A stretch of DNA of 58,547 nucleotides from contig CACEMT010000007.1 in NCBI GenBank assembly GCA_902560685.1, positions 1-58,547 on the forward strand. Direction: 5' to 3'. The translations under genes were made by a program, and so were the position numbers. This document shows, one piece after another, positions 1 through 58,547 of this stretch. The stretch is from an uncultured Pelagibacteraceae bacterium (GTDB taxonomy: Bacteria > Pseudomonadota > Alphaproteobacteria > Pelagibacterales > Pelagibacteraceae). The notes beneath the pieces were generated by a model. The model was given only the letters and a program-made list of their open reading frames with translations. It did no database searches and had not been told where the DNA came from. Within the stretch, counting starts at the first letter, position 1. Every line of letters begins with the position of its first letter.

Positions 1-12
1 AATTATTTACTT

Positions 13-1797
13 TTAGTTTGCTTCAAAAATTTTTTTATCCCTTTTTATAGTTTTTATTTCCATATTTTTATAAAATTCTTTTCTAGGCAGAAGAGGGGAC
101 ATGTCTTCTATAGGGTTTCCAAATTGTAATTTAGGGATAATTTTCTGGTCTGTTTTTAATATAACTTCAATAATTTCAGGTTTTTTAGAATTAATAATTT
201 TTGATATTTTTTTTAAATCTTTATGATTTTTAATTAAATTATAATTTAAATTAAAAGCTTCAGATATTTTTTTAAAATTTGGATTAGAGACACCTTTTCC
301 TGAAGCTTCATATCTTTTACCTAAATATAATTCTTGAAATTGTTTAATAATTCCATAGCCATTATTATTTAGTATGAAAATTTTCACAGGCAATTTTAAT
401 TTATCTATTGTATGTAATTCTTGAAGATTTATTTGAATACTTCCGTCCCCATCTATACAAATAATTCTAGATTTATTTTTTACTATTGATGCCCCAATAC
501 TAGCGGGCAACGCATAACCCATAGGAGAATTTCCAAAAGCAGAAAAAAGTTTTTGACCATATTTCACCTTGAATGCTTGAATAGTCCATGTTAGGTGACC
601 CCCATCATCAGCTATTATGACATCTTTCTTCCTTAGTTTGTTTGATAAATATTCAATTAAAACATACGGATTAACAAATTTTTTATCCTTATAATATTTT
701 TTTTGAACCATTGGATATTTATTTTTCCAAGAAAAACATTTATTAAGCCAATTTTGTTTAGAAATTTTCTTAGTAGAGTATCTATTAAATTCATTTAAGA
801 AACTCCCAACATCTTCTCTTATCTTATGGTCTATCTCTAGTCCTCTTTTTTTGTTTAGTTCATGTTTATCAATATCAACCATAATTTTTTTAGCTTTCCT
901 TGCAAAATTTCTTGGCACACCGCCAGTAGTTCTTGTATCTAACCTTGATCCAAGAGACAAAATTAAGTCTGAATTTTGCACAGTAAAGTTAGCCGCTCTA
1001 CTTCCATAAACTCCAATATTTCCAATATACTTATTTTTTGAATGATCAATTAAATCAACACCACTCCATGTCGAAACCACAGGAATGTTTAACTTTGTTA
1101 AAAATTTATTTAATTTTTTTTCAGCTCTTGCATATTTAATTCCTCCACCTAGAATTATTACAGGTCTTTTTGAATTATTTAATTTATTAAATACAAAATT
1201 TATCGTCTTCTTTAATTTATTTTTTTTTTCTATTTTAGGTTTAAATGGTTTTAATAAACTTGGATTTATTTTTTTTCGCTGGAGATCCATAGGAATATCT
1301 AGTAAAACTGGTCCTGGTCTTCCTGATGTTGCGATATGATAGCTTTTTTCCAAAATATATCTAATTTCACTTGGATCATTAATTTTATAAGAAAATTTTG
1401 TTATTGGCTTTGAGACATTTACTATGTCGGTTTCTTGAAATCCCACTTGTCTTACTTTTAGTGTACTTTTATTTGAGCTTTGTTGTTCATAAGTATTTAC
1501 CTGGCCGCAAATATGAAGTGACGGTATAGAGTCAAAATAAGAGCAAGCAATACCAGTGAGCAAATTAGTTGCCCCAGGACCAGATGTAACCATCGTGCAT
1601 GAAAAATTTGGACCAAGTCTAGAATAAGCATCAGCCATCATAGCAGCACCCTGTTCATGAGCAACTGAAGTATATTTAATTTTTTTGTTTCTAGAAAATG
1701 CGTCAACCATAAATGAAATCGCACCACCTGTAATTAAAAAAACTTGCTTAACTTTTTTTTTAACTAAAAAATTCAAGACATAATCAGATAAGTTCAT
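13..1797 (-). CDS. Thiamine-pyrophosphate enzyme, acetolactate synthase/YerE-like
   Basis: The 594-residue protein has the three-domain layout of the acetolactate synthase family. The N-terminal pyrimidine-binding domain carries the conserved glutamate (E48 in AHEQGA). A central domain follows, and the C-terminal pyrophosphate domain has the TPP/Mg motif GDGS (about 450-453) ending in NNNGYG (about 477-482). It overlaps the upstream sugar dehydratase gene by 4 bp and is the last gene of an rlmB-rfbF-rfbG-dehydratase run. That setting argues against branched amino-acid synthesis, and no ilvH or ilvC is nearby. It argues for a sugar-modifying role like YerE, which transfers a two-carbon acetyl unit from pyruvate to a CDP-4-keto-dideoxyhexose. 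The family is certain; the sugar substrate is inferred from neighbours. Confidence 0.8.
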   Translation of the reverse strand: MNLSDYVLNFLVKKKVKQVFLITGGAISFMVDAFSRNKKIKYTSVAHEQGAAMMADAYSRLGPNFSCTMVTSGPGATNLLTGIACSYFDSIPSLHICGQVNTYEQQSSNKSTLKVRQVGFQETDIVNVSKPITKFSYKINDPSEIRYILEKSYHIATSGRPGPVLLDIPMDLQRKKINPSLLKPFKPKIEKKNKLKKTINFVFNKLNNSKRPVIILGGGIKYARAEKKLNKFLTKLNIPVVSTWSGVDLIDHSKNKYIGNIGVYGSRAANFTVQNSDLILSLGSRLDTRTTGGVPRNFARKAKKIMVDIDKHELNKKRGLEIDHKIREDVGSFLNEFNRYSTKKISKQNWLNKCFSWKNKYPMVQKKYYKDKKFVNPYVLIEYLSNKLRKKDVIIADDGGHLTWTIQAFKVKYGQKLFSAFGNSPMGYALPASIGASIVKNKSRIICIDGDGSIQINLQELHTIDKLKLPVKIFILNNNGYGIIKQFQELYLGKRYEASGKGVSNPNFKKISEAFNLNYNLIKNHKDLKKISKIINSKKPEIIEVILKTDQKIIPKLQFGNPIEDMSPLLPRKEFYKNMEIKTIKRDKKIFEAN

Positions 1798-2987
1798 TTC
1801 TTCCTCTTTAGAAAATAATTTATTTTATTATGAATATAATCTATATTATTTTTATTTAGGCCTTGATGACAACCAATCAATAATCCATTTTTCATTATAT
1901 AATCTGTATTTTTAAATGAATCTAATTTATTTTGCCTTGATTTTAAATTTTTAAATGCAGGGTGTCTTAAAATATTTCCGCTAAATATTGGTCTTGTTTG
2001 GATATTGTTTTTTTCTAAGAAGATTTGTAATTTTTTCCTATTAAATTTTTTATTTTCTTTAATTATAATTGGAAACGCTAAAAAATTAGTTTTTACTTTT
2101 TTTTCAATTTTTGGAATAATGAAATAGTCTTTATGTTTACCAAAAAAGACTGAATGATATTTAAAGTTTTTATTTCTTATATCACTAAATGACTTAAATT
2201 TTTTTAATTGAACAAGTCCAAATGATGCTCCTATTTCCGAAGGTTCAAAATTATACCCAACCTCAGAAAAAACAAATTTTTTATCATAATCAAAGCCATT
2301 TAATTTAATATTCAATCTCTTACGTATATTTTCCGAGTCCTTTATAAGAGTTGACATTCTACCCCAACTTCTTAAAACCTTAGCTCTTTCAAATAAAGTT
2401 TTGTCATTTGTTAAAAACATACCACCATTACCTGCACAACTAATAACATGTGAACCATAAAAACTCGTTATTGAAATATCACTATAAACACCGGTGCTTT
2501 TATTATTAATAGTTGCCCCCAAAGTATCTGCTGAGTCTTCAATAATTTTAAGTTTAAATTTTTTTGCAATATTACTTATTTTCTTCCAATCAGGGATATT
2601 TCCTATTAAATTTGGAATTATAATACCTTTTGTTTTTTTTGTAATTTTTTCTTGAATTTTATCAGTATCTATTTGTAAAGTTTCAAGATCAACATCTACA
2701 AATATTGGTTTTGCGCCACTTAAAATAATTGAGGAAACTGCAGTGCCAAAATTAAGGCAAGGAGTAATTATTTCATCTCCTTTTTTAAAATTCAAAACAT
2801 TATTGGCCAATGTTAATGCTGACGAACCAGAGTTAACCATTAAACCATATTTCTTTGAGAATATTTTGGCGATTTTTTTTTCAAATTTCGAAACTGACAC
2901 GCCCATATGAGTTGTTTTTTTCAATTTATTTAAAACAGCTCTTATTTCCTCGTTTCCATAAACATTTTTACCATAAGAAATTTTCAT
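1794..2987 (-). CDS. DegT/DnrJ/EryC1-fold sugar 3-dehydratase (RfbH/ColD-like)
   Basis: This 397-residue PLP-fold protein belongs to the DegT/DnrJ/EryC1 sugar aminotransferase family. The motif SFYGSHVISCAGNGG has His (H180) where aminotransferases carry the Schiff-base lysine. That is the hallmark of the PMP-dependent 3-dehydratases RfbH/E1 and ColD, which remove the C3 hydroxyl of a 4-keto-6-deoxy sugar. D151 in the EDSAD motif fits the residue that contacts the cofactor ring nitrogen. RfbH proteins also hold a four-cysteine [2Fe-2S] site, but only about three scattered cysteines are present here (C77, C184 and one near 373), so it resembles the iron-free ColD type. It lies between rfbG and the TPP enzyme, which suggests a CDP-4-keto-6-deoxyglucose substrate. 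Confidence 0.8.
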   Translation of the reverse strand: MKISYGKNVYGNEEIRAVLNKLKKTTHMGVSVSKFEKKIAKIFSKKYGLMVNSGSSALTLANNVLNFKKGDEIITPCLNFGTAVSSIILSGAKPIFVDVDLETLQIDTDKIQEKITKKTKGIIIPNLIGNIPDWKKISNIAKKFKLKIIEDSADTLGATINNKSTGVYSDISITSFYGSHVISCAGNGGMFLTNDKTLFERAKVLRSWGRMSTLIKDSENIRKRLNIKLNGFDYDKKFVFSEVGYNFEPSEIGASFGLVQLKKFKSFSDIRNKNFKYHSVFFGKHKDYFIIPKIEKKVKTNFLAFPIIIKENKKFNRKKLQIFLEKNNIQTRPIFSGNILRHPAFKNLKSRQNKLDSFKNTDYIMKNGLLIGCHQGLNKNNIDYIHNKINYFLKRKK

Positions 2988-2989
2988 AT

Positions 2990-4060
2990 TTATATTTTAA
3001 GATATTTTATTATTTGATTTTCGCACATTTCTTTTGCATTTTTATTTTTTTTAAAATCATCATTCCATTCAATTACATAATTTAAAGTAATATTCAAATT
3101 CCATTTTGGCTTCCATTTTAAAAATTTTTTAGCTTTTTTATTGCTAAGTTTAAGAATTTTAGTTTCTTGTATTTTACTTGTTTTATTTATTTTAAATTTA
3201 ATTTTTTTAAACTTTTTAATTTTTTTTATTACATCAATTACTTTAATAAAACTATTTTGATTAGGTCCAAAATTCCATTTACCCTCTATGTTTTTTAATT
3301 TATCCTCAAATTGTAATTGAGCTAATTTTAAATATCCGTATGTAGGTTCAATTACATGTTGCCATGGCCTTATATGATCTGGATTTCTAATACATAATTT
3401 CTTATTTCCGTTAACAGAATTAATTATATCTGGAATCAATCGATTTTTTGCATAGTCACCACCTCCGATAACATTTCCAGATCTTGCAGATGAAACTTTG
3501 TTTTTTAAATTTGTCATTTTAAAAAAAGATTTGATAAATGAATTAGTTAAAATTTCTGCACAAACTTTTGAAGCACTATATGGATCATATCCTCCAAGTT
3601 CATCATTTTCGGAATAAAATTTATTTTTTTTTTGAATTTTATAAACTTTATCAGTCGTAATTATAACTGCAGATTTTAATGATTTACATTTTTTTATAGC
3701 ATTTAAAATATTAATTGTTCCATTTATATTTGTATTAAAAGTTTTAATTGGATTTTTGTATCCTTCTATAACTAATGGCTGAGCCGCTAAATGAAATAGT
3801 ATGTCAGGTTTTATTTTATTCATCGATTTATTTAGTTTTTTTTCATTTTTTATATCCGAATAAATATTATCTTTTAAAAAAGCAGAACATTTTGATTGCA
3901 TAAATAAAGATTTTTTTTCAGGTTTTAATGAATAGCCATAAATTTTTGCACCCAATAGATTTAGCATTATACACATCCAACTACCTTTAAATCCAGTATG
4001 TCCTGTAATAAAAACTTTTTTATTTTTCCAAAAACTTTTCAATTTTGAATATTTTTCCAT
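2990..4060 (-). CDS. rfbG: CDP-glucose 4,6-dehydratase
   Basis: This 356-residue extended short-chain dehydrogenase/reductase is predicted to convert CDP-glucose to CDP-4-keto-6-deoxyglucose. The NAD-binding Rossmann motif GHTGFKGSW is near residue 20. A TTDKVY segment and the catalytic pair YSASK (YxxxK) lie near residues 130-165. The stretch RSGNVIGGGDYAKNRLIPD is characteristic of the RfbG group. The gene overlaps the 3' end of rfbF by about 22 bp and is followed 2 bp later by the dehydratase, so the genes should be co-transcribed. Length and motifs match the family well. Confidence 0.88.
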   Translation of the reverse strand: MEKYSKLKSFWKNKKVFITGHTGFKGSWMCIMLNLLGAKIYGYSLKPEKKSLFMQSKCSAFLKDNIYSDIKNEKKLNKSMNKIKPDILFHLAAQPLVIEGYKNPIKTFNTNINGTINILNAIKKCKSLKSAVIITTDKVYKIQKKNKFYSENDELGGYDPYSASKVCAEILTNSFIKSFFKMTNLKNKVSSARSGNVIGGGDYAKNRLIPDIINSVNGNKKLCIRNPDHIRPWQHVIEPTYGYLKLAQLQFEDKLKNIEGKWNFGPNQNSFIKVIDVIKKIKKFKKIKFKINKTSKIQETKILKLSNKKAKKFLKWKPKWNLNITLNYVIEWNDDFKKNKNAKEMCENQIIKYLKI

Positions 4061-4815
4061 GGCATTTTATTTTTTTTTATCATTTCGTTAAAATCATTTT
4101 TATCCTTAAGCGTATCTAAGCTCTTCCAAAATCCTTCATGTTTAAAGGCAAATAATTTTTTTTTCTTTAGAAAAAAACTCAAAGGTTCCTTTTCCCAATA
4201 AGTATTTTTATTTCTAATTTTTTTAATTCCATCTTTTGATATAACAAAAAAACCTCCATTAATATAAATATCAGATTTTTTTTTGCTATTATCAAAAAAC
4301 TTCACCTTATTTTTTTGAATTTTTAATACACCATATCTTTGTTTGGGTCGTACAGCAGTTAATGTTACTTGAGATTTATTTTTATAATGAAAATTTATTA
4401 ATTTTTTAATATTTATATTTGATAATCCATCTCCATAAGTCATAATAAAATCACTTTTCATATTTAATATTCTATAAGATTTTAACATTCTCCCACCAGT
4501 CCCTGTTTCAATCCCCGTATATATTAAATCACCGTTAAATTTTAAAAAATTTGATTTATATATAAATCTGACATGTTTTTTAGAATTTTTAATTATTTTG
4601 CAATTATTCTTTCTTTCTTTTAAGAAATAATTAATTATTGTTTCAGATTTATGACCCAAACAAAATACAAATTCATTAAAACCTTGAGATACAAAGTTTT
4701 CAACAATATGAATTAAAATTGGTTTATTACCTATTTTAACCATTGGTTTTGCTTTAAGCTTACCCTCATGGTCTAATCTTGTCCCAAAACCTCCACACAA
4801 AATAAAAATTTTCAT
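4039..4815 (-). CDS. rfbF: Glucose-1-phosphate cytidylyltransferase
   Basis: The 258-residue nucleotidyltransferase begins with the signature CGGFGTRLDHEG and continues with KPMVKIGNKPILIHI, the nucleotide- and sugar-phosphate-binding motifs of RfbF. It makes CDP-glucose from CTP and glucose-1-phosphate, the entry step for CDP-deoxyhexoses. The start codon overlaps the rlmB stop codon (ATGA arrangement), so translation may be coupled to a housekeeping rRNA methyltransferase. The following rfbG overlaps its 3' end. The family call is secure. Confidence 0.88.
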   Translation of the reverse strand: MKIFILCGGFGTRLDHEGKLKAKPMVKIGNKPILIHIVENFVSQGFNEFVFCLGHKSETIINYFLKERKNNCKIIKNSKKHVRFIYKSNFLKFNGDLIYTGIETGTGGRMLKSYRILNMKSDFIMTYGDGLSNINIKKLINFHYKNKSQVTLTAVRPKQRYGVLKIQKNKVKFFDNSKKKSDIYINGGFFVISKDGIKKIRNKNTYWEKEPLSFFLKKKKLFAFKHEGFWKSLDTLKDKNDFNEMIKKNKMPWKNIQN

Positions 4816-5552
4816 ATTACCTTATTATTATTTATATAATGAAAAACTATAGAAGCGCAGTTAGATATATTTAAGCTTTCTACTTTATCACTTATATTTA
4901 TCTTTACCAAAAAATCAGAATATTTTTCAGTATGTTTGCTTATTCCATAACCCTCGGAACCAAACAGCAGCACAACATTGCCTGACAACTTTATTTTTGT
5001 AAAGTCTTTTTGACTTTTTGAGTCAAAACCATAGACCCAAAAATTTTTTTCTCTTAAATATTTTAAAGTTGTATTTATATTTGATACTTTGAAAATATTT
5101 ATATGTTCCATACATCCGCTAGCTGATTTATACATTATTTTACTTTCATCTGGAAAATGTCTTTCTTTAACTATAATACCATCTATATTAAAAGAAGCCG
5201 CACTTCTTATAATTGAACCTATATTTCTTGGATCTGTAACTTCGTCAAGACAAGCAAATGTAAAATTTTTTCTTTCTTTTATATATTCTTTTAATTCAAT
5301 ATTTTCTAAGTTCTCAACTTCTGCAACAAAACCTTGATGCATAATTTGATCTTTCTTTGAATAGTTGTCTAATTCTTTTTTATTTTTGAAATGAATTTTT
5401 ATATTTTTTAACAAGTCTTTTTTTGGACTATTTCTATGTATTATTTTTTTTGACTCCTCAGTTAAAAATACTCTTTTAACCTGTCTTTTAGGATTTTTTA
5501 ACGCCTCTATAACCGCATGTTTACCAACGATGAAAAATGATCTTTTTTCCAT
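4812..5552 (-). CDS. rlmB: 23S rRNA 2'-O-ribose methyltransferase, TrmH/SpoU family (RlmB-like)
   Basis: The 246-residue protein has an N-terminal RNA-substrate-binding domain (IVGKHAVIEALKNPKRQVKRVFL) and a C-terminal SpoU/TrmH knot. The knot motifs are DEVTDPRNIGSIIRSAASF (about 103-121), LLFGSEGYGIS (about 196-206) and SLNISNCASIVF near the end. RlmB methylates G2251 of 23S rRNA using S-adenosylmethionine. It is the first gene of the minus-strand run that continues into the CDP-sugar genes and is divergent from the tRNA-tuf operon. The final motif has Asn-Cys where many homologues have Ser-Val/Ala, within family variation. The exact rRNA target is inferred from the family. Confidence 0.82.
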   Translation of the reverse strand: MEKRSFFIVGKHAVIEALKNPKRQVKRVFLTEESKKIIHRNSPKKDLLKNIKIHFKNKKELDNYSKKDQIMHQGFVAEVENLENIELKEYIKERKNFTFACLDEVTDPRNIGSIIRSAASFNIDGIIVKERHFPDESKIMYKSASGCMEHINIFKVSNINTTLKYLREKNFWVYGFDSKSQKDFTKIKLSGNVVLLFGSEGYGISKHTEKYSDFLVKINISDKVESLNISNCASIVFHYINNNKVI

Positions 5553-5604
5553 AATTATTATTGATTTTTATATGATTTTTCAGATATTTCCCTTTAATTC
5601 TGAT

Positions 5605-5620
5605 ATTGCATTTATGCAAT
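5605..5620. promoter_or_regulatory. Perfect inverted repeat over the -35 region of the tRNA-Tyr/tuf promoter
   Basis: ATTGCAT and ATGCAAT form two 7-bp arms around a TT centre. The palindrome covers the putative -35 hexamer of the promoter at 5606-5633 and lies in the divergent spacer between rlmB and tRNA-Tyr. Its position and symmetry fit an operator for a dimeric repressor. No regulator can be named from sequence alone. Confidence 0.45.
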
Positions 5621-5633
5621 AAAAATATATAAA
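5606..5633 (+). promoter_or_regulatory. Putative sigma-70 promoter for tRNA-Tyr/tRNA-Gly/tuf operon
   Basis: TTGCAT (-35, 5606-5611) and TATAAA (-10, 5628-5633) are separated by 16 bp and lie about 50 bp upstream of the mature tRNA-Tyr 5' end. The transcribed leader contains a GC-rich hairpin (AGGGG/CCCCT arms near 5663-5679), unusual in this AT-rich DNA, just upstream of the expected RNase P cut. Confidence 0.55.
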
Positions 5634-5685
5634 CCGCTTGTTGTTTAAAGCTTTATTGAACAAGGGGGCGCTTCCCCTGCGAAAA

Positions 5686-5771
<86 letters not shown>

Positions 5772-5810
5772 TTTAATAGACTTAAACAATTTGGAGTGAA
5801 CTTGGGTGAT

Positions 5811-5884
5811 GCGGGTGTAGTTCAATGGTAGAACGCTAGCCTTCCAAGCTGGATGTAAGGGTTCGATTCCCTTTACCCGCTCCA
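5811..5884 (+). tRNA. tRNA-Gly (anticodon TCC)
   Basis: The acceptor stem GCGGGTG/TACCCGC closes with one G-T pair. The D-arm is GTTCAATGGTAGAAC, the anticodon loop CTTCCAA has TCC at 5843-5845, the T-loop is TTCGATT, and an encoded TCCA ends the gene. It lies 39 bp after tRNA-Tyr and 38 bp before tuf, the conserved tRNA-Tyr/tRNA-Gly/tuf arrangement. Confidence 0.95.
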
Positions 5885-5922
5885 AAAATTATTAAAAAAA
5901 AGGAAAAAGAGGTAAAAATATA

Positions 5923-7113
5923 ATGTCGAAAGAAAAGTTTGTAAGAAATAAACCGCACTGTAACATTGGTACAATCGGTCACGTCGATCACGGTAAAACA
6001 ACTTTAACGGCCGCTATAACTAAAGTTTTAGCTGAAACTGGTGGTGCGAATTTTGTTGCTTATGATCAAATAGATAAAGCTCCTGAAGAAAAAGAAAGAG
6101 GGATAACAATATCAACAGCACACGTAGAGTACGAAACTGAAAAAAGACACTACGCTCACGTTGACTGCCCAGGTCACGCTGACTATGTAAAAAATATGAT
6201 AACAGGTGCAGCACAAATGGACGGAGCAATATTAGTTGTAAATGCTGCTGATGGTCCTATGCCTCAAACAAGAGAGCATATTCTTTTGGCAAGACAAGTT
6301 GGGGTTCCAGCGATTGTTGTTTACCTAAATAAAGTAGATCAAGTACAAGATAAAGAGCTAATCGATCTTGTTGAAGAAGAAATTAAAGAATTATTAACTT
6401 CGTATAAATTTCCAGGAGACAAAACTCCAATTATAAAAGGATCAGCTTTAAATGCAGTTGAAGGAAAAGATGAAGCAACAGGAAAAAACTCTATCATGGA
6501 ATTAATGAAAGCGGTTGATGAATTTATTCCACAGCCAGATAGACCAAAAGATAAACCTTTCCTTATGCCAGTAGAAGATGTATTTTCTATTTCAGGAAGA
6601 GGAACAGTTGTAACTGGAAGAGTAGAATCAGGAGTTATAAAAACTGGTGAAGAAATAGAAATAGTCGGTATCAGAGACACAAAAAAATCAGTTTGTACTG
6701 GTGTTGAAATGTTTAGAAAACTTTTAGATACAGGAGAAGCTGGTGATAATATTGGTGCTCTATTAAGAGGTGTTGAAAGAACTGATGTTGAAAGAGGTCA
6801 AGTTTTGTGTAAACCTGGCTCAGTTACTCCACATACAAAATTTGAGGCTCAGGCCTATGTTCTTAAGAAAGAAGAAGGTGGAAGACATACACCTTTTTTT
6901 ACTAAGTATAGACCTCAGTTTTACTTTAGAACTACAGACGTAACCGGTGAAGTAGAATTACCGTCAGGCACAGAGATGGTTATGCCAGGTGATGATGCTA
7001 AGTTTACTGTTAAATTAATTACACCAATAGCAATGAGTGAAAAGTTAAATTTTGCAATTAGAGAAGGTGGAAGAACTGTAGGAGCTGGAGTAGTTACTAA
7101 GATTATAGAGTAA
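5923..7113 (+). CDS. tuf: Translation elongation factor Tu
   Basis: EF-Tu delivers aminoacyl-tRNA to the ribosome as a GTP complex. The 396-residue protein has the usual length and all GTPase motifs: GHVDHGKT (G1), the switch I region [21 protein letters not shown] (G3), NKVD (G4) and GSAL (G5). Beta-barrel domains II and III follow. A purine-rich ribosome-binding site (AAGAGGT) precedes the ATG. It is the only tuf gene in the window; the second copy often found between fusA and rpsJ is absent there. tRNA-Trp begins 8 bp after the stop codon. Confidence 0.98.
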
Positions 7114-7121
7114 GCTCCCAT

Positions 7122-7197
7122 AGGAGTGTAGCTCAATTGGTAGAGCGCCGGTCTCCAAAACCGGAGGTTGGGGGTTCGATTCCCTCCGCTCCTGCCA
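7122..7197 (+). tRNA. tRNA-Trp (anticodon CCA)
   Basis: The acceptor stem AGGAGTG/CGCTCCT, D-arm GCTCAATTGGTAGAGC, anticodon stem CCGGT/ACCGG with loop CTCCAAA (CCA at 7155-7157), T-loop TTCGATT and encoded GCCA end are all visible. It sits between tuf and secE, a common bacterial position. Confidence 0.96.
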
Positions 7198-7220
7198 TAA
7201 TAAGGAGAAAACATAAATAT

Positions 7221-7412
7221 ATGAAAAACCCTTTGAAATTTATTCAAGAAGTAAAGCAGGAAGCTTTTAGAGTTACTTGGCCAACCGGAAAAGAAACACT
7301 ACAAGGTACTTTAATGGTTGTTGCTATGGCAATTGTTGCCTCAATTTTTTTTTTACTTTTGGATCAATTTTTTAAATTTTTTTTAGAATTAGTACTGAAA
7401 GTGAGCCTTTAA
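7221..7412 (+). CDS. secE: Preprotein translocase subunit SecE
   Basis: This 63-residue single-span SecE stabilises SecY in the Sec translocon. The cytoplasmic amphipathic segment KFIQEVKQEAFRVTWPTGKET holds the conserved TWP motif. One hydrophobic transmembrane helix follows (about residues 30-58). A longer reading frame extends upstream through tRNA-Trp, so I chose the ATG at 7221, which has an AAGGAG ribosome-binding site at 7202-7207. nusG starts 2 bp after the stop codon. Confidence 0.95.
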   Translation: MKNPLKFIQEVKQEAFRVTWPTGKETLQGTLMVVAMAIVASIFFLLLDQFFKFFLELVLKVSL

Positions 7413-7414
7413 TA

Positions 7415-7945
7415 ATGAAAAGCTGGTACATAGTTCAATCTCATTCAAGCTTTGAAAACAAAGTTGCTCAATTGATAAAAGAAGAGGCTGAAAAGGCTAA
7501 AGTACAAGAAAAAATAGAAGAAATTGTAGTGCCTACACATAATATAACTGAGGTAAAAAGAGGAAAAAGAGTTCAAAGAAAAAAGAAATATTTTCCAGGT
7601 TATGTTTTGATTAAAAGTGAAATGGATAATGAATTATATCATATGATTAAAGGGATAAAAAAAGTAAGTGGATTTCTAGGATCGAAAGGTACACCAGTTC
7701 CTGTCTCTGATAAGGAAATAGAAAAAATTTTAGGCCAGATAAAAGATGGTGTCTCTCAACCCAAATCAAGTATTGAGTATAATGTGGGTGAAAAGGTTCA
7801 AGTTATTGATGGTCCATTTGCATCATTTAGTGGACTTGTCGAAGATGTAGATGAAGAAAAAGCTAGACTTAAAGTTTCAGTTTCTATATTTGGTAGACCG
7901 ACACCAGTAGATTTAGAATTTAATCAAGTGGAGAAAACAAGTTAA
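7415..7945 (+). CDS. nusG: Transcription termination/antitermination factor NusG
   Basis: The 176-residue NusG binds RNA polymerase across the clamp and links it to Rho or the ribosome. The N-terminal NGN domain begins with [16 protein letters not shown] and includes [12 protein letters not shown]. The C-terminal KOW domain contains [17 protein letters not shown] (about 129-145). The stop codon overlaps the rplK start by one base (TAATG), in the standard secE-nusG-rplK-rplA order. Confidence 0.97.
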
Positions 7946-8373
7946 TGGCAAAAAAAGAAATTAGCGGATATGTAAAGTTGCAAATAAAAGGTGGTCAAGC
8001 TAACCCTGCACCACCAGTTGGACCAGCTTTGGGACAAAGAGGAATAAACATAATGGATTTTTGCAAAGCTTTTAATGAAAAAACAAAAAACTTTATGGGA
8101 AAACCTGTACCTGTAATAATTACAGTTTACAAAGACAAAAAGTTTGATTTTGTAATTAAATCTCCACCAGCTTCACACTTCATAAAAGAAGCAATTAAAT
8201 TAAAAAGTGGTTCGCAAGAGCCAGGAAGAAACATTATTGCATCAATTAGCAAGAAACAAATTGAAGAAATAGCAAAACAAAAAATGGCAGATTTGAATGC
8301 ACATGATTTAGAGCAGGCTTCAAAAATTATTGCAGGTTCTGCTAGATCAATGGGAATAGAGGTAAAAGAATAA
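7945..8373 (+). CDS. rplK: 50S ribosomal protein L11
   Basis: L11 binds the GTPase-associated region of 23S rRNA with L10 and L7/L12. The 142-residue protein has the proline-rich motif [15 protein letters not shown] near its N-terminus. The C-terminal RNA-binding domain ends in [13 protein letters not shown]. One-base overlaps with nusG upstream and rplA downstream suggest translational coupling. Confidence 0.98.
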
Positions 8374-9062
8374 TGTCATCTAAAAGATATAAAAAACTTC
8401 CTGAAAAAACTAAAGAATTGTCAGCACAATTAATTGAAAAATTAATTCCAGAAATAAAAAAAAATTGTACAACTAAATTTGATGAGTCGCTAGATTTAAA
8501 CTTGCAAATTAATAACAAACAAAAGAAAAGTGAAATAAATTTAAGAACTGTTGTGAATCTTCCAGCAGGATCAGGTAAAAAAATTAAAGTGGCTGTTGTT
8601 TGTGAAGAAGCTAAATCAAAAATAGCAAAGGACGCAGGTGCAGATATAGTAGGAGGAGAGGAATTTATTGAAAAAATTAAATCTGGAGAATTAAATTTTG
8701 AAAAATTAATTTGTACTCCTTCTATGATGGTTAAGCTGTCTAAGTTAGGAAAAGTATTAGGTCCAAAAGGATTAATGCCTAATCCCAAACTTGGCACTGT
8801 TACAGATGATCTAAACATGGCTGTTTCAAATGCTAAATCAGGACAAGCTGAAATTAAAAATGATAAAGATGGAAATTTAGGACTAAGCTTAGGAAAAAAA
8901 TCTTTTTCTGATGAAAAAATAATTCAAAATTTTAATGCAGTTCTTGATGTTTTAGAAAAAGAAAAGGGCAATCAAACCATCAAAGGTGATTTAATAAAAA
9001 GTGCTTTTCTCACATCAACAATGGGAGTTTCATACAAATTAAAACTACCTAAAAATATATAA
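8373..9062 (+). CDS. rplA: 50S ribosomal protein L1
   Basis: L1 forms the mobile stalk beside the ribosomal E site. The 229-residue sequence contains the L1 signature GPKGLMPNPKLGTVT (about 131-145) and the two-domain layout of the family. It overlaps rplK by one base. Only 5 bp separate it from rplJ, so there is no room for the long rplJ leader used in L10 autoregulation in enteric bacteria. Confidence 0.98.
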   Translation: MSSKRYKKLPEKTKELSAQLIEKLIPEIKKNCTTKFDESLDLNLQINNKQKKSEINLRTVVNLPAGSGKKIKVAVVCEEAKSKIAKDAGADIVGGEEFIEKIKSGELNFEKLICTPSMMVKLSKLGKVLGPKGLMPNPKLGTVTDDLNMAVSNAKSGQAEIKNDKDGNLGLSLGKKSFSDEKIIQNFNAVLDVLEKEKGNQTIKGDLIKSAFLTSTMGVSYKLKLPKNI

Positions 9063-9067
9063 CAGTT

Positions 9068-9577
9068 ATGATGAACAAAGAAAAAAAACAAACATATATA
9101 ACCGAAATGACTTCTCAATTTGAAAAATCAGAAGCTGTAATTGTAGCTCATTATCAAGGTTTAACAGTTACTCAACTTGATGAACTTAGAGCCAAAATGC
9201 GTGAACATGGAATAATTTTTAAAATCACCAAAAACAGAATAACTAAACTCGCTTTGGAAAAAACAAGATGTAAAGATTTGTCAAATTTGTTTACAGGGCC
9301 AACAGCTGTAGCATTGTCACAAGATGCGATTTCCTCAGCAAAAATTCTAACTAATTTTTCTAAAGATAATAAAAATTTAAAGATTCTTGGTGGAATCATG
9401 GGTAATGACATTTTAGATGTAGCCGGGGTAAAAAATGTCGCTACTTTACCTACATTGGATGAAGCAAGGGCCAAAATTGTAGGTATTTTGAGATCACCAG
9501 CTCAAAAAATTGCAAGTATTTTACTTGCACCAGCCTCAAAAATCGCTATTTTGGCGCTGGAAAAATCAAAAAAATAA
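9068..9577 (+). CDS. rplJ: 50S ribosomal protein L10
   Basis: L10 anchors L7/L12 dimers to the ribosome. The 169-residue protein has the N-terminal rRNA-binding domain (GLTVTQLDELRAKMREHG, then KNRITKLAL) and a C-terminal helix for L7/L12 binding. Two adjacent ATG codons (9068 and 9071) could start it. No clear Shine-Dalgarno sequence is seen, so reinitiation after rplA is possible. Confidence 0.96.
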   Translation: MMNKEKKQTYITEMTSQFEKSEAVIVAHYQGLTVTQLDELRAKMREHGIIFKITKNRITKLALEKTRCKDLSNLFTGPTAVALSQDAISSAKILTNFSKDNKNLKILGGIMGNDILDVAGVKNVATLPTLDEARAKIVGILRSPAQKIASILLAPASKIAILALEKSKK

Positions 9578-9592
9578 CTAGGGCAAACTATT

Positions 9593-9961
9593 ATGGCAGA
9601 TCTGAATAAAATTATTGAAGATTTATCAAGTTTAACTGTTGTAGAAGCAGCTGAACTTTCAAAACAACTTGAAGAAAAATGGGGTGTTACCGCAGCAGCA
9701 GCTGTAGCGGCAGCACCAGCAGCAGCAGGCGCTGCACCAGCAGAAGAAAAAGATGAGTTTACAATTGTATTAGCATCAGCTGGAGATAAAAAAATTAATG
9801 TTATCAAAGAAGTAAGAGCAGTTACAGCTCTTGGATTAAAAGAGGCTAAAGATTTAGTTGAAGGTGCACCCAAAGAAGTAAAAGCAGGTGTAAATAAAAA
9901 AGAAGCTGAAGAAATCAAAGCTAAGTTAGAAGCAGCTGGCGCAAAAGTAGAACTTAAGTAA
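9593..9961 (+). CDS. rplL: 50S ribosomal protein L7/L12
   Basis: The 122-residue stalk protein recruits translational GTPases. It has the N-terminal dimerisation domain, an Ala/Pro-rich flexible hinge (about residues 36-52) and the C-terminal factor-binding domain with [20 protein letters not shown]. It sits 15 bp after rplJ and 51 bp before rpoB; that spacer holds a hairpin. Confidence 0.98.
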
Positions 9962-9979
9962 CAATAGAAAGAATTTCAG

Positions 9980-10003
9980 TTGTTGGTTTTTATTAATCAA
10001 CAA
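9980..10003 (+). promoter_or_regulatory. Hairpin in rplL-rpoB spacer
   Basis: TTGTTGGTT and AATCAACAA form a 9-bp stem (one G-U pair) around the loop TTTATT. It nearly fills the 51-bp spacer between rplL and rpoB. In enteric bacteria the same spacer carries an attenuator and an RNase III site that set the ratio of stalk protein to RNA polymerase. A similar processing or attenuation role here is inferred only from position and structure. Confidence 0.4.
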
Positions 10004-10012
10004 TATTTATAG

Positions 10013-13000
10013 ATGCAATTATCTTTTACTAAAAAGAAAAATATTAGAAAAAATTTTGGTAAACTAAAGGAAAGTTTATCAATTCCCAACCTTATTGAAG
10101 TTCAAAAAAATTCTTATAAACAGCTTACTGAATATAAAGCTGAAGTAGATCAAAATTTAATAAAAGGTTTTGACAGAGTTTTCAAAAGTATTTTTCCAAT
10201 CGAAGATCTAAATGATAAAGCTACACTTGAATATGTTTCTTATAGGTTAGAAAAGCCAAAGTTTGATGTTGAAGAATGTATATCCAGAGGTTTAACTTAC
10301 TCAGCAGCTTTAAAATGTACTCTAAGACTTGTAGTTTATGAAATAGATCAAGAAAATAATACTAAAGATATTCTTTCTGCAAAAGAGCAAGAAGTTTATA
10401 TGGGAGAAGTTCCTATGATGACAAACAGTGGAACTTTTATAACCAATGGTGTTCAAAGAGTTGTTGTAAATCAAATGCATAGAAGTCCTGGTGTATTTTT
10501 TGACCATGATAAAGGAAAATCGCATGCTAGTGGTAAACTTTTATTTAATTGTAGAGTAATACCAAATAGAGGATCTTGGCTAGATTTTGAATTTGATGTT
10601 AAAGATTTTTTATATTTCCGTATAGATAGAAAGAAAAAAATATTTATTACTACTTTATTGCAAGCCTTAGGTTTTACAAAAAATGATATCGTTAATGAAT
10701 TTTATGAAAAGGATAATTATACTTACGATCAAAAAATAAAAAAATGGAAAACTAAATTTGATCCTGAAAATTACAAAGCAAAAAACTTTTCAGAAGAAGT
10801 TATTGATGCTAAGAATAATAAAGTTGTAGTTAAAATAGGGGAAAAAATTAATTTTTTAACTGCAAAAAAATTAGCAAATGAAGGTTTGAAAGAGATATAT
10901 GTATCAAACCAATCATTAGATGGTAAATTCCTACATAAAGATATTAAAATTGGAGAAGAGATATTAAAAATTGGTACAGAAATAAATGAAACTATTTTAA
11001 ATAAAATTATAGAAAATAATATTGACTTAGTTGAAATCTCAAAAACTAATTCAATAAATAAAGGTCCATATATTTTACAAACTTTGTTTAATGATAAAAA
11101 TGACAATAAAAATGATGCCATAACTGAAATTTATAAGATGTTGAGACCCGGTGAGCCACCAACTTTAGAAATAGCAACACAAATATTCAATAATCTATTT
11201 TTTAGCTCTGATAGATATGATCTATCTGATGTTGGTAGAGTCAAAATGAATTCAAGACTAAATCTAAACTGCTCTGACAAAATAACAATACTAAGAAATG
11301 ACGATATTATTGCAATTATAAAAAAAATGCTTGAACTTAGAGATGGTAAAGATGAGGTAGATGATATTGATCATCTAGGAAACCGTAGAGTTAGATCGGT
11401 AGGTGAATTAGTAGAAAATCAATCGCGCATTGGTGTTTACAGAATGGAAAGAGCAATAAAAGAAAAGATGACTTCATTAGACATAGAGTCAGCAATGCCA
11501 CAAGATTTAATAAATGCAAAACCACTTACAGTCTCTTTAAAAGATTTTTTTGCAACATCTCAATTATCTCAATTTATGGATCAAACAAATCCATTATCTG
11601 AGATAACTCACAAAAGAAGAGTATCAGCCCTGGGCCCTGGAGGACTAACAAGAGAAAGAGCAGGTTTTGAAGTAAGAGATGTTCATCCAACTCACTATGG
11701 AAGAATCTGTCCAATAGAAACTCCTGAAGGTCCTAACATAGGTTTAATTAATAGCTTATCAACATATTCAAAAATAAATAAATATGGCTTTATTGAAAGT
11801 CCATACAAAAAAGTTAAAGACGGAGTAGTTCAAGATTCAATCGAGTATTTATCCGCAATGGAAGAGTCGAAATTTACAATAGCTCAGGCAAATTCTGTTA
11901 TTGATAAAAATGGTAAGTTTCAGGAGCAATTAGTTTCATGCAGACAAAATTTAAATTTTATTTTATCAAAACCAGAAAACATTGATTACATAGACGTTTC
12001 TCCAAAACAACTTGTGTCAGTTGCAGCTTCATTAATTCCATTTTTAGAAAATGATGACGCTAACAGAGCATTAATGGGTTCTAATATGATGAGGCAAGCA
12101 GTTCCATTACTAAAACCCGAAGCACCTTTGGTTGGAACAGGAATAGAAAGTGATGTTGCTTTAGATTCTGGAGTAACAATTGTTGCTAAAAGAGAAGGGG
12201 TTGTAGATAAAATTGATGGAAAAAGAATTGTTATTAAAGCTACTGATGAAAAAGATTATAGTAAATCTGGAGTAGATATTTATAACTTACAAAAATTTAA
12301 AAGATCTAACCAAAATACTTGTATAAACCAAAAACCATTAGTTAGAGTTGGTGATAAAGTAAAATCAGGAGATATTATAGCTGATGGACCATCAACAAAA
12401 ATTGGAGAGTTGGCATTAGGAAAAAATGTTACAGTAGCCTTTATGCCTTGGCAAGGTTATAACTTTGAAGACTCTATATTAATCTCTGAAAGATGCGTAA
12501 CTGACGACGTATTTACTTCGATTCATATCGAGGAGTACGAGGTTATGGCTAGAGATACAAAATTAGGCGAGGAAGACATTACAAGAGATATTCCTAATGT
12601 AAATGAGGAGTCTTTAAAAAATTTAGATGAGTCAGGCATAGTTTATATTGGTGCAGAAGTTAAACCTGGAGATATTCTTGTTGGAAAAGTTACCCCAAAA
12701 GGTGATTCAGCTTCTGGTCCAGAAGAAAAACTTTTAAGATCTATTTTTGGAGAGAAAGCTATAGACGTAACTGATACTTCTTTAAAAATGCCAAGTGGAA
12801 GTGGTGGTATAGTTGTTGATGTAAGAGTTTTTAATAGACATGGTATAGAAAAAGACGAAAGATCAATTACTATAGAACGTGCTGAAGTTGATTCAGTTCA
12901 ACAAGATAAAATAGTTGAAGAAGAAATTTTAGATAGAAGTATTAAGCAAAGAGCTTTATCTATTTTAAATGGCATCAAATTGAGCAAAAAAGTAAAAAAT

Positions 13001-14095
13001 TTTGCACAAGGAGATGAAATAAATGAAAATCTAATTAGTGAATTAAATATTTCTGAAATATTTAAATTATCTATTTCGGATAATAAAATATTAGAAGCAT
13101 TGTCTCAACTAAAAGATCAATTTAATGATGCAAAAAAAGATATACAGGACAGGTTTGAAGACAAGGTATTAAAAATTAAACAAGGTGACGATTTACTCCC
13201 AAGTGTAATGAAAATGGTAAAAGTTTTTGTTGCAATTAAAAGAAGATTGAGACCGGGAGATAAGATGTCTGGAAGACATGGTAATAAAGGAGTTGTTAGT
13301 AAGATAGTACCAGTAGAGGATATGCCATATCAAGAAAATGGAAAACCTGTAGATATCGTTTTGAATCCATTAGGGGTACCTAGTAGGATGAATGTTGGGC
13401 AGATCTTAGAAACACATTTAGGATGGTCATGTACTGAACTTGGAGAAACGTTAAAAACATTAATTAATCAAAATCAAAATAAAATTGAAAAAAATGAAAA
13501 AATCCAAAACTTTCTAAAATCAGTATACAGCAAAGAAGTTTTTGATGATTCAATAAAAAAACTTACAAATGACGAATTCAAAGATTTATGTGAAAATATT
13601 CAAAATGGAATTCCAATTGCTACTCCAGTTTTTGATGGTGCAAAAGAGCAAGATGTAACAAAAATGCTAGAATTAGCAAAACTTCCTAGTACAGGTCAAA
13701 CATTTTTGTGGGATGGAAGAACAGGAGAAAAATTTGATAGATCTGTAACTGTTGGTACAATTTATATGCTTAAACTGCATCACCTAGTTGAAGACAAAAT
13801 ACATGCAAGATCTACAGGTCCTTACAGTTTGGTTACCCAACAACCATTGGGAGGTAAAGCTCAACTTGGTGGCCAAAGATTTGGCGAGATGGAAGTTTGG
13901 GCTTTGGAAGCTTATGGAGCCTCTTATACATTACAAGAAATATTAACTGTAAAATCTGATGATGTAGCAGGAAGAGTAAAAGTTTACGAAACAATAGTCA
14001 AAGGTGAGGAAAATTTTGAGTCAGGTATACCTGAATCATTTAACGTTTTAGTTAAAGAAATTAAATCTTTAGCTTTAAATGTAGAATTGAATTAA
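10013..14095 (+). CDS. rpoB: DNA-directed RNA polymerase subunit beta
   Basis: RpoB forms one half of the RNA polymerase catalytic cleft. The 1360-residue protein contains the rifampicin-pocket region [20 protein letters not shown] followed by [16 protein letters not shown]; the Asp, His and Ser residues linked to rifampicin sensitivity are intact. Near the C-terminus it has [14 protein letters not shown] and the clamp segment [20 protein letters not shown]. rpoC starts 2 bp after its stop codon. Confidence 0.99.
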
Positions 14096-14097
14096 AT

Positions 14098-17000
14098 ATG
14101 AAAAAAGAACTTACAGATATATTTAAAAGTTCAGAAATTTCTGAAGCACAAAATTTTAATAGTATTAAAATTACACTTGCGAGCCCTGAAAAAATTAAAT
14201 CCTGGACTTATGGTGAAATAAAAAAGCCAGAAACAATTAATTATAGAACTTTTAGACCAGAGAAGGATGGACTTTTTTGTGCAAGAATATTTGGTCCAAT
14301 TAAAGACTATGAATGTTTATGTGGAAAATATAAGAGAATGAAATTCAGAGGGATAATTTGTGAAAAATGTGGTGTTGAAGTAACAAAATCGAACGTTCGA
14401 AGAGAAAGAATGGGTCATATTAATCTTGCTACACCAGTAGCTCATATATGGTTTTTAAAATCTTTACCTAGTAGGATTTCACTTACAATTGATATGAAAC
14501 TTAAGGAAGTTGAAAAAGTTTTATATTTTGAAAATTTTATTGTAATCGAGCCTGGTTTAACAAATCTGAAGAAATATCAATTATTAAATGAAGAAGAGTT
14601 AATTAAATATCAAGATGAATATGGAGAAGAAGCTTTCACAGCTGGTATCGGAGCTGAAGCTATTTTAGAAATTTTAAAGTCAATTAACCTTGAAGATGAA
14701 AAAGCTTTATTAATTAAAACTATAAATGAAACTAAATCAAAAGTAGCAGAAGAGAGATCAATAAAAAGATTAAAATTAATTGAGTCTTTTATAGAAACAG
14801 GAAACAAGCCAGAATGGATGATACTTACAGTAATTCCAGTAATTCCACCTGAGTTAAGACCATTGGTCCCATTAGATGGAGGCAGATTTGCAACATCAGA
14901 TTTAAACGATTTATACAGAAGAGTAATAAATAGAAACAATAGATTAAAAAGATTAATAGATTTAAAAGCTCCAGATATCATTGTTCGAAATGAAAAGAGA
15001 ATGCTTCAAGAGTCGGTGGATGCATTATTTGATAATGGAAGACGTGGAAGAGTAATTACAGGAACGGGAAAAAGACCATTAAAATCTTTAGCTGAAATGC
15101 TTAAAGGTAAACAAGGAAGATTTAGACAAAATCTTTTGGGTAAGAGAGTTGATTACTCTGGAAGATCAGTAATTGTTGTTGGTCCTGATTTAAAATTGCA
15201 CGAGTGTGGACTTCCAAAAAAAATGGCATTAGAATTATTTAAACCTTTTTTATACGCTAGATTAAATAAACTTGGTTTAGCATCAACAATTAAGCAGGCT
15301 AAAAAATTAGTTGAAAGAGAAAGAAATGAAGTTTGGGATGCTCTAGAAATTATTGTTAGAGAGCACCCAGTTATTCTTAACAGAGCTCCAACATTGCATA
15401 GACTAGGAGTACAAGCATTTGAGCCAAAATTAATAGAGGGCGATGCCATAGAACTTCATCCATTAACTTGTGCTGCATTTAATGCAGATTTTGATGGTGA
15501 TCAAATGGCTGTGCACATACCTTTAAGTTTAGAGGCTCAATTAGAAGCAAGAGTTTTAATGATGTCTACTAACAATATACTAAGTCCATCAAATGGAAAA
15601 CCAATTATAGTACCAAGTCAGGATATGATTTTAGGAATTTATTATTTATCACAACCTCCTTATCAAACAGAAAAAGTTGAAGGTTATTTTGTTAATAATT
15701 CAGAAATAGAACATGCTCTTGAAAACGGACAAATCAAAGTACATTCTAGAATTGTTTCAAGATTTTCAACGATTGATGAAAATGGTACAGAAAAATTTGA
15801 AAAACATATCAGTACGGCAGGTAGATTTTTATTAGCAAATTTATTACCAAAAAATGTAAATAATAAATTTTCTTTAGTAGATAGGCTTTTACCAAAAAAA
15901 GTTGTTTCAGAAATAATTGATCATGTGTTTAGATTTTGTGGGCAAAAATCTACAGTTATATTTTGTGATAAATTAAAAGATCTTGGATTTAAACATGCTT
16001 TTAAAGCTGGAATTTCTTTTGGAAAAGATGATTTAGTTATTCCAGAAAACAAACAACAGTTAATTGAGGAAACAAAAAAACTTATTACAGATTATGAAAA
16101 TCAATATTCTGAAGGTCTTATTACAAGAGGTGAAAAATATAATAAGGTAGTTGACGCGTGGTCTAAATGTACTGACAGAGTAGCAGCTGAAATGATGAAA
16201 AGAATATCTGCTACTGAAATAACAAAAGACGGTCTTAAAATAAATTCTGTGTTTATGATGGCTGATAGCGGTGCCAGAGGTTCGGCTGCACAAATGAAGC
16301 AATTAGCAGGAATGAGAGGTTTAATTGCTAAGCCGTCAGGAGAAATCATTGAGTCTCCAATTACATCAAATTTTAAAGAAGGCTTAACTGCACTTGAATA
16401 TTTTAATTCGACACACGGTGCTAGAAAAGGACTAGCCGATACAGCATTAAAAACTGCTAACTCTGGATATTTAACTAGAAGACTTTGCGATGTGGCTCAA
16501 GATTTGACCATTACTAAAAAAGATTGTGACTGTGGAAAAGCAGGAAGCATTAACCTAACTGAAATAATTGAGGGTGGAAATGTCATAGTTGGATTATCTG
16601 AAAGGGCATTAGGAAGAGTAGCGGCTAATGATATAAAAAATCCAGTTTCTGGTGAAAAGATTATTAAGAAAGGTGAAATGATAGATGAGTCTGGCTGTGA
16701 AAAAATAGATGCAGCAGGAGTAAAGTCTATAGATGTATATTCAGTCATAACATGTGGATCTAGAGAAGGTGTTTGTGCAATGAGTTATGGAAGAGATTTA
16801 TCAAGAGGTAAAATTGTTCATGTCGGAGAAGCTATTGGAATGATTTCAGCTCAATCAATTGGTGAGCCAGGTACTCAATTAACAATGAGAACTTTCCACG
16901 TTGGTGGAACCGCATCAATAAAACAAGAGTCTCAAATAGTAACTAAGTCTGATGGAATACTAAAAGTTATAAACACAAATTTATTAGAAGATTCAAAAAA

Positions 17001-18267
17001 GAATATGGTTGTTATGGGAAGAAATACTCAATTATCTATTGAGGATGAAAATGGATTGCAAACAGCTGTATATAAAGTTCCTTATGGTTCAAAATTATTT
17101 TTACAAAATGGAGATAAAGTTAAAAAAAATACAAAAATTTGCGAATGGGACCCTTATACAACTCCTGTTATCGCCGAAAAAAATGGTACAGCTAATTATG
17201 TTGATTTAATAGATGGAGTTTCTTTATCAGAAACATTAGATGATGCCACAGGTATATCAACAAAAACTGTTATCGATTGGAAAAATCAATCAAAAAATTC
17301 TGATTTAAAACCAAGAATAACTCTTAGAGATGACAAAGGTAATGTTATAAAAAAAGCTGATGATAACGAAGCAAGATACTACTTAGTACCCGACTCAATA
17401 TTATCAGTTAAAGATGGACAAAAAATATTTGCAGGCGATGTAATAGCTAGACTTCCTAAAGAAACTTCTAAAACTAAAGATATAACGGGTGGTCTTCCAA
17501 GAGTTGCAGAACTTTTTGAGGCTAGAAAAGCTAAAGACAGCGCAATCATTGCAGAAAATGATGGAAAAGTTATTTTTGGCAAAGAGGTTAGAGGTAAACA
17601 AAGAGTTTCAATTGTTTCAGATGATGGTGTTTCATCAAATTATTTAATTCCAAAAGGAAAACATATCAACTTTAATCAAGGAGAAAAAATTAGCAAAGGC
17701 GAATATTTGTTAGATGGTCAGCCACTCCCTCATGATATCTTAAGAATACTTGGTATAGAAGAATTAACAGAATATTTTGTAAATCAAGTTCAAGAAGTTT
17801 ATAGACTCCAAGGAGTTATCATAAACGATAAGCATATTGAAACTATTTTAAGACAAATGCTAAAAAAAGTTGAAGTGAAAGAATCTGGAGACTCAAATCT
17901 TTTACCGGGTGAAATAATTGATAGAATAAAATTTGAAGATATGAATACAAATTTAAAAAATGAAGGAAAAAAGCCTGCTAAAGGGGAAAGAGTATTAATG
18001 GGAATAACAAAAGCTTCATTACAAACTGAATCATTTATATCTGCGGCTTCTTTCCAAGAAACTACTAGAGTTTTAACTGATGCTGCAATCAAAGGTAAAA
18101 TCGACAAGTTATCTGGTTTAAAAGAAAATGTTATTGTTGGAAGGTTAGTTCCAGCAGGAACTGGATCAGTGAAAAATTTTTGGAACAAAAAAGCTTTAGA
18201 AGATGACAAAAAATTTGTTTCGGAACAAGAGAAATTGGAAACTCCAGAAAGCCAGCCAAATCAATAA
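14098..18267 (+). CDS. rpoC: DNA-directed RNA polymerase subunit beta'
   Basis: The 1389-residue RpoC carries the catalytic Mg-binding motif NADFDGDQM and the first zinc finger [19 protein letters not shown] near residue 70. The second zinc site is normally formed by four cysteines. It has cysteines at about 810/812, 886 and 893, but the fourth ligand position is Ser896 (CAMSYGRDL in place of CxxCYGRDL), through an AGT codon at 16783-16785. The trigger-loop region [10 protein letters not shown] and the C-terminal region are present. It is followed by a 158-bp spacer with a promoter and two hairpins before rpsL. Confidence 0.99.
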
Positions 18268-18296
18268 AAATAGGCCGTTTTTTTAGCCAATTTAGT

Positions 18297-18324
18297 TTGA
18301 CAAAATACATTTCTATAGTATTTT
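18297..18324 (+). promoter_or_regulatory. Putative promoter for the rpsL-fusA-S10-spc run
   Basis: A perfect TTGACA (18297-18302) is followed after 16 bp by TATTTT (18319-18324), matching four of six -10 positions. It lies in the only sizeable spacer between rpoC and adk. A GATAAT at 18328-18333 is an alternative -10 but is spaced too far (25 bp) from this -35. The exact -10 is uncertain. Confidence 0.5.
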
Positions 18325-18347
18325 GGCGATAATTTTTGGTTGGAATG

Positions 18348-18364
18348 TAGTGTATTTCACACTA
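18348..18364 (+). promoter_or_regulatory. rpsL leader hairpin 1
   Basis: TAGTGT and ACACTA form a perfect 6-bp stem around the loop ATTTC, within the predicted 5' leader of rpsL. With the second hairpin just downstream it could be a ribosomal-protein or attenuation element. The function is not known. Confidence 0.4.
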
Positions 18365-18375
18365 AACGCTGCCAC

Positions 18376-18395
18376 AAATAACCTGTCAGTTATTT
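18376..18395 (+). promoter_or_regulatory. rpsL leader hairpin 2
   Basis: AAATAAC and GTTATTT form a perfect 7-bp stem around the loop CTGTCA, ending 30 bp before the rpsL start. There is no U-run directly after it, so it is not a typical intrinsic terminator. Confidence 0.4.
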
Positions 18396-18425
18396 CATCA
18401 AAAATAAAAACTAAATATAAAAATT

Positions 18426-18797
18426 ATGCCAACTATTAACCAGTTGTTAAGAAAAAAAAGAATTAGACCATTAGGAAGAAACAAAGTTCCTGCGCTTGAA
18501 AAACAACCTTTGAAAAGAGGAGTTTGTGTAAAAGTTTATACAACTACACCAAAAAAACCAAACTCTGCATTAAGAAAAGTTGCAAGAGTAAGACTGTCTA
18601 ATGGATTTGAAGTAACAGCTTATATTCCTGGTGAAGGTCATAACTTACAAGAACACTCAGTTGTTTTGATTAGAGGAGGCCGTGTTAAAGATTTGCCAGG
18701 CGTACGTTACCATATATTAAGAGGAAATCTAGATACCCAAGGAGTTGCAGACAGGAAGAAACGAAGATCTCTTTATGGAACTAAAAAAGGTAAATAA
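18426..18797 (+). CDS. rpsL: 30S ribosomal protein S12
   Basis: S12 sits at the decoding centre. The 123-residue protein contains [19 protein letters not shown], including the lysine altered in streptomycin-resistant strains, and the [10 protein letters not shown] loop with the aspartate that is often methylthiolated upstream (VKDLPG). It opens the long str-S10-spc run and is followed 2 bp later by rpsG. Confidence 0.98.
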
Positions 18798-18799
18798 AA

Positions 18800-19270
18800 A
18801 TGTCTAGAAAAAGAAAAGCTCCAAAAAAAATTCAAGTACTTGATCCTAAATTTAAATCTTCAATAATACCAAAATTAATTAACTCAATAATGTTAGATGG
18901 TAAAAAAACTGTTGCTGAAAAAATTGTTTATGAGGCAATTGATAAAATTAAGTCTAAAAGTAAAGAAGAACCAATTACTATATTTAATAATGCGATAAAT
19001 AACATTAGACCTTCAGTTGAAGTTAGGTCAAGAAGAGTTGGAGGTGCTACATATCAAGTTCCTGTTGAAGTAAAAGCAAAAAGATCACAAGCACTAGCAC
19101 TTAGATGGTTAATAGATGCATCAAGAAAAAGAAAAGACAAAAATATGTCTGACAGAATTTTTAATGAAATATATGATGCTTATCAAAACAGAGGATCAGC
19201 AATTAAAAAGAAAGAAGACACACACAAAATGGCAGAGTCAAATAAAGCCTTTGCTCATTTTAGATGGTAA
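18800..19270 (+). CDS. rpsG: 30S ribosomal protein S7
   Basis: S7 nucleates assembly of the 30S head. The 156-residue length is typical, and the family segments [19 protein letters not shown] and [13 protein letters not shown] are present. The C-terminal [15 protein letters not shown] ending matches the family. It lies between rpsL and fusA, as in the classical str operon. Confidence 0.98.
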
Positions 19271-19276
19271 AAAATT

Positions 19277-21352
19277 ATGCCTAGAACTCATACTTTAGAT
19301 AAATACAGAAATATAGGGATCATGGCTCACATTGATGCTGGTAAAACTACTACTACAGAAAGAATTTTATATTACACAGGAAAAAGTCATAAAATCGGTG
19401 AAGTTCATGATGGTGCAGCAACAATGGACTGGATGGAGCAAGAGCAAGAAAGAGGAATAACAATTACTTCTGCTGCAACCACTTGTTTTTGGAGAGAGCA
19501 TAGAATTAATATTATAGACACACCTGGACACGTAGATTTCACTATTGAAGTTGAAAGATCATTAAAAGTTTTAGATGGTGCAGTTGCTGTTTTTGATGGC
19601 GTTGCAGGAGTTGAACCACAGTCTGAAACTGTTTGGAGACAAGCTGACAAATATAAAGTTCCAAGAATTTGTTTTGTTAATAAACTAGACAGAACTGGTG
19701 CTGATTTTTTTAGATGTGTTGAGATGATAAAAGATAGATTGGGAGCTAAACCTTTAGTTCTTCAAGTTCCAATTGGTATCGAGTCTTCTTTACAAGGAGT
19801 TGTTGATTTAGTGAAAATGAAAGCAATTGTTTGGAAAAATGAAGATTTGGGCGCTGCTTGGGAAGAAAAAGATATACCAGAAGATTTAAAAGAAATAAGT
19901 GAAAAATATAGACAAGAACTTGTTGAAACTGCAGTTGAACAAGATGAAAAATTAATGGAAAGCTATTTAAACGGAGATTCAATTAAAAATGAAGATTTAA
20001 TTAAATGCATAAGAAAAGGATGCTTAAATTTTGATTTTGTTCCAGTTTTAACTGGATCTGCTTTTAAAAATAAGGGAGTTCAACCACTTTTAGATGCTGT
20101 TGTTGATTATTTACCTAGCCCTAATGACATTGGATTTATTAATGGAACTAAACCAGGATCAGAAGAAGAAGTAAAAGTAGAATTTAACGATAGTGCACCA
20201 TTTTCAGCTCTAGCCTTCAAAGTAGCAAATGATCCATTTGTTGGAACTTTAACTTTCATAAGAATTTACTCTGGAACAATAAAATCAGGAACAGGTATAT
20301 ACAATACTTCAAAAGAAAAAGAAGAAAGAGTTGGCAGAATGCTATTAATGCACGCAAATTCTAGAGAAGATATTAAAGAAGCAAACACAGGTGATATTGT
20401 AGCATTAGCTGGTTTAAAAAATACGATAACAGGACATACTTTAGCAAACGAAGATACACCAATACTTCTAGAGCCAATGGAGTTTCCTGATCCTGTAATA
20501 GAAATTGCTGTTGAACCAAAAACTAAGGCTGACCAAGAAAAAATGGGAGAGGCTTTAGGAAGGTTAGCCAAGGAAGACCCTTCATTTAGAGTTACATCAG
20601 ATGAAGAGTCTGGTCAAACAATTATAAAAGGAATGGGTGAATTACATTTAGATATAATTGTAGACAGAATGAAAAGAGAATTTAAAGTTGAAGCAAATGT
20701 TGGAGCTCCTCAAGTAGCCTACAGAGAAACAATATTGAACGCTGCTGAATTTGATTATACTCATAAAAAACAAAGTGGTGGTGCGGGACAATTTGCCAGA
20801 GTTAAATTGTCTGTTGAACCATTAGAACCAGGAAAAGGTAGAGAGGTAGAAAGCAAAATAAAAGGTGGAGCAATTCCAAAAGAATTTATTCCTGGAGTTG
20901 AAAAAGGAATAGAAACTATATCTGATGGAGGGATTTTAGCAGGATTTCCTTTAATTGATTACAAGGTTACAATTTTAGATGGATTACACCATGACGTAGA
21001 CTCAAGCGTATTAGCTTTTGAACTAGCTTCTAGACAATGTTTTAAAGAAGCATGCACTAGAGGGACACTTAAATTATTAGAACCAGTAATGAGAGTAGAG
21101 GTAGTTACACCAGAGGATTATATGGGAGATGTTATAGGAGATTTAAATAGTAGAAGAGGTCAAATTAATACTCAAGAACAAAGAGGTAATGCAACTGTTA
21201 TTACAGCTATGGTGCCATTGGCAAATATGTTTGGTTATATTAATAGCTTAAGGTCAATGTCACAAGGAAGAGCGCAATACTCTATGTTTTTTGATCACTA
21301 TGATAAAGTACCACAAAATGTGCAAGAGGAAGTAACTAAAAAAACTGGATAA
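19277..21352 (+). CDS. fusA: Translation elongation factor G
   Basis: EF-G drives ribosomal translocation. The 691-residue protein has GTPase motifs [10 protein letters not shown] (G1), DTPGHVDF (G3) and NKLDR (G4), followed by domains II-V, with the domain IV segment [13 protein letters not shown]. rpsJ follows after 5 bp; the usual tuf copy is not present between them. Confidence 0.98.
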
Positions 21353-21357
21353 ATATA

Positions 21358-21666
21358 ATGGATAAACAGAATATCAGAATCAAATTAAGAGCTTACGATA
21401 ATAAAATTTTAGACCAATCTACTGAAGAAATCGTAAATACAGTTAAAAGAACTGGCGCAAATATAAAAGGCCCAATCCCATTACCAACAAAAATTGAAAA
21501 ATATACTGTATTAAGATCACCACATATAGATAAAAAAAGTAGAGAACAATTTGAAACAAGAACTCACAAAAGATTAATAGATATAATTGAACCCACTCCA
21601 CAAACAGTTGAAGCTTTAATGAAATTAGATTTAGCTTCAGGTGTAGATGTTGAAATTAAGATATAA
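21358..21666 (+). CDS. rpsJ: 30S ribosomal protein S10
   Basis: The 102-residue S10 (also NusE) functions in the 30S head and in NusB-linked antitermination. The conserved core includes [21 protein letters not shown] and [13 protein letters not shown]. It opens the S10 gene cluster directly behind fusA, with no separate promoter spacer. Confidence 0.98.
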
Positions 21667-21670
21667 AGTT

Positions 21671-22381
21671 ATGACTGAAATAGCATTAATAGGTAAAAAA
21701 ATTGGAATGACCAGAGAGTTTTATAAAACTGGCCAATCAGTTCCTGTCACAGTTATTAAAATGGAAAAAGGAAGAATTATTGACCTAATCCAAGAAGACA
21801 AGAGAGGCTATAAAGCAGTTCAAGTAGGCTTTGGAAAAATTAAAAATTCAAAACTTTCCAAGTCTATGAAAGGTTATTATACAAAAAAAAATACCGAACC
21901 TAAAAAGACTTTAAAAGAATTTAGAGTTGATAAATTGGATAATTATAAAGAAGGCAATGAGTTAGGCTTAGAAATCTTTAAGGACGTTAAGTTTGTAGAT
22001 ATAAGATCAACAACAATTGGTAAAGGTTTTGCAGGAGTTATGAAAAAATATAATTTTGCAGGATTAAGAGCTACGCACGGGGTATCAGTTTCGCATAGAT
22101 CTCATGGTTCAACAGGACAAAGACAAGATCCTGGAAAAGTTTTTAAAAACAAAAAAATGGCTGGTCATATGGGGAGCAAACTTAGAACTATGCAAAATAT
22201 TGAAATTATAAAATCTGATAATGAAAATAATTTATTATATTTAAAAGGATCTATACCAGGATCAAAGAATACAGAAGTTCTTATAAAAAAATCAGTAAAA
22301 AATATAAAAAAACTAACAATGTTAGAAAAGATAGCTGAAATAGAACGATTAAAAAAAATACCAGATAAAAAGAAAAAATAA
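21671..22381 (+). CDS. rplC: 50S ribosomal protein L3
   Basis: L3 lies near the peptidyl-transferase centre. The ATG at 21671 gives 236 residues beginning MTEIALIGKKIGMTREF. A longer in-frame start at 21647 would overlap rpsJ and adds non-conserved residues, so it was rejected. The conserved loop ATHGVSVSHRSHGSTGQRQDP with the modified-glutamine region is present. Confidence 0.97.
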   Translation: MTEIALIGKKIGMTREFYKTGQSVPVTVIKMEKGRIIDLIQEDKRGYKAVQVGFGKIKNSKLSKSMKGYYTKKNTEPKKTLKEFRVDKLDNYKEGNELGLEIFKDVKFVDIRSTTIGKGFAGVMKKYNFAGLRATHGVSVSHRSHGSTGQRQDPGKVFKNKKMAGHMGSKLRTMQNIEIIKSDNENNLLYLKGSIPGSKNTEVLIKKSVKNIKKLTMLEKIAEIERLKKIPDKKKK

Positions 22382-22382
22382 A

Positions 22383-23006
22383 ATGGAAATAGAAAAATTA
22401 TCAATTGATGGAAAAACAACAACTGTGAAAGTTGCTGACAAAATATTGTCTGCGAAGATAAATAAAAAGTTAGTTAGTAATGTTCTTTACAAAACTAATG
22501 CAAATTTCAAAGGTAGAAAAGCTAAAACAAAACAAAAAAATGAAATAATTGGCTCAACATCAAAAATATATGCTCAAAAAGGTACAGGAAATGCAAGACA
22601 TGCTAGTAGAAAAGCCCCAATATTTGTTGGTGGTGGAGTTGCCCATGGTCCAAAAGGAGAGTCAAATTACAAAGTTAGAAAATTAAATAAAAGTGAAAAA
22701 AAGTTAAGCATCGCGTCATTAATAACTGAAAAGAATAATTTGAAAGATCTAATTATTTTCAATGATTTTGATAAAGAAATTAAAAAAACAAAAGAAATGA
22801 ATAATATTTTAATAAAATTTAAAGCTACAAATTCTTTAATTATTTTAGATAAAAAGTCGAAAGAAAAAATTGAAAAATCTGTACGAAATATTCCAAATGT
22901 TAAAACAACAGATGTTAACCATTTTAGTGCATTTGATATAGTGAAGTATAAAAAATTAATTTTTACAGAAAGTTCAATTAAGGAATTAGAAAAGAGATAT
23001 ATATAA
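22383..23006 (+). CDS. rplD: 50S ribosomal protein L4
   Basis: The 207-residue L4 lines the peptide exit tunnel. The tunnel-loop motif QKGTGNARHASRKAPIFVGG and adjoining HGPKGESNYK are clear. It overlaps rplW by one base. In enteric bacteria L4 autoregulates the S10 operon through a leader; no such leader exists here because rpsJ directly follows fusA. Confidence 0.97.
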   Translation: MEIEKLSIDGKTTTVKVADKILSAKINKKLVSNVLYKTNANFKGRKAKTKQKNEIIGSTSKIYAQKGTGNARHASRKAPIFVGGGVAHGPKGESNYKVRKLNKSEKKLSIASLITEKNNLKDLIIFNDFDKEIKKTKEMNNILIKFKATNSLIILDKKSKEKIEKSVRNIPNVKTTDVNHFSAFDIVKYKKLIFTESSIKELEKRYI

Positions 23007-23296
23007 TGAAATTACATTTATACGATAAAATTATTTCTCCTCACATTACAGAAAAATCTACAAATTTATCTGAACAAAATAAAATTATTTTTAAAGTTCC
23101 GTCTAAAGCAAACAAATTAAATCTTAAAAAAAATATAGAAAAAATATTTAAAGTAAATGTTACAAAAATTAATATTATTAACAAAAAATCAAAAATAAAA
23201 AATGCAAGAGGAAGAAAAGTTAGAGTATCAGGTTTTAAAAAAGCAATCGTAACAATTAAAAAAGGTCAAAATATAGACCTTACTTTAGGAATTTAA
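23006..23296 (+). CDS. rplW: 50S ribosomal protein L23
   Basis: The 96-residue L23 sits at the tunnel exit and is a docking site for trigger factor and SRP. Its N-terminus, LYDKIISPHITEKSTNL, and the basic loop GRKVRVSGFKKAIVTIK are family features. It is coupled by one-base overlap to rplD. Confidence 0.96.
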   Translation: MKLHLYDKIISPHITEKSTNLSEQNKIIFKVPSKANKLNLKKNIEKIFKVNVTKINIINKKSKIKNARGRKVRVSGFKKAIVTIKKGQNIDLTLGI

Positions 23297-23297
23297 C

Positions 23298-24128
23298 ATG
23301 TCACTTAAATCATTTAAACCTTACACTAAATCATCTAGAGGAACAATTTTGGTTGATAAATCAAAATTATGGAAAGGTAAACCATACAAACCTCTTACAA
23401 GTGTAAATAATCCTTCAAAAGGTAGAAATAACTATGGAAGAATAACTTCAAGAAACCATGGTGGAGGTCATAAACAGAAATATAGGCATATAGATTTTTA
23501 CAGAAAAAAATTTAACATGAAGGCAGAAGTTGAGAGAATAGAATATGATCCAAATAGATCATGTTACATTATGCTTGTAAAATTTGAGGACAATCAAAAA
23601 TTTTATTATTTAGCTCCACAAAACATAAAGGTTGGAGATAAAGTTGAAAATGGATCTAATATAGAAATAAAGACAGGAAATTGTTTACCTCTCCAAGATA
23701 TTCCTGTTGGTGTTAATATTCATAATGTGGAATTACAACCAGGAGCTGGTGGAAAAATTGCTCGATCAGCTGGAACATCAGTAACTATTTCAGGATTAGA
23801 TGGTAATTATTCATTGATAAAAATGGCATCTGGTGAGGTGAGAAAAGTAGATTCAAGATCAATGGCAACAATTGGCGTATTATCAAATCCAGATCAAAAA
23901 AACATAAAAATTGGTAAAGCAGGAAGATCAAGATGGCTAGGTATAAGACCTCACACTAGAGGTGTTGTTAAAAATCCAGTTGATCACCCTCATGGTGGTG
24001 GTGAAGGTAAGAGCGCAGGAGGAAGACATCCTGTTTCTCCTACAGGACAATCTGCCAAAGGATTAAAAACAAGAGATAATAAAAGAACGGACAAATTTAT
24101 AGTTAGAAGAAGGAAAAAAAGGAAATAG
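23298..24128 (+). CDS. rplB: 50S ribosomal protein L2
   Basis: The 276-residue L2 is needed for subunit association and peptidyl-transferase activity. It contains the central SH3-like region [16 protein letters not shown] and the signature [12 protein letters not shown] with the essential histidine. Length and gene order (rplW-rplB-rpsS) are standard. Confidence 0.98.
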
Positions 24129-24130
24129 AT

Positions 24131-24439
24131 ATGGCTAGATCAGTTTGGAAAGGACCATTTGTTGAAGAAAGCTTGATAAAAAAAGTTGATAAGGAAAAAA
24201 ACAATCCTAATAAAAAACCTATTAAAACTTGGTCAAGAAAATCAACAATAATACCAGATTTTATTGGATTAAGTTTTTTAATTTATAATGGTAAAAAGTT
24301 TATTCCTATAACAGTCTCTGAAGATATGGTTGGACATAAACTTGGTGAATTTGCTCCAACTAGACAATTTTTTGGTCACACACCTGCCGATAAAAAAGCT
24401 AAAGCTGAAGAAGGAGCTAAACCAGAGGTTAAAAAATAA
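24131..24439 (+). CDS. rpsS: 30S ribosomal protein S19
   Basis: The 102-residue S19 binds 16S rRNA in the head with S13. Conserved segments are [18 protein letters not shown] and [18 protein letters not shown]. The C-terminus has a short Lys/Ala/Glu-rich extension beyond the usual length of about 92 residues. Confidence 0.97.
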
Positions 24440-24441
24440 AA

Positions 24442-24831
24442 ATGTCAAAAAAAACGAAAAATAAATCTGAAAATAAAACTATTAGATCTGTTAACAAAAA
24501 TATAAGATCTAGTAATAGAAAGCTTAAGCCAATTTTAAAATCTATAGTTGGTAAAAAAGTTGATATAGCAATAAGAGATCTTACATTTTCAGATAAAAGA
24601 ATATCAAAAGATATTAAAAAAACTATCTCATCAGCTGTAGCTAATGCAGAAAATAATTATCAATATGATATAGATAATCTGTTTGTTAAGGAAGCTTACT
24701 GCGGAAAGCAAGTTATTATGAAAAGATTTAGAGCAAGAGCAAAAGGACGTGCGGCACCAATCATTAAGCCATATTCAAATTTAACAATAATATTAGCTGA
24801 AAAAGAAAAAGAAAAAGTAGAAAGAAAATAA
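24442..24831 (+). CDS. rplV: 50S ribosomal protein L22
   Basis: The 129-residue L22 reaches into the exit tunnel. The beta-hairpin and terminal region [17 protein letters not shown] identifies the family. A basic Asn/Lys-rich N-terminal extension of about 20 residues precedes the conserved fold. It is two bases upstream of rpsC. Confidence 0.96.
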
Positions 24832-24832
24832 A

Positions 24833-25492
24833 ATGGGACAAAAAGTAAATCCAGTTGGTTTAAGATTAGGAATTAACAGAGGATGGGATTCTGTTTGGTA
24901 CGCAAAAAAGAAAGATTTTGGTAATTACTTAATAGAAGATTTTAAAATAAGAGATTATATAAAAAAAAACGTAGTAAACTCTGGCGTATCTAAAGTAATG
25001 ATAGAGAGAACATCAAAAAAATGCTTTGTAACTATCTACACATCAAGACCAGGTTTTGTTATTGGTAAAAAAGGTAGTGACATTGAAAAAATAAAAGGAA
25101 AATTATCAAACTTAATAAACAACGAAGTTGTTTTAAATATTAAAGAAGTAAAAAAACCAGAAACTAATAGTTTTTTAGTTTCAGAAAATATAGCGCAACA
25201 ATTGGTAAAAAGAGTTTCTTACAGAAGAGCCATGAAACGTGCTATGCAATCTGCCTTAAGATTAGGTGCAAAAGGAATTAAAGTATCAGTTAGCGGTAGA
25301 TTGGGCGGAAATGAAATTGCTCGAACAGAATGGTTAAGAGATGGAAGTATACCATCTCATACGTTAAGAGCAGATATTGATTATGCAGAGTCCGAAGCTC
25401 TAACAACTTACGGAATTATAGGTGTAAAAGTATGGATATATAAAGGAGAAATTTTTACAAAGGAATTTAGTCAGGAGACAAATAAAAAATAA
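24833..25492 (+). CDS. rpsC: 30S ribosomal protein S3
   Basis: S3 forms part of the mRNA entry channel. The 219-residue protein has [20 protein letters not shown] at its N-terminus and a KH domain with [16 protein letters not shown]. The C-terminal domain contains [13 protein letters not shown]. Order rplV-rpsC-rplP is standard. Confidence 0.98.
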
Positions 25493-25494
25493 TT

Positions 25495-25902
25495 ATGTTA
25501 CAGCCAACTAGAACAAAATATAGAAAAGCACATAAAGGAAGAATCCATGGTCATGCCTCAAGATGTAATTTAATGAACTATGGCGCCTATGGATTAAAAG
25601 CTATTGAGCCTGAGAGAGTTATAGGAAAACAAATCGAGGCAGCAAGAGTCGCTCTAACAAGACACATGAAAAGGCAAGGAAGAGTATGGACAAGAATGTT
25701 TCCAAATATTCCAGTTTCAAAAAAACCAGTTGAAGTAAGAATGGGAAAAGGTAAAGGATCGCCTGAATTTTGGGCATGTAGAGTTAAACCAGGTAGAATA
25801 TTATTTGAAGTAGATGGAGTTTCTGAAGAAATTGCGAAAGAAGCACTTTACAAAGCATCAGCAAAACTACCTATAAAATGTAAATTTATAAAGAGAGCAT
25901 AA
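25495..25902 (+). CDS. rplP: 50S ribosomal protein L16
   Basis: The 135-residue L16 contacts the A-site t[19 protein letters not shown] opens the protein, and [20 protein letters not shown] contains the arginine/glycine loop of the family. Its stop overlaps the rpmC start by one base. Confidence 0.98.
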
Positions 25903-26093
25903 TGAAAAAAAAAGAAGTTAAAAAATTAACAAAAGATCAAATTATTAAAAATATTGAAAAGTTAAAAAAAGATTTATTTAATTTTAGATTTCAAAAAATT
26001 AATGGACAAATCAAAAGTCCAGCTAAAGTTAATGAAACCAAAAAAACAATAGCGAGATTAAAAACAATGTTAGGAACAAATCAAAATGCCTAA
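25902..26093 (+). CDS. rpmC: 50S ribosomal protein L29
   Basis: The 63-residue L29 is a two-helix protein at the tunnel exit. Family features are the LKKDLFNFRFQKINGQ segment and the final NETKKTIARLKTML helix. Its 3' end overlaps the rpsQ start by 8 bp. Confidence 0.95.
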   Translation: MKKKEVKKLTKDQIIKNIEKLKKDLFNFRFQKINGQIKSPAKVNETKKTIARLKTMLGTNQNA

Positions 26094-26322
26094 AAAAATA
26101 TTAAAAGGAATAGTAATAAGCAATAAACCCAATAAGACTATTACTGTAGTTGTAGAGAGAAAATACCAACATCCTGTTTTAAAGAAAGTTATAAAATCAA
26201 AAAAGAAATACAGTGTTCATGATGAAAATAACAAATATAAAAATGGTGATATGGTTTCTATTATAGAATGCAAGCCTCATTCAAAAACAAAGAAATTCGA
26301 AGTTTTAGGAGATTTAAAATGA
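26086..26322 (+). CDS. rpsQ: 30S ribosomal protein S17
   Basis: The 78-residue S17 has the OB-fold of the family. It begins [21 protein letters not shown] and includes [24 protein letters not shown] split across the mRNA-exit-side loop. It overlaps rpmC at its 5' end and rplN at its 3' end (ATGA). Confidence 0.96.
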
Positions 26323-26687
26323 TACAGGTACAAACAGAATTATTAGTGGCAGATAACACAGGTGCAAAAAAAATTGAGTGTATTAAAGTTTTGGGAGGCT
26401 CTAAAAGAAGATATGCAAGTATAGGGGACACAATAGTTGTTGCAGTAAAAGAAGCAATACCAAAAGGAAAGGTTAAAAAAGGCTCAGTGCACAAAGCTGT
26501 AGTAGTAAGAGTTAAAAAAGGAATTCATAGAAATGATGGATCAAAAGTAAAATTTGATAATAATGCAGCCGTTTTAACAGATGAAAAAGGTGAACCAATT
26601 GGCACAAGAATATTTGGTCCTGTGACGAGAGAATTAAGAACAAGAGGTCAGATGAAGATCATATCACTTGCTCCAGAGGTGCTTTAA
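26319..26687 (+). CDS. rplN: 50S ribosomal protein L14
   Basis: L14 bridges the subunits near h14. The ATG at 26319 gives 122 residues beginning [18 protein letters not shown], the standard L14 N-terminus. An upstream in-frame ATG at 26268 adds residues lying over rpsQ and was rejected. It overlaps rpsQ by 4 bp. Confidence 0.97.
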
Positions 26688-26689
26688 AA

Positions 26690-26941
26690 ATGATTAAAAA
26701 AGGTAATAAAGTAAAAATTTTGACTGGAAAAGATAAAAATAAAGAGGGTGAGGTCATTGAGATTGATAGAAGGAATAATAGAGCAAAAGTTAAAGGAGTA
26801 AATATTGTTAAGAAACATGTTAAAACAACAAAAGAGAAAAAAGGTGGAATTATTTCAAAAGAAAACTTTGTAAATATTTCCAATCTTTCATTATTTGAAA
26901 AAAGCAAAAGCAAAAGTAAAAGTAAGGAAATTAAAAAATAA
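26690..26941 (+). CDS. rplX: 50S ribosomal protein L24 (short form)
   Basis: L24 is an assembly initiator at the tunnel exit. The KOW segment [20 protein letters not shown] and the [11 protein letters not shown] stretch identify it. At 83 residues it is about 20 shorter than usual. The normal C-terminal beta region seems replaced by a Lys-Ser repeat tail ([13 protein letters not shown]). Position between rplN and rplE is canonical. Confidence 0.94.
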
Positions 26942-26943
26942 AA

Positions 26944-27495
26944 ATGGCAAGGCTAAAAGAATTATTCGTTAAAGAAATAAAACCAAATCTTAAACAGCAA
27001 TTTGGTTATAAAAACCATTATATGGTGCCTCAAATTCAAAAAATCGTATTGAATATGGGATTAGGTATAGATGGAAATGATGCAAAAATAATTAAATCAA
27101 GCCAAGAAGATTTAGCAGCAATAACTGGACAAAAACCTATAGTTACAAAATTTAAAAAATCCATATCAAATTTTAAAACTAGAAAAAATACAAACGCTGG
27201 TATTAAGGTAACTCTTAGAAAAAACAAAATGTATGAATTCATGGATAGATTAGTAAATATAGCTTTACCAAGAATTAAAGATTTTAGAGGTTTGTCACCA
27301 AACGGTTTTGATAAATTTGGTAATTACACTTTTGGAATTAAAGAACATATAATTTTTCCAGAAGTAAATTTTGATAAAGTAGAAAAAATAAGAGGTTTAG
27401 ATATTACAATAGTTATAAAATCAATTAAAAAAAGTGATAGTTTTGAACTATTAAAAAAATTAAACTTTCCATTTAAAAACAAGAGGAGTAATTAA
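26944..27495 (+). CDS. rplE: 50S ribosomal protein L5
   Basis: The 183-residue L5 binds 5S rRNA and the P-site tRNA elbow. The family segments [29 protein letters not shown] and [19 protein letters not shown] are intact. It overlaps rpsN by one base. Confidence 0.98.
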
Positions 27496-27800
27496 TGGCT
27501 AAACTAAGTTCAATAAATAAAAATAATAAACGGATTAAATTGTCCAATAGATTTTATGCCAAAAGAAAGAAACTAAAAGATATCATAATGGATAAAAAAT
27601 TATCTTTAGAAGAAAGATTTAAGGCTCAACAAAAACTATCAAGCTTACCTAGAAATTCATCAAAAATAAGAATAAGAAATAGATGCCAAATTACAGGCAG
27701 ACCTCATGGCGTTTATAGAAAATTAAAAATATCAAGAATAGCATTAAGAAAATTAGGCTTGGAAGGAAAGATTCCAGGGATGGTTAAATCAAGCTGGTAG
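27495..27800 (+). CDS. rpsN: 30S ribosomal protein S14
   Basis: The 101-residue S14 is the long, zinc-free type. It ends with the family motif [20 protein letters not shown] followed by [21 protein letters not shown]. It lies between rplE and rpsH as in other spc operons. Confidence 0.97.
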
Positions 27801-27810
27801 AAAGGAAATT

Positions 27811-28206
27811 ATGAGTTTAAATGATCCAATTGGAGATATGTTATCAAGAATAAAGAATTCTCAATCAAGAAATCATAAAAAAGTAGAATTACCATCTTCA
27901 AATTTTAAAATAAAGATTTCTGAGGTTTTAAAAAATGAAGGTTATATAATTGACTATAAAGTATCTTCAGATGAAAAAAAACCTACATTAGAAATAGAGC
28001 TAAAATATAATTATGGATCACCTGTTATTAGTTCTATCGAAAGAGTCTCAAAACCAGGAAGAAGAATTTTTTCAAGCGCTCAAAGTCTTCCTAAGATTAA
28101 TAACGGCCTAGGAATAGCAATAGTATCAACACCCAAAGGTGTTATGTCAGATATTGATGCTAGAAAGAACAAAATAGGCGGGGAAATAATTTGCAAGGTA
28201 TTTTAA
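27811..28206 (+). CDS. rpsH: 30S ribosomal protein S8
   Basis: S8 is a primary 16S rRNA binder and the spc operon autoregulator in enteric bacteria. The 131-residue sequence begins with NDPIGDMLSRIKNSQ and ends with the conserved GLGIAIVSTPKGVMSD-containing region. The 10-bp gap before it is the largest within the S10-spc run. Confidence 0.97.
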   Translation: MSLNDPIGDMLSRIKNSQSRNHKKVELPSSNFKIKISEVLKNEGYIIDYKVSSDEKKPTLEIELKYNYGSPVISSIERVSKPGRRIFSSAQSLPKINNGLGIAIVSTPKGVMSDIDARKNKIGGEIICKVF

Positions 28207-28745
28207 TGTCTAAAATAGGTAAAATAAGTATTTCAATTCCTGAAAAAGTAAAAGTGGCATTATCTGGAAATCTATTAAATATTGAAGGTCCTATAGGTAA
28301 AAAATCATTAAATATTGATGTAGATATGTTTGAATTAAAAATTGATGATGGAAAATCAGTTTCCATTAAACCCAAAAACATTAATCAAGAAACAAAAAGA
28401 TTGTGGGGAATGAATAGAAGCTTGGTTAATAATGCTATAATTGGAGCAAGCGTTGGTTACTCAAAAACACTTGAATTATCAGGTGTTGGTTATAGAGCCG
28501 CATTGAAAGGCAAGCAGTTAAATATGCAGTTAGGATTTAGTCATGATATTAATTTTGATATACCTGAAACTGTTAAAATCACTGTAGAAAAACAAACTAC
28601 TGTAAAAATAACTGGTAGTGACAAACAAGAAGTTGGAATGATAGCTTCAAAAATTAAATCAATTAGGCCACCAGAACCATACAAAGGAAAAGGTATTAAA
28701 GAAGAAGGGCAATACATTCTTAGAAAAGAAGGTAAGAAAAAATAA
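28206..28745 (+). CDS. rplF: 50S ribosomal protein L6
   Basis: The ATG at 28206 gives 179 residues starting [17 protein letters not shown], the typical L6 N-terminus. An upstream ATG at 28191 lies inside rpsH and was rejected. The C-terminal signature [20 protein letters not shown] is present. L6 supports factor binding at the sarcin-ricin loop. Confidence 0.97.
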
Positions 28746-29101
28746 TGAAGTTAACTACTAAGCAAAGAAAAATATATAGAGTAAGAAACAATCTCAAGAA
28801 AGTTTCTAAAGAAGATAGATATAGATTGAGCGTTTCTAGATCATCAAAAAATATAAGCGCACAGATCATAGACGATAATAATAATATAACTATTCTTTCA
28901 GCTTCATCAAAAGATAAATCTATTAAATCTCTAAATAAAAAAAATAAAACTGAATTATCGCAAGCTGTTGCTGAAATTCTTGCAAAAAAAGCTATAGAAA
29001 AAAAAATAACAAAAATTTATTTTGATAGAGGTTTTTATAAATATCACGGAAGAGTTAAAACTTTTGCAGATACACTAAGAAAAAATGGAATGGAATTTTA
29101 A
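28745..29101 (+). CDS. rplR: 50S ribosomal protein L18
   Basis: The 118-residue L18 binds 5S rRNA with L5. The core includes [19 protein letters not shown] and the final [20 protein letters not shown] motif. It overlaps rplF by one base and precedes rpsE. Confidence 0.97.
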
Positions 29102-29104
29102 ACT

Positions 29105-29614
29105 ATGGAAAAAAATGAAAAAAATAACGAGTATTTAGAAAAATTGGTTCACATAAACAGAATAACTAAAGTTGTAAAAGGTGGAAGAAGATTTGGTTTT
29201 TCCGCATTGGTAGTAGTAGGTAATCAAAATGGAAAAATTGGAATTGCTCATGCAAAAGCAAAACAAGTGCCAGATGCAATAAAAAAAGCTAACGAACTAG
29301 CAAGAAGAAAATTAATTCAAATTCCATTAAGAGAGGGAAGAACTATTCATCATGACATTTATGGAAAAGATGGGGCTGGTAAAATTAAACTAAGATCTGC
29401 ACCTAAGGGAACAGGTATAATTGCTGGTGGACCAGTTAGAGCCGTTTGTGAAGTTCTAGGTATCAAAGATATAGTTGCAAAATCACTGGGAACAGCAAAT
29501 CCTCATAATGTAATTAGAGCCTGCTTGAAGGCTTTATTAAAACAAAATTCTCCAAAAAACATATCTATTTTGCGAAATAAAAAAATATCTGAAATTATAG
29601 AAAAGAGAGGGTAA
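29105..29614 (+). CDS. rpsE: 30S ribosomal protein S5
   Basis: S5 influences translational fidelity and mRNA helicase activity. The 169-residue protein shows HINRITKVVKGGRRFGFSAL, GNQNGKIGIAHAKAKQVPDA and the C-terminal GTGIIAGGPVRAVCEVLGI segment. Its stop codon overlaps the rplO start by one base, leaving no room for rpmD (L30), which usually lies here. Confidence 0.98.
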   Translation: MEKNEKNNEYLEKLVHINRITKVVKGGRRFGFSALVVVGNQNGKIGIAHAKAKQVPDAIKKANELARRKLIQIPLREGRTIHHDIYGKDGAGKIKLRSAPKGTGIIAGGPVRAVCEVLGIKDIVAKSLGTANPHNVIRACLKALLKQNSPKNISILRNKKISEIIEKRG

Positions 29615-30072
29615 TGACTAATTTAAACACTACGGTAAAAGTTAAAACAAAAAAAATGAGAGTTGGCCGTGGTATTGGATCTGGAAAAGGCAAAACATCT
29701 GGTAGAGGTGTAAAAGGTCAAAAATCTAGAAGTGGTGTAGCAATTAAAAGTTTTGAAGGTGGTCAAATGCCTTTATACAGAAGATTGCCAAAAAGAGGAT
29801 TTAATCCATTAAAAAAAGAAAAAATTGCTATACTCAATTTAGACAAGATCCAAAAATTTATTGAAAATAAAAAAATCAGTCAAGATTCAAAAATAGATAT
29901 TGAAACCTTAAAAAAAGCAAACATTGTAAATAAATCATTTAATAAAATTAAAATTTTGGGCTCAGGTGATATAAAAAATAAAATTAATTTAAATGTAGAT
30001 TTTATATCTGAGAGTGCAAAAAAAAAGTTAGAAAAAGTGGGCGGAACTATTACTCTTAAACAAAAAAATTAA
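29614..30072 (+). CDS. rplO: 50S ribosomal protein L15
   Basis: The 152-residue L15 has the glycine/arginine-rich N-terminus GRGIGSGKGKTSGRGVKGQK and the FEGGQMPLYRRLPKRGF motif. It directly follows rpsE and precedes secY, the usual spc-operon order minus rpmD. Confidence 0.97.
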   Translation: MTNLNTTVKVKTKKMRVGRGIGSGKGKTSGRGVKGQKSRSGVAIKSFEGGQMPLYRRLPKRGFNPLKKEKIAILNLDKIQKFIENKKISQDSKIDIETLKKANIVNKSFNKIKILGSGDIKNKINLNVDFISESAKKKLEKVGGTITLKQKN

Positions 30073-30078
30073 TCCTTT

Positions 30079-31359
30079 ATGAGCGAAAATACTCAGACTC
30101 ACGATTTAAGAAATAGAATTTTTTTTACACTATTTATACTTTCTGTATATAGGTTTGGAACATTTGTACCATTACCAGGTATTGATCCTGAGCAACTTCA
30201 ACTGATGATGGAAGGTAACCAAAAAGGTTTACTTGGAATGTTTAACGTTTTTGCTGGTGGTGCCGTAGGTAGAATGGCGATTTTCGCTTTAGGAATCATG
30301 CCTTATATTTCTTCATCAATAATAGTTCAATTATTAACAGGTGTATCAGATTATTTTAAAAATTTAAAAAGCCAAGGCGAAACAGGAAGACAAAAAATTA
30401 CTCAAATAACCAGATACGGAACAGTACTACTAGCAACAGTTCAAGGATACGGATTGTCGGTGGGCCTAGAATCTTCAGCAAATCTTGTAATTAATCCAGG
30501 AATTTATTTTAAAATTACAACTGTAACAACCATAGTAGCAGGGACAATGTTTTTAATGTGGTTAGGAGAACAAATTACCCAAAGAGGTATAGGAAACGGA
30601 ATATCATTAATAATCTTTTCGGGAATTGTAGCAGAAATTCCTAGAGCATTAGTTACCACATTTGAGTTAGGAAGAACTGGAGCTATATCTACAATGATGA
30701 TTATATTAATTTTTGTATTACTAGTTGCTACTATTATGTTCATAGTTTTTATGGAAAGAGCTTTAAGAAAAATATTAATTAACTATCCAAAAAGACAAAT
30801 GGGAAATAAAATTTATGGTGGGGATTCATCGCACTTACCTTTAAAAATTAATTCTGCAGGAGTAATACCAGCTATTTTTGCATCGGCTTTATTATTACTT
30901 CCTGTAACTTTTTCAAATTTTAATGCTTCGCAAAATGATACTTTTCAAACAATAGTTTCTTTTTTTTCACAAGGACAACCTTTGTATATGCTTCTTTACG
31001 CGTCAGGAATAATTTTTTTCACATTTTTTTATACTTCTATTACCTTTAACCCAAATGAAACCGCAGAAAATTTGAGAAAATATGGAGGTTTTATTCCTGG
31101 AATAAGACCTGGGGAAAGTACAGCTTTATATATTGACAACATCTTAACAAAGTTGACAACAATTGGAGCATTATATTTAACTCTTGTTTGTTTAATGCCT
31201 GAATTTTTAATTGCAAATTATCCAATACCTTTTTATTTAGGAGGTACATCCATCTTAATTGTTGTTGTAGTAGCAATAGATACAGTTACACAAATACAAA
31301 CTAGACTAATGAGCTCACAGTATGAGCAATTAATTAAGAAAACAAAATTTGGAAGATAA
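30079..31359 (+). CDS. secY: Preprotein translocase subunit SecY
   Basis: SecY forms the channel for protein export and membrane insertion. The 426-residue protein is strongly hydrophobic, with about ten transmembrane helices. It has the motifs YRFGTFVPLPGID near the N-terminus, a plug region GMFNVFAGGAVGRMAIFALGI and the cytoplasmic loop ADNLRKYGGFIPGIRPG-like segment (here AENLRKYGGFIPGIRPGE). It partners with SecE at 7221-7412. adk begins 6 bp later. Confidence 0.98.
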   Translation: MSENTQTHDLRNRIFFTLFILSVYRFGTFVPLPGIDPEQLQLMMEGNQKGLLGMFNVFAGGAVGRMAIFALGIMPYISSSIIVQLLTGVSDYFKNLKSQGETGRQKITQITRYGTVLLATVQGYGLSVGLESSANLVINPGIYFKITTVTTIVAGTMFLMWLGEQITQRGIGNGISLIIFSGIVAEIPRALVTTFELGRTGAISTMMIILIFVLLVATIMFIVFMERALRKILINYPKRQMGNKIYGGDSSHLPLKINSAGVIPAIFASALLLLPVTFSNFNASQNDTFQTIVSFFSQGQPLYMLLYASGIIFFTFFYTSITFNPNETAENLRKYGGFIPGIRPGESTALYIDNILTKLTTIGALYLTLVCLMPEFLIANYPIPFYLGGTSILIVVVVAIDTVTQIQTRLMSSQYEQLIKKTKFGR

Positions 31360-31365
31360 TTAAAA

Positions 31366-31929
31366 GTGAATGTTATAATTTTTGGACCACCAGGTGCAGG
31401 AAAAGGAACCCAGGCTCAAAATATTGTAAAAAAATTTAATCTTCATCAAGTTTCAACAGGAGATCTTCTTAGAACTGAAATTAAAAACAAATCTGAAATT
31501 GGCAATGAAATTGAAGAAATTATTTCTAAAGGTGATTTTGCAACTGATGATGTAGTTAACAAGCTTATAAAAAATATTGTATTTGATCCTCAAAAAAAGG
31601 ATAAATTAATATTTGATGGATATCCAAGATCATTAAGCCAGGCAAAAAATTTAGATTTATTGTTAGACAATTCAAACCAAAAAATAGATTTTATTTTTTT
31701 TCTTAATGTAAATAAAGACACAATAATAAAAAGAATTGAAAAAAGAAAAATTTTAGAAAAAAGGTCAGATGATAACTTAAGTACTATTCTTAAAAGATAT
31801 GATACTTACATGGAAACAACTAGACCTGTTTTAGATTTTTATTCTTCAAGAAGCTATTTTTATGAAATTGATGGAAGTGAAAAAATTGGAGTAATTTCAA
31901 GCAAAATTGAGCAAATTATCACTGTTTAA
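31366..31929 (+). CDS. adk: Adenylate kinase (short-LID form)
   Basis: Adenylate kinase interconverts ATP, AMP and ADP. The 187-residue protein has the P-loop GPPGAGKGTQA, STGDLLR in the AMP-binding site and FDGYPRSLSQA. The LID region is short and has no zinc cysteines. The start codon is GTG at 31366; no better in-frame ATG is seen. Linkage to secY is a conserved bacterial arrangement. It closes the long ribosomal run. Confidence 0.96.
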   Translation: MNVIIFGPPGAGKGTQAQNIVKKFNLHQVSTGDLLRTEIKNKSEIGNEIEEIISKGDFATDDVVNKLIKNIVFDPQKKDKLIFDGYPRSLSQAKNLDLLLDNSNQKIDFIFFLNVNKDTIIKRIEKRKILEKRSDDNLSTILKRYDTYMETTRPVLDFYSSRSYFYEIDGSEKIGVISSKIEQIITV

Positions 31930-31933
31930 GACA

Positions 31934-31961
31934 TTGACATTAAAACAACTTCTTATATAAA
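31934..31961 (+). promoter_or_regulatory. Near-consensus sigma-70 promoter for rpsM-rpsK-rpoA-rplQ
   Basis: TTGACA (31934-31939), a 16-bp spacer and TATAAA (31956-31961) match the housekeeping consensus at 11 of 12 positions. They lie in the 55-bp gap between adk and rpsM. The predicted transcript leader is short, about 15-18 nt. Confidence 0.75.
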
Positions 31962-31984
31962 AGGCTAAATTTTATCACAATATT

Positions 31985-32368
31985 ATGGCTCGAATAGCAG
32001 GTGTAAACATTCCTCAAAATAAATTAGTTCATGTTGGACTTACATATATTTTTGGAATAGGCGATAAATTCTCAAATCAGATTTGTTCTGCTCTAGAAAT
32101 TCAAAAATCTACAAGGGTTAATCAACTAACAGATGATCAAATATTAAAAATTAGAGAATATATCGACAAAAACTTTTCAGTTGAAGGAGACTTAAGAAGA
32201 GAAAATTCATTAAGCATAAAAAGATTAATTGATTTAGCTACATATAGAGGCTCAAGACATAGGAAAAAACTTCCTGTAAGAGGTCAAAGAACAAGATGTA
32301 ATGCCAGAACTAGAAAAGGAAAGGCAATTGCCATAGCTGGTAAAAAACTAACACCTTTAAAAAAATAG
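31985..32368 (+). CDS. rpsM: 30S ribosomal protein S13
   Basis: The 127-residue S13 contacts the P-site tRNA and L5. It begins [20 protein letters not shown] and has the C-terminal [16 protein letters not shown] motif. It is the first gene of the alpha operon behind a strong promoter. rpsD, often present in this operon, is absent, as is common in alphaproteobacteria. Confidence 0.98.
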
Positions 32369-32375
32369 TTTAATA

Positions 32376-32819
32376 ATGAATAAAGATAAAAAAATTGATA
32401 AAGACCAAAAAGAAGAAAAAATTAAGACTGTAAAAAAAAGTTCTTATTCAAAGAAAAAGAAAACTAAAAAAAATATATTAAATGGAATTGCTTATGTGCA
32501 ATCAACTTTTAATAACACAATAGTTACTATTGCTGACACTAGTGGAAATGTAATTTCTTGGTCTTCATCAGGTCAAAAAGGCTTTAAAGGTTCTAGGAAA
32601 TCTACACCTTATGCTGCTCAAGTAGCTGCTGATAGTGCTGCAACAAAAGCTTTAGAAGTTGGTATGAAAAACCTTAATGTTGAGATTAAAGGTCCCGGTT
32701 CTGGAAGAGAAACTGCACTAAGAGCATTACAAGCTAGAGGCTTTAAAATTATTTCAATTAAAGATACTACGCCAATGCCTCATAATGGAGCAAGACCACC
32801 AAAAAAAAGGAGAGTATAA
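32376..32819 (+). CDS. rpsK: 30S ribosomal protein S11
   Basis: The 147-residue S11 has a Lys-rich N-terminal extension of about 30 residues before the conserved fold. The fold shows [39 protein letters not shown] and the terminal [15 protein letters not shown]. rpoA starts immediately after its stop codon. Confidence 0.97.
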
Positions 32820-33848
32820 ATGCAAACAGAAAATGTAAATGTAAAAAATTGGAAATCACTTCTAAAACCAGCAAAGTTAGATTTGCAATTAAGTGATGAT
32901 AAATCTTATGCAAAGATTATTGCTGAACCTTTAGAAAAAGGTTACGGATTAACACTAGGTAATTCATTAAGAAGAATTCTTCTATCATCAATAAGAGGCG
33001 CAGCAGTAACAGCTATTCAAATTGATGGTGTTCTTCACGAGTTTACATCAATAAAAGGTGTACGTGAAGATGTTACAGACATAGTACTTAATGTTAAATC
33101 ATTAGCTTTAAAAGGAAGTTTTGAAGGATCAAAAAAATTAATTTTAGATGCAAAAGGCCCAGGTGAAATCAAAGCATCTGATATAACTTCTGTAGCAGAT
33201 GTAGAAATATTGAACCCAGATTTAGTAATTTGTAATTTAGACGAAAATACTAGTTTTCATATGGAAATGACTGTGGGTAATGGAAAAGGGTATGTCCCAG
33301 CAGTAATGAATAAACCTGAAGAACCACCTTTAGGTCTAATACCTATAGACTCACTTTTTAGTCCTGTAAAAAAAGTATCATATTCAATTAGCACCGCTAG
33401 AGAAGGAAAAGCATTAGATTATGATAAACTGACTATGGAAGTTCAAACAAATGGTTCAATTTCTGCGGAGGATGCTGTTGCTTATTCAGCAAAAATATTT
33501 CAAGATCAATTATCCATGTTCATTAATTTTGATGAACCACAGGAAGTTACAATAAGAGAAAAACCAGCCGAACCAGAATTTAATAAAAATTTATTAAGAA
33601 AAGTTGATGAACTTGAATTATCTGTAAGATCAATGAATTGTTTGAAAAATGATAATATTATTTATATCGGTGATCTAGTTCAAAAATCTGAAGGAGAAAT
33701 GCTAAGAACTCCAAATTTTGGTAGAAAATCTTTAAACGAAATCAAAGAAGTTTTAAATGGTATGTCTTTATATTTGGGTATGGAGATTCCAAATTGGCCC
33801 CCTGACAATATAGCTGAGCTATCAAAAAAACTTGAAGAAGCTATATAA
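32820..33848 (+). CDS. rpoA: DNA-directed RNA polymerase subunit alpha
   Basis: The 342-residue alpha subunit dimerises to nucleate RNA polymerase assembly. The N-terminal domain has [20 protein letters not shown]-type sequence (here [20 protein letters not shown]). The C-terminal domain, which binds UP elements and activators, contains [20 protein letters not shown] and [13 protein letters not shown]. It overlaps rplQ by one base. Confidence 0.98.
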
Positions 33849-34282
33849 TGAGACATAAATTAGGTTATAAGAAATTAAATAGAACTTCAGAGCATAGAAA
33901 AGCATTAATTAAAAATATGCTTAATTCTTTAATCAAATATGAACAAATAACAACAACACTTCCAAAAGCAAAAGTTTTAAAACCTCAAGCTGATAAAATT
34001 ATAACTTTAGGAAAAAAAAATAACTTACAAAATACAAAAATATTAATTTCTAAGCTTCAAGATACTAAATCTGCTAACAAAGTTAAAAAAACTCTAGCTA
34101 AAAGATATGAAGGTAGAAAAGGTGGGTACACAAGAATTATTAAATCTGGATATAGATATGGGGACAATGCTCCATTAGCAGTTATAGAATTTGTTGATAG
34201 AGATGTTCAAGCTAAAAGAGTTGATAAGAAAAAAAAAGATACAACTAAAAAAACTGAAGAAACAAAAGCAGTATCAGCATAG
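33848..34282 (+). CDS. rplQ: 50S ribosomal protein L17
   Basis: The conserved L17 core runs from [20 protein letters not shown] to GYTRIIKSGYRYGDNAPLAV. A Lys/Thr-rich C-terminal extension of about 25 residues brings it to 144 residues. It ends the alpha operon. A pseudouridine synthase gene follows 12 bp downstream, probably on the same transcript. Confidence 0.97.
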   Translation: MRHKLGYKKLNRTSEHRKALIKNMLNSLIKYEQITTTLPKAKVLKPQADKIITLGKKNNLQNTKILISKLQDTKSANKVKKTLAKRYEGRKGGYTRIIKSGYRYGDNAPLAVIEFVDRDVQAKRVDKKKKDTTKKTEETKAVSA

Positions 34283-34294
34283 TTAAACAAAATA

Positions 34295-35206
34295 ATGAAA
34301 AAGTCTTATATCGTAGACTCTTCTTACGAAGGTACGCGAATAGACAAATGGATTAGAAATTTTTTAGGGAAGGTTCCCCAAGGATTAATAGAAAAATCAC
34401 TTCGTATAGGTAAAATTAAACTTAATAATAAAAAAATTAAAAGCTCAACAAAATTAAATTTTAAAGATGTAATTAATGTCTATGATATTAAATTTGAAGA
34501 AAATTCTCTAAAAAATAAATATAAATTTAATCCTTCTAATGAAATTATAAAAGAAAATGAAGATTTGATAATAGACGATAACAAGGATTTTATAGTTGTA
34601 AATAAAGAATCAGGTATAGCTGTACAGGGTGGAACAAAATCTAAAAAAAACCTCATAGATATATTTTCAAAAAGTAAAATTTTTGAAAATAGCAAGCCTT
34701 ATTCTGTTCATAGACTTGATAAAGATACATCGGGTGTATTTATTATTGCAAAAAATAGAGATTCTGCAAAACTATTAACATCACTTTTTAGATTAAGAAA
34801 AATTCACAAAACATATTTAGCAATTTGCTATGGAGAACTCCAGACAAATAAAGGATGTTTTGATCAAGATTTGATTAGGTATGAAGGAAATAAAAAAATT
34901 ATTGAAAAATCAAAAACACTTTACAAAGTTCTTGATAAAAATTCTAGTTGTACATTATTAGAAATGAATCCTATAACTGGAAGAAAGCATCAGTTAAGAA
35001 AGCAACTCTCATTAATTGGCCATCCAATATATGGGGACGATAAATATACATTTGAAAAAAAATTAAAAACAAAGAATAAAGAATTAATGCTTCATTCATA
35101 TAAAATTAGATTTATTATAAATGATAAAAAATACACTTATAAAGCCTTGCTTCCAAATTATTTTAAAAAGTTAATTAAAACGAAACGACTTAATTTCTTA
35201 AGTTAA
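34295..35206 (+). CDS. rluC: RluA-family 23S rRNA pseudouridine synthase (RluC-like)
   Basis: The 303-residue enzyme has an N-terminal S4 RNA-binding domain (RIDKWIRNFLGKVPQGLIEK, about 16-35). Its catalytic domain carries the RluA-family motif HRLDKDTSGVFIIAKN with the catalytic aspartate (about residue 145). The later motif GRKHQLRKQLSLIGHPIYGD is also present. S4 plus this motif fits RluC or RluD; the choice of rluC is a best guess. It follows rplQ closely, and its last 17 bp overlap the convergent lipB. Confidence 0.75.
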   Translation: MKKSYIVDSSYEGTRIDKWIRNFLGKVPQGLIEKSLRIGKIKLNNKKIKSSTKLNFKDVINVYDIKFEENSLKNKYKFNPSNEIIKENEDLIIDDNKDFIVVNKESGIAVQGGTKSKKNLIDIFSKSKIFENSKPYSVHRLDKDTSGVFIIAKNRDSAKLLTSLFRLRKIHKTYLAICYGELQTNKGCFDQDLIRYEGNKKIIEKSKTLYKVLDKNSSCTLLEMNPITGRKHQLRKQLSLIGHPIYGDDKYTFEKKLKTKNKELMLHSYKIRFIINDKKYTYKALLPNYFKKLIKTKRLNFLS

Positions 35207-35810
35207 ATAATAAATTTTTTATTATTTCCTGTGAAAATTTATTGTAATTTTGATTATTAATTTTTTTTAAAGAAGTAATTTCCTTATCTTTAATTCCACA
35301 TGGTATAATTTTTTTATAATTAGACATACTACTAGTAATATTTATTGAAAAACCATGATAAGCTATCCATTTTTTTACCCTAATTCCTATTGCGCCAATT
35401 TTTTTTTCTTTATTATTTATTTTAGTCCAAATACCAATATTTTTCCTATCACTATAAGAACTAATTCCAAATTTTTTTAATGAAGTTATAATTGAATTTT
35501 CAATAATATTTAGAAATTTTCTTATATCCTTTTTTCTATTATTTAAATTAATTACAAAATAGCAAACCAATTGACCAGGACCATGCCAAGTAATTTTTCC
35601 TCCACGAGAAGTTTTAACTACTTTAATTGATTTATCTAAAATATCATTCTCATTAAAACTTGTTCCCGCAGTAAATATTGAAGGATGTTCTAATATCCAA
35701 ATTAATTCATTTGCATCGTTTATATTTATTTTAGTAACTCTTTTCTCTAAAAAATCTATTGCATCAAAATAATTTACTGGTTTTATTGATTTTTTTATCT
35801 CTATACTCAT
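35190..35810 (-). CDS. lipB: Lipoyl(octanoyl) transferase
   Basis: LipB transfers octanoate from acyl carrier protein to lipoyl domains. The 206-residue protein has the motif RGGKITWHGPGQLVCY (about 75-90) and the lysine-containing segment GAIGIRVKKWIAYHG. The catalytic cysteine lies in IIPCGIKDKEITS. It is convergent with the pseudouridine synthase (17-bp overlap) and divergent from mgtE across 60 bp. Confidence 0.92.
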   Translation of the reverse strand: MSIEIKKSIKPVNYFDAIDFLEKRVTKININDANELIWILEHPSIFTAGTSFNENDILDKSIKVVKTSRGGKITWHGPGQLVCYFVINLNNRKKDIRKFLNIIENSIITSLKKFGISSYSDRKNIGIWTKINNKEKKIGAIGIRVKKWIAYHGFSINITSSMSNYKKIIPCGIKDKEITSLKKINNQNYNKFSQEIIKNLLFNLRN

Positions 35811-35870
35811 TAAAGAATTGTAATATAAAAATTATGCATTAATAGTGCCATATAAAAATAAAGGTTTTTT

Positions 35871-37253
35871 ATGACTTTAGTAAGGAAAATAAAAGATAAA
35901 AAAGTCAATTTTGAATTTAATAAAGAATATATCAAGGTTGTAACGGATAAAATTGCTAATAATGATGCTGTATTCATTTCAAATTCATTTAAAGAAATGC
36001 ACCCCGCAGATGCAGCAGATATTATTGAACATCTCAATGAAAATGATAGAGAAAATTTAATTAAGTTAAATAATTTTAAAATTGATCCTGAAGTATTTGT
36101 CGAGTTGAATGAATCTGTACAAACTGAAGTAGTTAAATATTTATCTAAAGATTCAATTGTTTATATCTTAAAAAATTTAGAGTCTGACGATTCAATAAAA
36201 ATTTTAGAAAATCTTGATGAAAAGAATAAAAATGAAATTTTAAGCTCTCTACCTCCTAAAGATAGATTTGTACTTTTAGAAAGCTTAAGTTATCCTGAAG
36301 ACTCCGCAGCAAGAATTATGCAGAGAGAATTTACTGCAATACCAAGTAATTGGTCTGTTGGACAAACCATTGACTACTTAAGAGAGAATAAAGATTTACC
36401 TGAAGAATTTTTAGAAATTTTTATTGTAGATAATGAATTTAAACCTATTGGTACCGTACCTTCTTCAAAAGTTTTAAGAACCTCAAGAGAAGCAAAAATG
36501 ATTTCCATAATGAATGAATCTCAATTATCAATTCCAGTTGATATGGATAGAGAAGAGGTCGGACATTTGTTTGAAAATTACAATTTAAATTCAGCTTGTG
36601 TAGTTGATAAAAATAACAAACTAGTAGGTATGATTACTAGTGACGACATATTAACTGTATTAAAAGAAGAGGCCGAAGAAGATGCATTAAGACTTGCTGG
36701 TGTAGGTGATGAAGAAATTACAGATGGCATACTAAAAAAAACTAAAAGAAGATTTACTTGGCTTTTACTTAATTTATTTACTGCGATAATAGCTTCTGCA
36801 GTTATAGGTTTTTTTCAAGAAGATATTGAAAAAGTAGTAGCTTTAGCAGTTCTAATGCCAATAGTTGCTTCAATGGGAGGTAATGCTGGAATGCAAACTC
36901 TTGCCGTAACCATCAGAACTATTGCTACAAATGAATTAACTAAAAATAATTTTTCTCAAAATATTATTAAAGAATTTTCAATTGGTATTTTAAATGGAAT
37001 TATATTCGCAATTATAAGCGCAATAGTTGTTCAATTATGGTTTAACGACACAACTCTTTCATTAATAATATCAATCTCTATGGTTCTAAATATGATAGTG
37101 GCAGGTTTATTTGGCATATTAGTTCCTGTATCACTTAAAAAAATGAATATTGATCCAGCCATAGCCTCTAGCGTTTTTGTAACAACAATAACAGACGTAA
37201 TAGGTTTTTTATCTTTTTTAGGCATTGGTGCTTACTTTTTCTACGGAAGCTAA
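35871..37253 (+). CDS. mgtE: Magnesium transporter MgtE
   Basis: The 460-residue protein shows the full MgtE plan. There is an N-terminal superhelical domain (MHPADAADIIEHL and similar repeats), two CBS domains (about 150-265, with a GMITSDDIL segment) and a C-terminal five-helix channel domain starting RRFTWLLLNLFTAIIAS. The pore region MPIVASMGGNAGMQTLAVTI is present. The N-terminal and CBS domains sense cytosolic Mg2+ and gate the channel in characterised homologues. Its end overlaps the convergent panC by 4 bp. Confidence 0.94.
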   Translation: MTLVRKIKDKKVNFEFNKEYIKVVTDKIANNDAVFISNSFKEMHPADAADIIEHLNENDRENLIKLNNFKIDPEVFVELNESVQTEVVKYLSKDSIVYILKNLESDDSIKILENLDEKNKNEILSSLPPKDRFVLLESLSYPEDSAARIMQREFTAIPSNWSVGQTIDYLRENKDLPEEFLEIFIVDNEFKPIGTVPSSKVLRTSREAKMISIMNESQLSIPVDMDREEVGHLFENYNLNSACVVDKNNKLVGMITSDDILTVLKEEAEEDALRLAGVGDEEITDGILKKTKRRFTWLLLNLFTAIIASAVIGFFQEDIEKVVALAVLMPIVASMGGNAGMQTLAVTIRTIATNELTKNNFSQNIIKEFSIGILNGIIFAIISAIVVQLWFNDTTLSLIISISMVLNMIVAGLFGILVPVSLKKMNIDPAIASSVFVTTITDVIGFLSFLGIGAYFFYGS

Positions 37254-38062
37254 TAATTATCAATTAATCTTACCTTATTATTATAATAAGCAATAAATAT
37301 TTTAAAATTATTTCTATTATAATTTTTTGATAAATTAATTTTATTTCTAATTTCAAGATATTCTATTTTAATTTTTTTTATATTATTTATTTTATAGATG
37401 ATATTTTTAAGATGTTTTTTAAATAAAATATCTCTTTTCATATTTCTTTTAAAATTAAGTATTAAATTTGCAATATAAGCTGATTTTTTAATATCTGTAT
37501 TACTTAACAATACGTTTCGTGAAGATAATGCTATATTGCCTTTACCACGTATAGTTGGACAGTTATGAATTGTAATTTTAAATTTATTTTTTACAAATTT
37601 TTTAATTAATAGTAATTGCTGATAGTCTTTTTCACCAAAAAAAATATGTTTTGGTTTAATTTTAATCAAAAATTGATTTATTACAGCCAAAACACCTTCA
37701 AAATGACCAGGTCTATATAGAGCACACATTACTTTATCCTTTTTTTTTAGTTTAATTTTACTATTTTTTTTATTTCTATAAATTTCCTTAACTTTTGGAG
37801 CTAATAAGTAGTCAACTTTTAACTTTTTAAGAATCGCAATATCTTTCTTTAAATTTTTTGGATAATTTTTGAAGTCATTAGCTTTATTGAATTGTGAAGG
37901 ATTTATGAAAATACTAACTAACGTTTTTTTACATATTTTTTTCGATGATTTGATTAATGAAATATGACCTTTATGGAGTGCTCCCATTGTGGGAACAAAA
38001 CCAATATTTGCCTTAAAATTAACTTCTTTATTTAATGTATTTATGCTTTTAAAAATTATCAT
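37250..38062 (-). CDS. panC: Pantoate-beta-alanine ligase
   Basis: PanC joins pantoate and beta-alanine using ATP in coenzyme A synthesis. The 270-residue protein has GFVPTMGALHKGHISLIK (adenylate-forming HIGH-like motif), FINPSQFN, FFGEKDYQQL and the LSSRN segment. No panB or panD is nearby. It is divergent from galU across 31 bp. Confidence 0.94.
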   Translation of the reverse strand: MIIFKSINTLNKEVNFKANIGFVPTMGALHKGHISLIKSSKKICKKTLVSIFINPSQFNKANDFKNYPKNLKKDIAILKKLKVDYLLAPKVKEIYRNKKNSKIKLKKKDKVMCALYRPGHFEGVLAVINQFLIKIKPKHIFFGEKDYQQLLLIKKFVKNKFKITIHNCPTIRGKGNIALSSRNVLLSNTDIKKSAYIANLILNFKRNMKRDILFKKHLKNIIYKINNIKKIKIEYLEIRNKINLSKNYNRNNFKIFIAYYNNKVRLIDNY

Positions 38063-38093
38063 TTATGGTACTTCATTTAATTATTACATTCTA

Positions 38094-38907
38094 ATGATAA
38101 GACAAGCAATAATACCACTAGCAGGATTAGGCACAAGACTTTTACCTTTAACCAGTGTTTATGCAAAGGAACTTCTACCAATAAATGGCAAGGTAGGCTT
38201 AGAATATATTATTGACGAATGTATTGATGCAGGTGTTAAGGAGATAATTTTTATAATATCCAAAAAAAAAGAAATTATAAAAAAATATTTCTACAACGAT
38301 AAGTTTTACAAAAAAATTATTAGAAAAAAAAAAGATACTAGAATTATTAGAGAATATAATAAAATTAAAAAATATAAAAAATTGATAAAGTTTGTTTATC
38401 AAAATGTACCTAATGGAACAGGGGATGCTGTGCTTAAAACAAAAAATTTAATCAAGGATAAATATTTTCTAATGTTGCTACCAGATGATTTAATAATACA
38501 AAAAAATTGTTCAAAAGATATGATTTTAATACATAATAAAAAAATGCTCAGTTATGGCAAGCATGAAGGTAAATAAAAAAACTGTAAATAGATGGGGCAT
38601 TTATTCAAAAAAAAAAAATATAAATAATAATAATTTCATTATTAGCGATGTTGTTGAAAAGCCAAATATTAGATCAGCCCCATCTAATAATGCGGTAATA
38701 GGAAGATATATACTACCAAAAAAAATATTTAGTAAATTACAAAATCAAAAAAGAGGCAAGGGTGGAGAAGTGCATATTACTGATTCAATAAAACGTTTAA
38801 TAAATGACGGAGAAAAATTTATTGGACACACTTTTAAAGGTAAATATTTAGACTGTGGAACAATGGAAGGTTATTTAAAATCATCAATGGAGATATCCAA
38901 AATATGA
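38094..38907 (+). pseudogene. galU: UTP-glucose-1-phosphate uridylyltransferase, frameshifted
   Basis: The gene starts MIRQAIIPLAGLGTRLLPLT, the nucleotidyltransferase signature, and is normal up to about residue 150. It then leaves frame and stops at 38576. The second part, in the +1-shifted frame, is open from 38530 to 38907 and contains VNKKTVNRWGIYS and KGKYLDCGTMEGYL. The switch fits a run of seven A residues at 38538-38544. Removing one A (or adding two) joins IHNKK to CSVMASMKVNKKTVN, which aligns well with GalU. GalU makes UDP-glucose, the substrate of the adjacent Ugd, with which the second part overlaps by 4 bp. The lesion may be a sequencing error, a mutation or a slippage site. 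Confidence 0.85.
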
Positions 38908-40202
38908 AACTTTGTATGATTGGAACAGGATATGTTGGTTTAGTATCAGGAGTTTGTTTTTCAGATTTAGGCAATACAGTATATTGTGTTGATAATAATT
39001 CAGATAAAATAAAAAAATTAAACAATGGAATTGTTCCCATTTATGAACCAGGACTTGAAGAATTAATTAAGAAAAATTATAGACAAAAAAGATTAATTTT
39101 TACCACTGATATTAAAAAAGCAGTTTCAAAAGCCGATATAATTTTCATTTGTGTTGGAACACCTACTAAGAAAAATAGTAACTCTGCGGATTTAAAATAT
39201 GTTTTTCAGGTAGCAAAACAAATTAAAAAATTTATAAATAAATATAAAATTATAATAACTAAATCAACAGTTCCGGTTACTACAGGAGATAAAATAGAAA
39301 AAATTTTTAAATCAAAAATTAAAAATAAGCTGGTTGACGTTGTTTCTAATCCAGAATTTTTAAGAGAAGGAGAGGCTATTAAAGATTTTACATCACCAGA
39401 CAGAGTAGTAATTGGCACAAATAGCAAAAGAGCAAACGCAAAACTAAAATCTTTATATTTTCCAATTATTAAAAAAACTAACAGATATATTAATACATCG
39501 AGACGAGGAGCAGAACTTATTAAGTACGCTTCAAATGCTTTTTTAGCAACAAAGATATCTTATATAAACGAAATGGCCAACTTATGTGAGAAAGCTGGCG
39601 TTGATATAAAAGATGTATCTTATGGAATGGGTTCAGATCAAAGAATAGGAGAGAGATTTCTTAGAGCGGGTCCAGCTTATGGAGGCTCATGCTTTCCAAA
39701 AGATACTAGAGCTGTTCTTGATACGGCCAAATCTTTTAAAGTTGATTTATCAATTATTAAAAATGTAATTAAATCAAATGAAAATAGAAAAATTTTATTA
39801 ACCAAAAAACTAATGACAATACTTAACGGAAATTTAAAAAATAAATCAATAACTTTTTTAGGTGTTACCTTTAAACCTAATACAGATGATATGAGGGAAG
39901 CGTCAAGTTTATATATGATACCTTATCTAAGTAAAAAAGTTTCAAAGATAAGATACTTTGATCCATCAGGAGAAAAAAAAGATTTTAAAAATTATAATAA
40001 TGTTATGTATTGCAATAATATAGAATCCGCTTGTAATAAGAGCGACTTAATCGTTATTCATACAGAATGGAATGAATTTAAATTTCTAAATTTTAAAAGG
40101 CTTGTTAAGAAATCTAATTTTAAAATTTATGATATGAGAAATGTATATTCACCAAGTGAAATGAAAAAAAAGAAAATAAATTATTTTGCAATTGGCAGAT
40201 AA
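38904..40202 (+). CDS. ugd: UDP-glucose 6-dehydrogenase
   Basis: The 432-residue NAD-dependent enzyme oxidises UDP-glucose to UDP-glucuronate for surface polysaccharides. It has the Rossmann motif IGTGYVGLVSGVCFSDLG at the N-terminus. The catalytic cysteine lies in GPAYGGSCFPKDTRA (about 255-269), and the C-terminal UDP-binding domain begins LGVTFKPNTDDMREA. It overlaps the broken galU by 4 bp, a logical operon since GalU supplies its substrate. Confidence 0.95.
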   Translation: MKLCMIGTGYVGLVSGVCFSDLGNTVYCVDNNSDKIKKLNNGIVPIYEPGLEELIKKNYRQKRLIFTTDIKKAVSKADIIFICVGTPTKKNSNSADLKYVFQVAKQIKKFINKYKIIITKSTVPVTTGDKIEKIFKSKIKNKLVDVVSNPEFLREGEAIKDFTSPDRVVIGTNSKRANAKLKSLYFPIIKKTNRYINTSRRGAELIKYASNAFLATKISYINEMANLCEKAGVDIKDVSYGMGSDQRIGERFLRAGPAYGGSCFPKDTRAVLDTAKSFKVDLSIIKNVIKSNENRKILLTKKLMTILNGNLKNKSITFLGVTFKPNTDDMREASSLYMIPYLSKKVSKIRYFDPSGEKKDFKNYNNVMYCNNIESACNKSDLIVIHTEWNEFKFLNFKRLVKKSNFKIYDMRNVYSPSEMKKKKINYFAIGR

Positions 40203-40203
40203 A

Positions 40204-40665
40204 TTAATTTAATTCAAAAATAGCATCCACTTCTACTGCTACACCAAGTGGCAAGCTGTTTGCACTAACTGCTGCTCTTGTGTGCATTCCCGCATCTCCA
40301 AAAATTTTTGCTATTGTATCTGAAGCACCATTAACTACTTTTGGTTGTTCAGTAAAATCTTCCGTTGAATTAACAAATCCAGTAAGCTTGATACACGATT
40401 TGATTTTAGTCAGATCATCATTACAAGCTTGTTTTACTTGAGCTACAATATTTAAAGCACATCTTTCTGCAGCTTTATATCCATCTTCAGTTTTTAAATC
40501 TTTACCTAATTTTCCTTGAATTAATTTTCCATTTTCATCATTCGATATTTGTCCAGATATATAAAGTAACTTTCCAACAACTTTAGTTGCAACATATGAT
40601 CCAACTGGTGGAGTAGCTTTAGGTAAAACTAATCCTAACTCTTTTATTTTATTTTCATATGTCAT
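40204..40665 (-). CDS. ridA: RidA/YjgF family enamine/imine deaminase
   Basis: The 153-residue protein has the RidA fold motif GMHTRAAVSANSLPLGVAVEVDAI near its C-terminus, including the arginine that binds the substrate carboxylate. N-terminal ATKVVGKLLYISGQIS is also typical. RidA proteins hydrolyse reactive 2-aminoacrylate-type enamines made by PLP enzymes. It is slightly longer than the classical length of about 128 residues and belongs to the RidA-like subgroup of about 150. It is convergent with ugd and 8 bp downstream of topA. Confidence 0.85.
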   Translation of the reverse strand: MTYENKIKELGLVLPKATPPVGSYVATKVVGKLLYISGQISNDENGKLIQGKLGKDLKTEDGYKAAERCALNIVAQVKQACNDDLTKIKSCIKLTGFVNSTEDFTEQPKVVNGASDTIAKIFGDAGMHTRAAVSANSLPLGVAVEVDAIFELN

Positions 40666-40673
40666 ATTGATCT

Positions 40674-43226
40674 TTACTTTCTTCTTTTTTTACTTTTTTT
40701 ATTTTTATCGTATTCTTTTCTTTTCTCAATTAATATTAATGCATCTTCCATATTTATTTCTAAAGGATCTTTCTCTTCAGGTATTGTAGCATTAAGTGAT
40801 TTGTATTTAATATAAGGTCCATATTGACCCTTCATTATCCTTACTGGTTTTTTATCCTCAGGATGTTCGCCAAGATCTTTTATTAGAGATGACGAAATTC
40901 TACCTGGTTTTGCTTCTGCTATTAAAGTTATTGCTCTATTTAAACCAATTGTAAAAATTTCCTCAACATTTTCTAATCTTGCAGATTTATTTTCACATTT
41001 TAAATAAGGTCCAAATCTACCTGAATTTACTGTTATATCTTTTCCATTTTCTGGATGATGGCCAATAATTTTTGGTAAAGAACATAAATACTTTGCTTTT
41101 TCTAAATTAATTTCATCAATATTTATTCCTTTTGGAATAGATACATTTTTTAAATTATCGTTTTCCTTTTTATTTTTTTTCTTTTTAGTAGATATTTCTT
41201 CTTCAATTTTTTCATATTGTAAGTACGGTCCAAATCTTCCATTTTTTAAATATATATCCTTACCATTTTCATTTTGACCAATTAATTTGGGTTCCGCTAG
41301 TGCGTATTGGTCCTTTGCCTTAGATTTAGATAAAGGTCTAGTAAATTTACAATCTGGATAATTAGAACATCCTATAAATGCACCACCTCTAAAACTATTT
41401 TTTAGGCTTAATTCACCTGTATCACATAATTTGCATTTTCTATTAACTTTACCATTTTCATCTGCTTCAAAAATTAATTCACCAAGACTTTGATTAAGTA
41501 AATCTAAAACTTCTCGAGTACGTTTTTCTTTAACGTTTGATACATTTGTGTTGAAATCTTTCCAAAATTCATCAAGCACTTTTATCCATTCCTCCTTTCC
41601 AGTTGTAATATCGTCAAGTTGATCTTCTAAACCTGCTGTAAAACCATAGTCCACATACTTAGAAAACAATTTTTCTAAAAATGCTGACAATAATTTTCCT
41701 CTATCTGTAGGGAAAAAACGTTTATTTATCACATCAGCATAACCTCTGTTCGAAATAACAGAAATAATACTTGCATATGTAGAAGGTCTTCCAATACCTA
41801 ATTCTTCAAGTTTTTTTACTAAACTTGCTTCAGAATATCGAGGTGGTGGTTGTGTAAAATGTTGTTCATCTATAAAATCGTTTGTTAAAACTTCTTCTTT
41901 AATAACATCTGGAAGAATCTTTTCATCTTCATTTTCATCAATTCTTGTAAGTTTTAAATATCCATCAAATTTTATTGTTGATCCTGAGCATTTAAATTGG
42001 TTTAAGTTATCATCTGAAGTTATTGTAATAGTTTTTCTATCAAATTTCGCTGACTCCATTTGCGATGAAAGAGCTCTAGACCAAATTAAATCATAAAGTT
42101 TTTTTTGGTCAGTGCTTAAGAATTTTTTAATAGACTCAGGTGTTCTAGTAATATCAGTTGGTCTTATTGCTTCGTGTGCCTCTTGTGCATTCTTAGCTTT
42201 TTTACCTGAATAATTGTTAGGTTCATTAGGTAGGTAATTATCTCCATATGAATTTTTTATAAAATCTCTAAAATCAGCTACTGCATCTTTTGATATATTA
42301 GTACCATCTGTTCTCATGTATGTGATTAATCCAACTGTATCACCTTCAATATCTATCCCTTGATATAATCTTTGAGCAATCTGCATTGTTCTAGAAGCTC
42401 CAAATCCTAATTTGCTTGAAGATGTTTGTTGAAGTGTTGAAGTAGTAAATGGACCTAGTGGATTTCTTGTAAATATTTTTGAGCTAATATCTGAAATTTT
42501 ATAATTTGATTTTTTTAATAATTCTATAGCATTATTGATATCTTCTTTATTTTTAAAGGAAAATTTTTCTATTTTTGAATTATTTAATAATACAATATTT
42601 GAATTTAAAATGTCGCCATTTGAAGTTTTAAAATTTACATTTAAAGTCCAAAATTCCTCTGGTTTAAATTGTTCTATCTCATGTTCTCTTTCTGTAAGCA
42701 ATCTTAGAGCAACAGATTGAACTCTGCCTGCGGATTTTGAGCCTGGTAGTTTTGTCCATAATATAGGTGAAATATTAAATCCGACCAAGTAGTCCAAAGC
42801 TCTTCTTGCCATATATGCATCAACCAAATTAGATTCTATATTTCTAGGGTTATCTATTCCGTTTGTTACAGCTTTTTTAGTAATTTCATTAAAAACTACT
42901 CTTTCAATTTTCTTATCTTTTAAGAGTTTTTTTTCTTCTAAATATTCTCTTACATGCCAAGCAATAGCTTCACCTTCACGATCTGGATCTGTTGCAAGAA
43001 TAATTTTATCTGATTTTTTTGCAGCATCAGTTATCTCTTTTAAATATTTTTTTGAAAAACTATCAACTTCCCATATCATTTTAAATTTATCATCTGGATC
43101 TACAGAGCCGTTCTTTGAAGGAAGATCTCTTATATGCCCATAGCTCGCTAAAACTGTATAGTCACCACCTAAATATTTGTTAATAGTTTTAGCTTTCGCA
43201 GGACTTTCAACTATGACAAGATTCAT
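40674..43226 (-). CDS. topA: DNA topoisomerase I
   Basis: TopA relaxes negative supercoils. The 850-residue type IA enzyme has a TOPRIM domain with the acidic motif ATDPDREGEAIAWH (about 55-68). The active-site tyrosine is in GLITYMRTDGTNIS. One C-terminal four-cysteine zinc ribbon is seen (CKLCDTGEL ... GCSNYPDC). Three glycine-rich topoisomerase repeats follow (GRFGPYLQYE, GRFGPYLKCE, GQYGPYIKYK). A Lys-rich tail ends the protein. Confidence 0.96.
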   Translation of the reverse strand: MNLVIVESPAKAKTINKYLGGDYTVLASYGHIRDLPSKNGSVDPDDKFKMIWEVDSFSKKYLKEITDAAKKSDKIILATDPDREGEAIAWHVREYLEEKKLLKDKKIERVVFNEITKKAVTNGIDNPRNIESNLVDAYMARRALDYLVGFNISPILWTKLPGSKSAGRVQSVALRLLTEREHEIEQFKPEEFWTLNVNFKTSNGDILNSNIVLLNNSKIEKFSFKNKEDINNAIELLKKSNYKISDISSKIFTRNPLGPFTTSTLQQTSSSKLGFGASRTMQIAQRLYQGIDIEGDTVGLITYMRTDGTNISKDAVADFRDFIKNSYGDNYLPNEPNNYSGKKAKNAQEAHEAIRPTDITRTPESIKKFLSTDQKKLYDLIWSRALSSQMESAKFDRKTITITSDDNLNQFKCSGSTIKFDGYLKLTRIDENEDEKILPDVIKEEVLTNDFIDEQHFTQPPPRYSEASLVKKLEELGIGRPSTYASIISVISNRGYADVINKRFFPTDRGKLLSAFLEKLFSKYVDYGFTAGLEDQLDDITTGKEEWIKVLDEFWKDFNTNVSNVKEKRTREVLDLLNQSLGELIFEADENGKVNRKCKLCDTGELSLKNSFRGGAFIGCSNYPDCKFTRPLSKSKAKDQYALAEPKLIGQNENGKDIYLKNGRFGPYLQYEKIEEEISTKKKKNKKENDNLKNVSIPKGINIDEINLEKAKYLCSLPKIIGHHPENGKDITVNSGRFGPYLKCENKSARLENVEEIFTIGLNRAITLIAEAKPGRISSSLIKDLGEHPEDKKPVRIMKGQYGPYIKYKSLNATIPEEKDPLEINMEDALILIEKRKEYDKNKKSKKRRK

Positions 43227-43265
43227 AATTAGTGAAACTACACAAAAAATAGATCAATAGTCAAA

Positions 43266-43844
43266 TTAATAAATTTTTGTCTTCGATTCTTCTTTATTTA
43301 TCAGTCGTTTAACATTTTCTCTATGTGTAAATAAAATTAAAATAAACATTATTATAAAAAAATATTCACTTTCGTAATTTGGGTTAAAAAATATAAAAAC
43401 TGGAATTATAAAAGTTCCTAGAATTGATCCTAATGAAGAATATCTTAAAATAAAAAAAATTATTAACCAAGATGCTATAAATACAAATCCCAAGATATAA
43501 TTAATAGAAAATAATATACCAACATATGTGGCAACACCTTTTCCTCCTTTAAATTTTAACCATAAAGGAAAAACATGTCCTATAAATACCGACAAAGATG
43601 ACACATAAACTAATTCAGGATAATTAAATTTAATATACAATACTGGAATTACTGCTTTTAAAATATCTAATGATAAAGTTAAATATCCAATTATTTTATT
43701 TCCTGTCCTTAAAACATTAGTTGCACCTATATTACCTGAACCTATATCTCTTATATCTTTTTTTAAAAAAATTTTTGTTAATATTAAGCCAAAAGGAATA
43801 GATCCCATTAAATAAGAAATTATGATAGATAAAATTAATTCCAT
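43266..43844 (-). CDS. plsY: Glycerol-3-phosphate acyltransferase PlsY
   Basis: PlsY makes lysophosphatidate from acyl-phosphate and glycerol-3-phosphate at the inner membrane. The 192-residue protein has several transmembrane helices and the three conserved loops: SIPFGLILTK near the N-terminus, GSGNIGATNVLRTG, and FKGGKGVAT. It is 2 bp downstream of pyrC. The dprA gene commonly found between plsY and topA in alphaproteobacteria is missing here. Confidence 0.94.
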   Translation of the reverse strand: MELILSIIISYLMGSIPFGLILTKIFLKKDIRDIGSGNIGATNVLRTGNKIIGYLTLSLDILKAVIPVLYIKFNYPELVYVSSLSVFIGHVFPLWLKFKGGKGVATYVGILFSINYILGFVFIASWLIIFFILRYSSLGSILGTFIIPVFIFFNPNYESEYFFIIMFILILFTHRENVKRLINKEESKTKIY

Positions 43845-43846
43845 AT

Positions 43847-45133
43847 TTAAGTTTTAAATAATTCTTCACCTTTTACAAATGTATTTGTTATTTTACCTTG
43901 TAACTTTCTTCCCTCTATAGATGTATTCTTAGATTTTGAAATTAAATTTTCTTTTTTAACCACCCAAGGCTTGTTTATATCTAATATACAAAAGTCAGCA
44001 TCATTACCTGTGTTTAAATTTCCTTTATTTATTCTTAGAATTTTTGCTGGATTGCATGTTAATGCTTTAATTATTTTATTTAATTTTAAAGATTCATTAT
44101 GATAAAGTTCTAAAGCTAAAGGCAATAGAGTTTCAATTCCAGAAGCACCAGTTGAAGCTTGAGCAAATGTTAGTCTTTTTTGTTCCTCATCCTCAGGCTT
44201 ATGATCAGAAACTATTACATCAATCAAATCATTATTTATTCCTTTGATCAAAGCTAATCTATCATCTTCGGTTCTTAATGGGGGCGACAACTTTAAAAAT
44301 GTTCTAAAATCTCCAATATCATTTTCATTTAATGACAAGTTATTTATTGAAACACCACACGTAAATTCTACCATTTCTTTTCTTTTCTTAATTACATCTA
44401 AAGATTTTTGTGATGAAATTTGTGATATATGATATCTGCAATTAAAATCTTCTAATAAAGTTAAATCTCTTTCAATAATAATTTTTTCTGCTAAATCAGA
44501 AATACCTTGAAGGCCTAGTTTTGTTGAAATAATCCCATCATTTACCATTCCATCTTTTGCCAGCTCCGAATCTTCTACATGTTGCATAATCAAGCAATTT
44601 AAATCATACGCTGATCTCATTATTCTTGACATTAATCTTGTATTTTGAATTGTTTTATATCCATCTGTAAAACCCACAATTCCTTTAGCTTGTAAAAGAC
44701 CAAACTCAGTCATATTAGTACTTTCAAGGTTCTTTGTTAAAGATGCTGTTGGATAGATATTAATTTTAGCTTTATCTCTTCCTCTTCTTTTTAGAAAATC
44801 AACAATTGAAACATTGTCAATAACTGGATTTGTATTAGGCATTGTAACCACAGATGTAACACCACCGGATAATGCAGCTTCGCTTAAAGTTCTAAAATTT
44901 TCCTTATATTCATAACCAGGCTCACCAACAAAAACTCTCATATCAACGATTCCTGGAATTATATGTTTACCTTTTAAATCTATATATTTTTCTCTAGACG
45001 GTATATTGTTTATATTTACTTTTTTGCCTGCAGCTTCAATTTTTCCATCTTCACTGATTATTAGACCACCAACTTCATCTATAGCATTTTGTGGATCAAT
45101 AATATATCCATTTAAAAAGTATTTTTTTTTCAT
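43847..45133 (-). CDS. pyrC: Dihydroorotase-like protein PyrC (metal-site motif altered)
   Basis: The 428-residue protein is a class I dihydroorotase homologue. It lacks the zinc-binding HxH motif: residues 64-73 read DMRVFVGEPG, with Arg66 and Phe68 in place of the two histidines. Later segments MQHVED, YHISQISS and SDHKPED are recognisable but altered. Such PyrC' (PyrX) forms are known as structural partners of aspartate transcarbamoylase. The one-base overlap with pyrB supports that role. Catalysis would then need another dihydroorotase elsewhere in the genome. The family is clear, activity is doubtful. Confidence 0.85.
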   Translation of the reverse strand: MKKKYFLNGYIIDPQNAIDEVGGLIISEDGKIEAAGKKVNINNIPSREKYIDLKGKHIIPGIVDMRVFVGEPGYEYKENFRTLSEAALSGGVTSVVTMPNTNPVIDNVSIVDFLKRRGRDKAKINIYPTASLTKNLESTNMTEFGLLQAKGIVGFTDGYKTIQNTRLMSRIMRSAYDLNCLIMQHVEDSELAKDGMVNDGIISTKLGLQGISDLAEKIIIERDLTLLEDFNCRYHISQISSQKSLDVIKKRKEMVEFTCGVSINNLSLNENDIGDFRTFLKLSPPLRTEDDRLALIKGINNDLIDVIVSDHKPEDEEQKRLTFAQASTGASGIETLLPLALELYHNESLKLNKIIKALTCNPAKILRINKGNLNTGNDADFCILDINKPWVVKKENLISKSKNTSIEGRKLQGKITNTFVKGEELFKT

Positions 45134-46071
45134 TATTCACAAAATATTTTAAGGCATGCCATTCTTACTGCTACCCCAAGCTCAACTTGTTCTTTAATTA
45201 CACTTTTGTTTATATCATCTGCTAAATTCGTATCTATCTCTATACCTCTGTTCATTGGTCCAGGATGCATTATCAAAGCATCATCTTTTGCAAAGTCTAG
45301 CTTGTCTGGAGTTAATCCATAATATTCATAATATTCTCTATTTGATGAAAGAAATGAACTGGTCATTCTTTCATTCTGAAGCCTTAGCATCATTACTATA
45401 TCACAATCTTTCAATCCCTTTTTCATATCTGAGAAACTATTAACTCCAAGTTTTTCAATATCTTTTGGCATTAAATTTGAAGGAGCAATAATATTAACTT
45501 CTGCACCCAGCATATTTAGTAAATAAATATTTGATCTTGCTACCCTCGAATGAACTATATCACCACATATTGCAATTTTTAATCCTTCAATCTTTTTCTT
45601 TCTGTCTATAATTGTTAATGCGTCTAGCAAGGCTTGAGTTGGGTGTTCTCTTCTTCCATCTCCAGCGTTAAGTACAGCACAATTAACTTTCTGAGATAAT
45701 AAATTTGATGCACCAGAATCTTGATGTCTGACCACTATTATATCAGGATGCATTGCATTAAGAGTCATCGCTGTGTCTATTAATGTTTCTCCTTTCTTAA
45801 TCGCAGAATTATTTAAGTTCATTGACATAACATCTGCTCCCAATCTTTTGCCGGCTAATTCAAATGAACTTTGTGTACGTGTTGAAGGTTCAAAAAATAA
45901 ATTAATTTGAGTTTTTCCTCTTAAAACATCTAATTTTTTGTTTTTACTTTTATTTAAATCAATAAATTGTTTTGCTTCTGTTAAAATAAAATTTACATCA
46001 GAAATTGATAGATCTTGGATTCCTAGGAGATGTTTTTGTGAGATTTTAATAGCTTTTTTTACATTTGCCAT
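45133..46071 (-). CDS. pyrB: Aspartate carbamoyltransferase catalytic subunit
   Basis: PyrB condenses carbamoyl phosphate and aspartate in pyrimidine synthesis. The start at 46071 ([17 protein letters not shown]) gives 312 residues. A frame extending to 46110 adds a non-conserved leader. The carbamoyl-phosphate motif [20 protein letters not shown] and the HPGPMNRG loop are intact. It is followed with one-base overlap by the PyrC-like protein, an arrangement typical of ATCase/PyrC' complexes. Confidence 0.94.
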
Positions 46072-46112
46072 TAAAACCAACTCTATAACTATAGAGTATG
46101 AATAATGCAAGC

Positions 46113-46568
46113 TTAATTATTTAAAAAATCTAAAACACCTTGTAGTATAAAAGCAGCAGCATTTTTATCTATATTTTTTAGTCTTTTTGTAACATTTACA
46201 TCTAGTTCACTCGATAAATTGAATGCACCAACCGTAGAAAGCCTCTCATCCCACAAAAATATTGGTATTTGGATTTTTTCAGATATTAACTTTACTTTAT
46301 CTTTTACAGATTGAGATGAGCTGCCCTCTGTACCATCCATATTTTTAGGATTTCCAAATATGATAGCGTGAACGTTATTTTCATTAGCTATTTTTTTTAA
46401 TTCATCTACTAAGATTTGAATATTTTCATAATTTACTGTTTTTAAAGGAGTAGCAATTTTTCTATTTTCATCAGAAATTGACAAACCAACTCTTTTGGAA
46501 CCCATATCAACTCCAATTAGTCTAGATTTGTTATTTATATGGTTCTTTATATCGTTAATGTCCATCAT
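46113..46568 (-). CDS. ruvX: Putative pre-16S rRNA nuclease (RuvX/YqgF)
   Basis: The 151-residue protein has the RNase H-like YqgF fold. [20 protein letters not shown] carries the first acidic residue, [14 protein letters not shown] follows, and [11 protein letters not shown] supplies the second acidic motif. YqgF is implicated in 16S rRNA 5' end maturation. It is divergent from gatC across 49 bp. Confidence 0.92.
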
Positions 46569-46617
46569 ATTGTAATTTTCATATTAAATGATAATTTGCC
46601 CTTAATTTAAATATCAC

Positions 46618-46905
46618 ATGAGCATAGATCTTAAAACAGTTAAACATATATCTAAATTATCAAGAATTTCCTTAGATGAACAAAAAGCTAAGAAATTAGA
46701 GACTGATTTAAATTCAATATTTAAATGGATTGAACAACTTAATGAGTTAAAAACTGAAAACATTGAACCACTAAGCTCTATAGCTGAAACAAAATTAAGA
46801 CTTAGAAAAGACGAGATTAAATCTAAAAATATCAGAGAAGAAATTCTTAAAAATTCTCCAGATGATAACAAAGATTTTTTTGTTGTTCCGAAAGTAGTTG
46901 AATAA
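46618..46905 (+). CDS. gatC: Asp-tRNA(Asn)/Glu-tRNA(Gln) amidotransferase subunit C
   Basis: The 95-residue GatC begins with the family pattern [20 protein letters not shown] and includes [14 protein letters not shown]. GatC stabilises the GatA-GatB interface. It starts the gatCAB operon and overlaps gatA by one base. Confidence 0.94.
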
Positions 46906-48365
46906 TGTCAAATATAACTGACCTTAGTTTATCTGAATTAGTTTCTAATATAAAAAATAAAAAGCTTTCATCCCATGATATAACATCCGAATATGTTGAG
47001 AGATCAAAAAAATCTAAAAATTTAAACACATATATCGAAGAAACTTTTGAGGCTGCATTAAAAAAAGCTAAAGAGTTTGATTCAAAGCCTGATCTCAATA
47101 AAAAGTTACCTGGCATACCAATAGCAATTAAAGATTTATTTTGTACAAAAAATGTTAAAACTACAGCAAGTAGTAAAATTTTGAATAATTTTATTCCAAC
47201 TTATGAGTCAACTGTCACTCAAAATTTATGGAACGATGGTGCAATACTTTTAGGAAAATTAAACTGTGATGAATTTGCAATGGGTTCATCTAATGAAACA
47301 AGTTATTTTGGTAATGTCATTAGCCCTATTGATAAAGATTTGGTACCAGGTGGTTCATCTGGTGGATCTGCATCAGCTTTAGCTGCAAAATTAACACCAG
47401 CGACTATAGGAACTGATACAGGTGGATCTATAAGGCAACCAGCTTCATTCACAGGAACGGTTGGTTTAAAACCTACTTATGGCAGTTGCTCAAGATATGG
47501 AATAGTTGCATTTGCCTCATCTCTAGATCAAGCAGGACCCATGACAAGAAATGTTAATGATGCTGCACTCTTGCTAGAGGTAATGAGTTCTTTTGATAAT
47601 AAAGATTCAACTTCTGTAGATTTTAAGAGACCAATGTATTCAAAAGATTTATCAAAAGATATTAAAGGTAAAAAAATTGGAATTCCAAAAGAATATAGGG
47701 TCGATGGAATGTCTGAAGAAATTGAAAAATTATGGGAAGATGGAAAAAACTATTTAAAAGACTGTGGTGCTGAAATTATAGATGTATCTCTTCCACATAC
47801 AAAATTTGCATTACCAACCTATTATATAGTTGCACCAGCTGAAGCCTCATCTAATCTTGCAAGGTACGATGGTGTAAAATATGGTTTTAGAACCGAAGGT
47901 AATAATTTAATCGATATGTACGAAAAAACTAGATCTGCAGGATTTGGTGATGAAGTAAAGAGAAGAATTATGATTGGGACATATGTTTTATCTTCTGGTT
48001 ATTATGATGCTTATTATTTGAAAGCGCAAAAAGTTAGAAGATTAATTAAAAACGATTTTAATAATATATTCCAGAAAGTTGATGCAATACTAACGCCTTC
48101 AACACCTTCTTCTGCATTTAAAATTGGTGATAAATCAAATGACCCAGTTTCAATGTATCTAAACGATATATTTACAGTACCTGTGAATCTTGCAGGTTTA
48201 CCTGGAATTTCAATTCCTGCAGGACTAGATAAAAAAGGATATCCATTAGGTCTTCAAATTATTGGAAAATCATTTGATGAACAAAATATTTTAAATATAG
48301 CCTACTCAATGGAGGATAAAATTAATTTTAAATTTAATTTAAAAGAATGGTGGATGAATGACTAA
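46905..48365 (+). CDS. gatA: Asp-tRNA(Asn)/Glu-tRNA(Gln) amidotransferase subunit A
   Basis: GatA hydrolyses glutamine and passes ammonia to GatB. The 486-residue amidase-signature protein has the Ser-cisSer-Lys triad: lysine in PIAIKDLF, the cis-serine in [15 protein letters not shown], and the nucleophile in [14 protein letters not shown]. Length is normal. It overlaps gatB by 8 bp. Its partner GatB is truncated in this sequence. Confidence 0.96.
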
Positions 48366-48675
48366 AGACTACTTGATTGAGAGAAATGGAAAAAAATATG
48401 AAGTAGTAATAGGTCTTGAAGTGCATGCACAAGTATTGTCAGAATCCAAATTATTTTCTACATCACCCACCAAATTCGGAAGCGAGCCTAATACCCAAGT
48501 AAGTTTAGTTGATGCAGCATTTCCCGGGATGCTTCCAGTAATTAATGAATTTTGTATTAAGCAAGCTATAAAAACTGGAATTGGATTAAACGCTAAAATC
48601 AACAATAAATCCATTTTTGATAGAAAAAATTATTTTTATGCAGACTTACCTCAGGTTCTTTTTTATTTATTTTAG
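48358..48675 (+). pseudogene. gatB: GatB, truncated after about 99 residues by a fusion junction
   Basis: The start is a normal GatB, with [34 protein letters not shown] and [12 protein letters not shown]. GatB then normally continues for about 370 more residues, but homology stops at Q99 (codon 48652-48654). The frame runs six residues into foreign sequence (VLFYLF) and stops. The DNA after about 48655 encodes a MATE transporter fragment in another frame. GatB phosphorylates and amidates misacylated tRNA and is essential where GlnRS or AsnRS is missing. A natural truncation would therefore be severe, and an assembly or template chimera is likely. Confidence 0.9.
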
Positions 48676-49598
48676 TTGTTTCATTAAATTCATTACTTCA
48701 TGCAGAAGGTGATACTAAAACTTACAGGAATGTTTTAGTTATATCATTTCTTTTAAACATAATATTAAATCCTATTTTAATATTTGGTTTTTTATTTATA
48801 CCAGCTTTTGGAGTTAAGGGCATAGGTATAGCTACAATTATTTCTCAATTAGTTTCCTTTTTGGTTATTTTATTTAAGGTTCTTAAAAATGAAAGAGTAA
48901 GAAAAATAACAAGCGAATATTTAGTTCCAAAATTTTTATTTTTTAAAAATATTTTTTTTCAATCAATGCCAATTTCACTATCTATATGTGGATACGCTTT
49001 AGCCGCTGCAATAATTTTTACTTACGTAGGTCAATCTGGCGAATATGCTGTTGCAGGTTACGGTGTAGGTACACGTATAGAACAAGTAGTTCTACTTCCA
49101 ATACTTGGAATTAATACAGCTATAATATCTATAATAGCCCAAAATTACGGAGCTAATAATCTTGTCAGAATCAAAGAAACTTATTTTACCGCTATTAAAT
49201 ATGCTTTTATTATAATGATTACAGCTGGAACTTTAGTTTTTTTGTCAGCAAGTGTGATTACAAGTTTTTTTTCAAGCGACCCTGAAGTGATTGAATATGG
49301 AAAAAGATATTTAAAAATTTCAGCTTTTGTATTACCTGCTTATCCTGTTTTTTTTCTATCAAATGGTTTTTTCATGGCTTTAAAAAAGTCAGAAAATGCA
49401 ATGATTTCTAACTTTTTTAGAAATGTTCTTAACCCAATTGTAGTATTTTATATTGCTAAATATATAAACGCGAGTTTTGAAACTTTCTTCTGGATATGGG
49501 TAGGAATTAATTGGTTTTTCTCAATTTCTTATTTTTTTATAATAATTTATTATTTTAAAATTAAATTAAATAAATCTAGCACTGTCGTTCATCCATGA
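48656..49598 (+). pseudogene. MATE-family efflux transporter, N-terminally truncated
   Basis: The open frame from about 48657 has no start codon of its own at the joint and encodes about 313 residues of a MATE multidrug/Na+-coupled exporter. Recognisable are LNSLLHAEGDTKTYRNVLV, the NIILNPILIF helix and GYGVGTRIEQ. About eight hydrophobic helices remain. Roughly 130 N-terminal residues (the first four helices) are missing. An internal ATG at 48861 would give 245 residues, unlikely to be functional. Its 3' end overlaps the convergent soxG by 33 bp. Confidence 0.85.
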
Positions 49599-50126
49599 CC
49601 ATAAATGTGATGAAAATGATCTTCTAACAAATAAATTTAAATTATTAATATTTTTATTGTGAATGATAACATCAATATGATTAAACAAAGTTTGCGTAAC
49701 TGCGCCTTTCGAGTTTTTAAAATTATTAAAATTAAATGGACAACCAGCTGATAATAATTCAAAAATTTTTGTACCTTTTAAATTAATCATTATCCAATGA
49801 TCAGATACATTTGTAACAGAACCTAGTTTTACTTTAGAAATTTCATTAAAAAGTTTATCCTCTAATGAGTTAGCATCTTTTATATCAAGCTTATCATTTG
49901 AGTACAAAAACCATTCATCTGGACTTAACCAAAGAAGATTTAATTTTTCATTACTCGATGATGTATTTTGGTCTACAGGAGTAATTATAGACAATTCTTT
50001 TCCAATTTTAGTTATAAAATCTCTATTTTTACCTCTCAAATTTATTTTTAAGATAGGCTCGATTTCTGAAATTTTTATTTCAGAATATTCTTTAGTATCG
50101 ATAATTGGAGTATTAAAATTAAGCAT
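49566..50126 (-). CDS. soxG: Sarcosine oxidase gamma subunit
   Basis: This 186-residue protein is the small GcvT-like subunit of heterotetrameric sarcosine oxidase. The LLWLSPDEWFLYS segment and SVTNVSDHWIMINLKGTKIFELLSAGCPFN are typical; here the sequence reads GSVTNVSDHWIMINLKGTK. It is last in the soxB-soxD-soxA-soxG order and overlaps soxA by 8 bp. Identification depends partly on context. Confidence 0.88.
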   Translation of the reverse strand: MLNFNTPIIDTKEYSEIKISEIEPILKINLRGKNRDFITKIGKELSIITPVDQNTSSSNEKLNLLWLSPDEWFLYSNDKLDIKDANSLEDKLFNEISKVKLGSVTNVSDHWIMINLKGTKIFELLSAGCPFNFNNFKNSKGAVTQTLFNHIDVIIHNKNINNLNLFVRRSFSSHLWSWMNDSARFI

Positions 50127-53124
50127 TTAACCTCTTATTTTCTTTATCTAAAAAAACTGTATCTGTTATTGTTACATTAATTGTTTTGTTTTCCATTGGA
50201 ACAAACAATTTTTGACCTTTCATCTTTTTACCATTTTTTACTATAGCAAGTGCAATTGATTTATTTAAGTTTGGACTAAAATAACTAGAAGTAACGTGAC
50301 CAAGCATTTCAATTGGTTGCTTATTTTTTTCAGCAACAATTTGTGCACCTTCCTCTAAAACTTCATTTGGATCATCAGTTAGTAATCCTACTAGTTGTTT
50401 TCTATCTTCTCTAATTGTATCACTTCTGTATAAAGATCTTTTACCAATAAAATCATACTTTTTTTTACTAATTATCCAATTCATCTGTAAGTCTACAGGA
50501 GTCATTGTTCCATCAGTATCTTGACCCGCTATTATGAAACCTTTTTCTGCTCTGAGTAAGTGCATTGTTTCTGTTCCGTAAGGTGTAATATTAAACTCTT
50601 TACCTGCCTCATAGCATTTTTCCCAAACAGACTTTGCATATGATGATTGAATATTAATTTCATAACTATGTTCACCAGTAAAACTAATACGCATTACTCT
50701 ACATTTTATATTATCGATCAATGCATTTTTGAATGACATATGAGGAAATTCTTTATCAGACAAATCTAGGTCAGGAATTACTTTTGAAAGAATTTTTTTT
50801 GAATTAGGTCCACAGACACTTATAGTACCATATTGATCAGTAACTGAAGTTAAATATACATCTAATTCAGGCCATTCTGTTTGCAAGTAATCTTCTAATT
50901 TTGAAAGAACATTAGCAGCGCCACCAGTTGTTGTAGTCATTAAATAATGGTTTTCTGATAATCTAGTTGTAACTCCATCATCGTAAACCATTCCATCTTC
51001 ATTTAGCATAAGGCCATATCTGCATTTTCCTATTTCTAATTTTGACCATGCATTTGTATAAACTCTATTTAAAAATTCAGATGCATCACTTCCTTGAATA
51101 TCTATTTTTCCAAGAGTAGACGCATCTAAAATACCAGCGCTGTCTCTGGCTGCTTTACTTTCTCTTTGTACAGCTTCATGCATATTTTCATTGTCTATTG
51201 GATAGTACCAAGCTCTCTTCCATTGTCCGACATTTTCAAATTCAGCTTTATTTTCTACATGCCAGTCGTGTATTGGTGTTCTTCTTGTAATATCAAAAAA
51301 TTCACCAACGTTTCTTCCAACAATCGCTCCAAATGTTAACGGAGTATAAGGAGGTCGAAATGTAGTTGTTCCTAATTCACCCATTTTTACACCAGCAGTT
51401 TCAGCTATAATCCCAAGTGCATGCATATTGGACAATTTTCCTTGATCGGTCGCCATGCCTGTTGTTGTATATCTCTTCACATGCTCAATTGACTTAAAAC
51501 CTTCTCTCAATGCTAATTTTATATCATTTGCAGTAGAATCGTTTTGAAAATCTAAAAATGATTTAGTTTTACCCAAAGGTTTATCTGATGGAAGCAACCA
51601 AATATTCTTTTTGTCAATTTCTTTTGAGGTAATAATTTCTAAATTTTCATAATAATTATTATTAACTTTTAAAAATTTGTTTGTTGAGCTAACTGAATTT
51701 TTTATTACTAGATCAAGTTCAAAATCACCATTACAAGATCCGATACTTATTTGATCTAAACCTGATTTATCTGGTAAAAAGACATTATCTTCATCTCTGA
51801 ATTTAAGTTTACCACCAGACTGAGTAAACAAATGTACTCTGGGTGTCCATCCTCCAGAAATACCCAAACAGTCACATTCTTCTTTTGTTTTTTTTCCCAC
51901 AACAGCGTTACCATCGTCAGATAATTTCATAATCTCAATAGAATTAATTTTTTTGTAACCATTTGTATTAACCACTGAAGATTTCCAATGAATTTTAATA
52001 CCTAATTTTTCAGCTTGTTTAACTATTAAAGAATTAGTTTTATCTCTTATATCAACTACTGAATTAACAATTACTCCACTATTATTTAAAGAGATGGCAG
52101 TTTCATATGCTGAATCATTATTTGTAAACAAAGATACTTTTTGTCCACATTTTACTCCGTAGTAATCTATGTATTTTTTGATAGAAGATGAAAGAATAAT
52201 ACCGGGTTTATCATTATTGTTAAAAATTAATGGTCTCTCCATAGCCCCTGTAGCTATAATTACTTTTTTTGCTCTAATTTTCCAAAGTCTTTGACGAATT
52301 TTATCTTTTTTTTCATTTATATCTAAATGGTCCGTTAAATTTTCTTTTGCTAAAAGATAATTGTAACTGTGATAAGCAGCTAATGATGTTCTTGTTTTTA
52401 TAGTTAAATTTTCAAGTGATTTTAGTGTTTCAATTTCTTTTTTTAACCATTCATTTGAATAAGAATTGTTTATTTTAAAGCATTCATTTTCTTGAAAAAG
52501 AGTAGTTCCGCCTAGGATATTTTTATCATCTATTAATACAGTATTTAAATTATTCTTAGCTGCTATTTTAGCAGCTATTATCCCAGATATACCTCCACCA
52601 ACGACTAAAACATCACAGTGTAAATATCTATGATCATAAATATCCTTGTCTGGTTCAGTAGGCGATTTACCCAGACCTGCTGATTTTCTTATAAAGTATT
52701 CGTATAATTTCCAAAAATTAGAAGGCCACATAAATGTTTTATAGTAGAAAGCTGCCGGTATAAGTGGAGAGAAAAAATTATTTACCGCACCTACATCAAA
52801 ATTAACACTTGGCCAACAATTTTGGCTTGATGCTTCCAAACCTTCATATAATTCTATTTCAGTTGCTCTTGTATTTGGCTCTGTCATTGAGGCATCATTT
52901 CCAACTTGTACGATCGCATTAGGCTCTTCAGAACCACATGCCATTATTCCTCTTGGACGATGATATTTAAAGCTTCTTCCTACCAGGTGAATATTATTTG
53001 CTAATAAGGCTGATGCCAATGTATCACCTTTAAAGCCATACAATTTTTTACCGTCAAATTTAAAAGATATCCTCGATGTTTGATCAATAAACTTGCTATT
53101 TGTTGTTCTTAAATTTTTAGTCAT
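50119..53124 (-). CDS. soxA: Sarcosine oxidase alpha subunit
   Basis: The 1001-residue alpha subunit has an N-terminal ferredoxin-like domain (GRSFKYHRPRGIMACGSEEP). A Rossmann dinucleotide-binding domain follows (VVGGGISGIIAAKIAAKNN, about 174-192), with a second flavoprotein segment (IIATGAMERPLIF). The C-terminal GcvT-like half, from about residue 640, binds tetrahydrofolate and captures the formaldehyde unit as 5,10-methylene-THF. Adjacent genes overlap by 1-8 bp. Confidence 0.95.
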   Translation of the reverse strand: MTKNLRTTNSKFIDQTSRISFKFDGKKLYGFKGDTLASALLANNIHLVGRSFKYHRPRGIMACGSEEPNAIVQVGNDASMTEPNTRATEIELYEGLEASSQNCWPSVNFDVGAVNNFFSPLIPAAFYYKTFMWPSNFWKLYEYFIRKSAGLGKSPTEPDKDIYDHRYLHCDVLVVGGGISGIIAAKIAAKNNLNTVLIDDKNILGGTTLFQENECFKINNSYSNEWLKKEIETLKSLENLTIKTRTSLAAYHSYNYLLAKENLTDHLDINEKKDKIRQRLWKIRAKKVIIATGAMERPLIFNNNDKPGIILSSSIKKYIDYYGVKCGQKVSLFTNNDSAYETAISLNNSGVIVNSVVDIRDKTNSLIVKQAEKLGIKIHWKSSVVNTNGYKKINSIEIMKLSDDGNAVVGKKTKEECDCLGISGGWTPRVHLFTQSGGKLKFRDEDNVFLPDKSGLDQISIGSCNGDFELDLVIKNSVSSTNKFLKVNNNYYENLEIITSKEIDKKNIWLLPSDKPLGKTKSFLDFQNDSTANDIKLALREGFKSIEHVKRYTTTGMATDQGKLSNMHALGIIAETAGVKMGELGTTTFRPPYTPLTFGAIVGRNVGEFFDITRRTPIHDWHVENKAEFENVGQWKRAWYYPIDNENMHEAVQRESKAARDSAGILDASTLGKIDIQGSDASEFLNRVYTNAWSKLEIGKCRYGLMLNEDGMVYDDGVTTRLSENHYLMTTTTGGAANVLSKLEDYLQTEWPELDVYLTSVTDQYGTISVCGPNSKKILSKVIPDLDLSDKEFPHMSFKNALIDNIKCRVMRISFTGEHSYEINIQSSYAKSVWEKCYEAGKEFNITPYGTETMHLLRAEKGFIIAGQDTDGTMTPVDLQMNWIISKKKYDFIGKRSLYRSDTIREDRKQLVGLLTDDPNEVLEEGAQIVAEKNKQPIEMLGHVTSSYFSPNLNKSIALAIVKNGKKMKGQKLFVPMENKTINVTITDTVFLDKENKRLNA

Positions 53125-53399
53125 TACTTTGAAGGTGGTTTTTCACCCATTTTATATACAGCATGAATTTTATCGTTCGATGTATCTCTAACCATGTTGA
53201 ACCATTTTCTACATCCGTGAGCATGATTCCATCTTTCAAATTGAACTCCTTTAATATTTTTTCTCATAAATAAAAATTCAGCCCACTGATCATCACTTAA
53301 TTCCGTAGGTTGTTTTGGCCTCATGATGTGTGCTTCACCACCAGCAGAAAATTCACTTTGATCTCTTTCACCGCAATATGGACAATTAATTAAAAACAT
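53124..53399 (-). CDS. soxD: Sarcosine oxidase delta subunit
   Basis: The 91-residue delta subunit is a zinc protein. C6 and C9 (CPYC), H59 and C63 (HAHGCRKWF) match the four zinc ligands known for this subunit. It overlaps soxB and soxA by one base each. It is a structural part of the heterotetramer. Confidence 0.95.
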   Translation of the reverse strand: MFLINCPYCGERDQSEFSAGGEAHIMRPKQPTELSDDQWAEFLFMRKNIKGVQFERWNHAHGCRKWFNMVRDTSNDKIHAVYKMGEKPPSK

Positions 53400-54652
53400 T
53401 AGTGTGCTACAGCAGCTGCTCCGTGTTCATCAACAAGATCACCACTTACGAATCTATTAATATTGAAATCAGCATTTAGTTTATGAGGTTCATCATTTGC
53501 AATAGTATGTGCGAACAAATCACCTGAACCTGGTGTAGCTTTAAATCCACCTGTTCCCCAACCACAATTAAAGTATAATCCTTTAATATGCGTTTTGCTT
53601 ATTATTGGACTAGCATCTGGACAAATATCAACAATACCACCCCATTGTCGTAACATTTTCATTCTACTAAAAATAGGGTAGAGCTCTAATATTGCTTTTA
53701 AAGTTCCTTCAACAACATCATGACTTCCTCTTTGTGTATATGAAACATAAGCATCAGTTCCTGCTCCAATAACTAATTCTCCTTTATCAGATTGACTTAC
53801 ATAAGCATGCACAGCATTGGACATCACTACTGTATCAATAATAGGTTTTACAGGCTCAGATACCAAAGCTTGCAATGGTTTACTTTCAAGAGGTAATTTT
53901 AAATCAACCATATTTGCAATAACACTAGAATGACCAGCAGCAACCACTCCAATTTTTTTTGTTTTAATGAATCCTTTTGTTGTTTCTACACCTTCAATAC
54001 CATCCCCATTTCGTTTAATTCCTTTTACTTCGCAATTTTGTATAATATCTACACCCATAGCATCAGCTCCTCGAGCATAACCCCATGCAACAGCATCATG
54101 TCTAGCCGTTCCAGCTCTCTTTTGTAAAGTTCCTCCTAAAACAGGATATCTTATGTCAGGTGAAGTATTAATTATTGGACAGAATTTTTTTACCTCTTCT
54201 GTATTTAACCAAACTGCATCAATTCCATTTAATCTATTTGCGTGTGTTCTTCTTTTTAAATCTCTAACATCTTGAAGGTTATGAGCTAAATTCATAACAC
54301 CTCTTTGACTAAACATTACATTGTAATTTAATTCTTGAGATAATCCCTCCCAAATTTTTAAAGCATGATCGTATAATCCTGCACTTGCATCCCATAAATA
54401 ATTTGAACGAATGATTGTAGTGTTTCTTCCAGTATTTCCTCCACCAATCCAACCTTTTTCAACAACAGCAATATTTGTCATATTATGTTTTTTTGCTAAA
54501 TAAAAAGCTGTTGCTAAACCATGACCACCACCACCAATAATTATTGCATCGTATTCTTTTTTTGGCTCAGGATCTCTCCATGCTCTTTGCCAATTTTCAT
54601 GGTAGCTAAAAGCATTCTTAATTAGCGAAAAAATGGAGTATTTGTTTTTCAT
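53399..54652 (-). CDS. soxB: Sarcosine oxidase beta subunit
   Basis: The 417-residue flavoprotein oxidises sarcosine to glycine, passing electrons to oxygen. FAD-binding motif [20 protein letters not shown] begins near residue 37. The segment [15 protein letters not shown] holds the histidine that carries covalent FMN in characterised enzymes. [16 protein letters not shown] near the C-terminus is also typical. It is first in the operon, with a palindrome-containing promoter region upstream. Confidence 0.96.
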
Positions 54653-54669
54653 AATTTGCTCAAAATTAC

Positions 54670-54700
54670 TTTATAAATATTGAATATTCAATGATTTCAA
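54670..54700 (-). promoter_or_regulatory. Putative soxB promoter with palindromic operator
   Basis: On the minus strand TTGAAA (complement of 54695-54700) lies upstream of TATAAA (complement of 54670-54675), with a 19-bp spacer; TTTATA gives a 17-bp spacer. Between them is a perfect 14-bp palindrome ATTGAATATTCAAT (54679-54692). A regulator dimer bound there would block RNA polymerase. Confidence 0.45.
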
Positions 54701-54717
54701 GTTACACAGTATCCAAC

Positions 54718-54810
54718 GGAAAGGTGGGTGAGCTGGTTTAAACCAACGGGTTGCTAACTCGTCGTGCGTCGAAAGATGTACCGAGGGTTCGAATCCCTCC
54801 CTTTCCGCCA
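54718..54810 (+). tRNA. tRNA-Ser (anticodon GCT)
   Basis: The acceptor stem GGAAAGG/CCTTTCC, anticodon loop TTGCTAA (GCT at 54753-54755), a long class II variable arm, T-loop TTCGAAT and encoded GCCA are all present. Its last base directly abuts the stop codon of the convergent slt gene. Confidence 0.95.
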
Positions 54811-57018
54811 TTAATATAGCGGGTTATCTTTAAAGAAATTTTTAAGTTTAATAGGTTTTTGTTCTAAAATATATCTATAAACATTATAATTTTCCAAAAC
54901 TCTTTGTACATAATTTCTGGTTTCTTTAAACTTAATTAATTCAATCCAATTTACATAATCAACTTGATTTTTTTGAGGATTTTTATTTATCTTTTTCCAA
55001 TATCTTACTCTTTTAGGCCCAGCATTGTATGCTGCTATTGCAAACGGATATGAGCCATCATATTCAAGAATTAGTCCTGCTATATAATGTGAACCAAGAT
55101 TAACATTATACTCTGGATCTGAAGTTAATCTAGATTTTGAATATGGTAATTTTGCTTGTTTTGCTACAACCCTCGCTGTGTAAGTCATTAACTGCATTAA
55201 TCCTTGGGCTCCAGCATGACTATGTGCGCTAGTATCAAATTCACTTTCTTGTCGTATTATAGATAAAATAAATGCAGATTCTGGAATTTTTCTACCATTA
55301 ATAACTTTTGGGGTACTTATTATTGGATAATTGTATTTATTATGAAATCTTTTATCATAAGATGCAATTTTTGCGATTTGAATTGCAAAATCAAATCTTG
55401 ATATATCAGATGCTAATTTTGCAGCCAAGACTTCACTGCCCATAGGAATATTATCATTAGCCAAACCTCTTAATAAATGTTTTGTATGTTTATCTTTATT
55501 CAGTTCATCCAATAAATGTACTATTTTGACCACACCTTTTTTATAAAATTTTTCTGCATACGCTTTATCTACTTCCATAAGTTTATCTAACTCTATTTCT
55601 TTGTTTGGATTAATTTTTAAATGTGAAAGTTGACCGTAGTAAGTAGTTAAATATTTTGATGCTTCGCTGAACCATTTAATCGCCATCTCTTTTTCACCAA
55701 TTTTTTCATAAGTTCTACCTAACCAATAAGCACCTCTAGATAGGCTTATTGGATAACCAACATTATTATAAAAATTTGTAAAATGACCTTCCGCTAATAT
55801 AGGATCTTTTAAGAAACTTAATGCTATCCAACCACTCATCCATTCCGCTTCAGCATATTCTGGACCTTCAGTTAATGCATGATTACTTACTATTTTATAA
55901 GCAGTTTCATATTTTTTTTTATAAATTAAAGATCTACCAATAATTCCTCTTTCTACCCACCACTTATCAGGTCTTACCATGTAATCTTTTGTATTTTTAA
56001 TTTTTAGTAAAATTTCAAGCGATCCATCAACTCGTCCTCTTTTTCTTCTCCACTTTAAACGGTCATAATTTAATCCATGGTTATTTTTAAACTTTTTTGG
56101 CACTTTACTAATTGCTGCATCTACACCATAAGATTTACTCATTAATAACTGTCTTGCTGTATAAAGAAGCTGATAGTCTTTTGGTAAATATCTTAACATT
56201 CTTTTTAAATCCCAATATTTATTTTCATAAGCTAAGTAATCAGCTCTTTTAATATAATCATTAGAATTCAAAATATTTTTGAATTTTTTTCTAAAGAATT
56301 TCATATCGCTTCTACTTAAATCAGCAGTTATCCAACCTTCTTTAATTAATTTATTTCCTTCTGAAGACTGTCCTTTTAAAAGATTTGCTTGCCCTAAAAC
56401 AATTTTACCAAAACCACTTAGGGGTGGATTTTTATTGAACCAATCAATAATAAAATTTGCTGATAAATCTTTTGCAGACATTTTGTGTTCCGCTAAATAC
56501 CTAATTCTATTTATTCTTGGGTATTTTGGATTAAGCTCAATAAATCTTTTGTATTCATAAAAAGGCAATTGATTTCCTGTAGTTAAAAGATGCTTCCATC
56601 TTATAAAATTATATATTGATTTATCTCGAGCTTTCTTTGCAGTTTTTTCAGCAGAAGACCATTTTCTTTGCTCCATGGCTCTAATAGCTATTTTTGCTAC
56701 TTCATAATCTTTTTTTGAATAATATTTAGATTTTTTTGCTCTAGTCTTTTTTTCTTTTTTAAGAACCAGTGGCTTACTCATTGGTATAATTTCACCATCA
56801 ACGATTAATTTCTCGACTTTTTTTGCCTTTATTTCGTAAGTTTTTAGCTTGGGTTTTTTTAAAGGAATTATATTATTTACTAAATTTTTACCTTCTTGAG
56901 CTTTGTTTATAGCTGGTTTTTTTTGTGGTAAAATAATTTTTTCATCAGCGTATAAGAAATAATTACTCCCAAAAATAACAAAGGAAACTAACAGTAATTT
57001 TAAGAGTATTTTTTTCAT
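54811..57018 (-). CDS. slt: Soluble-type lytic murein transglycosylase
   Basis: The 735-residue protein has an N-terminal signal peptide (MKKILLKLLLVSFVIFGSNY, cleaved near ADE). A long alpha-helical superhelix of TPR-like repeats follows. The C-terminal SLT domain has the catalytic glutamate in IIRQESEFDTSAHSHAG, then GLMQLM and AYNAGPKRVRYW. It cleaves peptidoglycan glycan strands to give 1,6-anhydro ends in the periplasm. The piece at 55181-55228 is duplicated inverted inside smpB. It is divergent from dapA across 43 bp. Confidence 0.94.
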   Translation of the reverse strand: MKKILLKLLLVSFVIFGSNYFLYADEKIILPQKKPAINKAQEGKNLVNNIIPLKKPKLKTYEIKAKKVEKLIVDGEIIPMSKPLVLKKEKKTRAKKSKYYSKKDYEVAKIAIRAMEQRKWSSAEKTAKKARDKSIYNFIRWKHLLTTGNQLPFYEYKRFIELNPKYPRINRIRYLAEHKMSAKDLSANFIIDWFNKNPPLSGFGKIVLGQANLLKGQSSEGNKLIKEGWITADLSRSDMKFFRKKFKNILNSNDYIKRADYLAYENKYWDLKRMLRYLPKDYQLLYTARQLLMSKSYGVDAAISKVPKKFKNNHGLNYDRLKWRRKRGRVDGSLEILLKIKNTKDYMVRPDKWWVERGIIGRSLIYKKKYETAYKIVSNHALTEGPEYAEAEWMSGWIALSFLKDPILAEGHFTNFYNNVGYPISLSRGAYWLGRTYEKIGEKEMAIKWFSEASKYLTTYYGQLSHLKINPNKEIELDKLMEVDKAYAEKFYKKGVVKIVHLLDELNKDKHTKHLLRGLANDNIPMGSEVLAAKLASDISRFDFAIQIAKIASYDKRFHNKYNYPIISTPKVINGRKIPESAFILSIIRQESEFDTSAHSHAGAQGLMQLMTYTARVVAKQAKLPYSKSRLTSDPEYNVNLGSHYIAGLILEYDGSYPFAIAAYNAGPKRVRYWKKINKNPQKNQVDYVNWIELIKFKETRNYVQRVLENYNVYRYILEQKPIKLKNFFKDNPLY
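55181..55228 (-). repeat. 48-bp inverted repeat, copy A (native, within slt)
   Basis: This stretch encodes the [15 protein letters not shown] part of the SLT domain. Its reverse complement is found without a mismatch at 58236-58283. The slt reading frame continues normally on both sides, so this is the donor copy. Confidence 0.97.
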
Positions 57019-57048
57019 AATAAATTTAATGAATCGTTATCAATTTAT

Positions 57049-57056
57049 GTTATAAG
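57049..57056 (+). promoter_or_regulatory. Extended -10 promoter for dapA
   Basis: TG-T-TATAAG matches the extended -10 form. Its end is only 5 bp before the dapA ATG (57062), so transcription should start at or next to the start codon, giving a leaderless mRNA. No good -35 or ribosome-binding site is visible. Confidence 0.4.
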
Positions 57057-57061
57057 ATCCC

Positions 57062-57946
57062 ATGTTTAAAGGTTCAAATGTAGCACTTATAACACCATTC
57101 AAAGATAATAATCTAGATGAAGAAAATTATATTAAATTAATAAATTTTCATCTTGAAAATAATACTAATGGTTTAGTTCCAGCAGGAACAACGGGCGAAT
57201 CTCCCACTTTAAGCCACAGAGAGCACGAAAAGGTAATAGAACTTTGTATAAATGAAGTAAAAGGAAAGATTCCAGTAATTGCTGGTACAGGGTCTAATTC
57301 AACTGAAGAAGCTGTTGCACTAACAAAGCATGCAGAAAAAGCTGGAGCTGATGGAGCATTAGTTGTTACACCTTATTATAACAAACCGACACAAGAAGGA
57401 CTTTATCAACATTATAAAGCTATAAATGATAATACAAATCTACCTATTATAATTTACAATATTCCAAGCAGATGTGTAATAGATATGTCAGTTGATACGA
57501 TGGCAAGATTATTTGAGCTTAAAAATATTGCCGGTGTGAAAGACGCGACAGGAGATTTAAATAGACTTGATCAAACAATAAAAAAATTGGGACCAGAATT
57601 TATTCAGCTTACTGGTGAAGACGGTCTTGCATTTGAATTTAACAGAAGAGGTGGAGTTGGTATTATTTCTGTTACTGCTAACATTGCACCAAAATTATGC
57701 TCCGATATGCAAAAATATTCTAAATCAAAATCTGATAATGAACTTAAGGAAGCGGAAAGAATAGACCAGATGTTACAACCATTACATAAATCATTATTTA
57801 TTGAGAGCAACCCCGCACCAGTAAAATATGCTGCAAAACTTTTAGGATTATGTGATGATGAAATAAGACTTCCATTAGTAAAAATTAAACAAGAAACTCA
57901 AGAAGAAGTTAAAAAAGCGTTATCATCAGCTAAACTAATTAGTTAA
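57062..57946 (+). CDS. dapA: 4-Hydroxy-tetrahydrodipicolinate synthase
   Basis: DapA condenses pyruvate with aspartate semialdehyde in lysine and peptidoglycan synthesis. The 294-residue TIM-barrel protein has the [16 protein letters not shown] motif (about 43-58), the catalytic tyrosine in [10 protein letters not shown] and the Schiff-base lysine in AGVKDATGD (about 160). It overlaps smpB by one base. Confidence 0.97.
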
Positions 57947-58455
57947 TGAAAAAAAAAACCATTCCTGGTTTAAAGATTATTTGTTTAAATCGAAAAGCAA
58001 GTTTTAACTATTTTTTTCATGAGCTAATTGAAGCTGGTCTTGTTTTAAAGGGATCGGAAATAAAATCAATTAGATCTGGTAAAGTTAATATTGCAGATTC
58101 TTATGCAATAGAAAAAAATGGTGAAATTTATTTAATTAATTCACATATTTCATCTTACAAAGAGGCAAGTTATTCAAATCATAATCCAACCGATGAAAGA
58201 AAGCTTTTACTCAATAAAAAAGAAATTAATAAACTCGCACATAGTCATGCTGGAGCCCAAGGATTAATGCAGTTAATGACTTAAATAAATGCTGAAGGTT
58301 TTACCTTGGTGCCCACAAAAATGTATTTTAAAAAAGGTAAAGCAAAAATCGAAATTGCTGTAGCGAAAGGAAAAAAACAGTACGACAAAAGGCAAACTAA
58401 AAAAAACAGAGATTGGAATCGTGATAAAGCAAGATATTTCAGAAAATCGAGTTAA
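57946..58455 (+). pseudogene. smpB: SsrA-binding protein SmpB, interrupted by a 48-bp inverted insert
   Basis: SmpB brings tmRNA to stalled ribosomes. Residues 1-96 are normal ([33 protein letters not shown]). The next 16 codons are the inverted slt copy and end with a TAA stop at 58282-58284. Normal SmpB then resumes in the same frame: [33 protein letters not shown] and [13 protein letters not shown], to the stop at 58455. As written, the protein is 112 residues and lacks the C-terminal tail needed in the ribosomal A site. About three native codons (an xGK-type link) seem to have been replaced. This is either a templated mutation or a chimera. Confidence 0.92.
58236..58283 (+). repeat. 48-bp inverted repeat, copy B (insert in smpB)
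   Basis: This exact reverse-complement copy of 55181-55228 interrupts smpB. It ends within the TAA stop that terminates the frame. The two copies are about 3.0 kb apart and in opposite orientation. Confidence 0.97.
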
Positions 58456-58547
58456 TATTTCTTATTTGTCCATAGGTTCTAATCTTGGCAATAAAAAAAG
58501 AAATATAGAAAAAGCTAAGTATCTTCTAGAAAAAAACCAAGTTAAAA
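58421..58547 (+). CDS. folK: 2-Amino-4-hydroxy-6-hydroxymethyldihydropteridine pyrophosphokinase, N-terminal part
   Basis: A GTG at 58421 opens a frame that reads through the window end (42 codons). It includes [20 protein letters not shown], the N-terminal HPPK pattern. FolK works in folate synthesis. The start overlaps the smpB 3' end by 35 bp. GTG is the best start seen, but a start further inside (TTG) cannot be excluded. The gene is partial because the window ends. Confidence 0.7.

Follow-up and report, generated by a model that had tools for sequence, protein, structure and literature searches.

The smpB gene near one end of the window, by which we mean the whole 58,547-bp stretch of DNA analyzed, is interrupted by an exact inverted copy of 48 bp from a nearby lytic transglycosylase gene, slt. 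We consider it probable (roughly 70%) that this copy records a double template switch that became fixed while the genome of one cell was being amplified and assembled. When the whole contig was compared with itself, positions 58236-58283 on the forward strand equaled the reverse complement of 55181-55228 at 48 of 48 bases with zero differences, confirming the mismatch-free inverted copy first reported from a sequence-only reading of this DNA. The exact match is bounded by mismatches at both ends, with only a weak resemblance upstream, and 3,007 bp separate the two inverted arms. No inverted exact repeat in the window is longer, the second longest being 19 bp, and base composition alone predicts 2.8e-17 inverted pairs of at least 48 bp. 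Used as a pattern with up to three mismatches allowed, 47 of the 48 bases gave one match per orientation in the whole draft genome, which is of SAR11 type (Pelagibacteraceae).

The donor stretch (55181-55228, reverse strand) encodes part of a lytic transglycosylase, in a region marked by 12 residues, and lies within an slt-like gene (54811-57018, reverse strand) whose frame of 735 amino acids is intact; its product matches five transglycosylase profiles, every one under the curated cut-off. The recipient was identified as smpB by the NCBIfam profiles PRK05422 and TIGR00086, with scores of 126.7 and 115 bits that fall narrowly below the cut-offs of 130 and 119.1 because the product is truncated. 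The native 5' part of the gene (57946-58235, forward strand) comprises 96 complete codons plus the first two bases of codon 97 (Leu), and has 77.6-85.2% nucleotide identity with 29 relatives. The copy starts at the third base of that codon and adds 15 codons, read in the frame used by slt, before a TAA stop (58282-58284, forward strand) that spans the right junction, its TA being contributed by the copy and its final A (58284), where the open reading frame ends, by smpB. Donor slt reads TAC (Tyr) at this place; the stop codon is thus a product of the junction and not part of the content of the insert, and the initial description of 16 in-frame codons carrying their own stop has to be amended. 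Beyond the junction, the native 3' part of smpB (58284-58455, forward strand), present as a single copy in the draft genome, is severed from translation. As was initially proposed, it resumes the original frame: its read-through translation shows a 10-residue segment and, further on, RKSS, and the gene runs on to its normal end. The gene has no further break besides the copy site, and no second, intact smpB was found in the 81.22%-complete draft assembly.

Comparison with relatives shows what the copy replaced. Between the same smpB flanks, the native sequence is 9 bp long in 29 relatives (the aligned flanks of relative L004 show this spacing too), each encoding a SmpB of 156 amino acids, so that 48 bp occupy the place of 9 bp, a net gain of 39 bp that is frame-neutral and allows the original frame to resume. 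The suggestion that the copy had displaced a few native bases therefore holds as a replacement, and a pure insertion does not fit. The eight closest relatives (L064-L071, among the best 80 of 484 found) are 84.6-85.9% identical to the window over as much of the slt-dapA-smpB stretch as they contain, dapA being named by eye and the L068 alignment spanning only 1.4 kb. Their alignments pick up again directly after the copy site, and the contig is collinear with relatives on either side of the copy over 54811-58547 (3.7 kb). Over this stretch the contig is accordingly scarred locally and not grossly chimeric; the sequence-only reading had stated that an artefact would mark it as chimeric.

Elsewhere in the clade, smpB was found intact. 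All 80 named relatives (the best 80 of 484) encode the full 156 amino acids. Within the genus, 118 of 151 genomes match the truncated SmpB, the 33 without a match being as expected for drafts; in 115 other genomes the smpB match has E <= 6e-44 and no internal stop, with the window genome and the two weakly matching ones, G020 and G026, set aside. The left junction, searched with up to three mismatches in 399 congeneric genomes, was found only in the window's own and in none of the 398 others; as this set holds one genome per species, the result covers other species. The right junction is exact only in the window genome, and 31 other genomes match it at two to three mismatches: in the seven with a known smpB position (G001, G013, G052, G078, G082, G086, and G093) the near-match lies away from that gene, and none of the remaining 24 genomes has the left junction. 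The exact 47-base pattern of the copy had no match in the genome_contigs collection, which possibly omits the window's own genome, and viral_contigs, scanned for the copy's left end, likewise had none, a result that says little. The comparison with close relatives that the sequence-only reading had proposed showed 9 bp at the replaced place, and the search of the clade for the same insert came back empty.

These data dispose of three explanations. An slt gene of another species is ruled out as the source, as the window's own slt matches the copy at 48 of 48 positions and the best stretch in any relative (best 80 of 484) at 43 of 48; the same figures indicate that the copy derives from the cell's own slt in a very young event. 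An older insertion inherited in the clade is ruled out by the absence of the left junction from all 398 other genomes and by the lack of any difference from the donor. Finally, a programmed or functional element is ruled out, since the copy occurs in no other genome searched and leads to a stop.

Whether the event took place in the cell or in the laboratory had been left open at first, and rightly so, as the evidence is circumstantial; it leans toward the laboratory. We favor an artefact because (i) the copy is private, lies 264 bp from the contig end, and belongs to a genome whose named relatives mostly carry single-cell identifiers, and (ii) where the relatives examined all keep a gene intact, its knock-out is more readily explained by an error than by an allele that survived. 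During strand-displacement amplification, a growing 3' end in smpB would have moved to the opposite-sense slt strand, about 3 kb off in the same branched molecule, copied 48 nt of slt, and then returned to smpB at a point 9 nt beyond where it had left. Coverage may have been thin near the contig break, in which case the faulty molecule could have become the assembly consensus, and the cell itself would probably have had an ordinary smpB.

The draft genome is consistent with such an origin. It comprises 1,077,484 bp in 37 contigs, the first 17 of which are numbered by falling length, and is 81.22% complete. The window is a complete contig (C7), of which only 264 bp (58284-58547) follow the copy; assuming even placement over the 37 contigs, the chance that a site lies this close to a contig end is about 0.02, a figure that counts against a mutation in the cell. 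Among the named relatives (best 80 of 484), 77 of 80 bear identifiers of single-cell type (AG-, AH-, SAG-MED, or SCGC), although 23 of those 77 carry the archive title 'MAG', which counts against a single-cell origin. The prefixes AH-, SAG-MED, and SCGC denote single-cell identifiers. The AG- form has been used for a GORG-Tropics single-amplified genome (PMC11247762). From the record names of the relatives and the draft state of the assembly, we infer that the window genome is itself a single-amplified genome.

Chimeras formed by phi29 polymerase during multiple displacement amplification (MDA) resemble the copy in several respects. They are known from single-cell genomes, where 85% of 475 chimeras were inverted and 83% of the inversions (337 of 406) joined segments less than 10 kb apart (PMC1855051), as do the present arms; the same source puts the frequency of chimeric junctions in MDA product at about one every 22 kb. 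Read-level chimeras did not differ between WGA-X and MDA (PMC5519541), and the assemblies of a benchmarked single-cell workflow contained 1.5 misassemblies per 100 kb along with 3.0 indels per 100 kb (PMC11247762). Unlike a typical MDA chimera, the copy involves two switches, with a return within 9 bp. In human DNA, approximately 1.0 million two-level chimeric read pairs were counted versus 38.9 million one-level pairs (PMC4595205), making double chimeras about forty times rarer than single ones, which counts against an artefact.

The junctions also depart from the MDA pattern. With the bases of relatives as a stand-in, the overlap at the left junction is zero in seven of eight close relatives and one base in the other, and at the right junction it is one base in all eight; the terminal positions 58236 (C) and 58283 (A) may equally be native smpB bases. 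Were this genome's own bases at the left junction C-G-C-A and not those of the relatives, the overlap there could reach four; the codon CTC is found at this leucine in only 3 of 80 relatives (best 80 of 484). A seven-base motif, TGCTGGA, common to the copy and to smpB of relative L004, was considered as a switch point and rejected, as it sits 12 bases inside the copy. By contrast with these 0-1 shared bases, MDA chimeras mostly share 2-21: at least two complementary bases were present in 93.5% of inverted MDA chimeras spanning less than 10 kb (PMC1855051), and overlaps in phi29 chimeras peak at 6 nt (PMC4595205). In the part of a further study drawn on here (PMC6515389), no rate is given for chimeras with blunt junctions, the pipeline retaining only overlaps of more than two bases. 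The double-template-switch footprint first proposed fits the 3,007-bp inverted copy and the 9-bp replacement, and the scarcity of shared bases at the junctions is unlike a textbook phi29 chimera.

It is this scarcity that leaves a minority share of the probability to a private mutation in the sampled cell, in which replication or repair would have involved a double template switch or, at a break, the uptake of 48 nt of slt. Exact junctions nearly devoid of shared bases suit mechanisms that dispense with annealing better than they suit phi29 chimeras; in addition, the flanks are collinear with relatives to the contig end, and smpB is otherwise unbroken. We nevertheless regard such a mutation as unlikely, given that it was absent from the other genomes searched, that it disrupts a gene intact in the relatives examined, and that a 3-kb reach is far above the tens to hundreds of nucleotides within which short-range switches have been searched for (PMC7954356). 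That a SAR11 cell truly carried the allele is doubtful: it would entail a kilobase-range, nearly blunt double switch and the loss of SmpB, with a streamlined bacterium living, at least temporarily, without trans-translation.

Published models of template switching capture part of this structure. In the four-point model (Loytynoja and Goldman; PMC7954356), an inverted segment 2->3 lies between L->1 and 4->R, as it does here, where the inverted fragment stands within collinear native flanks; as in that model, a few bases are lost locally and the inverted repeat left behind is perfect. The model's templates are tens to hundreds of nucleotides away (PMC7954356), a range that the 3,007 bp of the present case exceed. 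A template switch in the cell would be inherited by other cells of its lineage, and the genomes searched cover this species with one assembly. Bacterial switches that correct quasipalindromes likewise copy from an inverted partner, but begin at a near-perfect inverted repeat (PMC7954356), whereas the sequences neighboring the copy are only weakly similar.

We also considered a pure assembly error, in which no molecule would have contained both junctions, and reads with a single switch or a low-coverage graph path were joined through the slt stretch. The nearness of the contig end (264 bp) is compatible with such an error, as is the apparent single-switch slt/smpB chimera in another genome, SAG-MED48. 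A shared stretch of 48 bp offers an assembly graph built with long k-mers little to join on, and two independent chimeras would have had to hit smpB within 9 bp of one another; we judge this explanation highly improbable.

The SAG-MED48 chimera came to light in a survey of the 80 named smpB loci (best 80 of 484; 630,382 bases), where an exact inverted pair of 40 bp stands out from others of 21 and 20 bp. Contig JACWEP010000015.1 opens with an inverted 40-bp copy of the smpB end joined to the interior of slt, the arms lying at 1-40 and 1888-1927, 1,847 bp apart, with the slt placement based on collinearity. Judged by relative L083, the smpB/slt junction shares 7 bases. The contig end of this public single-cell genome thus appears to carry an amplification chimera with one switch, again linking smpB and slt, and is a parallel to the window's copy.

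Long inverted pairs are otherwise scarce in drafts. We found no other exact inverted pair above 21 bp in 490,341 bases of the window genome (pairs up to 10-20 kb apart), and a survey of 1,160,299 bases from other drafts, in 60 stretches, gave a maximum of 23 bp; as no pair exceeded this length, artefacts of this class must be rare too, which tempers the preference for an amplification artefact. Two one-contig genomes were also surveyed, over 400,000 bases: no pair in G012 was longer than 19 bp, but G082 contained one of 110 bp and another of 54 bp, so inverted copies as such exist in closed genomes too. The 110-bp pair (L054:9029-9138 and 12083-12192, 2.9 kb apart) consists of sequence that appears tRNA-like by eye, and the arms of the 54-bp pair are 8.8 kb apart. 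The 23-bp pair, in draft G017 (L195:136-158 and 835-857), has one arm 136 bp from the contig start and is possibly a second small template-switch scar, or a chance match. Draft genomes lend themselves to a screen for short, exact inverted copies lying close to the ends of contigs.

Were the interruption real, SmpB would consist of 97 of its 156 native residues followed by 15 foreign ones, with the C-terminal part gone. Loss of the SmpB tail abolishes trans-translation, and that process would be disabled; the locus would also let one observe directly, in an uncultured bacterium, a template switch that is long-range and poor in microhomology. The case serves mainly as a caution: from the SmpB loss predicted for this genome one should not conclude that trans-translation was lost. 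Among 61 genomes of the genus, 43 yielded a tmRNA over the cut-off, and all 10 near-complete ones gave a match, so the clade carries the trans-translation system. The search of the 81.22%-complete window draft returned no tmRNA over the cut-off, this draft being one of 18 of the 61 genomes with that result. Its contig C16 starts at a point that in G033 is 265 bp past the tmRNA; in G012 the corresponding distance is about 2.2 kb. The missing gene therefore probably falls in an assembly gap; a parallel loss of tmRNA was for this reason set aside as uninformative support for a real loss of trans-translation.

Several further observations concern RNA genes in these genomes. Alpha-tmRNA matches below the cut-off were present in 18 of 60 other genomes. 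A 28-bp stretch that matches the alpha-tmRNA 3' tail occurs twice on contig C13 of the window's genome (L043:16757-16784 and 18421-18448), on either side of two reverse-strand open reading frames of 163 and 247 amino acids, with a 20-bp direct repeat beside each copy; this arrangement has the look of a small mobile element at ssrA bounded by its attachment sites. The window's genome also contains a bablM sRNA match (L043:923-992) that scores 66.4 bits against a gathering score of 38.
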